A stretch of DNA of 64,000 bases from Phycisphaerae bacterium (GTDB taxonomy: Bacteria; Planctomycetota; Phycisphaerae; Sedimentisphaerales; Anaerohalosphaeraceae): the NCBI GenBank assembly GCA_018052735.1, contig JAGPMT010000001.1:1-64000 (forward strand), read 5' to 3'. The notes under the pieces are model-generated. The model was not told where the DNA came from. It made no database searches and saw only the letters and a list, made by a program, of their open reading frames with translations. Position numbers and translations under genes: made by a program. The stretch's first letter is position 1. Every line of letters begins with the position of its first letter. Below, piece after piece: positions 1-64,000 of the stretch.

Positions 1-213
1 GGTATTCAGTTTTCAAACAGTCTCTCTATAATACCCGTCAACCTGCATAATTTGTCCGAAAATGGGCCGTCTGCAAGGGGGTACAATTTCGATAACTGCT
101 TGCATATAAGGGATTTAAGATTTTTACAGATTTTTGAAGATAGCAAGATAGTGCATGCAGAATTGGGACCATCTGGACAATATCTGTCGGGTTAGCAGTG
201 CTTATTTCTTTGG

Positions 214-239
214 GCAGAAGTCTTTATCCGGACTTCTGC
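214..239 (-). terminator. Possible hairpin terminator after nadD
   Basis: A perfect 9-bp stem, GCAGAAGTC and GACTTCTGC around an 8-nt loop, lies just past the nadD stop codon. No T-run follows it in the nadD direction, so it may be only a 3'-end hairpin. I see no gene in bases 1-254. Confidence 0.4.
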
Positions 240-254
240 ATATTTCCGGCGTTC

Positions 255-887
255 TCATTCAGACGGCTTATAGCCATAGAGGCGGTGCTGTTTGATATAG
301 TCTGCCACAGCCGGATGCAGGGCATCGGCGGGCATATGCCCGCAGGCCAGCTGCCGGCGGATGTCGGTGCTGCTGATGTGAATTTCGGGCGTGCGGATGA
401 GGTCGTTTTCCAGACGGCCAATCTGCTCATCGGTAAAGATGCCCGCAAACCGGCGGATGTTGGGCAATGGATATCCCCCCCGCAGCATCACGCAGATGCG
501 GCAGAGGTCCAGCAGGCGCCCGACTTGATGCCACTTGCCAAACTCTTCCAGCTGGTCGGCGCCCATCAGCCAATAGAGGGTTGCCTGCGGCCCTGCCTGC
601 TGCCGGAAGAAGCCAACCGCATCAATCGTGTAGCTGGGTTCGGGGCGGCGCAGCTCACAGTCACTGACATCCAAGCGGTTTGTTCCTTCAATGGCCAGCC
701 GAATCATCGCCAGACGATGACTGCCTTCGGCGGCTATCCGCCGCTTGTGCGGACTGCGCCGCGCGGGAATAAAAATCAGCCGCCCGGCGCCGAGCGTATG
801 CAATGCATGGGCAGCCACTTCGAGATGTCCGCGGTGTATCGGATCAAAGGAGCCCCCGAAGAGAATAATTTTTTCCTGCTGACTCAT
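255..887 (-). CDS. nadD: Nicotinate-nucleotide adenylyltransferase
   Basis: This enzyme transfers AMP from ATP to nicotinate mononucleotide to give deamido-NAD in cytosolic NAD synthesis. The N-terminus carries the nucleotidyltransferase signature GGSFDPIHRGHL (about residues 10-21), and the C-terminal part carries ISSTDIRRQL, the family's ISSTxIR motif. The length of about 210 residues is normal for NadD. I chose the ATG at 887 over one at 914, because AGGTG stands 8 bases before it and the protein then begins directly with the conserved beta strand. The gene stands alone, with a large noncoding stretch upstream. Assignment is firm. Confidence 0.95.
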   Translation of the reverse strand: MSQQEKIILFGGSFDPIHRGHLEVAAHALHTLGAGRLIFIPARRSPHKRRIAAEGSHRLAMIRLAIEGTNRLDVSDCELRRPEPSYTIDAVGFFRQQAGPQATLYWLMGADQLEEFGKWHQVGRLLDLCRICVMLRGGYPLPNIRRFAGIFTDEQIGRLENDLIRTPEIHISSTDIRRQLACGHMPADALHPAVADYIKQHRLYGYKPSE

Positions 888-1246
888 TGAAAGCGCACCT
901 GAAAAAACTGTCAAACTTGGATGGTTTCATTTTACCATGCAAGAAAATTTTCTGCAATTTTTCAATTTTTTTTGTTTTTGTCATCTTCTTGGGCGCAGCA
1001 GCGCTGCACTGGTTTCAACAGCGGCTGTCTGCGGGTGAGCAGACCGATCCGCCGGAGAGTGCATTTTTCAAGATATTCATATATTTAAAGCAAATGCCCC
1101 AACGGATGCAGAATTTGCAAAGGTGCATTGGCGGCAGCGGCGCGGCTGCATCGGCGGCGCGGAAGAAGCGGCGCTGTTTTTTTCGCGGCGGCAGCATCGG
1201 ACACAGGCCACTGCGCTGCGCAGAATCGTTTTTTTGTCAAGGAAGG
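888..1246. other. Intergenic stretch without a recognised gene
   Basis: This stretch between the divergent nadD and lysine-rich genes holds A/T runs, then a GC-rich section around 1110-1200 full of CGG/GCC. Open frames on both strands have no start signals and no recognisable protein features. I call nothing here. Confidence 0.5.
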
Positions 1247-1276
1247 TTGAACTTTTGGCCGATAATTGTGTATAAT
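1247..1276 (+). promoter_or_regulatory. Sigma-70 type promoter for the lysine-rich protein
   Basis: TTGAAC at 1247-1252 and a consensus TATAAT at 1271-1276 are separated by 18 bases. They lie 70 bases before the lysine-rich ORF, with nothing else downstream to serve. Confidence 0.75.
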
Positions 1277-1345
1277 AATGCTATGTGAAAAGTAAAAACG
1301 GATTACAACTCCTTAAAAACAGTCGAAAGGAGGTGACACAAAGCC

Positions 1346-1432
1346 ATGGCAAAGAAAGTAGCAAAGAAGGTAGCAAAGAAGGCGCCTGCTAAGAAAGCGG
1401 TAAAGAAAGCCACCAAAAAAGAAAGTCGCTAA
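1346..1432 (+). CDS. Lysine/alanine-rich histone-H1-like mini-protein
   Basis: A 28-residue reading frame made almost wholly of KK, VA, AP and K-A repeats (it begins MAKKVAKKVAKK). It resembles the C-terminal tail of bacterial histone-H1-like proteins and probably binds nucleic acid; that role is inference. Expression is well supported: consensus promoter at 1247-1276, an excellent Shine-Dalgarno (AAAGGAGGTG) 10 bases before the ATG, and a strong terminator at 1473-1517. The frame stops just after an A6 run at 1415-1420. With one A fewer, or a +1 shift, it would continue as TKKKVAKKK to a stop at 1440-1442, keeping the repeat. So either the base is a sequencing or real indel, or slippage yields two products. 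Confidence 0.75.
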   Translation: MAKKVAKKVAKKAPAKKAVKKATKKESR

Positions 1433-1472
1433 AAAGAAATAAGAGTGTGAGCAGCAGCTCCGCTCAAGCGGC

Positions 1473-1517
1473 AAAAGAAGAGCTTCTCATCCACCGGTGA
1501 AGCTCTTCTTTTTTTTT
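1473..1517 (+). terminator. Rho-independent terminator of the lysine-rich gene
   Basis: AAGAAGAGCTT and AAGCTCTTCTT form an 11-bp stem with a 14-base loop, followed by a run of T. It lies about 40 bases past the small ORF. Confidence 0.85.
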
Positions 1518-1536
1518 ATCCATACCGAACCACGCT

Positions 1537-2892
1537 TCAGTCCTTTTGAGTTTCGTCCTCTGTCAAGCGCCTGCTTCGGAGAAGATGATGGTAGTGCTGG
1601 GCAAACCGATGGGCTTCATCCCGGACATACTGAAGCAGCTTTCGCACCGGCGAATGCGCCGGCAGCCGAAGGGGTTCTGTGCGTCCGTGCAGATACACAA
1701 TCTCCTGCTTTTTGGCAAGGGAAGCCAGCTTGGGCAGCGGGGCATGCATCCGGCTGAACACCTCCTCGACGGCGTGCAGCTGGCCGATGCCGCCGTCAAT
1801 CAGCACCAGATCGGGCCACAATTCCTGCCCTGCCATCGCCTGCTTATAGCGGCGGGACACAATTTCCTGCAGGCAGGCATAATCGTCTATCCCCTTTACA
1901 GACCTGATTTTATATCTGCGATAGCCGTCCTTAAACGGTCTGCCGTCGATGAACTGCACCATCGCGCCGACCATCGCGCTGCCGGCTAAGTGGGCGATAT
2001 CAAATCCTTCGATAATCCGCACCGGCTGGCTGGATTCGAGCAGCGTCTGCAGTTTGACCAGTGCTTCGGACGGGTCGCCGGCAAACACTTCCGGCTGGAC
2101 ATTGCGGTCGAGACTGCCGCGCTTGTCGAGGGCTTCAATCAGGCGAATGCGGTCGCGGTACATGGCGGCCGTTTCAAAATCCAGTGCGGCGGCGGCATCG
2201 GTCATCCGCCGCTTCAGATCCGCCAGCGTCCGGCTGCGCTTGGAGCAGAGAAACCGTATCAAATCCCGAATCTGCGCGCGGTAGGCCTCTTTGGAAACGC
2301 GGTCGCCGCAGGGGGCTGTGCATTGACGGATGTTATACAGAATGCAGGGGCGGAAGAACCGGCGTTTGTCATCGCTGCTTCGGATGTCCAGCGTGCAGGT
2401 GCGGAACCGGTAAATCCGCTGAAGCACGCCGATGACCGCCCGCAGGTCGCCGGCGCTGGTAAAGGGACCCATCAGCAGACTGCGCTGGTCCTGCGGATTG
2501 CGGGTGATATACACCGCCGGATACTCCTGACGGGTGGTAATCTCCAGATAGGGAAAGGTCTTGGCATCTTTGAGGTCGGTGTTGTAGGGCGGATGAATAT
2601 CTTTAATCAGCCGGGCTTCCTGCAGAACGGCATCGACTTCACTTTCGGTCTGGAGATAATCCACCGCCGCCGTGCGGCTGATCATCTCGGCAATCCACGG
2701 GCCGCGGCTTTCGGCCAGATTGGCGCTGGGCTGAAAATAGCTTGCCACCCGGCTGCGGAGGTTGCGGGCCTTGCCGATGTAGAGCACTTTTTCCTGCGCA
2801 TCCTTCATAAAATACAGACCCGGACCGGTCGGAAAAGACCGGATTGCCGCCCGAATCTGCTCGATTGCCGCTTTGGATGCCTTTTTTGCCAT
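1537..2892 (-). CDS. uvrC: UvrC-type excinuclease subunit, short form
   Basis: UvrC makes the dual incisions around bulky DNA lesions in the UvrABC repair system. Visible parts in order: a GIY-YIG nuclease domain (GPGLYFMKD...VLYIGKARNLRSR, residues about 23-50), a Cys-bearing middle segment, a UVR motif near residues 215-240 for UvrB contact, and the RNase-H-like nuclease domain with GFDIAHLAG, LVLIDGGIGQL and RDEAHRFA. At 451 residues it stops just after that domain. The two helix-hairpin-helix motifs that end the usual protein of about 600 residues are absent, with no frameshift remnant downstream. Both nuclease centres look intact. No clear Shine-Dalgarno precedes the ATG. Confidence 0.9.
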   Translation of the reverse strand: MAKKASKAAIEQIRAAIRSFPTGPGLYFMKDAQEKVLYIGKARNLRSRVASYFQPSANLAESRGPWIAEMISRTAAVDYLQTESEVDAVLQEARLIKDIHPPYNTDLKDAKTFPYLEITTRQEYPAVYITRNPQDQRSLLMGPFTSAGDLRAVIGVLQRIYRFRTCTLDIRSSDDKRRFFRPCILYNIRQCTAPCGDRVSKEAYRAQIRDLIRFLCSKRSRTLADLKRRMTDAAAALDFETAAMYRDRIRLIEALDKRGSLDRNVQPEVFAGDPSEALVKLQTLLESSQPVRIIEGFDIAHLAGSAMVGAMVQFIDGRPFKDGYRRYKIRSVKGIDDYACLQEIVSRRYKQAMAGQELWPDLVLIDGGIGQLHAVEEVFSRMHAPLPKLASLAKKQEIVYLHGRTEPLRLPAHSPVRKLLQYVRDEAHRFAQHYHHLLRSRRLTEDETQKD

Positions 2893-3149
2893 AACGGTAT
2901 TGTACCGGATTTATCAGAAAAGGCAATTTGTGCGCCGCCGGAAGCCGCAATTGCCGGCCGGAAAAAAACCGCTGAGCAATGCTAAAAAGCAGGCGTGCCG
3001 CTGCCATACAGCACCTTGCGGATCCGGTTTTGTGCTTAGGAATTTCCCTTATTTTTCTTGCAAAATCAACAGCCGCATTGTAAGGTAAATAAAACATTGT
3101 TGACCGGTTCGTCGTGCTTTACAGAAGTTATTGCATACAAAGAAGTTAA

Positions 3150-3220
3150 TGGGGTATAGTGTAACGGTAGCACGACTGACTCTGGATCAGTTAGTCGGGG
3201 TTCGAATCCCTGTACCCCAG
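3150..3220 (+). tRNA. tRNA-Gln (anticodon CTG)
   Basis: The acceptor stem TGGGGTA pairs fully with TACCCCA, and the discriminator is G. The anticodon stem ACTGA/TCAGT encloses CTCTGGA with anticodon CTG, and the T-arm carries GGTTCGAATCC. U1-A72 and G73 are the expected glutamine identity features. The CCA end is not encoded. Only a weak upstream TTGACC (3100-3105) is visible as a promoter element. Confidence 0.95.
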
Positions 3221-3223
3221 TAT

Positions 3224-3262
3224 AAAAGCCCTTTGTTGAAGCGTCGGCAGAGGGCTTTTTTT
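3224..3262 (+). terminator. Rho-independent terminator after tRNA-Gln
   Basis: AAAAGCCCT and AGGGCTTTT form a 9-bp stem ending in seven T, only 4 bases past the tRNA and about 20 bases before the dus start codon. Confidence 0.85.
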
Positions 3263-3283
3263 ATGACAGGTACTTTTTGACAG

Positions 3284-4261
3284 ATGCTCACATTCGGTTC
3301 CATACAATTGGATATGCCGTTCATTCAGGCACCGTTGTCCGGCTATACCGACTACCCCATGCGGATTTTGGCCCGCCGGTTCGGCTGTCCGCTGACTTTT
3401 ACCGGCGTTATGCTGGACAAGATTGCCCTGCATCATAAGGCGCTTCGGAAGGCCAAATTTCAGCCGCAGGCCGATGAGCATCCGGTTGGCGCGCAGCTGC
3501 TGGGCGACGATCCGGAGGTTATTGCGCAGGCGGCCTGCAAATTCATCGAGGTCGGCTATGACCTGATTGACCTGAACTTTGCCTGCCCTGCCCCGAAGGT
3601 GCTGCGGCGGGCACGCGGGGGCTATCGGATGCAGCAGCCGGAGTTTATCCGCCAGACGTTTCGCCTGACACGTCAGCTGGTCAAGACCCCCGTGTTTATG
3701 AAGATACGCATCGGCTACGACAGCAGCGCCGCGTCGGAAGAGGACTTCTGGACGATCTGCCGCAACGCCGCAGAAGACGGTGTCGATATGCTGGCCATCC
3801 ACGGACGCACCGTCGTACAGAAATACAAGGGCAAAGCCAACTGGAGCCGCATCATCGAGGCCAAAAAGCGGTTTGGTCAGCTAACGATATTCGGCAGCGG
3901 GGATGTTCTGGACGCCGAAACGGCCGTCCAGCGGCTTGCCGAAAGTGGACTGGACGGTGTTATCATTGCCCGCGGGGCTGTCGGCAATCCGTGGATTTTT
4001 CAGGAAATCCGAGCCCTTTTCAGCGGTCAGCAGAAACCGCCAAGTCCTTCTCTGGCCGAGCAGGGGCAGATTATGCTTGAACACTTTGAGATGATTTGCC
4101 AAAGCCGTCCTGAGCGGAAAGCAGTTCCTTACTTTCGCAAATTTCTGGCCGGCTACTGCAGACGGCATCCCGAACGCAAAAAAGTCCTCCTTGCCCTGAT
4201 GGCCTGCAAGAGCCGGCAGGCCGTCATCGACACCATCCGGCAGCTGTACTGCCTGCACTGA
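3284..4261 (+). CDS. dus: tRNA-dihydrouridine synthase
   Basis: A flavoenzyme that reduces uridines in the tRNA D-loop. The TIM-barrel start reads MPFIQAPLSGYTDYPMR, the substrate loop DLNFACPAPKV contains the catalytic cysteine, and the FMN phosphate site is visible in IFGSGDVLDAE and GVIIARGAVGNPWIFQE. At 325 residues it has normal family length. The usual KKGGGS after the active site is replaced by RRARGGYRM, so it is somewhat divergent and I do not assign a subfamily (DusA/B/C). It lies directly after tRNA-Gln and its terminator, with no strong ribosome-binding site. Confidence 0.9.
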   Translation: MLTFGSIQLDMPFIQAPLSGYTDYPMRILARRFGCPLTFTGVMLDKIALHHKALRKAKFQPQADEHPVGAQLLGDDPEVIAQAACKFIEVGYDLIDLNFACPAPKVLRRARGGYRMQQPEFIRQTFRLTRQLVKTPVFMKIRIGYDSSAASEEDFWTICRNAAEDGVDMLAIHGRTVVQKYKGKANWSRIIEAKKRFGQLTIFGSGDVLDAETAVQRLAESGLDGVIIARGAVGNPWIFQEIRALFSGQQKPPSPSLAEQGQIMLEHFEMICQSRPERKAVPYFRKFLAGYCRRHPERKKVLLALMACKSRQAVIDTIRQLYCLH

Positions 4262-4408
4262 ATCGGTCCGGCCGGATGGGGGCTATCCGGCCGGCGGGGA
4301 AAAATAGGCGCGGCATTTTGCAATAATCTTTGACAAGCCGCAGGAGATTTCTTATAAATGAAGAAGTTAGAGGTATTTTGAGAGGGTTTTTTAAAACGGA
4401 GAACGCAG

Positions 4409-6604
4409 ATGGATACGGTTTCAATCCTGCCGGAAGACAGTATCGGCTATCATTTCATCCCCGCAGAATACATCCCTCAGGGCCAAGACGAATACAGCCG
4501 GCGCAATCAGCAGGTGGGAAAACCGCTGGACCAGTGGCGCCGCCTGCGGGCGCACGAAATCGAACTGCTGGTAAAAAACGGCAACACAGCCGACAAATGG
4601 GAAAACATCCTCGTTACCGACCCGTTTGACCCCAAGCGGATTACCAATACCGAATTTTTCGGTTTTGTGCGTCTGGGACGGGTGCGCAACATCGTACTGG
4701 AGCACCATGACCTGCAGGTTCCGGCCGGCATCACCAACAGCCGCATTGTCGCCTGCGATATCGGCGACGATGCCGCCATTCACAATGTTCGCTACATGGC
4801 CCATTACATCATCGGCGAACGCTGCATTCTGGTCAACATTGACGAAATGCACACGACCAATCATGCCAAATTCGGCAATGGTATTCTCAAAGAGGGCGAG
4901 GACGAAAAAGTCCGCGTCTGGCTGGATATTATGAACGAAACCGGCAGCCGCAAGGTCATGCCGTTTGACGGAATGATTGCCGCCGATGCGTATCTGTGGG
5001 CCAAATACCGCGACGATCTGCCGCTGCAGCAGAAACTCAAAGAAATCACCCAGAACAGTTTTGACAGCCGGCGGGGCTTTTACGGGATGGTGGGTGACCA
5101 GTGCGTCATTAAAAACTGCCGCATCATCAAAGATGTCAAAATCGGCGCCCACTGCTACATCAAAGGCGCCAACAAGCTCAAAAACCTGACCATCAACTCC
5201 GATGTCCACGAACCCACCCAAATCGGCGAAGGGGTGGAACTGGTCAACGGCATCATCGGCTACGGCTGCCATATCTTTTACGGTGTCAAGGCCGTCCGCT
5301 TCATCTTAGCCAACAATTCCAATCTGAAGTACGGCGCGCGGCTGATAAACTCCTTTTTGGGAGACAATTCCACAATCTCCTGCTGCGAGGTGCTCAATAA
5401 TCTGATTTTCCCCGCTCACGAGCAGCACCACAACAACTCGTTTCTGATTGCCTCTGTTGTGATGGGACAGAGCAACATGGCCGCCGGCGTGACGGTCGGG
5501 TCCAATCACAACAGCCGGGCCAACGACAACGAGATTCAGGCCGGCCGCGGCTTCTGGCCGGGACTGTGCACCAGCGTCAAGCACTCCTGCCGGTTTGCAT
5601 CCTTTGTGCTGCTGGCCAAGGCCGATTATCCGGCTGAACTGAATATCCCGCTGCCGTTTTGCCTGCTGAGCAACAATGCTTCCAAAGACCAGCTGGAGAT
5701 TATGCCGGCCTTCTGGTGGCTGTACAATATGTATGCCATGGCCCGCAATATGTGGAAATTTCAGAACCGCGACAAACGGCTCAGAAAAGTCCAAAATATC
5801 GAATTCGACTGTCTGGCTCCCGACACAGCCGAAGAAATCATTGCTGCCCGGCGGCTGCTGGAAATCTGGACGGCGCGGGCTCACCTGCGGCAGAGCGGCC
5901 GGAGCGAAAACGGCAGAAGCCCCGACCAGCTGGCGGCACTCGGACGCCAGCTGCTCAGCCGCAAAGAAAATCTTGAAGGGCTGGAAGTCCTCGGCGAAAA
6001 TATCGAAAAATCGCACCGCAAGGCAGTCATCACGAAGGTCTATGAGGGCTATCAGGCCTATGGTGATATGCTGCATTATTATGCGGTCAAAAATCTGCTG
6101 GGCTGGATGCAGTCCGGCGGCTCGCTTAACGACATGCGGAATGCACTGCAAGGCCCCTGCCGGCGGGTGTGGGTCAACCTCGGCGGGCAGCTGGTGCCGG
6201 ACGAGGATGTCCTGCAGCTTCGAAAAGACATTGCCGACGGCAAACTGAACAGCTGGGAGGCCATTCACAGCCGGTACAATGAACTCTGGCAGGCCTATCC
6301 GCTGGAAAAGCAGAAGCACGCCTACTATACCCTCTGCGGTCTGCTCGAAACGGATTGCCTGACGCCCGAGCAGTGGCAGGCCGCCCTCGATAAGGCCGCC
6401 CGGATTCAGGACTTTATCTGTGAACAGGTCTATCAGAGCCGCAAGAAGGACTTTGACAATCCCTTCCGGCAGGCGACCTATCGAAACCTCGATGAGATGA
6501 CCGCCGCCATCGGAACGGTTGAGAAGGATGCTTTTATCACGCAGGTTCGCGAAGAAACGCAGCGATTTAAGCAGATGATTGATGATGTAAAAAAGCGAGG
6601 TTGA
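4409..6604 (+). CDS. DUF4954 family protein with left-handed beta-helix
   Basis: A 731-residue cytosolic protein of the DUF4954 type known from Bacteroidetes, spirochaetes and planctomycetes. Residues about 80-400 show hexapeptide-like repeats (for example IGDDAAIHNV, IGERCILVN, IGAHCYIKGANKL, IGEGVELVNGIIGYG, YGARLINSFLGDNS). This suggests a left-handed beta helix as in sugar-nucleotide acyl- and nucleotidyltransferases. The C-terminal 300 residues are mostly helical and charged. The activity is not known to me. A GGAG sits before the ATG. It is followed 42 bases later by a SIS-domain isomerase, so a shared role in phosphosugar or amino-sugar metabolism is plausible. Confidence 0.8.
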   Translation: MDTVSILPEDSIGYHFIPAEYIPQGQDEYSRRNQQVGKPLDQWRRLRAHEIELLVKNGNTADKWENILVTDPFDPKRITNTEFFGFVRLGRVRNIVLEHHDLQVPAGITNSRIVACDIGDDAAIHNVRYMAHYIIGERCILVNIDEMHTTNHAKFGNGILKEGEDEKVRVWLDIMNETGSRKVMPFDGMIAADAYLWAKYRDDLPLQQKLKEITQNSFDSRRGFYGMVGDQCVIKNCRIIKDVKIGAHCYIKGANKLKNLTINSDVHEPTQIGEGVELVNGIIGYGCHIFYGVKAVRFILANNSNLKYGARLINSFLGDNSTISCCEVLNNLIFPAHEQHHNNSFLIASVVMGQSNMAAGVTVGSNHNSRANDNEIQAGRGFWPGLCTSVKHSCRFASFVLLAKADYPAELNIPLPFCLLSNNASKDQLEIMPAFWWLYNMYAMARNMWKFQNRDKRLRKVQNIEFDCLAPDTAEEIIAARRLLEIWTARAHLRQSGRSENGRSPDQLAALGRQLLSRKENLEGLEVLGENIEKSHRKAVITKVYEGYQAYGDMLHYYAVKNLLGWMQSGGSLNDMRNALQGPCRRVWVNLGGQLVPDEDVLQLRKDIADGKLNSWEAIHSRYNELWQAYPLEKQKHAYYTLCGLLETDCLTPEQWQAALDKAARIQDFICEQVYQSRKKDFDNPFRQATYRNLDEMTAAIGTVEKDAFITQVREETQRFKQMIDDVKKRG

Positions 6605-6646
6605 TGTCGAGCTAAACGATAATCGGACATTCGAAAGGACAATCAG

Positions 6647-7663
6647 ATGAATCTAACGGATACTAAATATTCCCAGTATGCACTGGTCCGGGAAATGATG
6701 GACGCCGTCAATGTCGTCGGACGGTTCAATCCCTCGCAGACGAAAACTGTCGCTGCCAAAATTGCTTCCATCGGAAAGCTGTTTTTAACCGGCGAGGGCT
6801 CCAGCCGGATTTTTCCCGCCAAAAACGCCATCCGCAAATGCCTGCGGTGGGGACTACCTCTTCAGATATGCACCGACGGCTCCCGTCAGGCCGCCGAGTA
6901 CGACCTTTCCCAATTTGCGGTGTTCTGCGCGTCCAATTCCGGCCGGACAAAAGAAGTAGTTCTGCTTGCCAAGAAACTGGCTGCCGAGGGCAACGAAAAC
7001 CGCTTTGGTCTCAGTGCCAACGCCAACACGCTTTTGGAAGAGGCCTGCAGAGAAACATTCGTTCTAACCTGCGGCTGGGAACAGGCCGTCGCGGCAACCA
7101 AAAGCGTTATCGAGCAGGCGCTCTTTTATGAGTCCATTCTGTGGACCATTCGGGGGCAGGATATGACGGCCGCCTGCACGGCGCTGTCCCGGCAGGTCCA
7201 GACAGCCCTGACGCTGCCGATAGCCCAATCCGTCATCGCTGCGGCTGTTGAGGCGCCGACGATTTATTTTGCCGGCTACAATGACGGCGTTGCGGAGGAA
7301 CTAACGCTTAAAACCAACGAAATAACCCGCAACAAATCCGATTATCTGGAAGGCACCTATGCGGTGCACGGCATCGAAGAGGTCATGGATCCCAAGGATA
7401 TCGTGTTTGTGGTCGATCCGATTGAAGCGGAAATCGAGAAGTTTCAGGAGGTGCTGGTCAAGGGGGTCGGTCTGAAGGTGGTTGCCATTGCAACGCATCC
7501 GACGCCGTTTGAGACGATTCAGGTTCCCGATGCCGGTGAACTGACGCCGTATGTCTATCTCAGTGCCGGCTGGAATCTGCTGGTTGAAATCGGACTGGCG
7601 CTGGGCATCAATCTGGACAAGCCCACCCGTGCCCGCAAAGTCGGAAATGAACTTATTGTTTAA
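6647..7663 (+). CDS. SIS-domain phosphosugar isomerase-like protein
   Basis: Two sugar-isomerase (SIS) folds in tandem, as in AgaS and the isomerase half of glucosamine-6-phosphate synthase. Sugar-phosphate loop motifs are visible as LTGEGSSRIFPAKN (about residue 47), FCASNSGRTKEVV (about 90) and the second-half loop IYFAGYNDGVAEE (about 205). There is no glutaminase domain, so it would isomerise or deaminate a phosphosugar rather than use glutamine. AAAGGA lies 9 bases before the ATG. It probably shares a transcript with the DUF4954 gene. Its end overlaps the convergent permease gene by 4 bases. The exact substrate is unknown. Confidence 0.8.
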   Translation: MNLTDTKYSQYALVREMMDAVNVVGRFNPSQTKTVAAKIASIGKLFLTGEGSSRIFPAKNAIRKCLRWGLPLQICTDGSRQAAEYDLSQFAVFCASNSGRTKEVVLLAKKLAAEGNENRFGLSANANTLLEEACRETFVLTCGWEQAVAATKSVIEQALFYESILWTIRGQDMTAACTALSRQVQTALTLPIAQSVIAAAVEAPTIYFAGYNDGVAEELTLKTNEITRNKSDYLEGTYAVHGIEEVMDPKDIVFVVDPIEAEIEKFQEVLVKGVGLKVVAIATHPTPFETIQVPDAGELTPYVYLSAGWNLLVEIGLALGINLDKPTRARKVGNELIV

Positions 7664-8703
7664 GCCGGCACAGGGGCAGTTTTTTCTTTTCGGCGTTTGG
7701 AGCGGATGATGCCGTTGGCCAGCGCCGCCAGCAGGACAATAGCGCTGAGGGTTTTCATCCATTGCGGCAGCATCGCGCCGTGGGCATGGGTTATGGTGCT
7801 GATGTCGCCGCGGAAAATCGCATCGAGCACAAGTCCCCCTGCCAAGGCACAGCCGGCTGTCGTCAGCAGATAAATCACTGCGCTGCGGGGTCCCAGCTTG
7901 TTCCAAAGTATCGACAGGGCCGCCGCGTTGGTAGCCGGCCCTGTCATCAAAAAGACCAGTGCTGCACCGGGATTGAGCCCTTTATCAATCAGGGATACCG
8001 CGATAGGCACCGATGCCGTAGCACAGACATAAACGGGAATCCCCATTGCCATCATCGCCAGCATCGCCACAAAGCCGCCGCCGGCAGTGGAAAGCACGCC
8101 TGCAAAAAAGTCGTCCGGCACCAGCGCTGAAATCAGCGCCGCAATGATGATGCCGGCCAGCATGGCTGTTCCGATATCGGCAGGCAGGGTGATAAAACCG
8201 TGCTTGAGGGCATATATCAGCCGGCTGGGGCGTCTGCCGGCAGCGCAGTCTGGGCAGTCCGGCTTGGGGGCTGCCGCTGGTTGAGGCGAATGGTCAAAAA
8301 CATTGGTAAAAATCCCGCCAATCAGCCCCGTCAAAAAGGCAGCAAGCGGACGGAAAACCGCAAAAATCGGCCCCATCATCCCATAGGTTACAACGATGCT
8401 GTCGATTCCGGTCTGCGGAGTTGACAACAGAAAGGATACCGTCGCCCCCCGGCTGGCGCCGTGGTTATACAACGACATTGAAACCGGTATTACCCCGCAT
8501 GAGCACAGCGGCAGCGGGACACCGAACAGCGATGCCTTAAACACCTGCCAAAAACCGCTGCCGCCTAAATGCCGCTCAACTTGCTGTGCATTTATAAAAG
8601 CCCCCACCAGTCCGGCGGCAAAAAAACCAAAAAGCAGATAGGGAGACATTTCGGACAATGTACCCCAGAAATCTGCAATGACTGTCTTAAAAAACTCAAC
8701 CAT
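7660..8703 (-). CDS. SO_0444/ArsP-like membrane permease (DUF318)
   Basis: A polytopic inner-membrane protein of the DUF318 permease family, which includes the SO_0444 Cu/Zn efflux transporters and ArsP organoarsenical permeases. The diagnostic motif PLPLCSCGVIPVSMSLYNHG (about residues 60-79) is present, as is the second-half GPATNAAALS. About eight hydrophobic segments can be traced. The central cytoplasmic loop has PDCPDCAAG, a CxxC pair likely to bind metal. At 347 residues it has family length. It stands alone, with no ArsR or SmtB regulator next to it; the substrate (metal, metalloid or other) is inference. Confidence 0.8.
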   Translation of the reverse strand: MVEFFKTVIADFWGTLSEMSPYLLFGFFAAGLVGAFINAQQVERHLGGSGFWQVFKASLFGVPLPLCSCGVIPVSMSLYNHGASRGATVSFLLSTPQTGIDSIVVTYGMMGPIFAVFRPLAAFLTGLIGGIFTNVFDHSPQPAAAPKPDCPDCAAGRRPSRLIYALKHGFITLPADIGTAMLAGIIIAALISALVPDDFFAGVLSTAGGGFVAMLAMMAMGIPVYVCATASVPIAVSLIDKGLNPGAALVFLMTGPATNAAALSILWNKLGPRSAVIYLLTTAGCALAGGLVLDAIFRGDISTITHAHGAMLPQWMKTLSAIVLLAALANGIIRSKRRKEKTAPVPA

Positions 8704-8936
8704 AAACTCTATCTTAAATAAGGATAATTTGCATAGGTTTTACACTAAAATAATCTACGAGGATTCCATTTGGTTTGTTCCAAGAAAAAAAGGGGGGCAT
8801 ACAGACAATACAATATCTAATATGTCCTGTATATGACTAAACAAACCTTCCTGCTCTGCTTTTTTTTAATTGAAATTACATCTGGAGGAGCTATACAAGC
8901 AGCAAGCACCCCTTTTTTAGAACAGCAAGCCGCAGT

Positions 8937-9206
8937 TTATAGGCAATTGCCTCTGAAACAGCAGTCCAAATATGGACATTGCCCGTCAGACGTTCCAAAA
9001 CAGGGGCTATACCCTTCTGCTCTTTGAATGGCCCGGATAAGCTCGGTTGTGTCCATCGTATCCGGCGCAACTCCGACAGCCAAGGCCTTTTGTTCAATTT
9101 CCTGCCGGGTCATCTTTTTTATCTGAGTTACACCCGCAATATTCTCGGCAGCAACAGCCGAAGCCGGTTTTGAAGTTTTAGGGCGTTTTTTAGTTTGAGT
9201 TGCCAT
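8937..9206 (-). CDS. Small Rho-N/SAP-like protein with Cys-rich tail
   Basis: An 89-residue protein in three parts. The N-terminus is basic and Lys/Thr-rich (MATQTKKRPKTSKPASA). The middle is a helical segment resembling the Rho termination factor N-terminal or SAP fold (KMTRQEIEQKALAVG..TTELIRAIQRAEG). The tail has five cysteines (PCFG...QCPYLDCCFRGNC) that could bind a metal. I chose the ATG at 9206 over 9236 because AAAGGACG stands 7 bases before it. Similar small proteins occur in delta-proteobacteria. A nucleic-acid-binding role is inference from the composition. Bases 8704-8936 between it and the permease hold no supported gene. Confidence 0.7.
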   Translation of the reverse strand: MATQTKKRPKTSKPASAVAAENIAGVTQIKKMTRQEIEQKALAVGVAPDTMDTTELIRAIQRAEGYSPCFGTSDGQCPYLDCCFRGNCL

Positions 9207-9365
9207 TTTAGCGTCCTTTCTGATAAAAAAATCCATCTAACAAGTATAATTTACAGCATCCGTATAGTATAGCAAGGGAAAAATCCGTTAAATTCAATAC
9301 GATGCATGCTGCGAATTGGTTTGGTATGAAAGCCCTTTTTCAGGACTGAAGCGGTGAATTCTTTG

Positions 9366-10562
9366 TTAATCGAGACACAAAACCGGCCGGAAACCGTAGT
9401 ATCCCTCTCGGCTTTGGGGAGTATTGCAGCCGCGTGCAGAGACCCTGCAGCTGTAAGCGGGATTGCTCCAGCTTCCGCCGCGAAGCAGGCGAGCGGTTCC
9501 TGCGGCCGGACCGGTCGGATTGGTTTGGGCTTCAGCAGTGTAATACGACTGATCGTACCAGTCATTGCACCATTCCCAGACATTGCCGGCCATATCAAAC
9601 AGCCCAAATCCATTGGCGCCGCTGACGGTCTGCCAGCTGGAAAACGCAGCCGCCCAGTTGTAATCGGCTTTGTATTTCAAGGTTCCGTCGAAAAATCCCG
9701 TCGGCGATGTAAACGGCGGGATGCCGTCATTCCAGAGCAGATGAAAACCAAACGGCGGATTGACAAAATAATTGGCCTGATTTTCAGTCAGAGTATCTCC
9801 CCACGGATAGCGGCAGCCGGACCGTCCGCCGCGGGCTGCATATTCCCACTCGGCTTCGGTGGGCAGACGATACCCTTTTTTGGCAAAATCGCAGCGGCCG
9901 GCGGTTAAATCATAGCAGACCGGCCGGCCTTCCTGTTCGCTGAGCCAATTGCACCATGCCGCAGCACCGTACCAGCTTACCTGCACCATTGGGTCATCAG
10001 ACATATCCCGGCCGCCCTTGCTGCGCACCTGAAAGCGGCCTGCATTGAATTCTATCTGGCTTAAGGGGCTGGATACCGATGTGTCGCAATAGGGCTGATG
10101 GTTGGCTGAGCCGTAGATGACTCCCTGTGAGATATAAATCGCCGCCCGGCTCCAGGCAGCATTGAGAAACTCGCAAAAGCGGCTGTTGGAAATCTCGCAG
10201 CGGGCCATATAAAATGAACGGACCGCAACCGGATGCACCGGCCGCTCATCCATATAACCTTCACCGAAGCTGTCGCCCATTTGAAATGCTCCTGCGGGAA
10301 TATCGGCAAAGCGGCTTGTTTCAGGGGCGGCAAGAAGCCAATGGGATGACAGAACGGCAAAATCGAGGCTATTGACTTGGCCGTCGCCGCCGGATGGGGC
10401 AATATCAGCCGACGGCAGGCCGGACAGGTCCAGCCATTGGTCGGCCATCATGACAATGTCCAGAAGATCCACACGGCCGTCTGCGCTGATATCGCCGGCA
10501 ATGCCGGCCGACACAACGGCACCCAAGCACATCCATAAGGCAGCTGTTATACCTTTCCTCAC
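9366..10562 (-). CDS. Secreted formylglycine-enzyme-fold protein with dockerin-like repeats
   Basis: A signal peptide (RKGITAALWMCLGAVVSAGIA) is followed by two dockerin-like calcium repeats (GDISADGRVDLLDIV..ADQWL and GDGQVNSLDFAVLSSHWL, residues about 22-75). Then comes an FGE-sulfatase/SUMF1 domain: FQMGDSFGEGYMDERPVH, YRLPTEAEWEYAARGG, FGLFDMAGNVWEWCNDWYD, LLRGGSWSN. The paired active-site cysteines of true formylglycine-generating enzymes are not both present: GGSWSNPAYSCRVSARGC keeps only the later position. So a binding or other role is more likely than sulfatase maturation. The GTG at 10562 has GGGGA 7 bases before it. An ATG at 10607 is excluded because it coincides with the predicted transcription start. 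Confidence 0.75.
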   Translation of the reverse strand: MRKGITAALWMCLGAVVSAGIAGDISADGRVDLLDIVMMADQWLDLSGLPSADIAPSGGDGQVNSLDFAVLSSHWLLAAPETSRFADIPAGAFQMGDSFGEGYMDERPVHPVAVRSFYMARCEISNSRFCEFLNAAWSRAAIYISQGVIYGSANHQPYCDTSVSSPLSQIEFNAGRFQVRSKGGRDMSDDPMVQVSWYGAAAWCNWLSEQEGRPVCYDLTAGRCDFAKKGYRLPTEAEWEYAARGGRSGCRYPWGDTLTENQANYFVNPPFGFHLLWNDGIPPFTSPTGFFDGTLKYKADYNWAAAFSSWQTVSGANGFGLFDMAGNVWEWCNDWYDQSYYTAEAQTNPTGPAAGTARLLRGGSWSNPAYSCRVSARGCNTPQSREGYYGFRPVLCLD

Positions 10563-10609
10563 CACCTGTTCCCCGCATTGCGAAATGCACAGCTTCTTTA
10601 AGTGCATAT

Positions 10610-10638
10610 ATTATAGCAATTTATTACCGCAAAATCAA
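10610..10638 (-). promoter_or_regulatory. Sigma-70 type promoter of the FGE-like gene
   Basis: On the minus strand TTGATT (10633-10638) and TATAAT (10610-10615) are spaced by exactly 17 bases. Transcription would begin near 10603, giving a leader of about 40 bases to the GTG at 10562. Confidence 0.7.
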
Positions 10639-10779
10639 GCCAAATCCGATTTGACGACCTGCAAAAGCCGCTATTTGAAACTGTTTGCTGCTTGCATTAT
10701 CGGGGGAACTCTCGAAACAATCCGCGCCGGGCAGCAGGTATTTATCCACTGTCCGGTCTTTTGGTGTTTGAATCTGTTT

Positions 10780-12588
10780 TTACTGCCGGTGTTTTGCCGC
10801 AGACCGGCCTGCTGCATACCGCAAAGCCAAGCCGATGCCGGTTATGATGCTGCCGCAGCAGAGAATAATCAGACGGCCGGCGGGCTTATTGGGCACGAAA
10901 ACCAGCAACGCTACAAAACAGCCGTATATAAGGCACAAATTTCCCAGCACCGTGCATTGGCGCAGTTCGTTGGCGTGCATATCCAGTTCATATTCATCCG
11001 GCCCAATTGGTCTGGCCATATCCTGAAAGAATTCGCTGACCTGATGGATGTACGGCGTGTCGTTTTTCCGGTAAAACAGCATACTCAGGAAAAACCATCC
11101 GCAGCAAATAACAGCGACGATGCCGGTGGTCAATGCGATTTTCATATCCGCCACTTCCGAGGCATTCAAATCGGGCATCCGGCAGACATATCTTATCAAA
11201 TCAGCCGTCGTCCTATTCGGATCCTGCCAAAGGAACTGAACAACCCCGTCAACCTGAAACAGCAGTCCCAGAAAAAAGGCCGGCAGAAAGCCCGCCAGCA
11301 TCGTGCTCCAGCCGGTCCAAGGCGGCGTTTTTTTGAAGAAAATGCCCAAAAACAGCGGCACTGCCATCGGCAGTCCCAGCGAGGCAGCCATCAGGAGCAT
11401 CATGTCAAAAAGTTTCAATCCCTTGACCTGCTGAAAAGCCAGCCCCAGCAGAATCCATACCGCACCGTATATCAGCATAAACAGCCGGCCGACGAAGATT
11501 TGCTCTTTTTCGGATGCAGCAGGCCGCATCACCCGGATATACACATTTCGGACAAAACTGCCGCCCACAATATTCAGCTGGCTGTTGAGCGAGGTTACGG
11601 TGGCAGCGAAAATTGCACACACCAGCAGCCCCAGAAGGCCGGCCGGCAGCAGCTCCATGGCCATCGCCACATAGGCGGCTTCGCTGGGATTGTTTAAGCG
11701 GGGATACTCCGCTGCCAGATGGGGGTGCCAGACAGCAGCCGCCATAGGCGGGATAATCCAAATCAGGGGCAGAACAACCATTCCGACAATTTGAATCCAT
11801 ACGGCTTTTTTGGCTTGGCGGGCGTTTTTGACGAAAATAAAACGCGCTGCCCCCTCCATCAGACTGTTCATCTGGATGAGCTGATTGACCAGCAAGGTAA
11901 TAATAAAAGCCGCCAGAACAGCTGGTCTGTCAAACTGAGTCCAATAGAAATGGCGGGAGGGAACCGCCTGAACAAAAGCGGCCGGCCCGCCGATTTTGAC
12001 CAGTGTCAAAATGCCCATTGTGACTGTAATGACCAGAACCAGAATCATCTGCACAAAATCTCCTGCTGTGGCTGACCAGGAACCGCCGATAACCGTCATC
12101 AGGGTAATAACCACGCCCAGCAGAAGAATCAGAAGCCCCATCGGCACATTAAAAATACTGCCCATAAATACAGCAATGGTATATAAAAAGGCGCCGCCGT
12201 AGACTGTTTTGGTCAGAATCAGCAGCCATGTTAAAATCTGCTCGCTGGTTCTGCCGTAGCGTCTGCGGACACCTTCCATAACGGTAATGATGCGCATTTG
12301 ACGGTATTTGCCGACGACAAAGAAATAGCAGAAGACAAGAGCGGCCGTATTGCAGATAAAAATAACCAGAAAGAAAGTTCCGGTTTCGTAGGCCTTGGCC
12401 GCACCGCCGGTAAAGGCCCAAGCCGTGAAGGTGGTCATGAAGGCCGAACTGCCGACAACCCACCAGAGCATTCCGCCGCCGCCGCGGAAAAAATCGCTGG
12501 CGGTTTTGCTGAAGTTTCGGTAAATCGGTCCGAGGAGGAACATGAAAGCCAGATAAAAGCCGATCACACTATAATCATAGATTGTCAT
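10780..12588 (-). CDS. Sodium/solute symporter (SSS family)
   Basis: A 602-residue inner-membrane transporter with about 14 hydrophobic segments, starting YSVIGFYLAFMFLLG, typical of the SSS family that couples sodium entry to uptake of sugars, uronates or similar solutes. The segment DFFRGGGGMLWWVVGSSAFMTTFTAWAFTGG matches the family's first core helices (SDFFLGGR-type motif). AAGGAG stands 5 bases before the ATG. It is the third gene after the heparinase-like and GH3 genes in the same direction, with a 192-base gap from GH3. It therefore probably imports the oligosaccharide or uronate released by them. The substrate is inferred from context only. Confidence 0.85.
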   Translation of the reverse strand: MTIYDYSVIGFYLAFMFLLGPIYRNFSKTASDFFRGGGGMLWWVVGSSAFMTTFTAWAFTGGAAKAYETGTFFLVIFICNTAALVFCYFFVVGKYRQMRIITVMEGVRRRYGRTSEQILTWLLILTKTVYGGAFLYTIAVFMGSIFNVPMGLLILLLGVVITLMTVIGGSWSATAGDFVQMILVLVITVTMGILTLVKIGGPAAFVQAVPSRHFYWTQFDRPAVLAAFIITLLVNQLIQMNSLMEGAARFIFVKNARQAKKAVWIQIVGMVVLPLIWIIPPMAAAVWHPHLAAEYPRLNNPSEAAYVAMAMELLPAGLLGLLVCAIFAATVTSLNSQLNIVGGSFVRNVYIRVMRPAASEKEQIFVGRLFMLIYGAVWILLGLAFQQVKGLKLFDMMLLMAASLGLPMAVPLFLGIFFKKTPPWTGWSTMLAGFLPAFFLGLLFQVDGVVQFLWQDPNRTTADLIRYVCRMPDLNASEVADMKIALTTGIVAVICCGWFFLSMLFYRKNDTPYIHQVSEFFQDMARPIGPDEYELDMHANELRQCTVLGNLCLIYGCFVALLVFVPNKPAGRLIILCCGSIITGIGLALRYAAGRSAAKHRQ

Positions 12589-12780
12589 CGTTACTCCTTA
12601 ACCGCTGATGCAGGCTGTACAATCCTTCTCCGGCCGGGTTCTATCCAAGCCTGCGGCCGGGTTGGCTAAACACCTGACCATCCGTTCCTGTCCTCTTACA
12701 TTAGTTCATTCAAGTCCCATCCCGCAGTAGGGGGGCCGACCGGCTGCATCTGTTTTGCCGATGCAAACGGGGGTCTTGCA

Positions 12781-14628
12781 TCAGAAGACAACCTGCGTAA
12801 TTTCATTGTCGCCTGTTTCCGTGACGCCGCCTTTGAGCCTGACAGACGATTCCTTTTTAGACCGGACCGGCATTGGGTAGTGCCTGAGCATCCATTTGCC
12901 CTGCGGCTTGGTTTTTCCAAAAATAATTTCTGCCGCCACTTTGAGAGACTCCGGCGTAACCGAATAGGTGCAAATGACAGTTTTGGCTTCGGCCACAGCC
13001 CCTAACTCATAGGGACAGTTGGTTACAACAATCACATCCTTGCCTTTGGCGATAAGCTTTTTGATGAGATCGGTGTTATTGGCCGGGCAGAGCCGCCAGT
13101 AGTAATTCGTTGCCACGATGACATCGGCCTGATCGATATACTGCATCACAAATTGCTCATCTTCCTGCGAGGCCTTGAACTTGGTATCCATGCCGATAAT
13201 ATTCATCGATTGCTCATACATCGCCATATTAAACATCTTGTTATTGCAGGTCAGGTCGAAACCGCAATACCCATCCAGCACCTGCTGCTCGATCACCAGT
13301 ATCGTCTGGGCCGGACTGAGAGGCAGCAGGTGCGCTTCATCCCGCAGCACCGTGGCGCATTTTTCCGCAGCGGTGCGGGCAATTCGAATGATCTCCTTAT
13401 CCCGCATCGGCTCTGCGGCCTTGTCTGCATCCACCTGTCCTGCTGTGTCAAAAAGGCCCAGATTGTATTTCATCGTCAAAATGCGCTTTACAGAAGCATT
13501 CAGCTGCTCTTCGGACACTTCGCCGTCTTCAACAAACCGCTTGAGTTCGCAGAATCCCTGATCGCGGAATTCATCCTCGGTTTTATTCAAAATCAGATCG
13601 CAGCCGGCCTTGAATGCCAATGCACAGGACCTTCCGACGCCGTATTTTTCCATCAGGGCGCCCATCGTGATGCTGTCGGTGGTGATGACTCCTTCAAAAC
13701 CCAATGTTTCCCGCAGCAGGCCGGTAACAATCGTTTTCGATACCGTTGAGATTTCCATGCTCGGATCAACCGCCGGCACCGTGGTGTGTGCCAGCATAAT
13801 GCTCGGCAGGCCGTTTGCTATCAGCACGCGGTAAGGCAGCAGCTCCACCGATTCCAGCCGCTTCCAGTCGCCGCCGACGCACGGGACGGCATAGTGGGCA
13901 TCAATATCCGAATCGCCCCGGCCGGGGAAATGCTTGGCTGTCGGAACCAGCCCCCCTTCCATAAATCCTTTAATAGATGCCAAGGCATATTCTGCGATAA
14001 TTTCGGGATCATCCCCGTAGGCACGGATATTGATTTCCGGATTCATCGGATTGATGTTCACATCCAGCACCGGCGAATGAATATTGGTTACCCCGATTGC
14101 ACGGAGCTGGCGGGCTGCGGCTTTGCAGGCCTCATAGGCAATCTGGGGATCGCCGGTGGACGTTAAACCCATTGCCGAGGGAAACAGATTGATGCCGGCA
14201 AAGCTGAAATCGCGGCTGATATCGCCTTCCTGATCGATGGAAATATGCAGGGGCACGCCGTGGGGCCGGCTGCAGGCGGCTTTTTGAAGGGTATTGAGCT
14301 GCCGGGCATATTGTTCCGGAGAGACGAAAAATGCCGCTGCCGGAATAAAGAGGTTTTCTTTGATTTTTTTGTAGCCCTTTGGAAATTCGTAGTCATAACT
14401 GAGGTTCTGATGATAATGCTTGCCGCGGCGGGAGTTTTGTCCAAACGGAGTTACGCGCAGACCGCCGATGTGCAGCTTTTCAATCGCCTCCATGACATAC
14501 GGCGTAATGATCGAGCCGCCCCAGTGGACGGTAAAACACTGCCCGACCTTCTGCTCGAGGGTCATCTTGGAAAGGATGGCGTTAATGAATCTGTCTCTTT
14601 CTTGTGTATTGATTTGTTTGTTGACCAT
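12781..14628 (-). CDS. Glycoside hydrolase family 3, NagZ-like catalytic site
   Basis: A retaining exo-glycosidase. The N-terminal TIM barrel begins with MTLEQKVGQCF, and TAKHFPGRGDSDIDAH (about residues 230-245) provides the Asp-His pair used as acid/base by NagZ-type beta-N-acetylhexosaminidases. FEGVITTDSITMGAL (about 316) carries the nucleophile Asp. A C-terminal sandwich domain follows (VTNCPYELGAVAEAKTVICTYS). No signal peptide is visible, so it should work in the cytosol on imported oligosaccharides. It lies 44 bases after the heparinase-like gene. The substrate could be a hexosaminide or another beta-linked sugar; the His favours the first but does not prove it. Confidence 0.85.
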   Translation of the reverse strand: MVNKQINTQERDRFINAILSKMTLEQKVGQCFTVHWGGSIITPYVMEAIEKLHIGGLRVTPFGQNSRRGKHYHQNLSYDYEFPKGYKKIKENLFIPAAAFFVSPEQYARQLNTLQKAACSRPHGVPLHISIDQEGDISRDFSFAGINLFPSAMGLTSTGDPQIAYEACKAAARQLRAIGVTNIHSPVLDVNINPMNPEINIRAYGDDPEIIAEYALASIKGFMEGGLVPTAKHFPGRGDSDIDAHYAVPCVGGDWKRLESVELLPYRVLIANGLPSIMLAHTTVPAVDPSMEISTVSKTIVTGLLRETLGFEGVITTDSITMGALMEKYGVGRSCALAFKAGCDLILNKTEDEFRDQGFCELKRFVEDGEVSEEQLNASVKRILTMKYNLGLFDTAGQVDADKAAEPMRDKEIIRIARTAAEKCATVLRDEAHLLPLSPAQTILVIEQQVLDGYCGFDLTCNNKMFNMAMYEQSMNIIGMDTKFKASQEDEQFVMQYIDQADVIVATNYYWRLCPANNTDLIKKLIAKGKDVIVVTNCPYELGAVAEAKTVICTYSVTPESLKVAAEIIFGKTKPQGKWMLRHYPMPVRSKKESSVRLKGGVTETGDNEITQVVF

Positions 14629-14672
14629 GCGGATGTTTCCTTTACAAAAACTGCTTCGATCGCTGCATCGGA

Positions 14673-16871
14673 TTAAAAAGACTTTTCAAAATTCTGCTGG
14701 ATGTGCTTGGCGGTAGAGTCAAGAATCACTTTCTCTGCGTACACAATTCGGCTGACTTCGGCTCCGCAGACGCGCCGGAGGGTATGGCCGGCATCAAATT
14801 GCGCATAAAGCATCTGCCCTTCAAACTCGAATTCTCCGAATGCCTTAAAACCGCTGTCGGAAAAGAGTACCCGCTCAAGACTCCCATTTCTCTGAATCTC
14901 CAGAACATCCTGTTCCATCCATCGGGCTTCGACATCGGCAGGCCGGCCCTCAGCCGGATATACAATCACAGTAAAGCGTGCCGGCGCCGGACAGGTTTTA
15001 GCATACCGAAGAACCGGAGCAGGCATTTTAATTCCGTAATCATACGACACCCAGCCCTGAATGGGATTTTCGCTGCCTTCGACGATGCTTGCTGAAATGC
15101 CTTCAGCAGCACACGGCAGAATCGTCAGCCATACACCGTCACCATACCTGACAACAGCCCGCAGCGTCGGCTCATCGAGCTGAACGGCTGTCTTTTCCGG
15201 AAAATGGAAATACTGGTCAAAGGCATGCTTTCCAATTCCGATCAGGTCATCGACAACTATCCAGTAATCGGGCTTTACGAACAGCACCCGCCGGCGATGC
15301 GTAACCGGATCGTGGAGCCGTTGGTAGCCATCGTGGCTGCCGTCAAAATAGTCAAAGTTTCGGCCGGCCACCCACGACTTGCAGACCGGTACGGCTTTGG
15401 TATTGAACAGCCAGCCGTCGCGCATTTCAGACTGGTCTTGTCCGTCCACGCAGACGGTATTGTGGGCTTCCGTACGCTCAAACCATATTCTGTACGGCCC
15501 CTCATACATATAGCGGCCCGGGTCGATAATCAGCGTTTTGCCGTAGGCCGCCACATCCATGCTCAAAGCATCCGCGTGTCCATGCACGCAATTTTGGTCA
15601 TAGACGCCCAACAGGCCGCAGTTCAGGACCATATATTTATCGCCTTTGTCCCAACCGCTGCGGGAGACATAAAAGCCACCGTCAGGAAATGCAACTGATG
15701 TTTTCGAAGGTTGAGTCCCCTCACGGCCCAACGTAGCCATATAGAGCATATCCGGCCGGTGAAATAATCGGGCTCCCGCCTTGAGAACATAGCGCAGGTC
15801 GTTGGAATCTTCGAGCATATTGAGATTGTTAATGTCTTCCCACAATCCCCAGCTGGCACGGCTGCCGATGACATCGCTTTCATCGCCGTCGCTGAGCATC
15901 GGATAGACACCCTGCGGCTTCATCAGATACAGAACAAAATTTATCATTTTTTCGAGATTGTCCAGCCATGTTTGGCTGATGCGGTGGCCATTCAGAAGCG
16001 CCAATTCCGCAATCTGCAGAATGCAGAATGTGCAGACTAAATGATAGCCCGAACAGCGCTCGACATGCACGCCATCCGGAAGAATCTGCATGCGCAGCTG
16101 TTCTTCAAAGCGTGAAAGTGCCGTATTGCGCCAATCCTCAGCCTCTTTCAATTCGGGCAGGAGAATACCCATATGTGCCAGACCATTGGATTCCATCAAC
16201 CCCCAGTTGGGAGAGACATTGAAGTAGCTGACATGACGGGTATAGAAACGCCGCAGGAACCGGGCGTGGTCGACCATTGAACGAAGCATTTTAAGATGAA
16301 ACTCCGGGGTAAATTCCGGAGAATTCAAAAAATGGTAATAGCAGGGAAACCAGGCGGTGTACAAACGGATGCCGGCCTCAATCGGGCGCCAATTGCCCTG
16401 CTTCATAAAATAGGCACGGGCCTGCTCCGATGGAATTTCGAGCATCCACTCAACATCGGGGGCAGGATTTTTATCGATCCAGTCTGAAAGAATCCATTTA
16501 AATGCTTTGGCATATTTCTCATTGCCTGTGTACCAATAGGCCCGTCCCAGCGTTGTTAAAAACTCATGGCGATGAAGGCAATACAGCCATTCCATATCAT
16601 CCATTCGGGGCGTGTGCCAGTCAATTGCATCGTTCATATCCACATGCACTAACCGCCCGGCACATATCTGATCGGCTTGGGCCGTATCGTAATCGCTTCG
16701 AATTGTTCGCTGGTCCCATCCTCGATAGTAAACAGGCTTTCGCCGGTTCCGCATATAGTCCAGAAAGCAAACGCTTGCCTGTTGGAAATCCTCCAATTGT
16801 ACGGACGCTTTAACTTTTTCAAGACCATCCCGGTCTAAATTAAGCAGAGAAAAAAACTCTTTTTCTTTCAT
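14673..16871 (-). CDS. Heparinase II/III family polysaccharide lyase
   Basis: A 732-residue protein with an N-terminal (alpha/alpha) toroid and a C-terminal heparinase II/III-type beta sandwich. The toroid shows FLTTLGRAYWYTGNEKYAKAF and SPNWGLMESNGLAHMGILLPE (about residues 220-240, the Asn region of the lyase site). The C-terminal part has HGHADALSMDVAAYGKTLI (about 427), where the family places a structural or catalytic His. It would cleave uronic-acid glycans by beta-elimination (PL12/15/17/21-like; exact family not resolved). No signal peptide is seen, suggesting cytosolic oligosaccharide lyase action. ATG at 16871 has AGGACC upstream. First gene of the operon with GH3 and SSS. Confidence 0.8.
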   Translation of the reverse strand: MKEKEFFSLLNLDRDGLEKVKASVQLEDFQQASVCFLDYMRNRRKPVYYRGWDQRTIRSDYDTAQADQICAGRLVHVDMNDAIDWHTPRMDDMEWLYCLHRHEFLTTLGRAYWYTGNEKYAKAFKWILSDWIDKNPAPDVEWMLEIPSEQARAYFMKQGNWRPIEAGIRLYTAWFPCYYHFLNSPEFTPEFHLKMLRSMVDHARFLRRFYTRHVSYFNVSPNWGLMESNGLAHMGILLPELKEAEDWRNTALSRFEEQLRMQILPDGVHVERCSGYHLVCTFCILQIAELALLNGHRISQTWLDNLEKMINFVLYLMKPQGVYPMLSDGDESDVIGSRASWGLWEDINNLNMLEDSNDLRYVLKAGARLFHRPDMLYMATLGREGTQPSKTSVAFPDGGFYVSRSGWDKGDKYMVLNCGLLGVYDQNCVHGHADALSMDVAAYGKTLIIDPGRYMYEGPYRIWFERTEAHNTVCVDGQDQSEMRDGWLFNTKAVPVCKSWVAGRNFDYFDGSHDGYQRLHDPVTHRRRVLFVKPDYWIVVDDLIGIGKHAFDQYFHFPEKTAVQLDEPTLRAVVRYGDGVWLTILPCAAEGISASIVEGSENPIQGWVSYDYGIKMPAPVLRYAKTCPAPARFTVIVYPAEGRPADVEARWMEQDVLEIQRNGSLERVLFSDSGFKAFGEFEFEGQMLYAQFDAGHTLRRVCGAEVSRIVYAEKVILDSTAKHIQQNFEKSF

Positions 16872-17456
16872 CAATAGGTCCTGAATAAAAGCTATTCCAA
16901 TTTTTCAGATCAAACATCCAGCACTTCTTTGCAATTTATGCTCCCTGCAATAACAGGAAATATTTACGTTTCCAGATGAAAATTACCGCTCGTTATTTTA
17001 TCACCATTTGATTTCTTCTTCCATAAAAAAAAGACCATTTTACTTATATCCTTTCATGAAATATTTTATTTTTATGTAATATATTTTATCTCCAAACTGC
17101 CATAACTACATTATATTCTCATATCCGCTTATATATAAAGTATTTACAGTATATCAAAATGTAACATTATAATGACATTTTCTTGTAAATATTATTTGTT
17201 AATTGAATATATAGGCTTTTATATTCTCAAAAAAACCATATATTGACACTAAATACAATGTGTATTTACAAAACACAGGAAACAAGACGCCCCTTTACAT
17301 ATATCGTAAGTTATTATATAAAAATCGGTTATAGATTATTACATATGATATATTTTTATTTTTTCATGAAATTAAAAAAATATATTTGAAAAATGTTGTT
17401 CTTTGGCCTACTCTAATGGGGTTATTGTTCTTAAACAGCATAAGCGGAATAGCCAA
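16872..17456. promoter_or_regulatory. AT-rich divergent control region between lyase operon and LacI gene
   Basis: 585 bases, far richer in A and T than either flank, with no gene. Inside are TTGACA (17243-17248) with a possible TACAAA 18 bases on, reading toward the LacI gene; the perfect palindrome TAAATACA-ATG-TGTATTTA (17250-17268) overlapping it; and an inverted repeat AAAATGT/ACATTTT (17156-17162 and 17175-17181). The position between the two divergent genes suggests operator function. Confidence 0.6.
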
Positions 17457-18461
17457 ATGAACATATCCAATGTTGCCAAAATAGCAGGAGTTTCAAACGC
17501 TACTGTTTCACGGGTAATGCGCGGCAGTCCAAATGTTAAGCCAGCCACGGTCATGCGGGTAAAAAATGCCATAAAATACCTCGGTTATACACCAAAAACT
17601 CGAAACCGCCGGCCGGCCGGCAAAGGCTCCAAAAGCTGTTTTCCCAAAGGATTGGTTGGAGTCGTTGTATATCCGGACTCGGTCGGTGAAACCTCCTCGC
17701 CGATTCAAATCGCCGTCATTTCGAGCATTGAAAAAAAACTCCGCGATCAAGGGGCGTCCATGATTCATTCTCAGATTATTGACAGTCTGCCTCCTTTGAT
17801 TGACCGCGGTTTGATTGATGCTATGATTGCTGTCTATTGGCCGACGTCTCTGATTAACCGATTTGAAGATGTTCTCCGCCACCAAATTCTAACCGTGTTT
17901 GTAGGCACAGAATCAGCCGATCAGTGGGGGGACCATATTCACAGCAACAATAAAAGCATCGGAATTCTGGCGGCTCAATACCTGTTAACCAAAGGGTGCA
18001 GAAAATTGTGCTATATCGGCTACAAAGGCCACAGCGCCAATATCGATCGGCACAAGGGATTTGCTGACACCGTGAAATCCGACAAGAGAGACCTGATGGC
18101 GTTTGCGCTGCCCGATTTATACAATTTGGACGAGATGACATCGGTCGTTGAGCGGATGTGCCAAGAGGGGCTGCCGGATGGAATTTTTGTATTTGACGAC
18201 AACTGGCTCAGCAAACTCTACCCGCTGTTTCAGCAGAAGTTCGGTCCCCGCTTTTATGATATCCGGCTAATCGGCTGCAATAATGAAGAGGCATATCTGA
18301 GCGGGCTGCACCCGCAGCCGGCCACTATTGACATCAATCCGCGGATCATCGCCGAGCATGCCGTCCGGCAGCTGAAATGGCGCTGTGAGAACCGCAGTGA
18401 TCCTTCCCAGACAATCATCCGCATCGAGCCGACCTTGGTTCTGCCCAATAATGAACGATAA
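17457..18461 (+). CDS. LacI-family transcriptional regulator
   Basis: The N-terminal helix-turn-helix and hinge are clear: MNISNVAKIAGVSNATVSRV, then VMRVKNAIKYLGYTPKTRNRR. A periplasmic-binding-protein-like sensor domain follows (DSVGETSSPIQIAVISSIEKKL, LTKGCRKLCYIGYKGHS, DGIFVFDDNW, GCNNEEAYLSGLHPQPATIDI). I chose the ATG at 17457 because it places the HTH at residue 2; an upstream start at 17403 would add an unusual extension. It is transcribed away from the heparinase-GH3-SSS operon and toward the convergent GH28-like gene. It is a paralogue of the regulator at 34516-35604; both share CNNE-xxxLxGLHPxPATID near the C-terminus. The effector is presumably a sugar. Confidence 0.9.
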   Translation: MNISNVAKIAGVSNATVSRVMRGSPNVKPATVMRVKNAIKYLGYTPKTRNRRPAGKGSKSCFPKGLVGVVVYPDSVGETSSPIQIAVISSIEKKLRDQGASMIHSQIIDSLPPLIDRGLIDAMIAVYWPTSLINRFEDVLRHQILTVFVGTESADQWGDHIHSNNKSIGILAAQYLLTKGCRKLCYIGYKGHSANIDRHKGFADTVKSDKRDLMAFALPDLYNLDEMTSVVERMCQEGLPDGIFVFDDNWLSKLYPLFQQKFGPRFYDIRLIGCNNEEAYLSGLHPQPATIDINPRIIAEHAVRQLKWRCENRSDPSQTIIRIEPTLVLPNNER

Positions 18462-18538
18462 ATAAACAGACCGCAGACGGACAGCAGATACCATTCCGGT
18501 TGTGTCCAGTTATGCCGATGCAGCAGCAACAGCTTGGC

Positions 18539-19963
18539 CTACGGCACAGCTGCATCCGTACGGAATTCCACTGCTTCCACATGCTCGCCGACAAAAATGC
18601 CGGCCTTATCGGAGGTAGCAAAATAGGCGGGCTTGCCGGGCATTTGATCCCAAATCAGCCGGCCGTTGATGGTCAGATTCTCGAACACCACGCCGCGGAC
18701 AGTCCGCTGCTCATTATACCCGCTGATGACAGACAGGTTGGCGTGCTGACCGGCGTAGGAGACATTTCGAAACAGGATGTTCTCTATGCCTCTGCCGGGG
18801 GCCTTGGCATATTTGCGGTTAAATGTGACCCGCAGGTTCAGCAGCTGCCCCTGCTGAAAATCTTCAATGCGGACATCTTCAACACGGATGTTTCGAATGA
18901 GGTTTTCATCGGAGGCGTTCATTGCGATGCAGCCCTGATAATTGATCTGCGGCTCATCATGGTTGAGAATATCGATATTCTTCAGCGTTATATTTTCGAT
19001 AACTTCGGGACTGTCGGGGTTGCCGTGGGTGCCTATCATCACCGGATGTGCCACATCAGCCCACAGTGCCGCATTCTGCACCGTTATATTTTGGGCATCT
19101 CCAAAATAGTCCCAGCGGTGGCCGTAAACAGCAATGCAGTCATCGGAATTGCGCAGAAAGACGCCGTCTATCAGCACATCGCTGCAGCTCATCAGGTCAA
19201 TCCCGTCCGTCCAGCCGCGGCTGCTGAAGGATTTGAGATTTCGTATTGTAATCCCCTGCGACTGACCGCCCAAGACGGTATAATGCGAAGGATTAATCAC
19301 ACAGATGCCGTCAATCTCGATATTTTTTGAGAAAGTAATTTCAATCCCGCGATGGGGCTGATACAGCACGCCCCGTCCTGCAATGCGGACATTTTCAACA
19401 GAATCGCATACGAGTTTGCTCTTGACGACTGCGCCGCCGGCCAGATAAACCGTTTTACCGCTGGGCAGCCGGATACTGGAAGCCGATTCGTGAATCCCGG
19501 GGCCAAAGAACAGTGTGTTTGGATCGTTTGGATCCGGCTTGCTGGGCTCAACAGGACCGGCAAAAAGATGCAGATTATTGAAGATATTTCCGTTGACCTC
19601 TATGGCTATATTGCACGGCCGTTGAAGCTTAAACAAAAGCGTTCGGCCTTTTATTTCCGGATGAATTCCATACGAAAGAGGACGAATTCGGGCTGACTGG
19701 ATATCTCCCTGATTATATTCAACGGCTACTTCCGCAGTGCCTGAAAAATCAAAGAAGGCCATGGAAGACCGCTGGGGGTTGTGCATATCGACCTGCACTG
19801 CATAGATGAACAAGCGCCTCCATGGGTTTTCCTGAGTTCGGACCTGCACGGTAAATGCATCATTTGCGGGGATAGTCTCCGGAGCAGGATAAACGACCAG
19901 CGTGTCCGCTGCGGCCATCGCAGAAAGAAAGGCGCCGAAGAATATACATACTACTGATACCAC
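18539..19963 (-). CDS. Secreted GH28-like beta-helix glycosidase
   Basis: An N-terminal signal peptide (VVCIFFGAFLSAMAAA) and a small beta domain precede a right-handed parallel beta helix of the GH28 type. The row GWTDGIDLMSCSDVLIDGVF followed by RNSDDCIAVYGHRWD (about residues 230-265) matches the Asp-bearing core of GH28 (NTDG and DD), while later GHG and RIK motifs are weak. It probably hydrolyses a uronide or galactoside linkage; it could also belong to a sister beta-helix family. The GTG at 19963 is supported by AGGAG 9 bases upstream. It is the last gene of the long leftward operon, 29 bases past GH97. Confidence 0.75.
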   Translation of the reverse strand: MVSVVCIFFGAFLSAMAAADTLVVYPAPETIPANDAFTVQVRTQENPWRRLFIYAVQVDMHNPQRSSMAFFDFSGTAEVAVEYNQGDIQSARIRPLSYGIHPEIKGRTLLFKLQRPCNIAIEVNGNIFNNLHLFAGPVEPSKPDPNDPNTLFFGPGIHESASSIRLPSGKTVYLAGGAVVKSKLVCDSVENVRIAGRGVLYQPHRGIEITFSKNIEIDGICVINPSHYTVLGGQSQGITIRNLKSFSSRGWTDGIDLMSCSDVLIDGVFLRNSDDCIAVYGHRWDYFGDAQNITVQNAALWADVAHPVMIGTHGNPDSPEVIENITLKNIDILNHDEPQINYQGCIAMNASDENLIRNIRVEDVRIEDFQQGQLLNLRVTFNRKYAKAPGRGIENILFRNVSYAGQHANLSVISGYNEQRTVRGVVFENLTINGRLIWDQMPGKPAYFATSDKAGIFVGEHVEAVEFRTDAAVP

Positions 19964-19992
19964 AGGATTCTGCTCCTATTTATAACGAATTT

Positions 19993-21867
19993 TTACGGCA
20001 GAGGTCGGATCCAGACAGCCTGTCCGCCGCCGGCACTCAGCGGCGCATCAATCACAGACTGCTTGTTTACAGGGCGTCGATCGATTCCGACTTTGGTCTT
20101 GGTCATAACCGTCTGATCATCGTAAAAAACAGCGGCAGTGTATGTTTTGTTTGCGTCGAGGAAATGGAGCGGAATTGTCAGTTGCCGCGGCTGGGAATTA
20201 TTGATAGTGCCGATAAACCAGCTGTCGCCGTGCCGGCGGGCGATGACGGCGTACTGGCCGATTTGGCCGTCGATGACTTTGGTTTCATCCCAGACCGTCG
20301 GCACCTGCCGGAAAAACTCAATCTCCGGTTCACCGGCGTACATAGTCGGCCGGTCATACCAGTATATCCACTGCAGGGGGCTGAAGGACACAACTGCCAT
20401 AGCCAGCTGGTGGGCATGTGTGGTTTTCAGACGGCGGTCATAATAGCAGACTGTATAGTCGCCGATGCCTGCGATATACCGTGTAAACGGCAGCGTGCAG
20501 TTATGCTCCGGCGTAGGCATATGCTCATTGCCCCGTATCCCTTCCACTGTCATCAGATTGGGATAGGTGCGGTTGTTGCCGGCTGCCCTGTAGCCGTCAT
20601 GGATATTCAGCATCAGATGATGCTGGGCAGCTTTGGCGACAGTTTCGGTAATCCATTCGCTCTCTGCCTGCGGCCCGACATCAATAAAACCGATTTTTAC
20701 GCCTTTGACGCCCCACTGCTGGTACAGCGGAAAAAGAATGTCGCGCTGCTTTTTGATTTGACGCCGGTCCACATAGACAATCAGACCCACATTGTTTTGG
20801 TTTCCGTAGCGGATGATTTCCTGAATATCGAGGTTGTCTGCCCGAACAGTTGTGGCATCGCCGGTCTGGGCATCTTCGGAGCCGTACCATTTCCAATCCA
20901 AATGGACATACTGCAAGCCGCCTGCAGCTGCAAAATCAATAATGGCCTTGGAATTAGCGGTTGTAAGGGTGGTATCCCGCATCACTTTGCCCGGCCGGAT
21001 CCAGGACGTGTCCTCAAGGGCACACGGAGGATTCAGATTCAGCATCAGATAGTTGCGTTCCAGCAGATCGCCCGGACGCCTGCCCACAACCAGCATCCGC
21101 CACGGGGTACTCTGGCCGGCCTGAAGGGTCACTGTTGAATCATGGCGCTGGTTGGGTGCAGAGGTATTGGAGGTATTTCCACCCAGCGCACTGACCAGCG
21201 CCCCCGGATGACCTTCCAAAGGAGACAGCAGCATGCGGGGATAACTGAAATTGGCGGCCTCTGCCAGCGATGCCCAGAGTCCGTGGGCATACTCAAGCGT
21301 CAGCGGACGCTCACAGTACGGCTCGATATCCGCTGTTTTTGACCGCTTATACTCCCCTTCGGTGCCGTGTTCCTCATATCCCCATGTGCCTTCGGGCAGG
21401 CGGAATTCAGTCCGTTCATCTGGAAAAACAAATGTCTGTGTTTGCTGCTCGGGAAAACAATACCGGAATGCAGCACCCTCATTATACGCTCTGAAGATCA
21501 GCTTCAGCAGGCGTCCTGAGGCATGCTGGAGATCCACTGTCAGTTCTTGATAATAATCCGGGACAATCCGCCGTTCCCCGAATTGGTTAATCCACTGGCT
21601 TTGATGGGTACGCGTCGCGGTTCCGATGACTTCAAAATCTCTGTTGAAATCACCTTGAAAACCCATTCGCGACTCCAGAACAATAGGTTTGCCCAGATAG
21701 TCGATTCGGTACGCTGGAACGCCTGCCTGCTGCAGAATAAAATGGATCTGGAGCTGCTCATCGGGCGATACCGCCGAATATTCAGTCTGACACCAAGCCG
21801 CCGGCCGGCCCAGCAATAATACGAGAAAAATGAAGCATATTGCGAAAATTCTATTTAGCGGATTCAT
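19993..21867 (-). CDS. Glycoside hydrolase family 97 (alpha-glycosidase)
   Basis: GH97 enzymes are calcium-dependent exo alpha-glucosidases or alpha-galactosidases. A signal peptide (FAICFIFLVLLLGRPAAWC) is followed by the N-terminal beta-supersandwich (VSPDEQLQIHF...AYNEGAAFRYCFPEQ...WGYEEHGTEGEY), a TIM barrel (LQYVHLDWKWYGSED, GVKGVKIGFIDVG, LMLNIHDGYRAAGNNRTYPN, TVEGIRGNEH) and a C-terminal beta domain. In the barrel the retaining branch has a nucleophile Asp where this protein shows KIGF, so the inverting (SusB-like, alpha-glucosidase) branch is more likely; this rests on memory of the family. ATG at 21867 has AAAGGA 9 bases upstream. Confidence 0.85.
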   Translation of the reverse strand: MNPLNRIFAICFIFLVLLLGRPAAWCQTEYSAVSPDEQLQIHFILQQAGVPAYRIDYLGKPIVLESRMGFQGDFNRDFEVIGTATRTHQSQWINQFGERRIVPDYYQELTVDLQHASGRLLKLIFRAYNEGAAFRYCFPEQQTQTFVFPDERTEFRLPEGTWGYEEHGTEGEYKRSKTADIEPYCERPLTLEYAHGLWASLAEAANFSYPRMLLSPLEGHPGALVSALGGNTSNTSAPNQRHDSTVTLQAGQSTPWRMLVVGRRPGDLLERNYLMLNLNPPCALEDTSWIRPGKVMRDTTLTTANSKAIIDFAAAGGLQYVHLDWKWYGSEDAQTGDATTVRADNLDIQEIIRYGNQNNVGLIVYVDRRQIKKQRDILFPLYQQWGVKGVKIGFIDVGPQAESEWITETVAKAAQHHLMLNIHDGYRAAGNNRTYPNLMTVEGIRGNEHMPTPEHNCTLPFTRYIAGIGDYTVCYYDRRLKTTHAHQLAMAVVSFSPLQWIYWYDRPTMYAGEPEIEFFRQVPTVWDETKVIDGQIGQYAVIARRHGDSWFIGTINNSQPRQLTIPLHFLDANKTYTAAVFYDDQTVMTKTKVGIDRRPVNKQSVIDAPLSAGGGQAVWIRPLP

Positions 21868-22047
21868 GTTCAACTGTCCTTTCTCTTTTCGTGTTCATTC
21901 GGCAGACTGCTGTTGGGTCATCAAAAACCGCTGTGACGGCGTCGCCGGCACTTGATACGGACTCATTAAAACGCAGCAGTTTTTTGTGCATAAGGACGCA
22001 TGGGTCTCTCTTCTGTCCTGTCCGCAGACAGAGGCCGGCCAGCGGGA

Positions 22048-23091
22048 TTACTTGTCCAGCTGTTCCGATGGTTTCAATACCGCACATCCATACAAACCGC
22101 CTGTGATGCTGCCGTTGTGCCCGTCAAAACGGATGACAACAGATGACTTATTCTTTACCAAATTGTCGGGTATTTCATATTCCACCTCTAAAAATTCTCC
22201 GGGTTTGGGCCGGTCTAATCTCTGAACGGCAATGACTTGTCCGTCCACCAGAATATCAAATATCCGTCCGGAATCACCGCCCCAATAGGTGCACAGCAGT
22301 GTCATTGGAAGCTCCGGCAGAACCTTGAGACGGTATTCAAACCATCCCCCCGGTCCGGCATCTCTCCATGTTCGGCCGTTATTTTCTCCTGTGCGGCTTT
22401 CAGCGCTTTTCATTTCATGTGCTGTTTCGGAATCCGGCTGGCCGATTTGAACAGCATCGATTGTTCTGGCTTTCAAAGCAGCCTGGCGGGCGGCCCGGCG
22501 GGCGGCCTGTTCGGCGCGTGCCTGACGCTGAGCCTGAAGCTGCAGCTGAAGTTTTTCCCAGCCATCCTGATCGGTCAACTGCCAATAAACGGCATATTTG
22601 CAGTTCCACAAACGGTAGTATGGAATCAACTCAACATCGCTGGGCCGGCCTACATTCTCAGTCCCCAACTCCAGCGTCCGGCCTTCCACAGGTTTAATCC
22701 ATTCGTGAGGTTTTCGGCCGTCTGTAACCAGAATGGGGCTGTCGGCAATTTCTTCCTGCGGAAATTCAAACCAGTTGTTCTTTGTATAGATCATCTCACG
22801 GGGGACATTGAGAGGTTCCAGCAGACTGTCCGATTCAAGATCGTGCAGATAATGCTGTGTCCGAAGCATGGCATCTCGAAAGGGTCCTTCCGTCAGCCGG
22901 ACATCCTGCAGTGAAAAAGGTTCGGCCTTAAATTCTATTTTTTCCCGGCCGGAAGGCCATCCATCTGCTGCGAACGCAGCACCAATCATACTCACTGCAA
23001 GTACGGCACAGATTTTACTCATCTTGAAAGAAAATAGGGCTGCAAACACACTGTTGTCAAATCCTGTACACGGTTTACGGATTCTGGACAT
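22048..23091 (-). CDS. GH127-like protein lacking its catalytic barrel
   Basis: The first part after a signal peptide (ICAVLAVSMIGAAFA) reads EPFSLQDVRLTEGPFRDAM..HYLHDLESDSLL, the conserved N-terminus of GH127 beta-L-arabinofuranosidases. After about 30 residues it jumps to DSPILVTDGRKPHEWIKPVEG..VELIPYYRLWNCKYAVYWQL, the segment and DUF4986-like sandwich that normally follow the 350-residue (alpha/alpha)6 barrel. The C-terminal 130 residues match the DUF6805-type domain that ends such proteins. A basic A/R/Q-rich helix (residues 180-210) links them. At 347 residues instead of about 780, the barrel is gone but the frame is open. It is probably a glycan-binding or inactive relative. The ATG at 23091 has AAAGGA; one at 23022 would place the signal peptide at the very start. 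Confidence 0.75.
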   Translation of the reverse strand: MSRIRKPCTGFDNSVFAALFSFKMSKICAVLAVSMIGAAFAADGWPSGREKIEFKAEPFSLQDVRLTEGPFRDAMLRTQHYLHDLESDSLLEPLNVPREMIYTKNNWFEFPQEEIADSPILVTDGRKPHEWIKPVEGRTLELGTENVGRPSDVELIPYYRLWNCKYAVYWQLTDQDGWEKLQLQLQAQRQARAEQAARRAARQAALKARTIDAVQIGQPDSETAHEMKSAESRTGENNGRTWRDAGPGGWFEYRLKVLPELPMTLLCTYWGGDSGRIFDILVDGQVIAVQRLDRPKPGEFLEVEYEIPDNLVKNKSSVVIRFDGHNGSITGGLYGCAVLKPSEQLDK

Positions 23092-23174
23092 ATGGGTTAT
23101 TCCTTTCCCTGGCTTATGCTGATTGTCTGTTTTTACAATGCTGCCCAGCAGTAGAATAGGCTATTTCCTGTAAT

Positions 23175-26100
23175 TTATTTTACTGCTTTTTCATAAAACG
23201 TCCTTTTGCCATTGCTGTATTCGCTGAACTCGACCTGTACCTGGTCTGGGTTGCCATCGAGGTTTTGAAAAGCAAGCACCTGTACCCTGCCGTCTTTCAG
23301 TTCGGTTTTGACCATCTGCCCATCAGAAAGCACAGCGGCAATGACGCTGTCATTCTCATAGGGTTCAATCAGCATGATAAAGCGGGCCTCACTGCCCCGG
23401 CTGCGGAAGCTGACGGTTTTGCGATGATCCGCTGCCGGACCGAGGGGATAGTCGCCCCCGATGACTGCCTTCAATCGGCTGGCATGAAGTCCGCTTAAGT
23501 TCACGCGTATAAGGCCGGGCTCATTGGGCTTTTGAGGATTTGCTCCAACAGCAGAATCGCGGGGTTTTCCGGCAATGCAGATTTTGCCGCCATAATAGTC
23601 TTGGGCAAAATTTTCTGTCGGTATCAGCCCTTCGTATTGAAGCGGCAGCCGGGTGAGAGGAATTTCTTTTCCATCCGCAGTTACAATGACTGCCTCAGCC
23701 CAGAAAATCGTCTTGTTTTTCAGGGAATCGACCCGCGTCTCCAGCTCCAGAACCGTTTTGCCCTCCAAAGCCACATCTATTTGATCGGCCCCCAGAATCC
23801 AAGCGCCGAAGCGTCCCTCTGCCAGCGTCTGTCCATCCGCCCGCACCGCATACCACAGTTTTTTGGCCGTTCCGAGGTTTTCCGGATAATCGGCAACCAT
23901 CATTTCCGCCGTCTGGGGCCACAGCAGATGAACATCCATTTTCAACGGTCCCGGTTCAGATAGGGTACCGCTGCCGCCGGCCTGCGGTCCATCCATTTGG
24001 AACCGGCAGACCGCCGGCGTTTCCACCTGATACCAATCGCAATTGGTAATAAACTGGCCGGCACCGAAAGGATCGGCGCTGAACTGGTCGGTATGATTGC
24101 GAAATACTTTTGCTGCGGCATGAAAATCTTTTAGTCCTTTAATATGAATCAGGTTGTCAAATGTATGTTCCTCACTTCCTTTTAAAAAATCGGCCACTAT
24201 CACATAATCTTGCGTAACCACCATCAGCCGCCGCTGGAGAACCGGTTCGCTGGGCAAGCCCGTATCGCCCTGCGGCCGCGGCACATCGGGTATGGGGAGA
24301 TAACGGGATTCTTTCCAGCTTTTTTCCTGCGGAAATGACTCTCGATAGGGTGTCTGCCCGCCATAAGGGGGATCTATCCATTGACTAGAGGTTTCCGCCG
24401 CCGCTGCCTGGATTTGGCGGCCGGGATAAAATAGCAGCAGTTTTCCTTCAGCCGGCTTCTGCATCCGCTGGTCGACAACCACCATATTGTGCGACACAGA
24501 GGCCTGAACCCACATTTTAAACAGATAGGAATCGTAGCCGTACCAAGCGGCTTCTGTGCTGTAAAAGCTCCTGCCGTACCGCATCAGACTCATTAAGCTG
24601 GCCCGGTCAAAATGGCCGTGATAGCCGCCATGTGTGCCGAACTTCAGAACCGCCTGAATCCGCTGACGGGGCTGCATAGTTTCCGGCTGGGATCGCAGCA
24701 CGGCAAAGCCGGAATTGTCCTGACACACCGAGAAAGCCCACGGGCTCCAATCTGTCTGGGGCAGATTCGGCACCCCATAGAGCAGATTTCGCTTTTTTGC
24801 ATTTCGAATGACAGGGATGTAATTCGGATCACGGTAGAGATAATAGGCCAGCTCCAGACCGGGCGCGGCTTCCTGATGGTCCGAAGCCAAGTCCTTTTCA
24901 GCAGAGTCGTTGCCGGCAAAAAGAACGCCGCGGTAGTCGGCCAGCGGGACCAGTGAATCCCATAAATCCTTGATTGTCCGGTAATTTCGGCGGGAAGGTC
25001 CGTATCTGTCAAACGACATTCCAAGAAACTGATTGTCATTGATCCATGGAGCCAGCAATATTGTACGGCTGTATCGCGGTTCGATAGTCCATCTGTCCAA
25101 CCCCAATCCCCACGGCCGGCAGGCTTGTACTACCATCATTGCGATATTGGCTACAAGGATATTGTAGTTGGGGGCCTGCTCAAAATACGATCCGTCATCC
25201 AGAATGCCGCTTGCCAGCAGATCGCGGAGGCCATGGGGGCCGTTCAAGAAGCGTTCAGCGCGTTCGAAATCCTGAAGTGTCAGACTGCACAGCAGCGCCC
25301 CTGCGCAAAAAGATATCTGGTGGTTATTGCCGTCGCCGGCCTGTAAATCCCAATCGGCAATTTCCAGAAATTTCCGCAGGGTCTTTTCTATCTGCTGATG
25401 GTCGGCAGAAGTCAGCAGCGTACTGTCATAGAGAAGGTCATAAGTTTTGGCAAATTCCTGAAAGAAAAGACCTTCATGGACGCGTCCGGCGTTACAGGCC
25501 CTCTGTGTCTTCAGATACCCCTTGTCGGGATCGGCAAACTGGCGGATCCATGCGACCGCTTTTGCCTCCCATGCCCTGCTGCCGGTCAGTTTCCAAGCAA
25601 CCGCACAGGCAACAGCCCGCTGGGCTTCAGCAAGAGGATAAACATAGCCGGTATCGGAATGAACAGCCGGCACCTGCCAGACGGATGCCTGTTTGCTATA
25701 GTCCGTCAGTGCCTGCTGTGCCCAAGGATAGGCATCGATTTTGGATTTAACCTCATTCCAGCCAGACTCGGTATGCAAAATATAAGGATGAGCCAAATAG
25801 CGGACCGTTGTCAGCTGGACACGCTCAGCCAAGTCTCCTCTGCCGTCAGCAACGGCAGTAATCATATGGGTCTGGCGGCCGCCCGGGGCAACATCGTCAG
25901 TCATCGTAACAGATACAGAAACCATTTCGGAAGCGTGCGGTTCTAACTGCAAAACAAGCGTCGAAAGTTCGGGTTGCAGGGCTTCCCATCCATACGATTC
26001 AGTAAAAAGTCTTATTTGCAGGCGCCGATCTGTTAGATTTTCAGCCGTAAGCCCATATTGAACCGTCTGCCCCGGCTGGCAGGGCTTGGATTTAACAGGG

Positions 26101-27749
26101 GCTGAAAGCTTTATCAGATCGCCCCGGCTCAGCCGCAGGCCGCTTATTTGCAGTCGGCCTGCATCTGCCGGATGCACATACTCGGCCGACAACGATATTT
26201 TCTGAATAAATTTCCAGAAAGCCCCCATCGCCTTAGGATATTCAAACTGTTCCAGCGGCAGGACAATGTCATGCGGTCCCTTGCCCGAAACAACAACCGT
26301 CGAAGCGACTTCTTTCGGGTATTCGCCGCGTGAAACGGCATGGGGCCAAACGCTGAACCGAAGGCGAACCGGTCCGTCGTCAGAAAGCACGGCGGTCAAA
26401 CGGACCGACTGGTATTCTCTCAGGTCTGCCGCATTCAGGCGGCTTTCGGGAATGGCATCCAGCCCGGGCATTTCCCAGCCGCCAAGCTCTATCCAGCGGT
26501 TTGTAACACATTCGGCTCTGCCCGGAATGGTCAGCGTAAAAACAGCTTGTCCGCCTTCGGCTGCCTGCTCACAATGCTTAAATCCGGTCCAGTTTTCAAA
26601 ACCAGCCGAGTCAGACTGCCGGCTTTGGACACGATCGGCAGGCAGGGTAAAAAGAAGCGTTCCAAATCCGCAGCAGTCAGCATAAGGACCTGCTCCCTCA
26701 GGGCGAAGTTTTTCAGCGGCCTGCCGGACATAAGGACAGTCGAGTCCCCTGCGTTTTTGGTAATGATTGTAAACCATTTCCCACACAGGCCGCAGATTGC
26801 CCCTGCCTGCTTCGGATATGGCTGAATGATAATACCGGCCGGTCTTATCCGTCAAGGGCACAAACGGCACCTCATAGCCCAAATTGTATCGGGCCGTATA
26901 TTCAAATCCCTTCAGCAAGCGGTTATCCGCCCAGCCATATAAATCCAAACCCTGATTCCATGCAATCTCACAGGCTTCTGCCAGATGAGCAAGCCCCAGC
27001 TGGGCATGCTGCTGGTCACGCCCGCTTTCCTGACATTGACCATTTTCACTGATATAATGCAGCACAGAACCGTTATCGGTTCCGCTGCGGTACCAGTCTG
27101 CCGCCCGGTCAAAGATATCCTGCCGTTCACAGAAAACTCCTATGGCCATCATTGTCTTCACACAGCCCGTGCTCCAATTGCCGTTGGCAAATGGAGCAAA
27201 GTCCCGAATCACAGGATAAAAGACCGTCAACAGCAGAGTTTCGAATTGCTGACTGTCGGCAGAATCCCATCCCGCATTGGTATAGCGCATCAGTTCTGCC
27301 GCATACGTCAGCTTTGCCCCATTGAGGGAGGCCATAAGAATTTTGTCTGTACCGATGATTTCTTTGAGCGTGCGGGCATAGGCATTCAGGATTTCGATGG
27401 CTTTGTCGGCGTGCCGCCGATCGTCTGTCAAATACCACATCAGGGCATTATAATGGGCTGCATTGCAGTCTGCATCGAATTCGGCCTTATGGACATTGTC
27501 TGTCCTGTTTCTTCCGCGGCCTACGGTCTGATAACCGCCGTTAACAGTGTACTGATAACTGGCCTGGGGGTGAGCAGCAAGCTGTTTATAACCATTCAGC
27601 CAAGGCTGCTGTCCAGCTGCGACTGCATTCTTAATAAAATCCAGCTGCTGTCGGCTGTGAAGCAGACCCGGGTGATGAAAGGCCGCATGCAGAAGTCCGA
27701 CAGACACGCCGATAACAATAAGATATACAATCTGTACTTTTTGCCTCAT
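23175..27749 (-). CDS. Two-module secreted polysaccharide lyase (alginate-lyase-like + heparinase II/III-like)
   Basis: A 1524-residue exported protein. Signal peptide: VQIVYLIVIGVSVGLLHAA. Module 1 (about residues 25-370) is an alginate-lyase-type (alpha/alpha) toroid with GNWSTGCVKTMMAIGVFCER and QESGRDQQHAQLGLAHLAEA, resembling PF05426 and PL38-like lyases. A central beta-rich region (about 370-640) looks like carbohydrate-binding and spacer domains. Module 2 (about 650-1340) is a second toroid plus heparinase II/III sandwich with HGGYHGHFDRASLMSLMRYG near residue 1043 and AWYGYDSYLFKMWVQASVSHNMVVVD. C-terminal beta domains follow. Two lyase folds on one chain imply successive cuts on the same uronic-acid polymer. 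The substrate is not readable. It lies 83 bases upstream of the GH127-like gene. Confidence 0.8.
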   Translation of the reverse strand: MRQKVQIVYLIVIGVSVGLLHAAFHHPGLLHSRQQLDFIKNAVAAGQQPWLNGYKQLAAHPQASYQYTVNGGYQTVGRGRNRTDNVHKAEFDADCNAAHYNALMWYLTDDRRHADKAIEILNAYARTLKEIIGTDKILMASLNGAKLTYAAELMRYTNAGWDSADSQQFETLLLTVFYPVIRDFAPFANGNWSTGCVKTMMAIGVFCERQDIFDRAADWYRSGTDNGSVLHYISENGQCQESGRDQQHAQLGLAHLAEACEIAWNQGLDLYGWADNRLLKGFEYTARYNLGYEVPFVPLTDKTGRYYHSAISEAGRGNLRPVWEMVYNHYQKRRGLDCPYVRQAAEKLRPEGAGPYADCCGFGTLLFTLPADRVQSRQSDSAGFENWTGFKHCEQAAEGGQAVFTLTIPGRAECVTNRWIELGGWEMPGLDAIPESRLNAADLREYQSVRLTAVLSDDGPVRLRFSVWPHAVSRGEYPKEVASTVVVSGKGPHDIVLPLEQFEYPKAMGAFWKFIQKISLSAEYVHPADAGRLQISGLRLSRGDLIKLSAPVKSKPCQPGQTVQYGLTAENLTDRRLQIRLFTESYGWEALQPELSTLVLQLEPHASEMVSVSVTMTDDVAPGGRQTHMITAVADGRGDLAERVQLTTVRYLAHPYILHTESGWNEVKSKIDAYPWAQQALTDYSKQASVWQVPAVHSDTGYVYPLAEAQRAVACAVAWKLTGSRAWEAKAVAWIRQFADPDKGYLKTQRACNAGRVHEGLFFQEFAKTYDLLYDSTLLTSADHQQIEKTLRKFLEIADWDLQAGDGNNHQISFCAGALLCSLTLQDFERAERFLNGPHGLRDLLASGILDDGSYFEQAPNYNILVANIAMMVVQACRPWGLGLDRWTIEPRYSRTILLAPWINDNQFLGMSFDRYGPSRRNYRTIKDLWDSLVPLADYRGVLFAGNDSAEKDLASDHQEAAPGLELAYYLYRDPNYIPVIRNAKKRNLLYGVPNLPQTDWSPWAFSVCQDNSGFAVLRSQPETMQPRQRIQAVLKFGTHGGYHGHFDRASLMSLMRYGRSFYSTEAAWYGYDSYLFKMWVQASVSHNMVVVDQRMQKPAEGKLLLFYPGRQIQAAAAETSSQWIDPPYGGQTPYRESFPQEKSWKESRYLPIPDVPRPQGDTGLPSEPVLQRRLMVVTQDYVIVADFLKGSEEHTFDNLIHIKGLKDFHAAAKVFRNHTDQFSADPFGAGQFITNCDWYQVETPAVCRFQMDGPQAGGSGTLSEPGPLKMDVHLLWPQTAEMMVADYPENLGTAKKLWYAVRADGQTLAEGRFGAWILGADQIDVALEGKTVLELETRVDSLKNKTIFWAEAVIVTADGKEIPLTRLPLQYEGLIPTENFAQDYYGGKICIAGKPRDSAVGANPQKPNEPGLIRVNLSGLHASRLKAVIGGDYPLGPAADHRKTVSFRSRGSEARFIMLIEPYENDSVIAAVLSDGQMVKTELKDGRVQVLAFQNLDGNPDQVQVEFSEYSNGKRTFYEKAVK

Positions 27750-27847
27750 CGTTTTCTTTTATTCCAAAACCGGCTGCCGCACAGGTCTATGTCTTGCAGA
27801 TACTAAGCATACCAGATTCCGTTAATATTTCCAGCTCCTGCCGACAG

Positions 27848-27864
27848 GTCTGCTTTCTGCAGAC
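27848..27864 (-). other. Intercistronic hairpin between two CAZyme genes
   Basis: GTCTGC and GCAGAC form a perfect 6-bp stem with a 5-base loop in the 179-base gap between the dockerin-bearing gene and the two-module lyase. No T-run follows, so it is not a typical terminator. Confidence 0.4.
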
Positions 27865-27928
27865 AGATTCAGCCGGCACAAAAAACTTCGTTTGGCACTT
27901 TCGATACTGCTGCTTGTGCATTGCTTGT

Positions 27929-30277
27929 CTATTGCAAATTCGTATTGTCCAGCCATTGGGCCGCAAGTATCGAAAAATCATCCAGATTGACTACACAGTC
28001 TCTATTTATATCGCCGGCTGAGTAGTCCATGCAGCGGCCGGGATACAGAATCATCGTTGAACGAGGCGGGATAACAAGACCGGCGTTAAGATTCATTCGC
28101 ACTTTTCCAATCAAATCCACCGCATCCGTCCACGGCAAATCAGAGATATCCACCGGAAAAGACTCTGTGTCAGACAGATTCATTGCAATCAGATAGTCGC
28201 CATATCTGCAGACATAGAGCTTAAACAATCCATAGGGAGTTTTCATCTGGACATTGGCAATACGATCGATTGTATCGGTTGTATAATGGATGCGTGCAAT
28301 ATTGTTGGCTATTGCATTGGCGGCTGAACGGCTGCAGCCGGAGCAGTAATCATGCCGCCAGTTAAGGGTCATATAAAGGCGGCTGCCGTTATGATATACC
28401 GCAAGTCCGGCGGCCTGCTCATCAGCCCAGGCAAAGGTATCGCCCGCTTCCATCGGGAGACGTGCATTTGTCGGGGCAAGTGCCTCGACCTGTTTGAAAA
28501 GATTGACCATTTTGATTGTTTCAATGGTATTATCCTCATAGTGGGCGGCGACTGCCGATGCCGAACAGTCGAGGGTGTAAAGGCGGCGATTTTCTAAATA
28601 CTTCTGGAGTATCCGGACAGCATTTTGGTTGTTTAAATACAGCGCTGCATAGGCCAGCCCGTTGAAAGCGCCGGGTGAGGGGAACTGTACGCCGGGGTAT
28701 TTGTTGGGCCGCCAGCTGATAACGGATTCATTGACCAAGCCGGCAAAGCCGTCGCTGTCATTGTCCTGATAAAGATAATTGGCAAAAGCATCGACTTCCT
28801 TGCTGAAGATGCTGTTAACAAGAGCATCTTGCCCTCCTGTCATGACTCCATAAGGATAGATAAAACTAATCGCAGCAGTACCATAACTGCCGCAGTAGCC
28901 GCCGTTGATGGTTCCGTGAACTTCCAGCGCCAGCCCTTTTTGCGATTCCCAATATCCGCCATACACTGGACACGGCAGAGCACCGATCGCTTCATAAATC
29001 CACTGCCGGGCTGTACTTTCAGGCCAAGCCTCTGCCGGGGATAAAATCTTTAGGCACTGATTTGATTTGTACATAGCATGAACCTGCGCCCGATCCTGAT
29101 TAGGAGCATGCCCTCGGTCGGTGAGCATATGGTTAATAATGCCTTTGAACAGATTGATATAAGATGTTTTGCGCGTTACAGGCGGCGTGTCGGGATTGTC
29201 ATCCTCATCAACCAGTTCATTCATGACCGCCGGGCTGATATAGCTGTGAATCTGCAAAAATGCTTCAGCCAGTGCATGAACGCCAAAACCTTCCAGACAG
29301 TGTGCACCGTTGACCCTGTTGGGGCCGCCAATCCAAAGCAGTCCCCACGGATTTCCAAATGCACCGTTGGCTCCCTGAGCAATTCTGAAAAAGTCCAGTC
29401 CTTTAACGATTCGGTCTAACAGCTCGGGATTGTGATAATAATTTGACCAAGGGCTGTTGTAAGCAACAGCGTAGGCCTCCAGTGCCTGCAGACAGACAAG
29501 GTTGCCGCCGGTAAATCGGGCATAAATATCTTCCTTCCACTGCTGAACCGTCCAAGAGGGGCTGCCGCCGCGTCCATCAAAGGTAATCGCTCCCGTAATC
29601 ACCGCCGGAGCATTGCCGGCGGCCACGGCGGCATTCCATGCAGGACCATATTTCTGCCAAGTGAGAAATTCTGCAATACCGAGGTTGGCCTGATAAACCA
29701 GCTGGTCATAAGGACTGCGCCAGCCGGCAGGCCGAACAGGACCGGGCCCCGGATGCTGCCCGTGAACTTCGCCGAGCGGATTAAAAAAAGCATCCACATG
29801 AGAATATACACCATAAATCCCGAGCTGGGCATCGGCCAATGTGAGGGTTACCTGCGTCTTTGCGGATGTTAACTGTTTGGGAATCAGATAAGTAGAATAC
29901 ACAAACCGGCCGGGAAACGGCGGCTGACTGGTCCAGACGGCTATTTCGGGCCAGTCATCCTGATACGTGCCGATTCTGCCGGCCGCATCGTACAAATATA
30001 AATACTGTGTTCCGTTGACAACATCCGAACCCCACAGTTTGACCGTTACGTAATTCTGCCTGACGGGATCACAGGCAAGCGTAAATGTAATGGAACCGCT
30101 GGCGCTGAGCCGTCTGCAGGGCTGCCCCAGTCCGCCTGTCTCTATCGCGGTCATAGGCGCCAAAACAGAATGAGCGGATTCCGAATGCGTATCTCCGAAG
30201 ACAATACCATCTAACACATCGCCCCGGCACAATCCGCACATAGCCAAAAATGCTAATAGAATACAATATCTGCGCAT
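27929..30277 (-). CDS. Secreted toroid protein with C-terminal dockerin-like repeat
   Basis: A signal peptide (MRRYCILLAFLAMCGLCRG) is followed by an N-terminal beta sandwich (ASGSITFTLACDPVRQNYVTVKLWGSD, LYLYDAAGRIGTY, PGRFVYSTYLIPK). Then comes a long helical region rich in W, N and G of the (alpha/alpha) toroid type seen in lyases and glycosidases (GLLWIGGPNRVNGAHCLEG, HAMYKSNQCLKILSPAEAWPES, QKGLALEVHGTINGGYCGSYG). The C-terminus is a dockerin-like repeat, GDINRDCVVNLDDFSILAAQ. I do not recognise a CAZy family; the surroundings make an unclassified lyase or hydrolase likely. ATG at 30277 has GGGGGA close upstream; a GTG at 30292 lies inside the poorer option. Confidence 0.65.
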   Translation of the reverse strand: MRRYCILLAFLAMCGLCRGDVLDGIVFGDTHSESAHSVLAPMTAIETGGLGQPCRRLSASGSITFTLACDPVRQNYVTVKLWGSDVVNGTQYLYLYDAAGRIGTYQDDWPEIAVWTSQPPFPGRFVYSTYLIPKQLTSAKTQVTLTLADAQLGIYGVYSHVDAFFNPLGEVHGQHPGPGPVRPAGWRSPYDQLVYQANLGIAEFLTWQKYGPAWNAAVAAGNAPAVITGAITFDGRGGSPSWTVQQWKEDIYARFTGGNLVCLQALEAYAVAYNSPWSNYYHNPELLDRIVKGLDFFRIAQGANGAFGNPWGLLWIGGPNRVNGAHCLEGFGVHALAEAFLQIHSYISPAVMNELVDEDDNPDTPPVTRKTSYINLFKGIINHMLTDRGHAPNQDRAQVHAMYKSNQCLKILSPAEAWPESTARQWIYEAIGALPCPVYGGYWESQKGLALEVHGTINGGYCGSYGTAAISFIYPYGVMTGGQDALVNSIFSKEVDAFANYLYQDNDSDGFAGLVNESVISWRPNKYPGVQFPSPGAFNGLAYAALYLNNQNAVRILQKYLENRRLYTLDCSASAVAAHYEDNTIETIKMVNLFKQVEALAPTNARLPMEAGDTFAWADEQAAGLAVYHNGSRLYMTLNWRHDYCSGCSRSAANAIANNIARIHYTTDTIDRIANVQMKTPYGLFKLYVCRYGDYLIAMNLSDTESFPVDISDLPWTDAVDLIGKVRMNLNAGLVIPPRSTMILYPGRCMDYSAGDINRDCVVNLDDFSILAAQWLDNTNLQ

Positions 30278-30321
30278 CTTGATCCCCCGCACACAGGCAA
30301 CACTGCTTCGAATTCACCTAT

Positions 30322-31098
30322 TTATTTAAGTTCAGACGGTTTGAATTCATCATATGAACCGTGGCTGCTCCAAGAATCGACCTGTTCCATACTCAGACAG
30401 CCGATACGGCCGTCGGCTACAAGAAAATTAGCCCGTCGGCCATGGCGATAACTGGCTCTTCCAGACCCGCCCGGGGCCATTACACCTTCTCGCTGCCATG
30501 CTTTCCAGTTGCCCCATCCGTTAACCTCATAAAAGCCGTCTGCCAGAAACAACGCCATCGGATTGTTGCCGACAGCTTTGCGAACAAGTTCTGTGTATTT
30601 CCACTCATGAGGTTTTCGCACGCCGCCTGATTGACTCTCGTGCTCTCTTAAACTGAGGATATATTCGTTTCCTGTATAGGTCACATAATAGATGTCGTCC
30701 CCGACAGCGTAAGCAATATAGCTGTCGCCTTCTCTTTTTGTCCACGAGGGACATACATAGACTTCCGGCGTTTCGAGGTAGTCATAAAACCGCAGATACC
30801 ACTTGCGGCACCATCGATCATAAGCATATCCTTTCCAGTAAACCGCCGGATTGGGACGCGGATCGGGACTGGCTGTTGTATCCCCGCGGGGATCGCTGAC
30901 TTTATCATTATTGTTTTCGGCATACATTGCCAGCGCGGCGTGTATGCTCCGCAGATTGGTTGCACAGACCAAAAGGCGGGCAGATTCTTTGACTTTCCGA
31001 AGCGAAGGGAGAATAATCGACAGCAGCAATCCAATGATCGCAATTACCACAAGCAGCTCAATTAAGGTAAATCCCTGTCTGCTTATTCGGCATCTCAT
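30322..31098 (-). CDS. Type IV pilin-like pseudopilin with H-X9-DG motif
   Basis: The N-terminus is a textbook prepilin: RQGFTLIELLVVIAIIGLLLSIILPSL, with cleavage after Gly and Glu at +5, a methylated Phe expected at +1, and one long hydrophobic helix. The C-terminal end contains HGRRANFLVADG, exactly the H-X9-DG spacing found in the abundant planctomycete pseudopilin-like proteins (DUF1559 type). At 258 residues it is slightly shorter than usual. Exported by a type II/IV-like system, it would form or decorate fibres or capture glycans at the cell surface. AAGGAG precedes the ATG. Its presence inside the lyase operon ties it to polysaccharide use. Confidence 0.85.
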   Translation of the reverse strand: MRCRISRQGFTLIELLVVIAIIGLLLSIILPSLRKVKESARLLVCATNLRSIHAALAMYAENNNDKVSDPRGDTTASPDPRPNPAVYWKGYAYDRWCRKWYLRFYDYLETPEVYVCPSWTKREGDSYIAYAVGDDIYYVTYTGNEYILSLREHESQSGGVRKPHEWKYTELVRKAVGNNPMALFLADGFYEVNGWGNWKAWQREGVMAPGGSGRASYRHGRRANFLVADGRIGCLSMEQVDSWSSHGSYDEFKPSELK

Positions 31099-31128
31099 GT
31101 CAGCTGATTTCTCCTTATTATGCAGGCA

Positions 31129-31157
31129 GTCCGGCCGGTCTAAAATGCCGGCTGGAC
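31129..31157 (-). other. Intercistronic hairpin after the PEP-CTERM gene
   Basis: GTCCAGCCGG and CCGGCCGGAC form a 10-bp stem with one mismatch and a 9-base loop, in the 72-base gap before the pseudopilin gene. No T-run follows. Confidence 0.6.
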
Positions 31158-31170
31158 CGTGCGGGTACTC

Positions 31171-32244
31171 TTATTTTCTTTTTCTCAATAGAATCAAGGA
31201 GCCAAAACCAAGCAATGTCGCCGCCGCTGGTTCCGGAACATAAGCGGCAGTCAGAAGACCGTTGGGGCCGCTGTTATCGATGCTGAAAGACCAGCCCGGA
31301 TCTACGCCGGCAGCAAGCATCAAGCCGTTATCGGTAATGAAACCGTTCTTGACTTCCATAAGAGTCCATGTGCCGGCTATGGGAGCATCAAGGAAATGAA
31401 GATTCAGCAGCGAGCCATCGTCAAAGATTGCAAAGGTGCCGGAGCCGCCCTTGTCGGCAATCACGATAGGTGTAACACCGCCTGCATCAATGCCGAATTC
31501 CAGAATGCCGCCGGCATTCTGAGTCCAGTTGCCGTCAAGCGTGCTCTCATCGCCGATGGAAACTTCTGTAACGTCGCTCCCCAGAACACGAAACAGGCCG
31601 TTCGATCCGACGGTTACACCAGCGCGGGTGCGAAACTTGCCGCTGTCAATCTGGAATATGCCAGCGCCGCCGGTGCCAACCTGCATACTGACTCCGCCGG
31701 TCTCGCGATGGATAATCAGTCTGGTGTTCGCACTGCCGGCGATGTTGACCAGTCCTGCTGACCCGGCTTTTTCCGCGATTCGGAAACTGCTGGACTCGAT
31801 GCGGATGTCGCCGCTGTAGATGTTCCATGTGCCATTTGAGCCGCTGGCCGAGCCGACGCCCTGAAGGGTCGAGTTGGTGGTGCGCCAGATATTGCCATCG
31901 CCTATATCCACATTGAGAGTCGATGTATGGGTCCAGCCCAGACGAATGCTCTGGGTGCGGTACTCGCCGGCGGACCCGCCGGTCAGCAGGCTGTTGTCTA
32001 CGAAATACTGCCACGTGCCGGCATCCATATTGATCGTTTCGCCCCCGATGTCGCCGGAGATGACCACATAATCGCCGCTGCCCGGCAAGCCCGTAGCACC
32101 TGTGGGACCGCCGCTCCAGTTGCCGGGATCTTCCCACGAGGTGCCGTCGCCCGCAGTGCCATCAAAATCAACGGTTGCGGCCGGAACAGTCTGCAGCATC
32201 AGCAGAATGCCGATTGTCATCAATACTACTTTCCACTTTCTCAT
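31171..32244 (-). CDS. PEP-CTERM sorted surface protein with beta-helix repeats
   Basis: The signal peptide (VVLMTIGILLMLQTVPAA) is followed by an autotransporter-like, Gly/Ser/Thr-rich repetitive beta structure: DGTSWEDPGNWSGGPTG, then repeats of the type GTWNIYSGDIRI, AGLVNIAGSA, AGIFQIDSGKF. The C-terminus has a PEP-CTERM sorting signal: VPEPAAATLLGFGSLILLRKRK, that is PEP, a hydrophobic helix and basic end, cleaved by an exosortase in bacteria with an exopolysaccharide matrix. The ATG at 32244 has GGAGGAAG upstream. It lies between hairpins at 32286-32320 and 31129-31157. Function beyond surface or matrix display is unknown. Confidence 0.8.
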   Translation of the reverse strand: MRKWKVVLMTIGILLMLQTVPAATVDFDGTAGDGTSWEDPGNWSGGPTGATGLPGSGDYVVISGDIGGETINMDAGTWQYFVDNSLLTGGSAGEYRTQSIRLGWTHTSTLNVDIGDGNIWRTTNSTLQGVGSASGSNGTWNIYSGDIRIESSSFRIAEKAGSAGLVNIAGSANTRLIIHRETGGVSMQVGTGGAGIFQIDSGKFRTRAGVTVGSNGLFRVLGSDVTEVSIGDESTLDGNWTQNAGGILEFGIDAGGVTPIVIADKGGSGTFAIFDDGSLLNLHFLDAPIAGTWTLMEVKNGFITDNGLMLAAGVDPGWSFSIDNSGPNGLLTAAYVPEPAAATLLGFGSLILLRKRK

Positions 32245-32285
32245 TTTCCGCTTCCTCCAAATAAAATTGCATGCTTGCATGTGAA

Positions 32286-32320
32286 CTTTCCGGGGAGGTC
32301 ATAGCGACCGCCCCGGAAAG
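32286..32320 (-). other. Strong intercistronic hairpin before the PEP-CTERM gene
   Basis: CTTTCCGGGG and CCCCGGAAAG pair perfectly, and after one mismatch GGTC and GACC extend the stem to 14 pairs around a 5-base loop. There is no T-run in the reading direction, so an RNA-stability or processing element fits better than a terminator. Confidence 0.75.
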
Positions 32321-32361
32321 CATCATTACTTCAGGTACTTCTTTAATTCTGTTGAATACCG

Positions 32362-34230
32362 TTACTTCAATGCCGTTGAATTCAGCCAATCAGCTGCCAG
32401 CAGCTGGAGGTCGGCGATATTGACTTGGCAGTCATCGTTGATGTCGCCGGCTCTGCGTACGTAACCGGGAATGCTCTTGGCCGCAGCACAGGCATCCGCA
32501 GAAACAACAACGGTAACTGTGTCGGCATTGTTCAGCTCGCTGTCACTGACTGTCAGCAGGAACACATACGTACCCGCCGCTGTAACAGTAATGGTCGTAT
32601 CTTGGACTTCGGGGCTGTTGATTGTAACCGCCTCCGATGTACCCGATTGCAGCGACCACAAGAACGTCAATTTGCCGGGAGGGCTGGGTCTGCCGTCGTC
32701 TGAGACCACAGGAGCCATCTGAACGGTAACCGTACCGTCCGTCAGATACGTATAGATGGTCGGGCCGGCATCAACCTGCGGTGCCGAGTTGTATGCCGTA
32801 AACATCCACACGGGGCCAACGGTTGTTCCAGCTTCGGGATCCGATGAATCCCGTGTATCAACACGCCAATAATACGTTTGTCCATATGTAAGCGGCAGTG
32901 TTGTGACGGAAGCCAGATTGAGCGAATTAATCGGCTGATTGCTGACAACTTTGGCCGCATAATTTGTAAAATTGCGGTTTTCAAGCCACCACGCTGTTCT
33001 GTCGTTCGGGTCGGGTATTTTCAGCAGATTCGGATCCGGGAACGGCAGATATTCAGGATAATTGGCCGAAAACCAAACATCACAGGTAATAACCCCGGAC
33101 GGTTCATTGGGTTCAGGATTCGTCCAGCTTATTTGAGCCAGATCCAACGGCACCCGTTTGCCGGGAGCAGGAACCGGCGCATAGGCCGCCTTTTCTTCAA
33201 GATACAGGACATCAACAAACCGGTAATCGTTTGTTCCGCCCAGCGGCGACAGCATCAGCAGCGTTGGGGTGTACGCAACAGCAGGGCCTTGCACACGATC
33301 CAGCCGAACCAGGTTGCCTCCGCTTGTTTCTGCCCCGCTGACCCAGAGAGGATCCAATTCGGTCTTCATTCGGGTACCCAGCAGGAACGATCCATTCGGC
33401 ATCAGTGCCAGACTAACAGGGTAATACCGTGAATTGAGGCCTTCTTCAATAACTCCCATATCCGCACCGGTGAGGAAATTGAAGCAGCGGAGCTGATAGT
33501 TTCGCGCACTGACGCCTACCAAATCCAAATGTCCGTCATTGCCGAAAACATCCGGACCAAACAGCAGATTCTCAATATCCCGGGTATTGCCGGCCGAATA
33601 GGTTGCGGCCTTCACCAGATTGTCCACCGTGCTGGCTGCTATGTTATACACATTGATCCTTCCATAGCTGTTATTGCCGCCTTTTCCGACATAGAGTTCT
33701 GCAACGCCGTCGCCGGTGATATCCGGGCCGAAAAGGATCGCCGAACCGCCGGTACCGTCATAAACCGTTGATGATGAATCGGCAACCGTCCAGCGGGCAA
33801 GTTCCGTCGCGGCTCCGCTTCCGACTGTCTGGGCACCATTGAAAACCAGCAGCGAGGTACGGGTAACAATCCATAAATCCGGCACACCATCCTGATTCCA
33901 ATCATGGCCGAATGCAACATCATTGACATGGTTGCTGCTGAGGCCGGAGATTGTGGGCACTGTGGTCCCAATCAGAGCACCTGTTTGCCGGTCAAACTGC
34001 TTGACCCATCGGTCTGTTCCATCATAGCCGGCATAGATGTTCCCGTTAATGGGGCTGACCGCAAAACGGTGAATACCCCGCTGATTGGAAGTCTGCCAAA
34101 TCAGATTCAGATTGTCGTCATAGCGATAAAGGTAGCCGGTATCGGCATTGATATAGGCGGTATAGAGTATATCCGCCGCCGCAACCGGCACAAACGCTGC
34201 AACCATCCAACACAGACATTTCCACTTCAT
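32362..34230 (-). CDS. Secreted VCBS/PKD-type protein with dockerin-like repeat
   Basis: After a signal peptide (CLCWMVAAFVPVAAA), residues about 20-310 form a beta-propeller-like region with calcium-type FG-GAP/VCBS repeats (GHDWNQDGVPDLWIV, GPDITGDGVAELYVG, GPDVFGNDGHLDLVG). Then comes a fibronectin-like stretch (PLTYGQTYYWRVDTRDSSDPE) and a PKD-like domain (APVVSDDGRPSPPGKLTFLW..TAAGTYVFLLTVSD). The last 30 residues are a dockerin-like repeat (GDINDDCQVNIADLQLLAAD). No enzyme motif was seen, so binding or scaffold use is likely. The start at 34230 is preferred because GGAAAGGG is too close to the ATG at 34236. First structural gene of the long operon. Confidence 0.75.
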   Translation of the reverse strand: MKWKCLCWMVAAFVPVAAADILYTAYINADTGYLYRYDDNLNLIWQTSNQRGIHRFAVSPINGNIYAGYDGTDRWVKQFDRQTGALIGTTVPTISGLSSNHVNDVAFGHDWNQDGVPDLWIVTRTSLLVFNGAQTVGSGAATELARWTVADSSSTVYDGTGGSAILFGPDITGDGVAELYVGKGGNNSYGRINVYNIAASTVDNLVKAATYSAGNTRDIENLLFGPDVFGNDGHLDLVGVSARNYQLRCFNFLTGADMGVIEEGLNSRYYPVSLALMPNGSFLLGTRMKTELDPLWVSGAETSGGNLVRLDRVQGPAVAYTPTLLMLSPLGGTNDYRFVDVLYLEEKAAYAPVPAPGKRVPLDLAQISWTNPEPNEPSGVITCDVWFSANYPEYLPFPDPNLLKIPDPNDRTAWWLENRNFTNYAAKVVSNQPINSLNLASVTTLPLTYGQTYYWRVDTRDSSDPEAGTTVGPVWMFTAYNSAPQVDAGPTIYTYLTDGTVTVQMAPVVSDDGRPSPPGKLTFLWSLQSGTSEAVTINSPEVQDTTITVTAAGTYVFLLTVSDSELNNADTVTVVVSADACAAAKSIPGYVRRAGDINDDCQVNIADLQLLAADWLNSTALK

Positions 34231-34515
34231 AACCATACCCTTTCCAAAAAATAATTTCTTCTCTTTTTCCCCTGAGCATCAAGATTGCCTGAAAATTGTC
34301 ATTGCCGCCAATCCAACCCTCCGGCCCAGGAACTGCATACACTGTTTGTCAACTATTCTTTCAATAATAAAGACGCCTTCATGCAGCACCAAATTGTGCC
34401 TAAAGCTTTTGGAAAGACACCTTGTCCTTGCGGGGGCAGCCGTACCGGCTCAACCGGCTCCCCGTGCCGGAAGAAGACAGAAGCAGAATCATTCCGGCTG
34501 TTGTCTGCCTACTGC

Positions 34516-35604
34516 TCATTCCTGTTTTTCCATTTGCCACTGGGGGAAACCTTCAATCAGTTTCGGCAATATCTCCAGCGTTACCCGTGTTTGATCTTTA
34601 GGATTCTGAATCCGATAGCGCAGCTGTTCAAACGCACGCCGGCCGATTATTTCCGGCTGCAGGTCTATTGTCGCCGGACGCGGATGCAAGCCGGCCAGAA
34701 GAGAGACTTCATTGTTGCAGGAAATAATGTCCGCATCCTGTCCAATCCGGATGCCGCAGGATTGGAGAACCGGATATAAAACCGCTGTCAAGCTGTCGAA
34801 GACGACAAACACGCCGTCCGGACGTGTATCGGATGAACAGTTGACAAAAACGTTTTCCACCACTGTCGTCAGTGTCTTTTGGACCTTGATTCCGTCAAAC
34901 AGGGTTTCTTCAGATGTCAGGGGAATTTCAACCCGCTTGGCTTGAATTCCTGCCTGTCGGCAGACTTCTTCAAAGCGGTTCCATCGTCCCATGAACAACT
35001 CCTGATGATAATTGGGACTTTTTTTAAGGTCGAAAAAAACCGGACGCTGACGCCCTTTGCCAATTAGGTACTCGGCGGCAATTTTGCCAATGTGCTCGTG
35101 GTTGCACATCACACGGTCGCCGAGGAAATATTTATCTCTGCCGGACAGAACAAAAACCACCGGATACCGCTGGATCGCTTTCACATATTCTTCTGGAACA
35201 CTTTCAAGGCCCGGATAGATAATCAGCCCGTCCACTTCACCTCGGGCAATAAACGGCGGCAGCGGCCGATCCGCACTGAGTACGCCCTGATAAAGACTGA
35301 GGCCATTGTCCGATGAGGCCTCCTGAAGGCCGTGAACCAAATTGACTAAAAAAGGAGATGTTGAAAGAATGCGAAGGGTTTCAGAGACAGTTAAAAAAGC
35401 AAGGTTTTTTGTCGTAAATCCGCGATTGGAACCTGCAGCGGGGCCGCGTCTTAAATGAGGCGGTTTGGGAACATAACCGATTTGTTCCATCGCCCTCCGA
35501 ACCTTGTCTGCGGTTGCCGTGTTCACCTTCCCGCTTTTGTTGAGAACGCGTGAAACAGTCGTGTGGGAAACTCCAGCAAGTTTTGCCACTTCAACAATCG
35601 ACAT
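34516..35604 (-). CDS. LacI-family transcriptional regulator (second copy)
   Basis: The DNA-binding domain is clear (MSIVEVAKLAGVSHTTVSRV, KVRRAMEQIGYVPKPP), followed by a sugar-sensor domain (GLIIYPGLESVPEEYVKAIQRYPVVFVLSGRD, YLIGKGRQRPVFFDL, SDTRPDGVFVVFDSL, SCNNEVSLLAGLHPRPATIDL). It parallels the regulator at 17457-18461 over its length. The ATG at 35604 places the HTH at residue 2; 35640 would add 12 hydrophobic residues. It reads leftward into the long carbohydrate operon after a 285-base gap (34231-34515), in which I found no convincing promoter. It may be cotranscribed with or control that operon. A TTAACGTTAA palindrome lies 50 bases upstream of its start. Confidence 0.9.
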   Translation of the reverse strand: MSIVEVAKLAGVSHTTVSRVLNKSGKVNTATADKVRRAMEQIGYVPKPPHLRRGPAAGSNRGFTTKNLAFLTVSETLRILSTSPFLVNLVHGLQEASSDNGLSLYQGVLSADRPLPPFIARGEVDGLIIYPGLESVPEEYVKAIQRYPVVFVLSGRDKYFLGDRVMCNHEHIGKIAAEYLIGKGRQRPVFFDLKKSPNYHQELFMGRWNRFEEVCRQAGIQAKRVEIPLTSEETLFDGIKVQKTLTTVVENVFVNCSSDTRPDGVFVVFDSLTAVLYPVLQSCGIRIGQDADIISCNNEVSLLAGLHPRPATIDLQPEIIGRRAFEQLRYRIQNPKDQTRVTLEILPKLIEGFPQWQMEKQE

Positions 35605-36012
35605 AAGCAAGATAATACCTTTATCGGCAATAAAAATCAAATAAAAAAATATATTTAACGTTAATTTTTAATTTTTAACACTTTTTATCTTATTTATATT
35701 TCAGTATTTATAAAATATATTTAAATATTATTTTTTGATGGATTTATTTTAACATGTTAATTTCTTTATTTAACATTTTTTCTTATTTCAAACGCATTTT
35801 TTGGGCAGTTGTATATAATCATCCGTTCAGGCAAACAAAGAAAATGCTATTTTCTACCAGCGGTTGGGGGTTACCTGAATATAAATATTATTGGGTATGG
35901 TATGTCTTGTGTAATCTGAAATCTAAAGAAATACCCAAACAAACATTTGCAGTAGGAATTTTTCAAAATAATGCGTTATACTTAGACCGCACATTATAAA
36001 TGGAAGCAGACA
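35605..36012. promoter_or_regulatory. AT-rich divergent region with LacI-type palindrome
   Basis: 408 bases, very AT-rich, between the divergent LacI gene and the FlhA-like gene. TTAACGTTAA at 35655-35664 is a perfect palindrome with the central CG typical of LacI-family operators. A TATAAT at 35814-35819 lacks a matching -35. An 81-codon open frame (35754-35999) has no ribosome-binding site or protein-like composition and is not called. Confidence 0.55.
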
Positions 36013-37542
36013 ATGGATATACACAAGGACTGTACATCTTTTTTGCCTAACGGCAGAACAGAAATAAAATCAATGTTTGCGGTCGCAGCATTGGTCCTAA
36101 CAGCTTTTTTCCTAATACCTCTGCCCAATAAACTTCTGGACATCCTGTGGATCTGCTTATTTTGCTTGGCCGGAGCAATTGCAGTTATCTGTGCTGCGGC
36201 AAAAAACTCTTTTGAACTTATTGGATTTACCGCCCTCGTGCGGGGCGTCATCCTGCTGCTTGTGGCGGTGCAATCGTCAACTGCAAGATGCATCATTGAG
36301 GATCGGCAGGCAGGTGTATTGTTCAGCTGGGCAGAGGCGGCATTATCTTTCAGTCAGCCGCTGGCGATATTGATGGTCTGTTTGTTTCTATCTATGGCTG
36401 CTGTCTTTGCTATTTTTGTTTTCAGCCAGAAAATTGTCCTTTCTTCAACCACCTATTTCCGCCGGGTTTTGCCGCTTAAGCAAATGGGGATCGAAACGGA
36501 TTTGCGGCTTGGTGCTGTCGATGAAAAGCAGGCATTGGTTCTGGCCGGACGTGTTTTACTGGAAAGCCGTTTTTTTGCCGGCATGCATTCATCTGCGGTT
36601 CTGATGAGGACAGCGGGGGCGGTCGGCATTTTCATTCTGCTGGCCTGTCTGCTGGTTCCGGTTTATTCTGCTCGACACTATCCGGCTGCCGTAATGGGCT
36701 TTGTTCCGGATGCAGCAGCATTGTCCGGTTTTTCTATACTGCCGTTGCTGACAATGGCCGCCGCCTGCGGTTTTCTTGCGGGCAAAAACAGCCTGATGAT
36801 GCGGCTTAATGGGGCCGAAGCGACAATTTCTGCAATCCAGACCAATCTTGTCGGCCCCGGGTCCGAAAGCGATATGCGGCCCTCCGCAATACAGCCGCCG
36901 CCCGTTAAGCAGCCAATCGAAGAGCATATCGTCGAATTCGAACCGCAAGAACCCGCCGTTATCGGTTCAAACCCTGTCTGGCCGGCTACCCCCTGTCGGG
37001 ATCCCAAAGCATATTATCAACAGCTTGTGAAACTTATCGGCAAAGGAAACACCCAGCCGCGTCTGATTGGGCTGGTCTCACAAAGCCCCGGCACACTGCC
37101 GATTACAGTGGCAGTGAATGCTGCTATCGGCTTGGCACAGCAAAAGCGGCGGATTCTGCTTGCCGATACGGATAACCAGCGAAATGCGGCGGCTCGTGTC
37201 TTTGATATGGAGCCGGAACTGATTCAGAGAAAAATTGTACCCAGCGGGCTGGACAATCTGTGGGTCTGCTGTGTTCCGCCTCCCAAACTGAATGCCTTTC
37301 TGGGCAAAACAGACCTGCTTGGTCATTTTGATACCATACTGTTTTATATGCCGCAAGCTCATACACTGGACCGAATTGAAACCGACCAGCCGATTATGGG
37401 TGTGTTTTACTTTACTGCAGACGAAACCGCCGGCATCGGGTTACAAGACATTCAGATGCCGGCGTTCTGCCACTGGATATGCCCTGTCCCCTCTCTGCAG
37501 TCGGTACTTTCCAAACAATCCCCGCGCAAACGAGAGGGATAA
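36013..37542 (+). CDS. FlhA-like membrane domain fused to a degenerate BY-kinase/MinD-like domain
   Basis: Residues about 20-260 resemble the membrane half of the flagellar export gate FlhA: IPLPNKLLDILWI, several membrane helices, then LPLKQMGIETDLRLGAVDE, against the FHIPEP signature PGKQMxIDADLxAGxIxE as I recall it, and ESRFFAGMHSSAVLMRTAGA, against EADFYGAMDGASKFVKGDA. The large cytoplasmic half of FlhA is missing. Instead, after a Pro-rich linker (about 275-335), there is a ParA/MinD or BY-kinase-like fold: LIGLVSQSPGTLPITVAVNAA, RRILLADTDNQRN, FDTILFYMP. The Walker A Lys and the Walker B Asp are absent, so ATP hydrolysis is unlikely. It opens the flagellar cluster and is convergent with fliS. 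Its role is unknown. Confidence 0.65.
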   Translation: MDIHKDCTSFLPNGRTEIKSMFAVAALVLTAFFLIPLPNKLLDILWICLFCLAGAIAVICAAAKNSFELIGFTALVRGVILLLVAVQSSTARCIIEDRQAGVLFSWAEAALSFSQPLAILMVCLFLSMAAVFAIFVFSQKIVLSSTTYFRRVLPLKQMGIETDLRLGAVDEKQALVLAGRVLLESRFFAGMHSSAVLMRTAGAVGIFILLACLLVPVYSARHYPAAVMGFVPDAAALSGFSILPLLTMAAACGFLAGKNSLMMRLNGAEATISAIQTNLVGPGSESDMRPSAIQPPPVKQPIEEHIVEFEPQEPAVIGSNPVWPATPCRDPKAYYQQLVKLIGKGNTQPRLIGLVSQSPGTLPITVAVNAAIGLAQQKRRILLADTDNQRNAAARVFDMEPELIQRKIVPSGLDNLWVCCVPPPKLNAFLGKTDLLGHFDTILFYMPQAHTLDRIETDQPIMGVFYFTADETAGIGLQDIQMPAFCHWICPVPSLQSVLSKQSPRKREG

Positions 37543-37554
37543 GGTCTGTGTCGG

Positions 37555-37956
37555 CTATTCTGCGGACCTGCGGGATATTTCGCTTTCAAGAGTCGAATTG
37601 CGGGTAATCGCTTTCCAGCCCTGATTCAGCTCCTCCAGCAGGGAAATTACATCTCCAATCATCTGGGGGTCTTTTTTGATATTTGCCGAATTGAGATGGC
37701 GTGCCATAAACAAATAAAGTGTGCGGAGATTGGCAGCAATTTCACCGCCGGCATCCATATCTAAAACGTTATTCAGTTCGTTGATGATATCCAGTGCTTT
37801 ATTGATATAAAGACCTTTTTCGGCCATATTGCCGGCGTTGAGTTCATTGACGGCCCGTTTGAGAAATTTGATGGCGCCGTCATAGAGCATCACCACCAGA
37901 CGTCCTCCGCTTTGTGTCGTAACTGCAATTTCCTGATATGTTTCAAGTCCCTTCAT
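37555..37956 (-). CDS. fliS: Flagellin chaperone FliS
   Basis: FliS binds the C-terminal helices of unexported flagellin and keeps it unfolded for secretion. The 133-residue all-helical protein shows the family core: YQEIAVTTQSGGRLVVMLYDGAIKFLKRA, LYINKALDIINELNNVLDMDAGGEIAANL, LYLFMARHLNSANI. It lies 104 bases after flagellin in the same direction, so it can be cotranscribed past the hairpin at 38008-38047. GAGGAAT precedes the ATG. Its end is 12 bases from the convergent FlhA-like gene. Confidence 0.95.
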   Translation of the reverse strand: MKGLETYQEIAVTTQSGGRLVVMLYDGAIKFLKRAVNELNAGNMAEKGLYINKALDIINELNNVLDMDAGGEIAANLRTLYLFMARHLNSANIKKDPQMIGDVISLLEELNQGWKAITRNSTLESEISRRSAE

Positions 37957-38007
37957 TATTCCTCAATCCTTCAGAGTCAATAGAGCATCCTCTCCTGATT
38001 TTCAAAG

Positions 38008-38052
38008 AGCCGGGGAGACAGCCCTTGTCGGCTTCATCTCCCCGGCTTTTTT
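38008..38052. terminator. Strong hairpin between fliC and fliS
   Basis: AGCCGGGGAGA and TCTCCCCGGCT form a perfect 11-bp stem with an 18-base loop. A T6 run follows on the plus strand. In the flagellin direction only TCTTTG follows, so it may be a partial terminator that limits fliS relative to fliC. Confidence 0.7.
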
Positions 38053-38060
38053 AACGGCTA

Positions 38061-39329
38061 TCAGCGAAGCAGCTGGAGAGCCATTTGCGGCATCTGGTTT
38101 GCTTGAGCAAGCATGCTGATGCCGGCCTGGCTTAATACCTGTGTCCGTGTCAGGGCAGCCATTTCGGTGGCAACATCGACATCGGAAATGCGTGATTCTG
38201 CCGTGCTGAGGTTTTCGGCCTGAATATCCAGAATTTCAATCGTGCTTTCCAGACGGTTCATCTTATAGCCGAAAGAAGCACGGGCCTGGTCTTTGGTATT
38301 GATAGCAGCGGTAATTGTTGCCAAGGCCTCAGCAGCCGCAGCGGCTGTTGCAATGTTGACGCCGCCGGCAACTTGTGCTTCATCGTAGTTATCTGTATTC
38401 AGTTCAGCTCCGGCGTTGGTGCTGGTGGTCGCAGTGCCGCCCAGTCCGGAGACCGTTCCATGCTGATCGGTTGTGGCTGACACTACTTGAATCGAAACTG
38501 TATCGGCTTCATCTCGAGAGGACAGTTTGAGCGAATAGGTTCCGTCATCGTTGGTGACGATAGAAGCCATATTATAGCTCTTGTCGGTGCCGTCCGGGGC
38601 ATAGCCAAGAGCCTGCGTCTGGGCATTAATGGCAGATACAACTGCTGCCATTGAATAGGAGCCTGTGGCTAAATCAATAGTAATGGCATCTTCCGAAGTT
38701 CCATCTGCGGAATTGCTGAACTGGATAACCAGATTAACCGCATTATCTGCAACCGTCAGGAAATCATCGGTTGTTGCGGATTCGGTGCCCTTAAAGATGA
38801 CTTCGTCAACTTCTACGCCGGTATTGATGCCCAAGCCGCTCTTGGTCATATTGACCTTATTGATATCAATGGTGGTGCTGGTTCCCACATGGATAGAAAC
38901 CGAACCGGTTGAGGAGTTCAGCATGGCAATGTCATTAAATTTGGTGGCTTCGGCGATACGGTCGATTTCGTCGGCCATTTCGGCAAATTCCGCATTCATA
39001 ATGGCACGCTGGGCATCTGAATAGGAGCCGGTGGCGGCCTGTTCGGCCAGTTCTTTCATGCGAACCAGGTTGTCATCGATGACGGCCATAGCCCCTTCCA
39101 TCGTCTGAAGCATGCTGATACCGTCTTGGGCATTCCGTGCACCCTGCTGGAGTACAGCGATATCAGCGCGCATCAGTTCGCGCACGGCCAGACCAGCCGC
39201 ATCATCTCGGGAGCTGTTGATGCGAAGGCCGGAAGAAAGCCGTTCGACGCTCTTGGCCAGACTGTCGTAGGCCTTGCCCAAATGCCGTGCTGCATTGCCT
39301 GCCATAATGTTGTTTTTAATTGCTAACAT
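38061..39329 (-). CDS. fliC: Flagellin
   Basis: The filament subunit. The conserved N-terminal coiled-coil (D0/D1) runs LAIKNNIMAGNAARHLGKAY..SVERLSSGLRINSSRDDAAGLAV..QGARNAQDGISMLQTMEGAM to about residue 150. A variable centre of about 190 residues contains a flagellin-IN-like segment (ATGSYSMAAVVSAINAQT). The C-terminal D1/D0 (ARASFGYKMNRLESTIEILDIQAENLSTAESRISDVDVATEMA..MLAQANQMPQMALQLLR) ends in the usual way. At 422 residues it is medium-sized. AAGGAG stands 8 bases before the ATG, and a sigma-28 type promoter lies at 39424-39450. It is the only flagellin gene in the window. Confidence 0.97.
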   Translation of the reverse strand: MLAIKNNIMAGNAARHLGKAYDSLAKSVERLSSGLRINSSRDDAAGLAVRELMRADIAVLQQGARNAQDGISMLQTMEGAMAVIDDNLVRMKELAEQAATGSYSDAQRAIMNAEFAEMADEIDRIAEATKFNDIAMLNSSTGSVSIHVGTSTTIDINKVNMTKSGLGINTGVEVDEVIFKGTESATTDDFLTVADNAVNLVIQFSNSADGTSEDAITIDLATGSYSMAAVVSAINAQTQALGYAPDGTDKSYNMASIVTNDDGTYSLKLSSRDEADTVSIQVVSATTDQHGTVSGLGGTATTSTNAGAELNTDNYDEAQVAGGVNIATAAAAAEALATITAAINTKDQARASFGYKMNRLESTIEILDIQAENLSTAESRISDVDVATEMAALTRTQVLSQAGISMLAQANQMPQMALQLLR

Positions 39330-39423
39330 GTTTGTAACTCCTTAAAAAAATGACTCGTTTCTGTCCCTGCTTGATAGCGATTATCAAACACACGAACAAG
39401 TACAAAATTCTCACCTGCACTTA

Positions 39424-39450
39424 TTCTCGATGGGACCGCAAAAAACTTAA
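39424..39450 (-). promoter_or_regulatory. Sigma-28 (FliA) type promoter of fliC
   Basis: On the minus strand TTAAGTTT (-35) and ATCGAGAA (-10) are separated by 11 bases, close to the known pattern TAAAGTTT-N11-GCCGATAA. The leader to the ATG would be about 88 bases. The fliD promoter shares the altered -10. Confidence 0.65.
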
Positions 39451-39628
39451 GGGTATTTTTCCCTAAAAATCGGCAAGGCAGAAAATGCAGAAGGCACGCC
39501 CTGTAATAATCAGCTTTGTTGTACTGATAAAGGGCTCCAATGAAGAGGAAGACAGGGGATTAAGGAACAAATTTTCAGTGAAAATACTGAAATGAATGTC
39601 AGCAAAACACCCGATTGACTCCAACCCG

Positions 39629-41236
39629 CTATGCCAGCAGATTGATGGTTTTGTCCGAGACTTCCAGCCGCATCTGGGAAAGGCCGTCTCCATGTTCCGG
39701 CCCGGCATCGTTCCGGGATGACCACTCTTCAGAAGAGGGGCCTACTGTATTGTGCTGATATTCCTGCCCTGTGCTTCCATTATCGCTGGCAGAATGTTCT
39801 TGGGCGACATTATTCTGCTGGCTGCTTAAAGCAACCTCCAGTTTTTTAATAGACACATCGGAACTTTGAAGATTCAAGAGAAGTTCGGGCAGTATCTGCT
39901 GTATTTCCTGTTTTGTCTGGGATTTCTCCACATGGAGAATGCCTGTAATATCGTTATGGTGTTCAATAAATTTAATCGTCACCCGACCCAATTCAGGCGG
40001 ATCAAGCCGGATAACAATTTGACGCATCCCGTGTCGATAAAAAACCGCAACCGATTCCTGAATCTGCCGGCCAAGACCAAGGAAAGAGTGAATCGATTGC
40101 ACCGGTCTTGGAAGGCCGTCTTCTGTTTGGACAGGATTTTTACCAGCGACAAGGTCAGAACCCTGAATCAGATTATGGTTATCGGACGCTGGCTTGAGAC
40201 GAAATTCGTCTTTGGCCGTTTGCGATTTTTCGGCATATAAGGGCTTTATCTGCTCGGCTGCAATATTCAATTTCTGTACGGCGGTTTTAGCCAAAATGAG
40301 GTTATTTTCATCCTCACTTTTGCTACTCTCAATTAAAACTGAGGGATGAGCATCAGATTCAGCATTAACTGCTTTGCTTGGGGTGCCTTGTTTTTGCTGT
40401 TCTGTATGTATAGAATCCCGCACTATCTTTTCTGGGGCAATCTTGTCCGGTGTCGCATTGTGGTTAAATCTTATCCGGTGCAGCTGAGTTATATCATCCG
40501 ATAAACCGGCGGATTTCATCTGGTCGGTCGATTCTTGATCAGTCGGACTGTCAAGAAGTCTTGCTGATTGGGAATCCGAATGCATCGCCGGCATCCTGTC
40601 ATTGCCAGCTGTTAGTCTGGATTCGTACCCTGTAAACAGCGGTTTTTGCAGGTTATCGCTTCTGCTGCCATCTGTTGTTGGGACAGAATCCGAAACAACA
40701 GGCATCCAATCTTTTACTGGCTTAGATGAATTGCTGATAACGGTCTTAACAGCCGGGCTGCTGTCAGGGATTTGCCGTGTTAAGGCTTCGGCGGCGATTT
40801 GTTTTCCTGATTTGCTATAATTGTTCAGAGTGCTTAATTCGTCTGTTTGCTCGACCGGCTGGACTGCAGCAACATCCAAAGACGCCGGAACAGCATTCGG
40901 TGCAGCAATTGGGATGGGAATATCCGCCAAAGACGCTGTTTTCTCATCCTTTTTTTCTGAAACCTGCTTACAGCCAAGAGAAACACAACCGCCTGTTTGC
41001 GCATTTATCTTTTCAGCAAGCTTGTGATTGAAAGCAGACTTATTATCTTGGTTTGGAATCGCAATCCTTGCGCCCGATTCATTATTATGGGACTTATCCG
41101 AGGTTTGATTGGGGGCATCGGGCATATATGGAGCATCACCCATATTCGGTGTTTTGGTCTTATCAACCGACGAAGCACCGAGTTGCTGGTTTAAAATATT
41201 ACATACTGTCATCATGGCGGTATTGGCGGTATTCAT
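39629..41236 (-). CDS. fliK: Flagellar hook-length control protein FliK
   Basis: FliK measures hook length and switches export from hook to filament proteins. Most of the 535 residues are low-complexity, rich in S, N, Q and D with cysteines, as in FliK linkers. The conserved C-terminal flg_hook domain is at residues about 395-470: VFYRHGMRQIVIRLDPPELGRVTIKFIEHH..ITGILHVEKSQTKQEIQQILPELLLNL. The ATG at 41236 has no ribosome-binding site and sits only about 5 bases after the start predicted from the sigma-54 promoter. Translation may therefore be leaderless, or begin at ATG codons 41215 or 41212. It lies upstream of fliC in the same direction. Confidence 0.85.
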   Translation of the reverse strand: MNTANTAMMTVCNILNQQLGASSVDKTKTPNMGDAPYMPDAPNQTSDKSHNNESGARIAIPNQDNKSAFNHKLAEKINAQTGGCVSLGCKQVSEKKDEKTASLADIPIPIAAPNAVPASLDVAAVQPVEQTDELSTLNNYSKSGKQIAAEALTRQIPDSSPAVKTVISNSSKPVKDWMPVVSDSVPTTDGSRSDNLQKPLFTGYESRLTAGNDRMPAMHSDSQSARLLDSPTDQESTDQMKSAGLSDDITQLHRIRFNHNATPDKIAPEKIVRDSIHTEQQKQGTPSKAVNAESDAHPSVLIESSKSEDENNLILAKTAVQKLNIAAEQIKPLYAEKSQTAKDEFRLKPASDNHNLIQGSDLVAGKNPVQTEDGLPRPVQSIHSFLGLGRQIQESVAVFYRHGMRQIVIRLDPPELGRVTIKFIEHHNDITGILHVEKSQTKQEIQQILPELLLNLQSSDVSIKKLEVALSSQQNNVAQEHSASDNGSTGQEYQHNTVGPSSEEWSSRNDAGPEHGDGLSQMRLEVSDKTINLLA

Positions 41237-41250
41237 AACAGTAAAAAAGG

Positions 41251-41266
41251 TGCAATTGGCGTGCCA
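41251..41266 (-). promoter_or_regulatory. Sigma-54 promoter of fliK
   Basis: The minus strand reads TGGCACG-CCAA-TTGCA, an exact sigma-54 consensus with 12 bases between GG and GC. Transcription should start near 41241, almost at the fliK ATG. The rest of the 435-base divergent gap (41237-41671) holds the flgB promoter and no gene. Confidence 0.85.
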
Positions 41267-41606
41267 GTCTTATATGAAACCAGCCAAGAACACATAAGTC
41301 CTTAATGCAGATAAATATAGAAACCATTTAGAAAGCAAGATAAAACCCTATAGCCCCACAAAAAATGAGGAAAACCGCAAATAAGGACTTTATTGCCGGC
41401 AGAAAATTCCGTTGCAGCAAGATAATAAATTCTGTCCCAGAAGAAATTGATGCTGGTATTGTCTAAACTGAACTTCGGTCAAGAACAGGGAGGTGTCTAA
41501 AAACCGGACACAGCCGAAGGAAGCCGCTTTATAAGTTCCATACACCCGATCTTATTTGCTGCAAAAATACATCTAACAGAAGCAAGAAAAAATACGAGCG
41601 GCCTTT

Positions 41607-41623
41607 TTGGCACAATTCTTGCA
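41607..41623 (+). promoter_or_regulatory. Sigma-54 promoter of the flgB operon
   Basis: TTGGCAC-AATTC-TTGCA has GG at 41609-41610 and GC at 41621-41622, 12 bases apart, as required for RpoN. The start would be near 41633, leaving a leader of about 38 bases to flgB. Confidence 0.85.
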
Positions 41624-41671
41624 GATGCTTGTTGCGGATACGAATGGTTTCGAAACAAGAATCTTTTTAAT

Positions 41672-42031
41672 ATGACGAAAATAGACACCATTACAGAATT
41701 GCTCAACGCCGGCCTGCGGGCAGAGACCTTGCGGCAGAAGGCCATAGCCGGCAATGTGGCCAACCTCGAAACGCCGGGGTACCGGCGGATCGATGTAAAG
41801 TTCGAGGAGCTTCTTGCCAAAGCTTTATCTGCATCGGATGCCGCTGATGCCAGTGCGGTTGAACCGCAGATCTACCAGCCGGAAACAACGCCGGTCCAGT
41901 CAAACGGCAACGATGTCAGTTTGGAAGGAGAAGTCGGCCAAATGGTCAAAAACACGCTTCGCCATAAAACCTATATTCGGCTCCTCCAGAAAAAGTACGC
42001 CCAGCTTGATTTGGCAATGAACATTAAATAA
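41672..42031 (+). CDS. flgB: Flagellar basal-body rod protein FlgB
   Basis: A proximal rod subunit. The N-terminal helix RAETLRQKAIAGNVANLETPGYRRIDVKFEE is the flg_bb_rod signature (NVANxxTPGY), and the C-terminal helix (DVSLEGEVGQMVKNTLRHKTYIRLLQKKYAQL) matches FlgB. At 119 residues it is slightly short. It is the first gene of a long operon (flgB to motB2) behind a sigma-54 promoter. No strong ribosome-binding site is visible. Confidence 0.95.
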   Translation: MTKIDTITELLNAGLRAETLRQKAIAGNVANLETPGYRRIDVKFEELLAKALSASDAADASAVEPQIYQPETTPVQSNGNDVSLEGEVGQMVKNTLRHKTYIRLLQKKYAQLDLAMNIK

Positions 42032-42082
42032 TCAGAACGGCTGGCTGCCGTTTCCTGAATCAGCAGACAAAGAGGCATACAG

Positions 42083-42484
42083 ATGAATGTAAATGGTTTG
42101 GGGACAATCGACATAGCGGTATCCGGTTTGCGGGCGCAAGGCCGACATATGGAGCTGATTTCATCCAATGTGGCCAATGCCCAGTCGACCGATAATGGAC
42201 AGGGACAGCCCTATCGCCGGGTAGAAGCAATACTGAAAACCGACGGCAAGGGCATCGCCGGAGTCAAGATTGAAAAAATAGCTGAGGATATGAGCGATTT
42301 TCCGCGGATCCTGCGGCCGGGGCATCCCGATGCGGACGAGCAGGGCTATGTAGCCATGCCGAACGTGGATGTGCCGACAGAGATGATGAATCTGAACACC
42401 GCCGTCCGCACCTATCAGGCCAACGCGGCTGTATTGAAACGGTACCAGCAAATGGTAGAAACAACACTCGAACTGCTTAGATAG
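42083..42484 (+). CDS. flgC: Flagellar basal-body rod protein FlgC
   Basis: A rod subunit next to FlgB. It begins TIDIAVSGLRAQGRHMELISSNVANAQST, the rod-family signature, and ends NVDVPTEMMNLNTAVRTYQANAAVLKRYQQMVETTLELL, the typical C-terminal FlgC helix. At 133 residues it is normal. AGAGG precedes the ATG, and it is spaced 51 bases from flgB. Confidence 0.96.
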   Translation: MNVNGLGTIDIAVSGLRAQGRHMELISSNVANAQSTDNGQGQPYRRVEAILKTDGKGIAGVKIEKIAEDMSDFPRILRPGHPDADEQGYVAMPNVDVPTEMMNLNTAVRTYQANAAVLKRYQQMVETTLELLR

Positions 42485-42497
42485 GATTGTTTGTCGA

Positions 42498-42818
42498 ATG
42501 ATCCAGTTTAATCCCTCTATTCCGTCTTCCTTTCCCAATTCGGCAGCTGGAAATATCCGCCCAGCAGGCACGAAACCTGCAGATTCCGGGTCGGTCTTTC
42601 AGGATGCCGTAAAAGCGGCGCAGGCCGAACTCAACAAAGTTGATGATCTTGTACGGGCATCCGATGTGTCCATCCGTGATTTGCTTGCCGGCCGAAATGA
42701 AGACATTACGGCTGTGGTTTCTGATGTGGCCCGTGCAGATATGAGTTTTAAGCTGCTGGTGGGAGTTCGCAACAAGCTTGTAGAGGCATATAAGGAAACG
42801 ATGAATATGCCGCTGTAA
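42498..42818 (+). CDS. fliE: Flagellar hook-basal body protein FliE
   Basis: FliE joins the MS ring to the rod. The 106-residue protein has the conserved C-terminal half: FQDAVKAAQAELNKVDDLVRASDVSIRDLLAGRNEDITAVVSDVARADMSFKLLVGVRNKLVEAYKETMNMPL. It follows flgC by 13 bases, in the standard order flgB-flgC-fliE. Confidence 0.95.
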   Translation: MIQFNPSIPSSFPNSAAGNIRPAGTKPADSGSVFQDAVKAAQAELNKVDDLVRASDVSIRDLLAGRNEDITAVVSDVARADMSFKLLVGVRNKLVEAYKETMNMPL

Positions 42819-42871
42819 ACGACGGCCGGCTGCTCCGGGCAGGGACGTCCATTCAGCGGTGAAGGACTGTC

Positions 42872-44392
42872 ATGAGTTTTTTCCAGAAAACAGTGGCTTT
42901 GTGGCAGGCAATCGGCATTGTTCAGCGGGCGCTGCTGGTGTCAATGGTTTTAGCAGTGCTGCTGGTCAGCGGATTATTTGCTTATTGGGCACGGATGCCC
43001 GAGATGAGAGTCTTGTATTCCGGTCTTGATCCTGAAGAAGCCGCAAAAATCACCGATAAAATCAGCGAGAAAGGCATTGTCTATAAACTCAGCAGCGCCG
43101 GCACTACCATTTACGTTCCTCAGCAGCATGTCAGCCAGCTGCGGCTGGATATGGCCAAAGAAGGTCTGCCGGGCACCGGCCAGAAAGGATACAGTCTTTT
43201 TGATGATGAAAAGGTCGGCGTCAGCCCGTTTGTTCAAAACGTCAATCTCAAGCGTGCTCTTCAGGAGGAATTGGCCAAGAGCATTCAGATGATTGACGGC
43301 GTTACGCATGCGCGGGTGCATATTGTCTGTCCTGAAAACAACTACTTCAGCTTATCGAAAACACAGACCAGTGCATCCGTCATTCTGCGGCTTCGTCCCG
43401 GCTGCATGCTGAGTGCTCAAAATGTCGCGGCTATCTGTCATATTGTAACCGGCAGTGTGGAAGGGCTGAAAGCGGAAAACGTTACGATAGTTGACAGTCA
43501 AGGACGCCTGCTGTCCCGTCAAACTGACGATGCGCTGCCGGGCGGTGCAGGAACAGCAGCAGACTATCGGGAACGCATCGAACACAATCTGGAGACAAAG
43601 GTGCAGGATATGCTGACGGCGGTTCTCGGGCCCGGCCGGGCATCGGTAAAAGTCAGTGCCGAGGTGGATATGACCAGCATCAACACTGCCAAAGAAACCT
43701 ACGACGAAGGCAAGCGGGTCGCCACCAAAGAAGAGATTACCAACGAATCCCAAATAGAAGGTGCCAAGGCGGCCGGGGAAGGTGAATCGCCGGCTGGCAA
43801 TACCAAGAAAAACGAGACTATTATTACGGAATACGCTGTTCCCAAGACGGTGCAGCAGACTGTTGCTCTGGCCGGAGAAATTAAATCGCTGACAGTTGCA
43901 GCCTTCGTTGATTTGACGCAAGAGAGCAAGGCAGCCGGCGGCGACGAAGCGGCACCGGCTGCTTCAGAAGAGCCCATTATGCCCGTCTCGGAAATAGAGG
44001 ATATCATTCGTAAAGCTGTCGGACCCAAGCTGGCGGCAGATGGGCTGAAGGTGGTTAATGTCAAGTTCAATCGTCCGGCCGATGTACCGGCGGAGGAAGA
44101 AACAAGACGGCTGGATTACATCCAAATTGCCCGGCAAAGCTCTCTGGGGATTATGGCCATTTGCGCGCTGATAGCTCTGAAGATTTTCGGCGGAGCCGGC
44201 AAAAAGGCCTTTGCCCAGCCAAGCAGTCCGCTGGGGGCCGCTTCCAGCGGTTCTTTCGCCGGCCTGCCGGCAGCTTCGCCGGATATGTCCGAATCGATGA
44301 TGCTTCGCAGACAGATTGCCGTCAGTCTGCGGAACAATCCTGAACAGGTCAAGCAGCTTTTTTCAAGCTGGCTTCAAGAAAAGGGGCGCTAG
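42872..44392 (+). CDS. fliF: Flagellar MS-ring protein FliF
   Basis: FliF forms the MS ring in the inner membrane, the base of the motor and export gate. A first membrane helix (ALLVSMVLAVLLVSGLFAYWA, about residues 20-40) precedes the ring-building motifs (VLYSGLDPEEAAKITDKI, VPQQHVSQLRLDMAKEGLPGTG, GYSLFDDEKVGVSPFVQNVNLKRALQEELAKSIQ). A second helix lies near residue 420, and the cytoplasmic FliG-binding tail ends RRQIAVSLRNNPEQVKQLFSSWLQ. At 506 residues it is a little short. AAGGA precedes the ATG. FliG follows 3 bases later. Confidence 0.96.
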   Translation: MSFFQKTVALWQAIGIVQRALLVSMVLAVLLVSGLFAYWARMPEMRVLYSGLDPEEAAKITDKISEKGIVYKLSSAGTTIYVPQQHVSQLRLDMAKEGLPGTGQKGYSLFDDEKVGVSPFVQNVNLKRALQEELAKSIQMIDGVTHARVHIVCPENNYFSLSKTQTSASVILRLRPGCMLSAQNVAAICHIVTGSVEGLKAENVTIVDSQGRLLSRQTDDALPGGAGTAADYRERIEHNLETKVQDMLTAVLGPGRASVKVSAEVDMTSINTAKETYDEGKRVATKEEITNESQIEGAKAAGEGESPAGNTKKNETIITEYAVPKTVQQTVALAGEIKSLTVAAFVDLTQESKAAGGDEAAPAASEEPIMPVSEIEDIIRKAVGPKLAADGLKVVNVKFNRPADVPAEEETRRLDYIQIARQSSLGIMAICALIALKIFGGAGKKAFAQPSSPLGAASSGSFAGLPAASPDMSESMMLRRQIAVSLRNNPEQVKQLFSSWLQEKGR

Positions 44393-44395
44393 CCG

Positions 44396-45379
44396 GTGGT
44401 CTTGAGCGGAAAACAAAAAGCGGCACTGCTGCTGATGGGGCTGGATGCCGCTACGGCGGCTGAACTGCTCAAGGGTGTTGACCCGCAGACAGTGCAGGAG
44501 CTGGCCGTGGAGGTGGCCTATTTGGATGCATCCGGATTCAGCAGCATCAGTCAAACCACGGAGGTTGCCCGTCAATTTTATCTATCGCTGGAAAACAGCC
44601 GCGGACTGGATGTTCAGAATTTTCTGGCAACGATGCTGAAGATGACTGTAGGGCCGGAAAAAGCAGAACGCATACAGGCCCAGATACGGGATTTGCTTCA
44701 AAAACGCGATCCCTTTATTGCCATTCGCCATGCCGATTCCAAAACGCTGGCATCCATTCTTGCCGGCGAACATCCTCAAACCGTTTCGGTCGTTCTGGCA
44801 GAATTGCCTGCCCGTAAAAGCTCCGAGGTGCTGGCCTTGCTGGATGAGCCGCTTCGGCTGAAGGTGGTGACGCGAATGGCTGCGGCGGAACCTGTTCTGG
44901 CAGACACAAAGATGCGGATTGCTCAAATGGTATGCCGCCGGCTTGAATCCGCACAGGGTGATACCGCCGGCTTGGAAAAGGCGCCCCGTAAAGTCGCTTT
45001 GATGCTCCGCAATCTCAGCAAAGAAATTCGAGACGGTCTGATCAGCAGCATTGCACAGAAAGATGCGGAAGCAGGTCGGCTGATTTCAGAACAGATGCTG
45101 CTGTGGGAGGATATTCCCGATATTGCGGACCGATCGCTGCAGGAGGCGCTGCGGCAGGCCGATTTGAAAAAGCTGGCTCTTGCGCTGGTCAGCGCCGATG
45201 AGGGCGTCGCCCGGAAAATCAAAGCCAATATGTCCGAGCGTGCCGCGGCGATGCTGGATGAGGAAACCGCTCTTTTGGCGTCTCCCCGAAAAGCAGATAT
45301 CCAGCAGGCGCGGGAGGATATTACAGTCTTGCTGCGGCAGATGAATGAAAAAGGCGAATTGAATTTTAACGAAGAATAG
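44396..45379 (+). CDS. fliG: Flagellar motor switch protein FliG
   Basis: FliG couples stator force to the C ring and MS ring. N-terminal SGKQKAALLLMGLDAATAAELLKGVDPQTVQELAVEV, middle GEHPQTVSVVLAELPARKSSEVLALLDEPLRLKVVTRMA with the EHPQT motif, and C-terminal torque helix region DLKKLALALVSADEGVARKIKANMSERAAAML are all present, but the last is somewhat degenerate in its charged residues. At 327 residues it has normal length. The start is GTG with AAGGGG upstream; a TTG two codons later is possible. Confidence 0.93.
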   Translation: MVLSGKQKAALLLMGLDAATAAELLKGVDPQTVQELAVEVAYLDASGFSSISQTTEVARQFYLSLENSRGLDVQNFLATMLKMTVGPEKAERIQAQIRDLLQKRDPFIAIRHADSKTLASILAGEHPQTVSVVLAELPARKSSEVLALLDEPLRLKVVTRMAAAEPVLADTKMRIAQMVCRRLESAQGDTAGLEKAPRKVALMLRNLSKEIRDGLISSIAQKDAEAGRLISEQMLLWEDIPDIADRSLQEALRQADLKKLALALVSADEGVARKIKANMSERAAAMLDEETALLASPRKADIQQAREDITVLLRQMNEKGELNFNEE

Positions 45380-45383
45380 AGCC

Positions 45384-45953
45384 ATGTTTTCTGCACTGGT
45401 GATTTCTGTTGACAAACCAATTGCCGCTGTGAAGCTGGCGGACAGCCAAGGTGCTGCAAGCACGGAAATATCCGCCGGCGGCCCGAGCGGGCCGGCCTGT
45501 GATGCCTGCCGGAAGTCACTGGACAGACAGAAGCAGCTTTACCAGAATGCCTGTCTGATATTTCAGGAAGCTGCCGAGCAGATGCACCGGTTTTGCGACG
45601 AGCTTCTGGCCGGTCATCAGGAAGCTATCGCCCGGCTGTCTGTTGAAATCGCCCGCAAGATTCTGATGTGTAAAATCAGTCAAGGAGATTATGACATTGA
45701 GGCGCGGGTCCGAGAGGCACTCCATGCTGTACCCAAGTGCGGCAGCATCACAGTGCGGCTGAATCCGCAGGACCTGTCGGATCTCCAATCCCTTCAGCAG
45801 GAACATCCGTCTGCGGCGGAAGGTATTCAACTGACGGCAGATGCCTCCCTCGGCCGTGCCGAATGTGTGGTAGAAAGTCCCCGCGGGATCGTCAGCTATC
45901 TGATCAATGAACAGCTGGAACAAGTTGGAAAAGCACTTGCAAAAACACATTAA
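45384..45953 (+). CDS. fliH: Flagellar assembly protein FliH
   Basis: FliH is the stator-like regulator of the export ATPase FliI. The 189-residue protein has a divergent N-terminus, a helical middle (LYQNACLIFQEAAEQMHRFCDELLAGHQEAIARLSVEIARKIL) and the C-terminal FliH/V-ATPase E-like domain (YDIEARVREALHAVPKCGSITVRLNPQDL..ADASLGRAECVVESPRGIV). Position between fliG and fliI supports the call. Gaps to both are 3-4 bases, suggesting translational coupling. Confidence 0.9.
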   Translation: MFSALVISVDKPIAAVKLADSQGAASTEISAGGPSGPACDACRKSLDRQKQLYQNACLIFQEAAEQMHRFCDELLAGHQEAIARLSVEIARKILMCKISQGDYDIEARVREALHAVPKCGSITVRLNPQDLSDLQSLQQEHPSAAEGIQLTADASLGRAECVVESPRGIVSYLINEQLEQVGKALAKTH

Positions 45954-45956
45954 GCG

Positions 45957-47399
45957 ATGCTCGACAAGACTATAGACAATCCGCCGCCTCAGCCAAGATC
46001 GAATACAAGATTCAGGACAGACAGGCCGCGCCTTGATATCAATAAAATGCTATCGGTGCTGCAGAACATCAATCTGGGCAGCTGTCATGGAATTGTCGTG
46101 CGGGTGGCAGGATTGACGATTGAATCCAGCGGCCCGAAGGTCGGTCTGGGGGAGCTTTGCTATATTCATCTTCGCAGCGGCAAGCGCATTCCGGCGGAGG
46201 TTGTGGGCTTTCAGCAAGAGCGGCTGATTTTGCTGCCGCTTGAACATATCGAAGGCATCTCGCCCGGGGACCGCGTTACAGCCCGCTGTACGCCGCGCTA
46301 TATAAATGTAAGCGAAGATATTTTGGGCAGGGTTCTCAACGGTCTGGGCGAACCGATAGACGGACGCGGGCCGCTGGTCGGCAGCGAGCAAAAAGCTCTT
46401 GATTCGGAAAGCCCGCCGGCACTTCAGCGAGAAAAAATTACCCATCCTCTGGCTTTGGGAATCCGATCGATCGACGGTCTGCTGACCTGCGGGCGGGGCC
46501 AGCGTGTGGGAATTTTTGCCGGAAGCGGTGTCGGCAAAAGTGTTCTTTTGGGAGAAATTGCCAACTCCAGCGACGCCGATGTCAATGTCGTGGCTCTCAT
46601 CGGTGAGCGGGGACGCGAGGTCAGAGAATTTCTCGAAACAAATCTCGGGGCGAAGGGCTTATCCCGCAGCGTCGTTGTTGTATCAGCATCCGATTCGCCC
46701 CCGATTCAGCGTGTCAAAGCAGCATTCACTGCTGTGGCAATAGCAGAATACTTTCGGGACAAAGGACTGCATGTTTTATTTATGATGGATTCATTTACCC
46801 GATTTGCACAGGCCCAGCGGCAGATTGGTCTTGCCGCCGGCGAACCGCCGGCAGCCAAAGGGTATTGCCCGAGTGTTTTTTCTCTGATGCCGCGATTGGT
46901 GGAGCGGCTGGGCTGTTCGGACCGCGGAAGCATCACGGGGATTTTGACGGTACTGGCGGAAAATGACGACATGAACGATCCGGTTGCAGACAGTGCACGG
47001 AGTCTTCTGGATGGTCATATTGTCTTGTCGCGCAAGCTGGCGGACCGGGGCCATTATCCTGCGGTTGATATTCTGGCAAGCGTCAGCCGTCTGATGCCGA
47101 TGGTGGCCTCTGAACAGCACAAGCTGGCTGCCCGGAGATTAAAGGAACTTTATGCGACATATCTGGATGCGGAAGATTTAATTAACATCGGTATTTTCGC
47201 CGCAGGCAGCAACCGGCGGATTGACGGAGCGGTTGCCCTGATTGACCGAGTTCGGGATTTTCTGGTGCAGCGGGTCGGCGACCGGACTTCCTTTGAGCAA
47301 ACCATTCGACAGATGACGGAAATTACCGACAGATGGTATGAATTACTGAGCAGCGACAGCGATAAAAACAGACAGAGTGTTTCAACGGCTGTTAAATAA
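45957..47399 (+). CDS. fliI: Flagellar export ATPase FliI
   Basis: The F1-beta-like ATPase of the flagellar type III exporter. Walker A GIFAGSGVGKSVLL (about residue 183), VNVVALIGERGREVREFLE, Walker B LHVLFMMDSFTRFAQAQRQIGLAAGEPP and the late DILASVSRLMP are all intact. At 480 residues it is slightly long because of an N-terminal extension. No ribosome-binding site of note precedes the ATG, which follows the fliH stop by 3 bases. It overlaps fliJ by one base. Confidence 0.97.
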   Translation: MLDKTIDNPPPQPRSNTRFRTDRPRLDINKMLSVLQNINLGSCHGIVVRVAGLTIESSGPKVGLGELCYIHLRSGKRIPAEVVGFQQERLILLPLEHIEGISPGDRVTARCTPRYINVSEDILGRVLNGLGEPIDGRGPLVGSEQKALDSESPPALQREKITHPLALGIRSIDGLLTCGRGQRVGIFAGSGVGKSVLLGEIANSSDADVNVVALIGERGREVREFLETNLGAKGLSRSVVVVSASDSPPIQRVKAAFTAVAIAEYFRDKGLHVLFMMDSFTRFAQAQRQIGLAAGEPPAAKGYCPSVFSLMPRLVERLGCSDRGSITGILTVLAENDDMNDPVADSARSLLDGHIVLSRKLADRGHYPAVDILASVSRLMPMVASEQHKLAARRLKELYATYLDAEDLINIGIFAAGSNRRIDGAVALIDRVRDFLVQRVGDRTSFEQTIRQMTEITDRWYELLSSDSDKNRQSVSTAVK

Positions 47400-47863
47400 T
47401 GTCAACATTCAGATGGCGGCTGCAGCGTGTATTGGATATCCGGCAGAAGCAGATGCAGCTCCTGCGGGCGGAACTGTCTGCCTTGACCGTCTTGTTGGGC
47501 CGCAAGCGCTGTGAACTGATGCTGCAGAAAAAGATGCTGGAGAATTTGATTGAGAAATTGCAGTCCGATCCGCCCCGCAGGCGGCTTGAACAGCAGGCGT
47601 TTTTCCTGAGATATTCAGAAGCCAATGACTCGGCTATCCGCCGGCTGGAAGGCGAAATTAAACAGCTGTCAGAACAGCAGAAAAAAAAAGAGGCTGAACT
47701 GGCCCGTGTGGAACAGTTTACGGATGCCCTCCAGCGGCTGAGGACCCGGGCCGAAGAGGAATTTGCACAAAAGCAGGAAATATCGGAACAAAAACAGCAG
47801 GACGAAGAAACCGCTTTTCGTTTTGCGCGTCTGATGCAGTTGCAGCAAGCTGCCCCAGAGTAA
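47399..47863 (+). CDS. fliJ: Flagellar export protein FliJ
   Basis: FliJ is the coiled-coil stalk in the ATPase ring. The 154-residue protein is almost entirely heptad-like helix: FRWRLQRVLDIRQKQMQLLRAELSAL at the start, as in FliJ (FxLxxVLxxRxxxE), then long Glu/Gln/Arg-rich helices. The ATG shares one base with the fliI stop. The weak sequence conservation of FliJ means position carries much of the call. Confidence 0.88.
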   Translation: MSTFRWRLQRVLDIRQKQMQLLRAELSALTVLLGRKRCELMLQKKMLENLIEKLQSDPPRRRLEQQAFFLRYSEANDSAIRRLEGEIKQLSEQQKKKEAELARVEQFTDALQRLRTRAEEEFAQKQEISEQKQQDEETAFRFARLMQLQQAAPE

Positions 47864-47897
47864 AACATGGCATACAAATCATTGAAGAGGTGACAGA

Positions 47898-48596
47898 ATG
47901 AAACTGAAATTAGCTGCATTCACAGCAGGCATTGGATTGGTCGGCTTCGGGAGTATGTTTGCCGTCGGCTGGATAACCAAACCTGCAGCGCATCTACCAG
48001 CTGCCGGCGCCCAAACCGCCGGTACAGGCGAACAAGAAAAGACCAGTACGATGTCGTCTGAGGCTGCCGTCGGGATTATTCAAGAGGCGCTGGCGGGCGA
48101 TCCGTCCCGAATAAAGATGACAGACCAGCAGCTTCAGACGCTTACCTATGAAATACGGGAAAAAATACGCGAATACAATTCCAAACTCCGCAATCTGGAG
48201 ACTCAGGAGAAGCGTCTGCAGGCCGCACAGGAATCCCTCAAGAAAGACATTGAAGAAATGGAGCAGCTGCGTGTTGAACTGGCCGCTGCTGCCGCTGCCC
48301 TGAAGGAGCAGCAGGACCGCCTGATGCAAAGCCGGCTTGTAATCGAGCAGAATGAGAAGGAAAATCTTACTTCGATTGCGGCCGCTTATGACAAAATGGA
48401 CGCTGAAAGCGCAGCCCGCATTTTAATGGCAATGGTGAAAAATCCCAGTGCAGCGGCCGGTGCCGATGATGCTGTTAAGATTCTTTATTATATGGCGGAA
48501 CGCACGAAAGCCAAGACGTTGGCAGCGATTGCCGAAGCAGAACCCGCCGTGTCGGTTTATATTTGCCAGCGTTTAAAACGGCTGTCAGCGGAGTAG
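47898..48596 (+). CDS. MotE-like coiled-coil membrane protein
   Basis: One N-terminal membrane helix (LAAFTAGIGLVGFGSMFAVGW) anchors a long periplasmic coiled coil (about residues 75-150, rich in E, Q, K and L). A C-terminal MgtE-N/FliG-like domain follows (SIAAAYDKMDAESAARILMAMVKNP...AVKILYYMAERTKAKTLAAIAEAEP). This matches the MotE/FlaE type that assists MotC or stator assembly in other flagellates. AGAGGTG precedes the ATG, and motA follows 4 bases later, which supports a stator role. It could also replace FliL, which is not in the cluster. Confidence 0.75.
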   Translation: MKLKLAAFTAGIGLVGFGSMFAVGWITKPAAHLPAAGAQTAGTGEQEKTSTMSSEAAVGIIQEALAGDPSRIKMTDQQLQTLTYEIREKIREYNSKLRNLETQEKRLQAAQESLKKDIEEMEQLRVELAAAAAALKEQQDRLMQSRLVIEQNEKENLTSIAAAYDKMDAESAARILMAMVKNPSAAAGADDAVKILYYMAERTKAKTLAAIAEAEPAVSVYICQRLKRLSAE

Positions 48597-48600
48597 GCAA

Positions 48601-49371
48601 ATGGACATCGCAACGATTATCGGAGTTCTGCTGGGGCTTGTATTCATCCTCGGCGCGATAGCAGTCGGCGCCGGGGCAAAAATGTTTTTTAATGTACCGT
48701 CGCTGATTATTACCATTGGAGGAATGCTTTGTGCTACGCTGATTCATTTTTCACTGTCTCAATTTTTGAGTATTTTTTCGATTATCAAAAAAACGATTGT
48801 TTCCAAGCTGCCGGCACAAGCCGACATCATTCAGAAAATGGTCAATTACGCCGCCATCAACCGCAGGGATGGGGCGCTGGCGCTGGAGCCGGAAATTCAC
48901 AAGCTGGATGATCATTTCTTCGCCAAGGGTCTGCAGATGCTCGTGGATGGCCAGAACGAAGAAACGATACGGGACTATCTGACATTGGAGATTGAATACC
49001 TCCAGGAGCGTCACTCTGTCGGCAAAAAAATTCTTGAATTTATGGGAGCTTCGGCACCGGCGTTTGGAATGATTGGAACCCTGATTGGCCTGATTCAAAT
49101 GCTGTCCAACTTGTCCGATCCGAGCGGCTTGGGTGTCGGGATGGCAACGGCACTGGTAACCACCTTTTACGGGGCATTTGCCTCGAATCTGATTTTTATA
49201 CCGCTTGCAGGCAAACTGGGAATCTACTCGAAAACGGAAACCCTTTTGAAAGAAATGATTACCGAAGGGCTGTGTGCCATTGCGCAGGGAGAAAATCCGA
49301 CCTTGGTCAGAGAACGCATGCAGGCGTTTATGTCGCACAGCAGCCGTAAGGATATCAAGGCCGTCATTTAA
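48601..49371 (+). CDS. motA: Flagellar motor stator protein MotA
   Basis: The torque-generating stator channel subunit. It has four membrane segments, beginning ATIIGVLLGLVFILGAIAVGAG, with FFNVPSLIITIGGMLCATLIHF near residue 38, a cytoplasmic loop with charged residues (about 80-150), and GASAPAFGMIGTLIGLIQML plus VTTFYGAFASNLIFIPLAGKL. The helix-3 motif ASAPAFGMIGTLIGLI with its conserved Pro is intact. At 256 residues it is normal. Its TAA stop overlaps the motB ATG by one base. Confidence 0.95.
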   Translation: MDIATIIGVLLGLVFILGAIAVGAGAKMFFNVPSLIITIGGMLCATLIHFSLSQFLSIFSIIKKTIVSKLPAQADIIQKMVNYAAINRRDGALALEPEIHKLDDHFFAKGLQMLVDGQNEETIRDYLTLEIEYLQERHSVGKKILEFMGASAPAFGMIGTLIGLIQMLSNLSDPSGLGVGMATALVTTFYGAFASNLIFIPLAGKLGIYSKTETLLKEMITEGLCAIAQGENPTLVRERMQAFMSHSSRKDIKAVI

Positions 49372-50063
49372 TGGCTCGGGACAAACAAAATGCCGATGCG
49401 GCACCGGAAGCCGGTGCACCGGAATGGATGGTTACATTCAGCGACTGCATGACGCTGCTGCTGACGTTTTTTGTGCTTCTGCTGAGCTTTTCATCTTTTG
49501 ACAACCAAGATGATTATCTGAAAATGACATCTTCGATGGCCCAGCAGTTTTCATTCGGTCAGCAGAGCCAGACGGAGAAAGATTCTGTCGTTTTTATCCG
49601 AGAGCAGGTCCCGAATTATGAATTGGACTGGGGCAGCGAAAAGAAGACCTTGGAAGAAAAGGAAAAAAATCGCTCTCGAAATACAACGTCTCCGGCCGAT
49701 TATTTAAAATATAAAAAATTTGTAATGCCCTCCAGCGAAGCATTCTGGGGCAAGGGGATGGTACTGTCAGTTCAAGGCAAACAGGCTCTTTATAATCTTG
49801 CATTGTTTCTCAAAGAGTTCCCCAATCACCTGATTATGGTCAGCGAAAGCGGATCCTCTTCTGACGAGTTGACACCCAATTACGGGATTCAGCGTGCCGG
49901 GACGGTGATAGACTATTTGACAAAAGAACACGGGCTTGATCCCCGACGGTTCTGTCTCTCTGCGGCCGGCACAATGGATTATGCCGTGCCGTCTGACCCA
50001 GAAACACCCTCCCCCGTTTCGGAGCGGATGCTGGAGATTGTGATGCTTCCGGGAGGACGCTGA
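49371..50063 (+). CDS. motB: Stator protein MotB (first copy)
   Basis: The peptidoglycan-anchored half of the stator. The single membrane helix WMVTFSDCMTLLLTFFVLLLSFSS (about residues 20-43) has the ion-binding Asp in SDCMT. The C-terminal OmpA-like domain is divergent: it keeps IQRAGTVIDYLTKEHGLDPRRFCLSAAG but lacks the usual NxxLSxxR spacing. It follows motA with a one-base overlap and is followed by a second motB-like gene two bases on. Confidence 0.92.
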   Translation: MARDKQNADAAPEAGAPEWMVTFSDCMTLLLTFFVLLLSFSSFDNQDDYLKMTSSMAQQFSFGQQSQTEKDSVVFIREQVPNYELDWGSEKKTLEEKEKNRSRNTTSPADYLKYKKFVMPSSEAFWGKGMVLSVQGKQALYNLALFLKEFPNHLIMVSESGSSSDELTPNYGIQRAGTVIDYLTKEHGLDPRRFCLSAAGTMDYAVPSDPETPSPVSERMLEIVMLPGGR

Positions 50064-50064
50064 G

Positions 50065-50793
50065 ATGCTGAAATCCCGCAAAAAGCAGGAATCCGGAAGC
50101 CCCAATGTGCCGGCTTATATTGTTACTTTTTCGGATATGGTCACGCTGCTGCTGACATTTTTTGTAATGCTTTTGAGTTTGGCACAGGTACGGGATCCGG
50201 AACTTTTAAACCGAAGCCGAAACGCATTTATCGCCCATATCGATTGTTATGGTCTCGGAATGCTGACCGGCAAGCAGCTGGTGCCGGAGCTGGGAGAATT
50301 AAAGATCAAATATCAGACTCCTGCTCCGGATGAAAAACCGCCGCAGCGAATAATTGATTCCAAAGAGGAGGATCTTCGCCGGCTGTTTCAAAAGGTCATT
50401 AAATCCATGCATGCTGTACGCACCGAAATCGAAATCCGGCCGTCTGATTATACCGTTACAAGTATTGTTTTTCCCCGCGGACAAGCGGCACTAAAAGACG
50501 CCGATCAGAAATATCTTTCCCAATTTGCAATGCATCTTCAGCAGAAAGCCGCCGAAACAATTGAAATATACGTCCTTGGGCTGGCTGGTGACGAATCAAC
50601 GGAAAAAAACCAATGGATTATTTCGTCTCTCCGAGCGCAGAATGTGGCGGACTTTCTGCGAGAATCGGGTATTCAATGTCCGGTATATGCGTGGGGAGCC
50701 GGTGCAGGGGGACATTGGCTTTCTCAGGAAAAATGCGATTCCGAGCAGACACATATTCTCTTGGCCGTTCGCCGGGTTGACAAAATCCAATGA
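50065..50793 (+). CDS. Second MotB-like stator protein
   Basis: A paralogue of the preceding gene with VTFSDMVTLLLTFFVMLLSLAQVR as membrane helix, again with the key Asp (SDMVT). The periplasmic part is OmpA-like and even more diverged (IYVLGLAGDESTEKNQWIISSLRAQNVADFLRESG). At 242 residues it is close in size to the first copy. GGAGGACG stands before the ATG. Tandem MotB genes after one motA suggest a mixed MotB dimer or a second, alternative stator using the same MotA. It is the last gene of the flgB operon; a 174-base gap follows. Confidence 0.88.
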   Translation: MLKSRKKQESGSPNVPAYIVTFSDMVTLLLTFFVMLLSLAQVRDPELLNRSRNAFIAHIDCYGLGMLTGKQLVPELGELKIKYQTPAPDEKPPQRIIDSKEEDLRRLFQKVIKSMHAVRTEIEIRPSDYTVTSIVFPRGQAALKDADQKYLSQFAMHLQQKAAETIEIYVLGLAGDESTEKNQWIISSLRAQNVADFLRESGIQCPVYAWGAGAGGHWLSQEKCDSEQTHILLAVRRVDKIQ

Positions 50794-50896
50794 CAGCAAA
50801 ACCGGATGCGTGCACTTCCAAAATTGGACACCTCTGAACAGAAAGATATAGATTAAAAACCATATTATTCTTTCGACAGCTGCTTCGGAAATTTTC

Positions 50897-50912
50897 TGGC
50901 ATATTATTTGCT
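50897..50912 (+). promoter_or_regulatory. Sigma-54 promoter of the fliO operon
   Basis: TGGCAT-ATTAT-TTGCT has GG and GC 12 bases apart (50898 and 50910), a good RpoN site. The start would be near 50922 and the leader about 45 bases. Confidence 0.75.
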
Positions 50913-50967
50913 CACTATCAACTGTGCAGAAAATGTTGACAATTACTCGTAAAACAGGGGTGTTATC

Positions 50968-51441
50968 TTGTTAAGATACGAAAGCAGCGTCATTTTAAAG
51001 ATAATGTTGTGTCTTTTCTGTACAGTTGTGATGAGTAATAACACGGTATCGGCTGTCGAAAAACAGAATTCTTCTAATATTGAATTATGGACCCAACAAG
51101 CACAAAAATCGGGCAATCCGGATGAAAATCTCAGCAGCGCCCTGCACCGGATGCTGATAGGAACATTGGTTGTGGTTGTATTGGGCATAGCGGCACTCAT
51201 GGCATCCAAAAAAGTAATGCCGCGGCTGACTCCTGTTCATGGCAAACAAATAAAGGTTGTCGAGACTGTTTATCTGGGTTCCCGCCGGACGCTGCATCTG
51301 CTGGAAATCAATGGCCGTCAAATCCTGATCGGCTGTACCAATGATCAAATCTGCCGGCTGTCGGACAGCTTCGACAAGGTCCCGTCAAATGTCTCGCCGG
51401 CTGTCCAAACAAAACTAATGGATACACCCAATGTATTATAA
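50968..51441 (+). CDS. fliO: Flagellar export protein FliO
   Basis: FliO helps assemble the FliP ring of the export gate. It has a hydrophobic N-terminus, a membrane helix (MLIGTLVVVVLGIAALMAS, about residues 52-72) and the cytoplasmic FliO motif GKQIKVVETVYLGSRRTLHLLEINGRQILIG. It starts with TTG at 50968, preceded by AGGGGTG at about 6 bases; an ATG 12 codons later (51004) lacks a good site. It overlaps fliP by 11 bases. Confidence 0.85.
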   Translation: MLRYESSVILKIMLCLFCTVVMSNNTVSAVEKQNSSNIELWTQQAQKSGNPDENLSSALHRMLIGTLVVVVLGIAALMASKKVMPRLTPVHGKQIKVVETVYLGSRRTLHLLEINGRQILIGCTNDQICRLSDSFDKVPSNVSPAVQTKLMDTPNVL

Positions 51442-52237
51442 ACAAATTGGATTCTTATTGCTCATTGTGTTGGCGATTAACACCCCTGCCGTATGCTGGG
51501 CGCAGGAGAATCCGACTTCTAACGATGGACGCCGGCCGGCAGCAGTTCCACCGATAGGCGACCTGCTGAATGCCGTCGATAAGGCAACATCCGCCGGTGC
51601 GGAAAGTAAGGAATGGTCAACACCGGTCAAACTGGTGATTATCTTTACCGGTCTGGCAGTCCTTCCCAGTTTGATGGCGATGACGACATCATTTACCCGA
51701 ATTGTCATTGTATTGTCTTTCGTCCGAAGGGCCTTGGGGACTCAGACTATTCCCCCAAACATCGCCATCATGGGATTGGCACTTTTTTTAACGCTGTTCA
51801 CAATGGCGCCAACCTTCTCCATCATTAACGAAACGAGCATCCAGCCGTATTTGAAAGACCAGATTGACTTTGCAGCAGCAAGCGAGCAAGCCCAAGAGGC
51901 AATGAAAGCCTTTATGCTGCGGCAGTGCCGTCAGGCGGATTTAGCACTTTTCGTACAAATGGCCGGCATCGAAGCCCCTGCCAGCCCCGCTATGCTCGAG
52001 CTGCATATTGTTATTCCGGCATTTATCATCAGCGAGTTTCGGACAGGATTTGAAATCGGCTGTTTGCTGTTCATCCCGTTTCTGGTTGTGGATTTGGTGA
52101 TTTCCAGCGTGCTGCTCAGTGCGGGGATGATGATGCTGCCGCCAGTTATGATTTCGCTGCCGTTTAAGCTGATTTTATTCATCTTGGTAGATGGCTGGGG
52201 ACTGCTGGCCAAAAGTTTGGGACTTGGATTTCATTAA
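51431..52237 (+). CDS. fliP: Flagellar export gate protein FliP
   Basis: The core FliP of the export gate, with a cleaved signal peptide (FLLLIVLAINTPAVCWA). Diagnostic parts are TSFTRIVIVLSFVRRALGTQTIPPNIAIMGLALFLTLF, AFMLRQCRQADLALF, LHIVIPAFIISEFRTGFEIGCLLFIPFLVVDLVISSVLLSAGMMMLPPVMISLPFKLILFILVDGW. At 268 residues it is normal. All family motifs are intact. It is followed by fliQ after 19 bases. Confidence 0.97.
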   Translation: MYYKQIGFLLLIVLAINTPAVCWAQENPTSNDGRRPAAVPPIGDLLNAVDKATSAGAESKEWSTPVKLVIIFTGLAVLPSLMAMTTSFTRIVIVLSFVRRALGTQTIPPNIAIMGLALFLTLFTMAPTFSIINETSIQPYLKDQIDFAAASEQAQEAMKAFMLRQCRQADLALFVQMAGIEAPASPAMLELHIVIPAFIISEFRTGFEIGCLLFIPFLVVDLVISSVLLSAGMMMLPPVMISLPFKLILFILVDGWGLLAKSLGLGFH

Positions 52238-52256
52238 GAAAGAGCGTCGGCCGTTT

Positions 52257-52526
52257 ATGGATGAAAACGCGGTTATTTTTCTGGGAAAACAAACGCTGGA
52301 AACAGCGCTGTTCGTATCGGCACCTGTGCTGATCACATGCATCGCAGTCGGTGTGGTGATTACCCTGTTTCAGGCCGTGACATCGATACGGGACATGTCC
52401 TTAACGGTTGTTCCAAAACTCATTGCCGTGGGAATCGTGATTCTTCTGAGCGGTCATTGGGCTTTGGAGCGGATGATTCGCTTTACCAGCGATATCTTCG
52501 GCTACATCCAGCAGATCGGACGCTGA
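52257..52526 (+). CDS. fliQ: Flagellar export gate protein FliQ
   Basis: A two-helix gate subunit of 89 residues: LETALFVSAPVLITCIAVGVVITLFQAVTSIRDMSLTVVPKLIAVGIVILLSGHWALERMIRF, with the conserved QAVTSIRDMSLTVVPK. I chose the ATG at 52257 (MDENAVIFL) instead of 52191, which would overlap fliP and exceed the family length. fliR follows 4 bases later. Confidence 0.95.
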   Translation: MDENAVIFLGKQTLETALFVSAPVLITCIAVGVVITLFQAVTSIRDMSLTVVPKLIAVGIVILLSGHWALERMIRFTSDIFGYIQQIGR

Positions 52527-52530
52527 GAGG

Positions 52531-53283
52531 ATGGACTTTATTCTGCTTAAACTGCTCGGATTCGGTGCCGTTTTGATACGCACATCGGTTTTTCTGTCCA
52601 TCGTACCGATTTTCGGCAGCCAAACAGTCCCCGTAAGGATTCGGGCAGCCGCTGCAATTCTGGTATCTGTGTCTTTGTCGATAGCCATTCCCTCTGTCAT
52701 TCCGACAGCAGGACTTTCTTTTCTGGGGATGACTGTTCTTATTATCAATGAAGCGCTGTACGGACTGGGACTGGGACTGATTGCTGTGCTGCTGTTTTCT
52801 GCGGTGAAGATGGGCGGGCAAATGATCGAACGGGAAATGGGGTTGGCTATGGCTGAAATGCTTGATCCCCTATCTGGAGAAACAGCAGAACCCCTGAGCA
52901 TTTTGATGGAAATGATCTTTATTCTTTTATTTCTGGCAGCCAACGGTCATCATCTGCTGCTGCTGGTTATTTCCAGAAGCTACGAGCATTTTCCAGCAGG
53001 ACAGATTCCCTCTTATGCGCTCCTGACTGAAGGCATTGTCCAAGCCGGCTCCACAATGCTGCTAGCAGGCTTGCGTCTGGCGGCACCGATGCTGGCGGCG
53101 TTTATGCTGCTGCTGGGAGTATTGGCTGTCTTTGCCCGGATGATTCCTGAGATGGATATCCTATTTATCAGCATGCCGCTGCGGACCGGGCTGGGACTGC
53201 TGATAGCAGGAATGATGTTTCCGTTTATTCATTCGTTTATTGGTGAATTGACTGATTGGATGGGCAAACTCCTGCCCTTGTAA
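52531..53283 (+). CDS. fliR: Flagellar export gate protein FliR
   Basis: A six-helix gate subunit of 250 residues. Typical segments are RTSVFLSIVPIFGSQTVPVRIRAAAAILVSVSLS, INEALYGLGLGLIAVLLFSAVKMGGQMIEREMGLAMAEMLDP and APMLAAFMLLLGVLAVFARMIPEMDILFISMPLRTGLGL. It completes the FliP5-FliQ4-FliR1 export gate with its neighbours. GAGAGG is directly before the ATG, a tight spacing. Confidence 0.96.
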   Translation: MDFILLKLLGFGAVLIRTSVFLSIVPIFGSQTVPVRIRAAAAILVSVSLSIAIPSVIPTAGLSFLGMTVLIINEALYGLGLGLIAVLLFSAVKMGGQMIEREMGLAMAEMLDPLSGETAEPLSILMEMIFILLFLAANGHHLLLLVISRSYEHFPAGQIPSYALLTEGIVQAGSTMLLAGLRLAAPMLAAFMLLLGVLAVFARMIPEMDILFISMPLRTGLGLLIAGMMFPFIHSFIGELTDWMGKLLPL

Positions 53284-53322
53284 GAAGATAAAAGTCTAAC
53301 AGAACCTCATTGGCTGCCGCTT

Positions 53323-54390
53323 ATGGAAGACAGACCTGCTTCCGAAAAAACTGAACAGCCGACACCCAAGCGGCTGGAAAAAGCCCGTCAGGAAGGGCAG
53401 GTTGCCCAGAGTCAGGAATTTCCGGCAGCAGTCTCATTAGCAGCTGTTGTTCTTGCCGGATTGGCCTTGACACCCTTTCTGCTGAATTGGTTTACGACGC
53501 AGCTCCGGGAGGGACTGTACGGCGAATCGGGGGTATTCGCTGATCCGGCAACTTTTGTTCAGTACTTGAATGCAAAATTAAGCAGCGCTCTTTTCGTGAC
53601 AGCCCCTTTGCTGGCAGCTCTTCTGGCCGGAGCTGTATTGTCCAGCATCACCGTCAGCGGGTGGAATTTCTCGCTGCAACCCCTTAAACCAAGGCTGGAC
53701 CAATTGGACCCCGTTAAAGGGTTCGAAAAGCTGTTTACGCTTCGGTCACTGATTAAACTGGCGATATCTGCCGCCGAGTTTCTGCTTATTTCCATTGTGG
53801 TATGGCGTTACTTGGAAAACCGTTTCGATTCCCTTGCCTCCCTGCGGTGGGCCTGGTCGGCACAGCTTGCGGCGGAATTTTCAAAACTGCTGTTTGGGAT
53901 GCTGCTTCGTGTGTGTGCAGCAGTTCTGGTGATTGCAGCGGCGGAAGTAGTGTTCCAGAAATGGAAATATATGATGGATATGAAAATGACCAAACAAGAG
54001 GTCAAACAGGAGCAAAAGGATACAGAAGGTTCTCCCGAACTGAAACTCCGCATCCGGCGGATACAGATTGCCATTGCACGCAAGCGCATGCTTCAGGAAG
54101 TCCCCAAGGCTGACGTCATTATCGTCAACCCTACCCATGTGGCAGTGGCCTTGAAATATGATCCGCGCCGGATGAGTGCCCCGGTGCTGACAGCCAAAGG
54201 GGCTGACCACATCGCTGAAAAAATCAGAGAGATCGCCCGTGCTTACGGTGTGCCGATAATTCGAAAACCCGAACTGGCCCGAACCATCTTTGCAACTGTA
54301 AAAGAAGGACAGCCGGTACCCAGCGGCTTATATACCGCCGTTGCCGAAGTGCTGGCGATGGTTTATCGGCTGCGCCGCAGCCGCCGCTGA
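53323..54390 (+). CDS. flhB: Flagellar export switch protein FlhB
   Basis: FlhB controls substrate switching by self-cleavage. The start reads EKTEQPTPKRLEKARQEGQVAQSQEF, followed by four membrane helices. KADVIIVNPTHVAVALKYDP (about residue 266) holds the NPTH cleavage site, and the tail ends in the C-terminal cleavage domain. At 355 residues it is normal. It ends the operon. flhA, flhF and flhG, which often follow flhB, are absent here; the gene meets fliD end-to-end at 7 bases. Confidence 0.97.
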   Translation: MEDRPASEKTEQPTPKRLEKARQEGQVAQSQEFPAAVSLAAVVLAGLALTPFLLNWFTTQLREGLYGESGVFADPATFVQYLNAKLSSALFVTAPLLAALLAGAVLSSITVSGWNFSLQPLKPRLDQLDPVKGFEKLFTLRSLIKLAISAAEFLLISIVVWRYLENRFDSLASLRWAWSAQLAAEFSKLLFGMLLRVCAAVLVIAAAEVVFQKWKYMMDMKMTKQEVKQEQKDTEGSPELKLRIRRIQIAIARKRMLQEVPKADVIIVNPTHVAVALKYDPRRMSAPVLTAKGADHIAEKIREIARAYGVPIIRKPELARTIFATVKEGQPVPSGLYTAVAEVLAMVYRLRRSRR

Positions 54391-54397
54391 GAGCCGC

Positions 54398-56788
54398 TTA
54401 AAAATTGTACATAGCGCTGACAGCATTCATCTGCTGCTGCATCGCTGTCAGTATTTTTTCCAGCCGGCTGTATTTTTCCGTAAGCCGCTGTTCAACCCTC
54501 TTCAGCCGTGCTTCCTCCTTCTCTATCTTGGCGGTCATACGGGATATTCTCTGGTCAAGTGCCTCGGCGCTGACATCAAGCTGGCCGTTTGTTTTCGTCA
54601 GCTGGGTCAGCATATCATTGAGATTGCCGAAGATGCCTTGTTTGATGCGGACCACTACCGGATTGGCATCCGTCCCATAGGTTCCGGCAACAGCATCCAC
54701 CGATAATTGCAGACTGTGTTCCGGCCAGAGGGGATTGCCAGTGCCGTCAAAACTGCTGTCAAACGTTATGATGCCGCCGCTCCATGAGACTGCATCCCGA
54801 TATTCCGATTCCGTTGACAGTTTGATCTTGGCTGAAACAATGCTGCCGCTTTCATCAACCTCAATTTTGACATGGTAAATGCCGGGGGCAGTGTATTTCT
54901 CGCTTGTATTGTAAACCTGCACGGCGGCATTGCTGCTGGCGCCCTTCTTGGCCGCTCCAAGCAGTTCGAGGACCGCCTGATAATTTGCCGCCAGTGCCTT
55001 TTCAAATTTTTCGGCATCCAATTCCATCCGGCCATTTCCATCCAGCGTAATGCCGATGCCGTCAGCCTGCACAAAGGCATCAGCTGATTCGAGGAATCCT
55101 CTGGCAATGGCTGTGAACGGGGTGGACGCCTGAGTTTTCAGAAACGCTGCGGCAACATCTCGGCTTAAAATTCCCATCGTCTTTGTTTCCGCATTGTATT
55201 CTGTTTTCGATTCCAGTTCATCCATCAGATCGTTATAAGCCGCAACAAAGCTCTGGATTTTCTTGGTAAGGGTTGCGGTGTTCCGGGTAACGGTTATCTT
55301 GACAGGATTATCTGCCGGCGTTACATCGTTAAGGGTCAGGTTTATTCCGGCAAGAACATCCGTAATATGATTGCTGCTTCGGTGAATCCAGCCGTCGCTG
55401 CCCTTGACCGTTTCAACGATTGACACGACACCGGCATCTAAACTGCCGTCATCGCTGACGGTAATCTGAGAAACATCCATTCCGGCCAGTCTGCCGCCAA
55501 AGGCGATCGCAATGGGGCCGGCAGGAAGAGCGCTTCCTGTGCATACGATATCCCCTTCCTCTACACCGGATAAATTCAGCAAGGCAGCCTGAACATCGGC
55601 AGCAGAAGCGTTATAGGCAATAGGATCTGTGGTTTGTCCATTGAGAGTCAACCGGAAGGTGCCGGCAGCAGGGATACCGCCGGTTATAGAAAGCGTTTGA
55701 ACTTCATTGGCCGTACTGAACGGAAAACCGTCAATTTTAATCTGTGCATCACTGGCATTTTGCGTCTGGATAAAAGACGCAGAGCCGAGCAAAGCCAAAC
55801 TTTCTGAATCTCTTCCTCCCTCGGCAGAAACCGTCATAGACGGCAAATGAAGCACGGCATCCCCGGAATAGCTTAAACTGATTTCCAGACCGCTGGAACC
55901 GCAGGTATTATCTGTAAGCCATATCTGACCATTTTCAAGCCGGGCTGTCGCCGTTCCGTCAAAATGCCTGTTAATCGCATCTATTAGATGCCCCAGTGTT
56001 GTATTTTCGGTAACAGAAATTTCCGTATCCGGCAGATTAGAACCGGCATGATTTTTTCCGGAAATGATGATTTTATCGGCCGTTCCCAAGGTGCCGCCGA
56101 ACTGATCAAGATTTATAATCTTTGTCGACAAAGAGGCATTGAGCTGGCTGCTGGTAAAGGTGCTGTGCGGCTGATTGGAGTCGGGCTTCCATACCTCCCG
56201 AGTGCTTGAATCGATGGAAATCTGAAAATCCTGCCCCATTTCGTGGCCAGTTAGCATCAGATGATACTTGCCTGACTGATACAGCAGACTGGCAGTAACA
56301 CCGGGATTGTTCTCGTCGTTGTTGATCAAATTGACCAAATCTTCCAGCGTTGTTTCACCGGCAACCGCTGTAATAATGCGCTGCCGTCCGTTATACGTAT
56401 AGATAAAACTGCCCCCTCCGACATAATCGGTTTTGTAATTAAATACCGATGTTTCCTGTATCCATGCGTCAGCAGCAGCCATCTGATTGATTTGTATGGT
56501 ATGCGAGCCGGGATTGGCTTCAGAAGATGCATTAACACTAACAATGTCTTTATTGCTCGAACTGGCTGAAAAAAGCTGCATTTTCCGGACATTTGCCAGT
56601 TCGGATGCTGCGGACTTGACTGCAGCAATTTTTGACCGCAGGTCCTTCAGTGCCGTTGTCTGCTTCTCAAAATTTGATTTGCTGACTTTATAGGTAGCAA
56701 GCCGGCGGCTTTCAATCACCATCAATTGCTTTATAATAGCAGAGGTATCAACGCCGGTTGAAAGCCCCGTAAGAGTTATTTGTCCCAT
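54398..56788 (-). CDS. fliD: Flagellar filament cap protein FliD with inserted repeat domain
   Basis: FliD caps the growing filament. The N-terminal (ITLTGLSTGVDTSAIIKQLMVIESRRLATYKVSKSNFEKQTTALKDLRSKI) and C-terminal (LTQLTKTNGQLDVSAEALDQRISRMTAKIEKEEARLKRVEQRLTEKYSRLEKILTAMQQQ) helices are typical. At 796 residues it is much larger than the usual 450-700. Residues about 376-450 contain GTFRLTLNGQTTDPIAYNA, ADVQAALLNLSGV and AIAFGGRLAGMDVSQITV. These match a repeat that I associate with giant planctomycete extracellular proteins rather than with FliD. AAGGAAC precedes the ATG, and a sigma-28 promoter lies at 56856-56882. Confidence 0.93.
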   Translation of the reverse strand: MGQITLTGLSTGVDTSAIIKQLMVIESRRLATYKVSKSNFEKQTTALKDLRSKIAAVKSAASELANVRKMQLFSASSSNKDIVSVNASSEANPGSHTIQINQMAAADAWIQETSVFNYKTDYVGGGSFIYTYNGRQRIITAVAGETTLEDLVNLINNDENNPGVTASLLYQSGKYHLMLTGHEMGQDFQISIDSSTREVWKPDSNQPHSTFTSSQLNASLSTKIINLDQFGGTLGTADKIIISGKNHAGSNLPDTEISVTENTTLGHLIDAINRHFDGTATARLENGQIWLTDNTCGSSGLEISLSYSGDAVLHLPSMTVSAEGGRDSESLALLGSASFIQTQNASDAQIKIDGFPFSTANEVQTLSITGGIPAAGTFRLTLNGQTTDPIAYNASAADVQAALLNLSGVEEGDIVCTGSALPAGPIAIAFGGRLAGMDVSQITVSDDGSLDAGVVSIVETVKGSDGWIHRSSNHITDVLAGINLTLNDVTPADNPVKITVTRNTATLTKKIQSFVAAYNDLMDELESKTEYNAETKTMGILSRDVAAAFLKTQASTPFTAIARGFLESADAFVQADGIGITLDGNGRMELDAEKFEKALAANYQAVLELLGAAKKGASSNAAVQVYNTSEKYTAPGIYHVKIEVDESGSIVSAKIKLSTESEYRDAVSWSGGIITFDSSFDGTGNPLWPEHSLQLSVDAVAGTYGTDANPVVVRIKQGIFGNLNDMLTQLTKTNGQLDVSAEALDQRISRMTAKIEKEEARLKRVEQRLTEKYSRLEKILTAMQQQMNAVSAMYNF

Positions 56789-56855
56789 AAAGGTTCCTTA
56801 TCGGACTTGTAATATCTACAATATCTTTGCGGTTAGAAATTCAAACCTATTTATA

Positions 56856-56882
56856 TTGTCGATTTGTTCTGTAAAAACTTTA
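56856..56882 (-). promoter_or_regulatory. Sigma-28 (FliA) promoter of fliD
   Basis: The minus strand reads TAAAGTTT, 11 bases, ATCGACAA. The -35 is the exact consensus and the -10 shares ATCGA-S-AA with the fliC promoter. The start would be near 56849, with a leader of about 60 bases. Confidence 0.8.
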
Positions 56883-56931
56883 TGAAGAATCTCTGTCATT
56901 TTGTAATTCCAAATCTGGAAACATATGTATA

Positions 56932-57249
56932 TTATTTCCCATTATAGGCCTGAATTATCTTTTTCCCATTCTCCAATTTATGCATCTGCTGGTATATCGC
57001 TGCCTGAGCGCTCCGAAGCATCAACACAAGTCTTTCATACCTCCCGAGAACCTGTTTGCAGCGAGTTTTCAGCTCCGGATAACCGGACAGCCGCATATCG
57101 TCCAGCCGTGCAATAATAAGATCCGCCTTCTGACAGAGCATCTCCACGCCGTCAAAATCACTTTTTCGAATCAGATATTCCATCCTGTTCAACACAGCAT
57201 CCAATTGGTCAAACAGATCTTCCAGAGGTTTTGTGATTTGACGCGTCAT
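56932..57249 (-). CDS. Small helical protein, possible FliT-like flagellar chaperone
   Basis: 105 residues, predicted all-helical: LEDLFDQLDAVLNRMEYLIRKSDFDGVEMLCQKADLIIARLDDM and LGRYERLVLMLRSAQAAIYQQMHKL. Size, composition and place directly upstream of fliD fit FliT, the FliD chaperone, but the family is too variable for sequence alone. It overlaps the upstream TPR gene by one base, and the fliD promoter follows its end. It could also be an unrelated helical adaptor. Confidence 0.6.
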   Translation of the reverse strand: MTRQITKPLEDLFDQLDAVLNRMEYLIRKSDFDGVEMLCQKADLIIARLDDMRLSGYPELKTRCKQVLGRYERLVLMLRSAQAAIYQQMHKLENGKKIIQAYNGK

Positions 57250-57872
57250 CAGGACATCACCCGGGCTAAATGCTGCTGGACTTCCTCTAAAAGATGTTTA
57301 GCATCCTTGTTATCCGGTTCCAAACAAAGAATATCCCGCAGCAATTTTTGAGCTGTGTCGAAACGGTCTTCTTTAATATACAGCGTTGCGAGCGAAAACA
57401 GCACAGAAACATCGTCCGGATGCTTTTTCAAATACATTTCAAGATAATAAATAATCCGTCCAAACGAACCCATACGGGAAGATGTCTGAAACAATCCCAG
57501 AAGTGCGGACAGATTATCCGGATCTAATTCAAGACATTTAAGGTACATATCGAATGCTGTCTCATAATCACCCTTCTGCTGAGCCGTCATGGCTAATCCT
57601 TCATAGGCCCTGGCATGCATCGGATCCAGCCGGCAAGCCACCCTAAAAGCCAGCTGTGCATCGTCGAGCTGACGGTTTCGCAGAGCTACGATACCTAATC
57701 CGGTATAGGAGGCCGGTTCATCAGGGCATAACACAGCGAGCTGTTCATAATAATATCGGGCTTGCTCCAAGCTGCCGACAGACAGGAAATAGTCGGCTCG
57801 TTCCAGCAATATTGCACCGTCAGTTACATCATGTTTGTTGTCTGCAGGGATGTTATGCACGGTACTATTCAC
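57249..57872 (-). CDS. Tetratricopeptide repeat protein in the flagellar cluster
   Basis: About 207 residues made of five TPR units (ADYFLSVGSLEQARYYYEQLAVLCPDEP, SYTGLGIVALRNRQLDDAQLAFRVACRLDPMHA, AYEGLAMTAQQKGDYETAFDMYLKCLELDPDNL and so on), with conserved Gly-Ala-Pro positions. No signal peptide or other domain is seen. The reading frame opens with GTG at 57872; another GTG at 57860 has GGAG 11 bases before it, so the exact start is unsure. It lies 157 bases after flgL and overlaps the FliT-like gene by one base. It may act as a scaffold for assembly proteins. Confidence 0.7.
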   Translation of the reverse strand: MNSTVHNIPADNKHDVTDGAILLERADYFLSVGSLEQARYYYEQLAVLCPDEPASYTGLGIVALRNRQLDDAQLAFRVACRLDPMHARAYEGLAMTAQQKGDYETAFDMYLKCLELDPDNLSALLGLFQTSSRMGSFGRIIYYLEMYLKKHPDDVSVLFSLATLYIKEDRFDTAQKLLRDILCLEPDNKDAKHLLEEVQQHLARVMS

Positions 57873-58029
57873 TCCATATCTAAACTATTTTCCCAGAATT
57901 TTACCCAGTCTGCATTGCAGATGTGCAAAATGTGTGCCTATGTGAAGAGCAAACCATAGCAGGATATTTTTTTCACAGGAAAAACGCTGCCTGTTCAAAT
58001 CCAATACAGCTGTCCGGACAATTGTTCAT

Positions 58030-59229
58030 TCATTTTAGAAAATCCAGCAGCGACATTGACATCAGTTTGCCCGAAACAAGCAACGACATCTGGTACAGAT
58101 TTTCCCGGCGTGAAAGGTCAATAGCAATCTGGGCAATATCGGCTTCCTGAATCATCGCTGCCTCCTGCTGTTGGTTAAACTGTATATTTTCCAGATTATC
58201 CTTCAGCGACGCCAGAAAATTAACACGGGCACCTATCAGGGTTTCTTTTTCAACAAGACTATTTTTGACCGATTCCAGCGAATCAGAAGAGTGTTTAATG
58301 AGGTCGGCCAGCATTGCATCTGTAAAACCGCGGGAATTGCGCAGCAAATCGCGTAAGTTGATCAAGGCAGTAAAAACATCTTCCGTGCCGGGCACTGTAA
58401 CCTTTTCAACACCGGCAGAGGTTAAATTTGAAGCATCGACATACAGGACGCGGCCGGCAGCGTCAGATACAGCGATATTGCTTAAATCCCCTTCCGTCGG
58501 GACTTGTATCTGGGTTGCGCCGTCGTCGATGGACAGACAATAACTGCTGCCGTCAAAAGTCACTGTCAGCCATACTTGACCCCGAATAGTGGAGGTGCCG
58601 GTTCCGGCTTTGGCTCCGGTGCTGCCGTAAAAAACCGGGGTCTGGGGACTATCGGAAGAAAAGAGATTTTCGCCGGCAAGGGATATAGAGGCTAAGACGC
58701 CGGGAGCCGCTTCTATGGAGCGATTTTCCGAAGAACCGCAATACGCCACGGCCGTTATTTCACCCCCGCTGCGCTGTACTGCGTAAGGGATATCGGCAGT
58801 ATTATTCCCGCCGAAAATATACTGGTCTACATACTTGGTGTTCGCCAAGGCAACCATCTGTTCAAGGACATCGTTTATCTCCGCGGCAGTGCGGTCTCGG
58901 GCATTTTGGCCTTCCTGCCCCTCTCCATAGGTGCCGCTGACAATCTGGGTCAGACGGACTATCGATTCGGTCAGCGCAGAGGCCATTTGCTGCAGCACGG
59001 TGGAAGCCATCTCATGAGTGCTGACGGCAGAATCGATGCTGGAGATATAGGCTTTCAGGTACTTTTGCTGCGACGATAAGCCCAGCAGGCGGCTGGCCGC
59101 TGCTGGATCGTCCGAGGGGCGATTAATGCGTGAGCCGGTTGAGGCCTGCTCCTGCAACACAGCCATCGCCGCTGCATGCAGACGCAGCGCAAAAGCTGCA
59201 TTGTTATACAGTGCATTTAATCCGCTCAT
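58030..59229 (-). CDS. flgL: Hook-filament junction protein FlgL
   Basis: A flagellin-like junction protein. The N-terminal helix (LYNNAAFALRLHAAAMAVLQEQASTGSRINRPSDDPAAASRLLGL) and C-terminal helix (LASLKDNLENIQFNQQQEAAMIQEADIAQIAIDLSRRENLYQMSLLVSGKLMSMSLLDFL) match FlgL, as does YIFGGNNTADIPY in the middle. At 399 residues it is normal. It follows flgK by 12 bases and is the last of that operon before the TPR gene. Confidence 0.93.
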   Translation of the reverse strand: MSGLNALYNNAAFALRLHAAAMAVLQEQASTGSRINRPSDDPAAASRLLGLSSQQKYLKAYISSIDSAVSTHEMASTVLQQMASALTESIVRLTQIVSGTYGEGQEGQNARDRTAAEINDVLEQMVALANTKYVDQYIFGGNNTADIPYAVQRSGGEITAVAYCGSSENRSIEAAPGVLASISLAGENLFSSDSPQTPVFYGSTGAKAGTGTSTIRGQVWLTVTFDGSSYCLSIDDGATQIQVPTEGDLSNIAVSDAAGRVLYVDASNLTSAGVEKVTVPGTEDVFTALINLRDLLRNSRGFTDAMLADLIKHSSDSLESVKNSLVEKETLIGARVNFLASLKDNLENIQFNQQQEAAMIQEADIAQIAIDLSRRENLYQMSLLVSGKLMSMSLLDFLK

Positions 59230-59241
59230 AGCTGTGATTCC

Positions 59242-61218
59242 TTACAGGATGTCCATCAGATTGGACAGGGATGTTTTAATTGTATTGAGATACTGCGCCA
59301 TTGCCTGAAACATTTGCTCAAAGATCAACAGCTCAGCCGCCTGCTCATTGATATCCACGCCGCTGATTTCGCTTTGGCGGTTTGTCAGATCCAGCAGCAC
59401 CGTTTCGGCGGTTGTCTGCTGCGTTTGACGCACAGACAGTTCCTCTCCGATTCCGGCTGCCATCTTTCGGTAGAAATCGCTGCACGTCAGTGAATCCAGA
59501 CGGCTGAAGGTTTTATCTCTGACAGCCGCCAGACGCAGACTATTGATATTATCATGGCCGTCGGCTCCCAGCGATACGGCTATCTGACGGGGATTTTCTT
59601 CGATCCGTCTGGAGACGGCCATGTCGGCGGCTGATGTGCCGGTAAAAAAGACGTTTAATCCGGCAGCGGCAAGAAAACCGGAAGAGTCGCTGTCGGCCAA
59701 AACATCTATGCTGAAACTGTCGCCGCTGCTTTCGGACAGACTGCCGACCGACAATGCAACGGTCAATCCATTGCCCAGTTCGAGGGGTTTTCCGGCTGCA
59801 TAGCCGGCCCCTATATTCAGCACAGTCAGCAGGTCGCCGCTGCCATCCCGGCTGCGAACCTCAAGCTGAAGACTGCCGCTGCCGACGCTGCCGTCCCCCC
59901 TGACTGTAAACCGCAGCGTATCGTTTTCTGTACCTGTATAAATGCCTGCCACAGCAACAGAGGGGGCAGAAACATCGGCAAAAGAAACCATGGTTGGTTC
60001 CGGCAAGGCGCCGGGCAGAAAATCAAATGTATAATTGGAATCCGCCTGAATCCAAAGCTGGTTGAGTGAGTTTACCGATGCCCTTAAACCGGGGATCAAT
60101 GAGATGGATGCTGCTACATCATTCAATGTGCCGGAGGCCGCATTGACTGTTATGGCATGCCGGCTGACCTGACCGGAGACTGTATTGGACAGCCGAATAT
60201 AAAATGTGCCGTCGGTAACACAGCCGATATCGGATAATTGATCACTTTTCAGGGAAATCCCGCTCAGCTCGGTAAAGGAGCCGGCCGAGCCGATTCCTGC
60301 TGCATGGTATTGATTGATTTGCTGAATAATGGAGTTAGCCAAACAATTCAAATCTTCTTGAATACCGGCGACAATTCTGTTATGAAGGGTCAGCAGCCCT
60401 CCTACCGTTCCGCCTTCGATGGCGGTCGTATAGGTGGAAGCTCCCAGAATGGAAATACCCAATCGGCCTGTGTCGGCATAACCGGCTTCGATGCGATTGG
60501 CGCTGGCGCCGGTAACCAGAGGCAGGCCGCCTGAACTGACATCTATCACGCCATTTTCGCGTTCGATGGTCTCAACAGCAATCAGCTCGGCCAGTCTGGC
60601 AATATACCGGTCGCGCTGATCGCTGATGCTGTTGGCATCTCCGCCGACCATTTTAATACGTTCGATTTGGCTGTTCAGTTCTGCCACTTGGGAGGTCAGC
60701 AAATTGATAGTATCGGCACAGGTTTCAGCCTGAAATTTCAGACGGCTTTTCATATCCGTCAGCATCTGTCCCAGATACCGAAATTGGCCCGCCAAGGTCT
60801 GGGCGGCACTAACCGTCTGATTCTGCCAGATACTCTCAGAAGGATGGGCGCTGAGGTTCTGCAGGGATGTAAAAAAATTATCCATAGCTGCATTTAAGCC
60901 GCTTTCTTCATCGGCAAATTCCCCAAATGCCGCTTCGATAGTCCCCAAAGCAGATGTCTCCTGTGACAGCGACGCCAACACGGAACGCTGACGCAGCAGC
61001 TCCTGCTCCAGCAGCGTATCAATTATCCGTGTAATGCCCTCCACATTGACGCCGCCGATGAAAACGGTGCTTCCCGGATTTTGGGAGAATGCCGGCGATA
61101 ATTCCAGCCGCTGACGATGGTATCCCTCGGTAGCGGCATTAGCAATGTTGTTGCCAATGGCTTCAAACGCCCGCTGGGCAGCTGTCAGGCCACTGAGGCC
61201 TATCGAATAATTGGTCAT
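59242..61218 (-). CDS. flgK: Hook-filament junction protein FlgK
   Basis: The first junction protein after the hook. The N-terminus reads YSIGLSGLTAAQRAFEAIGNNIANAATEGYHRQRLEL (rod/hook signature NNIANAATEGYHRQR), and the C-terminus DINEQAAELLIFEQMFQAMAQYLNTIKTSLSNLMDIL closes the D0 helix. The middle, about 500 residues, is beta-rich with Gly/Ser. At 658 residues it is long but within range. The ATG is 16 bases after flgN. Confidence 0.95.
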   Translation of the reverse strand: MTNYSIGLSGLTAAQRAFEAIGNNIANAATEGYHRQRLELSPAFSQNPGSTVFIGGVNVEGITRIIDTLLEQELLRQRSVLASLSQETSALGTIEAAFGEFADEESGLNAAMDNFFTSLQNLSAHPSESIWQNQTVSAAQTLAGQFRYLGQMLTDMKSRLKFQAETCADTINLLTSQVAELNSQIERIKMVGGDANSISDQRDRYIARLAELIAVETIERENGVIDVSSGGLPLVTGASANRIEAGYADTGRLGISILGASTYTTAIEGGTVGGLLTLHNRIVAGIQEDLNCLANSIIQQINQYHAAGIGSAGSFTELSGISLKSDQLSDIGCVTDGTFYIRLSNTVSGQVSRHAITVNAASGTLNDVAASISLIPGLRASVNSLNQLWIQADSNYTFDFLPGALPEPTMVSFADVSAPSVAVAGIYTGTENDTLRFTVRGDGSVGSGSLQLEVRSRDGSGDLLTVLNIGAGYAAGKPLELGNGLTVALSVGSLSESSGDSFSIDVLADSDSSGFLAAAGLNVFFTGTSAADMAVSRRIEENPRQIAVSLGADGHDNINSLRLAAVRDKTFSRLDSLTCSDFYRKMAAGIGEELSVRQTQQTTAETVLLDLTNRQSEISGVDINEQAAELLIFEQMFQAMAQYLNTIKTSLSNLMDIL

Positions 61219-61234
61219 GGGTCAGTTTCCTTAC

Positions 61235-61762
61235 TCAACATCGCGCATCCATAAACAGGGTCCCTGTCTGCCGTTCGGCTGTACCGGTAGATTGGTAGGT
61301 TTTTGATTCAGCACAGCCGGTTCCGAGCAGGTTTGCCAACAGCATCCGGTTCAACCGGGCGCAGTCGGCTAAAAGCATTTGCACTCCGGCATATTCCCGC
61401 CTCAGAAGATCCGTCAGCGTTTGAAGCTTTACCCTCCGTTCGAGAAGCCGTGTTCGTTTGTCAGGCGGCAAATGGGCTGCGATATCCGACAGTGTCATTA
61501 CATCGGATGGACAACCGAGCAGAAGGCCTATTTTTCGGCAAATTGCCTGCCGCTGAGATTCATTCTTGCGATAGCGGATGTATTCGGTTCGTATTGTCTG
61601 CAGCATCTGTTCCAGCGGCTGGTACCGATGCTTGATAACCAGACAACGTAGTTCGCCAAGCCGTAATATTGTATTTTCAAGATATTCAATATCCGCGTCC
61701 AGCACAGCCAGCAGGCGGCCTATGCAGTTATCCAGTTCTGTCGCATATAGATCCGAATTCAT
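61235..61762 (-). CDS. flgN: FlgN-like chaperone for FlgK/FlgL
   Basis: A 175-residue helical protein (CIGRLLAVLDADIEYLENTILRLGELRCLVIKHRYQPLEQMLQTIRTEY, then RRVKLQTLTDLLRREYAGVQMLLADCARLNRMLLANLLG) of FlgN type, which escorts FlgK and FlgL to the exporter. The position right before flgK strengthens this otherwise weakly conserved call. It starts with an ATG that overlaps the flgJ stop as ATGA. No flgM is found between it and flgJ. Confidence 0.78.
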   Translation of the reverse strand: MNSDLYATELDNCIGRLLAVLDADIEYLENTILRLGELRCLVIKHRYQPLEQMLQTIRTEYIRYRKNESQRQAICRKIGLLLGCPSDVMTLSDIAAHLPPDKRTRLLERRVKLQTLTDLLRREYAGVQMLLADCARLNRMLLANLLGTGCAESKTYQSTGTAERQTGTLFMDARC

Positions 61763-62103
61763 AGACGATTATCCATTTCTTTAATGTCCCCCTTCCTGCT
61801 GTCCATATTCTCCAACGACTGAACAATCTCTTTCCATAAACCGATGCCTCCCTTTGCGGCCGCATCGCGGGCCAGATGCATCTGGAATAATCCCTGAATC
61901 TGTGGGGCTGTACTATCCTGTTCCAAACCCCATTCGCCGATGGTTTTTTGCATTTCTTCAAGCAGTTTTTCGATAAAAACCGATTCAAAATCCCGGGCAA
62001 ACTGTTCTTTTTGTATTTGGGATGTTTGACGAAGACTGTCTGTCTCTGTCAGGGGCACCGGCGAGCGGGTGCTGTTGCTTAAAGGCAGTGGATTCATGGG
62101 CAT
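61759..62103 (-). CDS. flgJ: Rod-binding protein, FlgJ N-terminal type
   Basis: A 114-residue rod-binding (FlgJ N-terminal) protein: FARDFESVFIEKLLEEMQKTIGEWGLEQD, then IQGLFQMHLARDAAAKGGIGLWKEIVQSL. It has no muramidase domain, so peptidoglycan opening must rely on another enzyme, as in many phyla with a split FlgJ. It sits 7 bases after flgI and overlaps flgN. Confidence 0.88.
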   Translation of the reverse strand: MPMNPLPLSNSTRSPVPLTETDSLRQTSQIQKEQFARDFESVFIEKLLEEMQKTIGEWGLEQDSTAPQIQGLFQMHLARDAAAKGGIGLWKEIVQSLENMDSRKGDIKEMDNRL

Positions 62104-62110
62104 CCTCCGG

Positions 62111-63217
62111 CTACATAATTTCCAAGTTCGCCTGCAGAGCGCCGGCCTTTTTCAGGGCATTAAAAATTGCAATCATATCGCGCGGCGTGGCACCGATGGC
62201 ATTGAGCGCCTTGGCTAATTCTTCCACTGTTACCACGCGGGGCATCGGTACCAGATACCCGTCGGACTCCTCAACACCCAGCAGTGTTTCATTGACAACC
62301 TGAGTGGTGGCCCCTTCGGTAAACGGCGCCGTCGGCTGGGAGACATTCTGCTGCTCCTTGACTTTTATAACCAGTCCGCCCTGTGAAATTGCGACAGCAG
62401 AAATACCAACATTTTTACCGACCACAATGGTACCGGTGCGTTCATTAATCACAACCACTGCAGGCGTGTCAACAGCCACTTCAAGCTGTGTTATATCCAC
62501 AATAAAACCCCCGATTTCCGCAGTGCCTATAAAAGAGGGAATAGCCACACGGACAGTTCCTGCATCAGCCGTAACCGCACAATTGGGGTATTTTTCGTTG
62601 ATAGCCCGGCTGATATTCTCAGCCGTCGTAAAATCAGAATTCCGCAGATTCAGGGTGATAAAGCGGTTTCCGGAAACAGATTCCACAAAGCTGGCTACCT
62701 CTGCCCGCTCGACGATCGCCCCGCCGGGAATCCGCCCGACGGTTGGATGATTCTTTGTAATCGAGGCATTTTCTCCAGCCGCTGACCAGCCGCCGATAAA
62801 TACTGTCCCGCGCGCAACGGCATACACTTGTCCATCAGCGCCGTACAATTCCGTCATCAGCAGTGTCCCGCCCTGCAGATTTTTAGCATCGCCGATAGAC
62901 GAAACATCGACATCCAGACGGGATCCTTCACGAGCAAACGGCCCTAATTCTGCTGTTACAGACACAATGGCAATATTGCCGCTTTTGAGATCGTTGGACG
63001 AAAACACCAGACCGGACCGCCGGAGGATATTTGTCAGCATCTGACGCGACGGGAGCGTACTGTCGCCCGTATTGGCCAGACCCACCACCAAACCGATGCC
63101 TTCCAGCGTATTGCCTCGAATTCCCTGAATATCGACGATATCCTTGATGCGTTCGGCCCCGGCTGGTGAAACCAGAGTCGTCCCTATCAGCAAAACTGTT
63201 ATCATCTGAAGTTTCAT
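62111..63217 (-). CDS. flgI: Flagellar P-ring protein FlgI
   Basis: FlgI forms the periplasmic P ring around the rod. A signal peptide (MITVLLIGTTLVSPAGA) precedes RIKDIVDIQGIRGNTLEGIGLVVGLANTGDST, GPFAREGSRLDVDVSSIGDAKNLQGGTLLMTEL and VVINERTGTIVVGKNVGISAVAISQGGLVIKV. The C-terminus (VEELAKALNAIGATPRDMIAIFNALKKAGALQANLEIM) is the usual one. At 368 residues it is normal. It is 23 bases after flgH. Confidence 0.96.
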   Translation of the reverse strand: MKLQMITVLLIGTTLVSPAGAERIKDIVDIQGIRGNTLEGIGLVVGLANTGDSTLPSRQMLTNILRRSGLVFSSNDLKSGNIAIVSVTAELGPFAREGSRLDVDVSSIGDAKNLQGGTLLMTELYGADGQVYAVARGTVFIGGWSAAGENASITKNHPTVGRIPGGAIVERAEVASFVESVSGNRFITLNLRNSDFTTAENISRAINEKYPNCAVTADAGTVRVAIPSFIGTAEIGGFIVDITQLEVAVDTPAVVVINERTGTIVVGKNVGISAVAISQGGLVIKVKEQQNVSQPTAPFTEGATTQVVNETLLGVEESDGYLVPMPRVVTVEELAKALNAIGATPRDMIAIFNALKKAGALQANLEIM

Positions 63218-63240
63218 ACGGCGTTAAACTCCCTGTGCGG

Positions 63241-63855
63241 TTAGAACGGCCATAGTACATCGAGGATGCGTGCAAGCCAGCCGGGCTTGTTGTAGGGCGC
63301 AGCTACTCCTTTGTATTTGGCGATGATATTGAAGTTGGCCACCCGCTTGCTGTCTACGGTATTGCTGTAGGAAATATCGCTGGGCCTTACAATCCCGCTG
63401 ACTTCAATCTCCTGAATGTCATCTGAAATATTGCGCTTGCAGGTACCGTTGACGACCAGATTCCCGTTGGGCATTATATCGACGACTACGACGGTAATAT
63501 TGTCAAAAAAGGCCCGCTTGTTTTTGCTGTCTGCCTCACTTTCAAACGTATTGGTATAAGTGGTGCCGCTGCCGAAATTGACAGCCGGGATGCTGGTCAG
63601 GATATGCTCGACCCCAATTTTGCCGTCAAACTGATTATTGCGGGAGGTTGTCCGGGACATCTCCCGTTCGGATGTATTGGTCATGTTGCTGGTTTCATTG
63701 ATAACAATCGTCAAGACATCTCCAATTTTTCGGGCTACATCGTCGGCATAAATATTTTTGGCATTGGCGTCTTTTCTGGCCCAGATGGAACCGCCTTGAA
63801 CGGCATTGACCGCAGCCAGCAGGAAAAGAAAAATCTGATTTATTTTCTGATTCAT
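63241..63855 (-). CDS. flgH: Flagellar L-ring protein FlgH without lipobox
   Basis: FlgH forms the L ring in the outer membrane. The core IGDVLTIVINETSNMTNTSEREMSRTTS, KRAFFDNITVVVVDIMPNGNLVVNGTCKRNISDDIQEIEVSGIVRPSDISYSNTVDSKRVANFNIIAKYKG and the end PGWLARILDVLWPF are canonical. The N-terminal signal (IFLFLLAAVNAVQGGSIW) has no cysteine, so it is not lipidated, unlike the proteobacterial lipoprotein. AAAGGAGAC precedes the ATG. The flgA stop is 12 bases upstream. Confidence 0.93.
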   Translation of the reverse strand: MNQKINQIFLFLLAAVNAVQGGSIWARKDANAKNIYADDVARKIGDVLTIVINETSNMTNTSEREMSRTTSRNNQFDGKIGVEHILTSIPAVNFGSGTTYTNTFESEADSKNKRAFFDNITVVVVDIMPNGNLVVNGTCKRNISDDIQEIEVSGIVRPSDISYSNTVDSKRVANFNIIAKYKGVAAPYNKPGWLARILDVLWPF

Positions 63856-63867
63856 TTTGTCTCCTTT

Positions 63868-64000
63868 TCAGAAAACAGGTTCGACCGTTCCATCCTCGTT
63901 AACCTTGGCCAGAATGATTATTTTTGAATTGACATTCTGTACTTTGATCAAAGCTCCCGCTGCGCCATCCTGAAGCGCTTTTCCGCTGGCCGTTGCGGTA
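63868..64000 (-). CDS. flgA: FlgA P-ring chaperone, C-terminal part only
   Basis: 44 codons of an incomplete gene enter from the right window edge and end with TGA at 63868-63870: TATASGKALQDGAAGALIKV, then QNVNSKIIILAKVNEDGTVE. This matches the FlgA/SAF C-terminus (GxALxxGxxGDxIxVxNxxSxxxVxGxVxxxGxVxV), the periplasmic chaperone for P-ring assembly. Its 5' end lies outside the window. It is followed 12 bases later by flgH, in the usual flgA-flgH-flgI order. Confidence 0.8.
   Translation of the reverse strand, partial: TATASGKALQDGAAGALIKVQNVNSKIIILAKVNEDGTVEPVF

Follow-up and report, generated by a model that had tools for sequence, protein, structure and literature searches.

Extra outer domains are known on flagellins and on the filament cap protein FliD, and are usually treated as lineage-specific elements without relatives. 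The cap protein FliD of Pseudomonas aeruginosa binds mucin (PMC8306008), and in the case of the Campylobacter jejuni FliD the authors suggest that an inserted D4 domain explains heparin binding (PMC7316729). Among viruses, the Ig-like surface domains on the capsid and tail tube of a mycobacteriophage (Douge) bind host mycobacterial glycans (PMC13033339).

The window, i.e. the whole stretch of 64,000 nucleotides of a Phycisphaerae bacterium that was analysed, encodes a FliD with an additional domain in its head. The relevant features are as follows (window positions; all on the minus strand; residues are those of FliD):

54398..56788, minus strand: fliD, flagellar filament cap protein (HAP2), ORF of 796 aa
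56468..56758, minus strand: FliD_N (PF02465), residues 11-107, 1.8e-19
56249..56377, minus strand: Flagellin_IN motif 1, ordinary FliD head, residues 138-180
55865..56074, minus strand: second head module of IN-like type, residues about 239-308, modelled as beta-beta-alpha-beta-beta
55400..55717, minus strand: inserted domain of the phage-virion/giant-protein type, residues 358-463, about 106 residues
54887..55387, minus strand: FliD_C (PF07195), residues 468-634, 7.6e-39, starting directly after the insert
54641..54946, minus strand: second extra β-rich segment, residues about 615-716, ahead of the C-terminal helices in the model
58030..59229, minus strand: flgL (HAP3), window copy without the domain, flagellin_N match
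59242..61218, minus strand: flgK (HAP1), without the domain, FlgK_D1 match

Both the FliD_N and the FliD_C matches exceed the curated cut-off, and the gene is flanked by an FlhB-type export protein and MotB-type proteins (named from their translations) on one side, and by FlgL and FlgK on the other. The original prediction had recognized a repeat segment at residues of about 376-450, and such a segment is indeed present: its motif begins at residue 376 (GTFRLTLNGQTT) and the part closing with GGRLAGMDVSQIT ends at residue 443. These residues form the middle of the larger unit that spans residues 358-463, which is the full inserted domain. The second extra segment (residues about 615-716) has no profile match to the insert and hence belongs to a different family; its position is perhaps comparable to that of the C. 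jejuni D4 insertion. Elsewhere in the window, dockerin-like segments (e.g. DINRDCVVNLDDFSILAAQWL) were observed in the ORFs at 9366-10607, 27929-30292 and 32362-34236.

FliDs of relatives either align with the window protein over their full length or break precisely at residues of about 357 and 463. In a MAFFT alignment the insert-free FliDs show the pattern IKVDGYPxG..WISRSSNTIDDVI, with a short turn between two strands at the site of the domain. The domain occupies this one site in 45 of 76 related planctomycete FliDs, and the remaining 31 have only the short turn, a presence/absence pattern that bears out the earlier view of an inserted segment. The segment is a clean insertion into one β-hairpin turn of the FliD head. 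Within a single genus, G005 has the domain whereas G002 and G009 lack it. A scan of named genomes recovered 80 loci, nearly all from Planctomycetota and mostly from Sedimentisphaerales or Phycisphaerae (two are labelled only as uncultured bacterium), and 44 FliDs from these loci carry the domain, every one at the same site, all domain counts being those of scans of limited sets. The FliDs found with the domain come from Planctomycetota; none of the solved FliDs of Pseudomonadota, Campylobacterota and Bdellovibrio matches the insert profile, so that the segment was not encountered in the solved FliDs of these unrelated phyla. On a FliD tree of 76 rows (45 with the domain), calculated with the insert columns left out, the presence of the domain requires at least ten changes, of which seven are forced by starred branches; the number of changes is 8 with head columns only and 11 with leg columns only. 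By this tree FliD has acquired or lost the domain seven times or more, and changes in such number are those of a real module that is repeatedly gained or lost.

The family to which the insert belongs is most widespread in tail, capsid and tail-tip proteins of phages. Among PHROG tail profiles the FliD insert matched a major tail protein (3e-8) and a tail sheath (phrog_2839, 1e-7). A tblastn search with the insert detected 556 phage records, mostly of mycobacteriophages, with the top identity (53%) to a putative major tail protein of a Nocardia phage and the lowest E-value listed (2e-18) to a Skermania phage. When solved proteins were searched with a profile (A1) built from 21 flagellar inserts, the matches were the tail-tip cage protein gp23 of Bxb1 in three stretches (1.2e-36), the major capsid protein (1.5e-10) and tail tube (6e-7) of the same phage, and the minor capsid protein of Patience (1.2e-4). 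As residues 358-463 find phage proteins by PHROG profiles, tblastn and solved structures, this is no chance resemblance. Some of the proteins bearing the domain on IMG/VR contigs are called major tail, minor tail or head decoration proteins by PHROGs. There is no Pfam or NCBIfam family for the insert; the domain constitutes one family that lacks a Pfam entry and corresponds to regions of PHROG 10909/2839. Matches of Pfam/NCBIfam to YDG, pAdhesive_15 and Big_4 were rejected as weak, scattered and inconsistent among the inserts, the one to Big_4 coming from a single insert member with a non-significant E of 0.074.

Several further occurrences of the domain deserve mention in their own right. Proteins of about 850-1,020 aa from other planctomycete families (L181-L188, L192-L194) contain three or four copies, and their N-terminus (..WRGDA..AQV..) is similar to one found in some IMG/VR proteins; they resemble tail-tip proteins of prophages. 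The domain also occurs in hypothetical proteins on eighteen plasmid records, almost all from Streptomyces and mostly of 85-94 kb, which are possibly phage-plasmids. One 576-aa ORF with the domain (L069, G161:C46:28558-28842) begins with a methylation segment like that of type IV pilins, the N_methyl match of which (E 0.0043) is under the curated cut-off.

Tandem arrays of the domain are found in large proteins of the same class and phylum, in open frames of 1,655, 2,664, 4,965, 5,700-5,850 and 8,121 aa. The 4,965-aa frame (G133:C29) has 15 domain matches and the 8,121-aa frame (G246:C20) has 8. The repeat is therefore of a type found in very large planctomycete proteins, as originally predicted. 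That interpretation is partly supported, the relatives in phage virions, FlgE and FlgL having been missed. A profile search of the window's own genome found no second copy of the domain and hence no giant protein with it; a candidate second copy on C49 was weak (E 0.51) and was gone under the profile search.

An AlphaFold2 model of the insert alone, calculated with 65 relatives (pLDDT 92.2, pTM 0.84), has strands, one helix and more strands in that order. In the PDB it matches the Bxb1 tail tip with a Z-score of 15.4 (2.4 Å over 110 of 112 residues), followed by the Bxb1 capsid (12.5), the Bxb1 tail tube (11.1), Patience (11.0), phage tail sheaths (about 6-8), head domains of FliD and flagellin (5.5 and lower, with 5.5 for 5h5v) and unrelated antibodies (3.1 or less), and predicted viral structures give the same picture of the fold. 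In a model of full-length FliD (pLDDT 86.2, pTM 0.62) the ordinary parts match solved FliDs, up to Z 21.4 with the Salmonella cap FliD (9gnz_R, 438 residues), and the stretch of residues 360-464 aligns with the Bxb1 domain at Z 13.5; the two predictions share overlapping alignments and are thus not fully independent. The best explanation of these models is that the insert is a complete, independently folding β/α domain of about 106 residues. The head of the cap itself (residues 103-348; window 55745-56482) matches phage sheath domains with Z 7.5-8.2, i.e. the insert and the cap's own head match the same folds. This raises the prospect, tentative at present, that the insert, the accessory domain of phage tails and capsids, and the D2/D3 domains of FliD might be branches of one superfamily, although a profile comparison of the insert with the IN modules gives it no sequence support. 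Were it true, the outer domains of flagella and phage tails would share ancestry, and the insert would be a module returning into a relative.

The domain is also found in two other external flagellar proteins. It is inserted in FlgE at residues of about 275-382 (G053, G057, G035, G314) and in FlgL at residues of about 230-347 (L035, L036, L124, L126), and for the examples tested Pfam bears out that they are hook and flagellin/HAP3 proteins. Of the ORFs in the named loci, 2 of the 19 for FlgL and none of the 17 for FlgE have it, and it was not seen in any flagellin. As the three host proteins and the sites differ, the domain must have entered flagellar proteins on at least three separate occasions. 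In a tree of the inserts the FlgL copies form a clade of their own; elsewhere the tree is poorly resolved, and its resolution is too low to order phage and cellular copies as ancestral. The FliD inserts may share one origin.

We propose that a domain from a mobile accessory family, whose members decorate the exterior of phage tails and capsids and form the tandem repeats of giant planctomycete proteins, was inserted into a β-hairpin turn of the FliD head in an ancestor of these Phycisphaerae, and that it later underwent many rounds of loss, regain or exchange. FlgE in the hook and FlgL at the hook-filament junction would each have received the same module independently. In the cap it would enlarge the head and leave the helical legs that assemble on the filament untouched; the flagellar tip might thereby make contacts, weak but multivalent, to polysaccharide, particles or cells nearby, and the exchangeable module might vary the exposed surface of the cap. 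That the domain is an exposed accessory module of the variable outer surface of the cap, probably acting in weak adhesion, is a reading to which we give about even chances. Its exposure on the assembled pentamer and its adhesive role are both inferred from the place of the family on virion exteriors, along with the adhesin role of FliD elsewhere and the heparin binding suggested for C. jejuni. The glycan-binding Ig-like domains of Douge were considered as members of the same family and rejected, being absent from the sequence and fold matches; as they were not found by sequence they serve as an analogy only.

Certain properties of the domain speak against adhesion. Its near lack of tryptophan and its strong acidity (mean net charge -10.7) set it apart from typical carbohydrate-binding modules, and related species do without it. 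The conserved positions of the FliD inserts (E362, Q364, G376, L380, G384, T387, L406 and F430) are those of the family core, being shared with the copies of phages and, for the most part, with those of giant proteins, so that no FliD-specific ligand site is visible. Given that no ligand site stands out, shielding or variation of the surface and a purely structural role are both serious rivals to weak adhesion.

The first of these rivals draws on the pattern of divergence among FliD genes. Identity between the FliDs of L123 and L125 is 81-91% over residues 1-190, falls to 46-60% or less over 191-464 and returns to 85-97% after 467. The FliDs of L112 and L139 show the reverse, with 67-81% over 121-464 against 30-64% elsewhere. 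In the pair L176/L112 the dS of the insert is 0.28, as opposed to 1.44 for the rest of the gene. The head, comprising the IN module and the insert, thus recombines as a cassette, and conservation is kept in the legs. Mosaics are seen both between otherwise close and between otherwise distant genes (L123/L125/L128, L112/L139). Over all 990 pairs the mean identity is 46.5% within the insert and 52.7% outside it. The three pairs most similar in their backbones give dN/dS values of 0.22-0.30 for the insert, whereas the values of more distant pairs scatter more widely; by these ratios the domain is under purifying selection. Recent foreign DNA was considered as a source and rejected, since the GC and GC3 of the insert (53.8 and 49.1) differ little from the values for the remaining gene (48.6 and 51.9) and give no compositional sign of recent transfer. 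A ligand-free domain, one of a set of interchangeable outer domains whose turnover alters the cap surface met by flagellum-binding phages, predators or antibodies, could account for the exchange of the head over conserved legs, for the seven or more gains or losses in FliD and for the want of a family-specific conserved site. We nevertheless consider this possible rather than likely, because the fold is kept under purifying selection, whole clades retain the domain, and a shield would be likelier on flagellin, where it was not seen.

An unlikely, though real, alternative is that the domain is a structural part that stabilizes or enlarges the cap plate through contacts between adjacent FliD heads or with flagellin and helps assembly, with no adhesion. 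Its fold bears a moderate resemblance to the D2/D3 head domains of FliD (Z 5.5, higher than the 3.1 or less of unrelated structures but short of 8), and the H. pylori FliD has extra head domains, D4 and D5, that fold like D2/D3 (PMC8306008); but close relatives encode FliDs without the domain, and it is present in three proteins with different neighbours. That the insert is merely an ordinary D4-like head domain, arising by duplication of a Flagellin_IN module and fortuitously similar to phage proteins, is very improbable in spite of its similar order of elements and the moderate D2/D3 match, for hhalign against the two IN modules of the same FliDs gives probabilities of only 6.6% and 1% and so no support for a duplication, Flagellin_IN (PF07196) matches best at residues 138-180 and not over the insert, phage proteins match at 1e-36 with fold Z-scores of 11-15, and the domain is absent from the same site in 31 relatives.

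Weak adhesion by an exposed, exchangeable module remains our preferred reading. One identifiable module recurs on phage virions, in giant proteins of planctomycetes and in three external proteins of the flagellum, which points to a common pool of surface modules for flagella and virus particles. The clean site, the insert-free sister species and the recombination of the head as a cassette together make a role in adhesion versus escape testable, and the Bxb1 tail tip provides a named structural template for an unannotated domain family missing from Pfam.

Among known systems, the FliD of H. pylori also has extra domains (D4/D5), which lie in the head, and that of C. jejuni has one too (D4), but within the D1 helix bundle (PMC7316729); neither protein matches the insert profile, and their domains thus belong to a different sequence family. 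The accessory domain of phage tail sheaths (Milano, 7-7-1, A-1(L) and Mu; Z 6.7-7.9, phrog_2839 1e-7) is more distant from the insert and belongs to a contractile sheath. The giant planctomycete proteins (G133:C29, G246:C20) are of the same family, with many copies in a row as against one in FliD. Closest of all are three domains of Bxb1, again of the same family: the gp23 tail-tip cage (9d93; E 1.2e-36, Z 15.4), the C-terminal domain of the major capsid protein (9d9w/9d9x; E 1.5e-10, Z 12.5) and the C-terminal domain of the tail-tube protein gp19 (9d93/9d94; E 6e-7, Z 11.1). In these virion proteins the domain is C-terminal or in tandem, as in the three stretches of gp23, whereas in FliD a single copy lies inside the cap protein.
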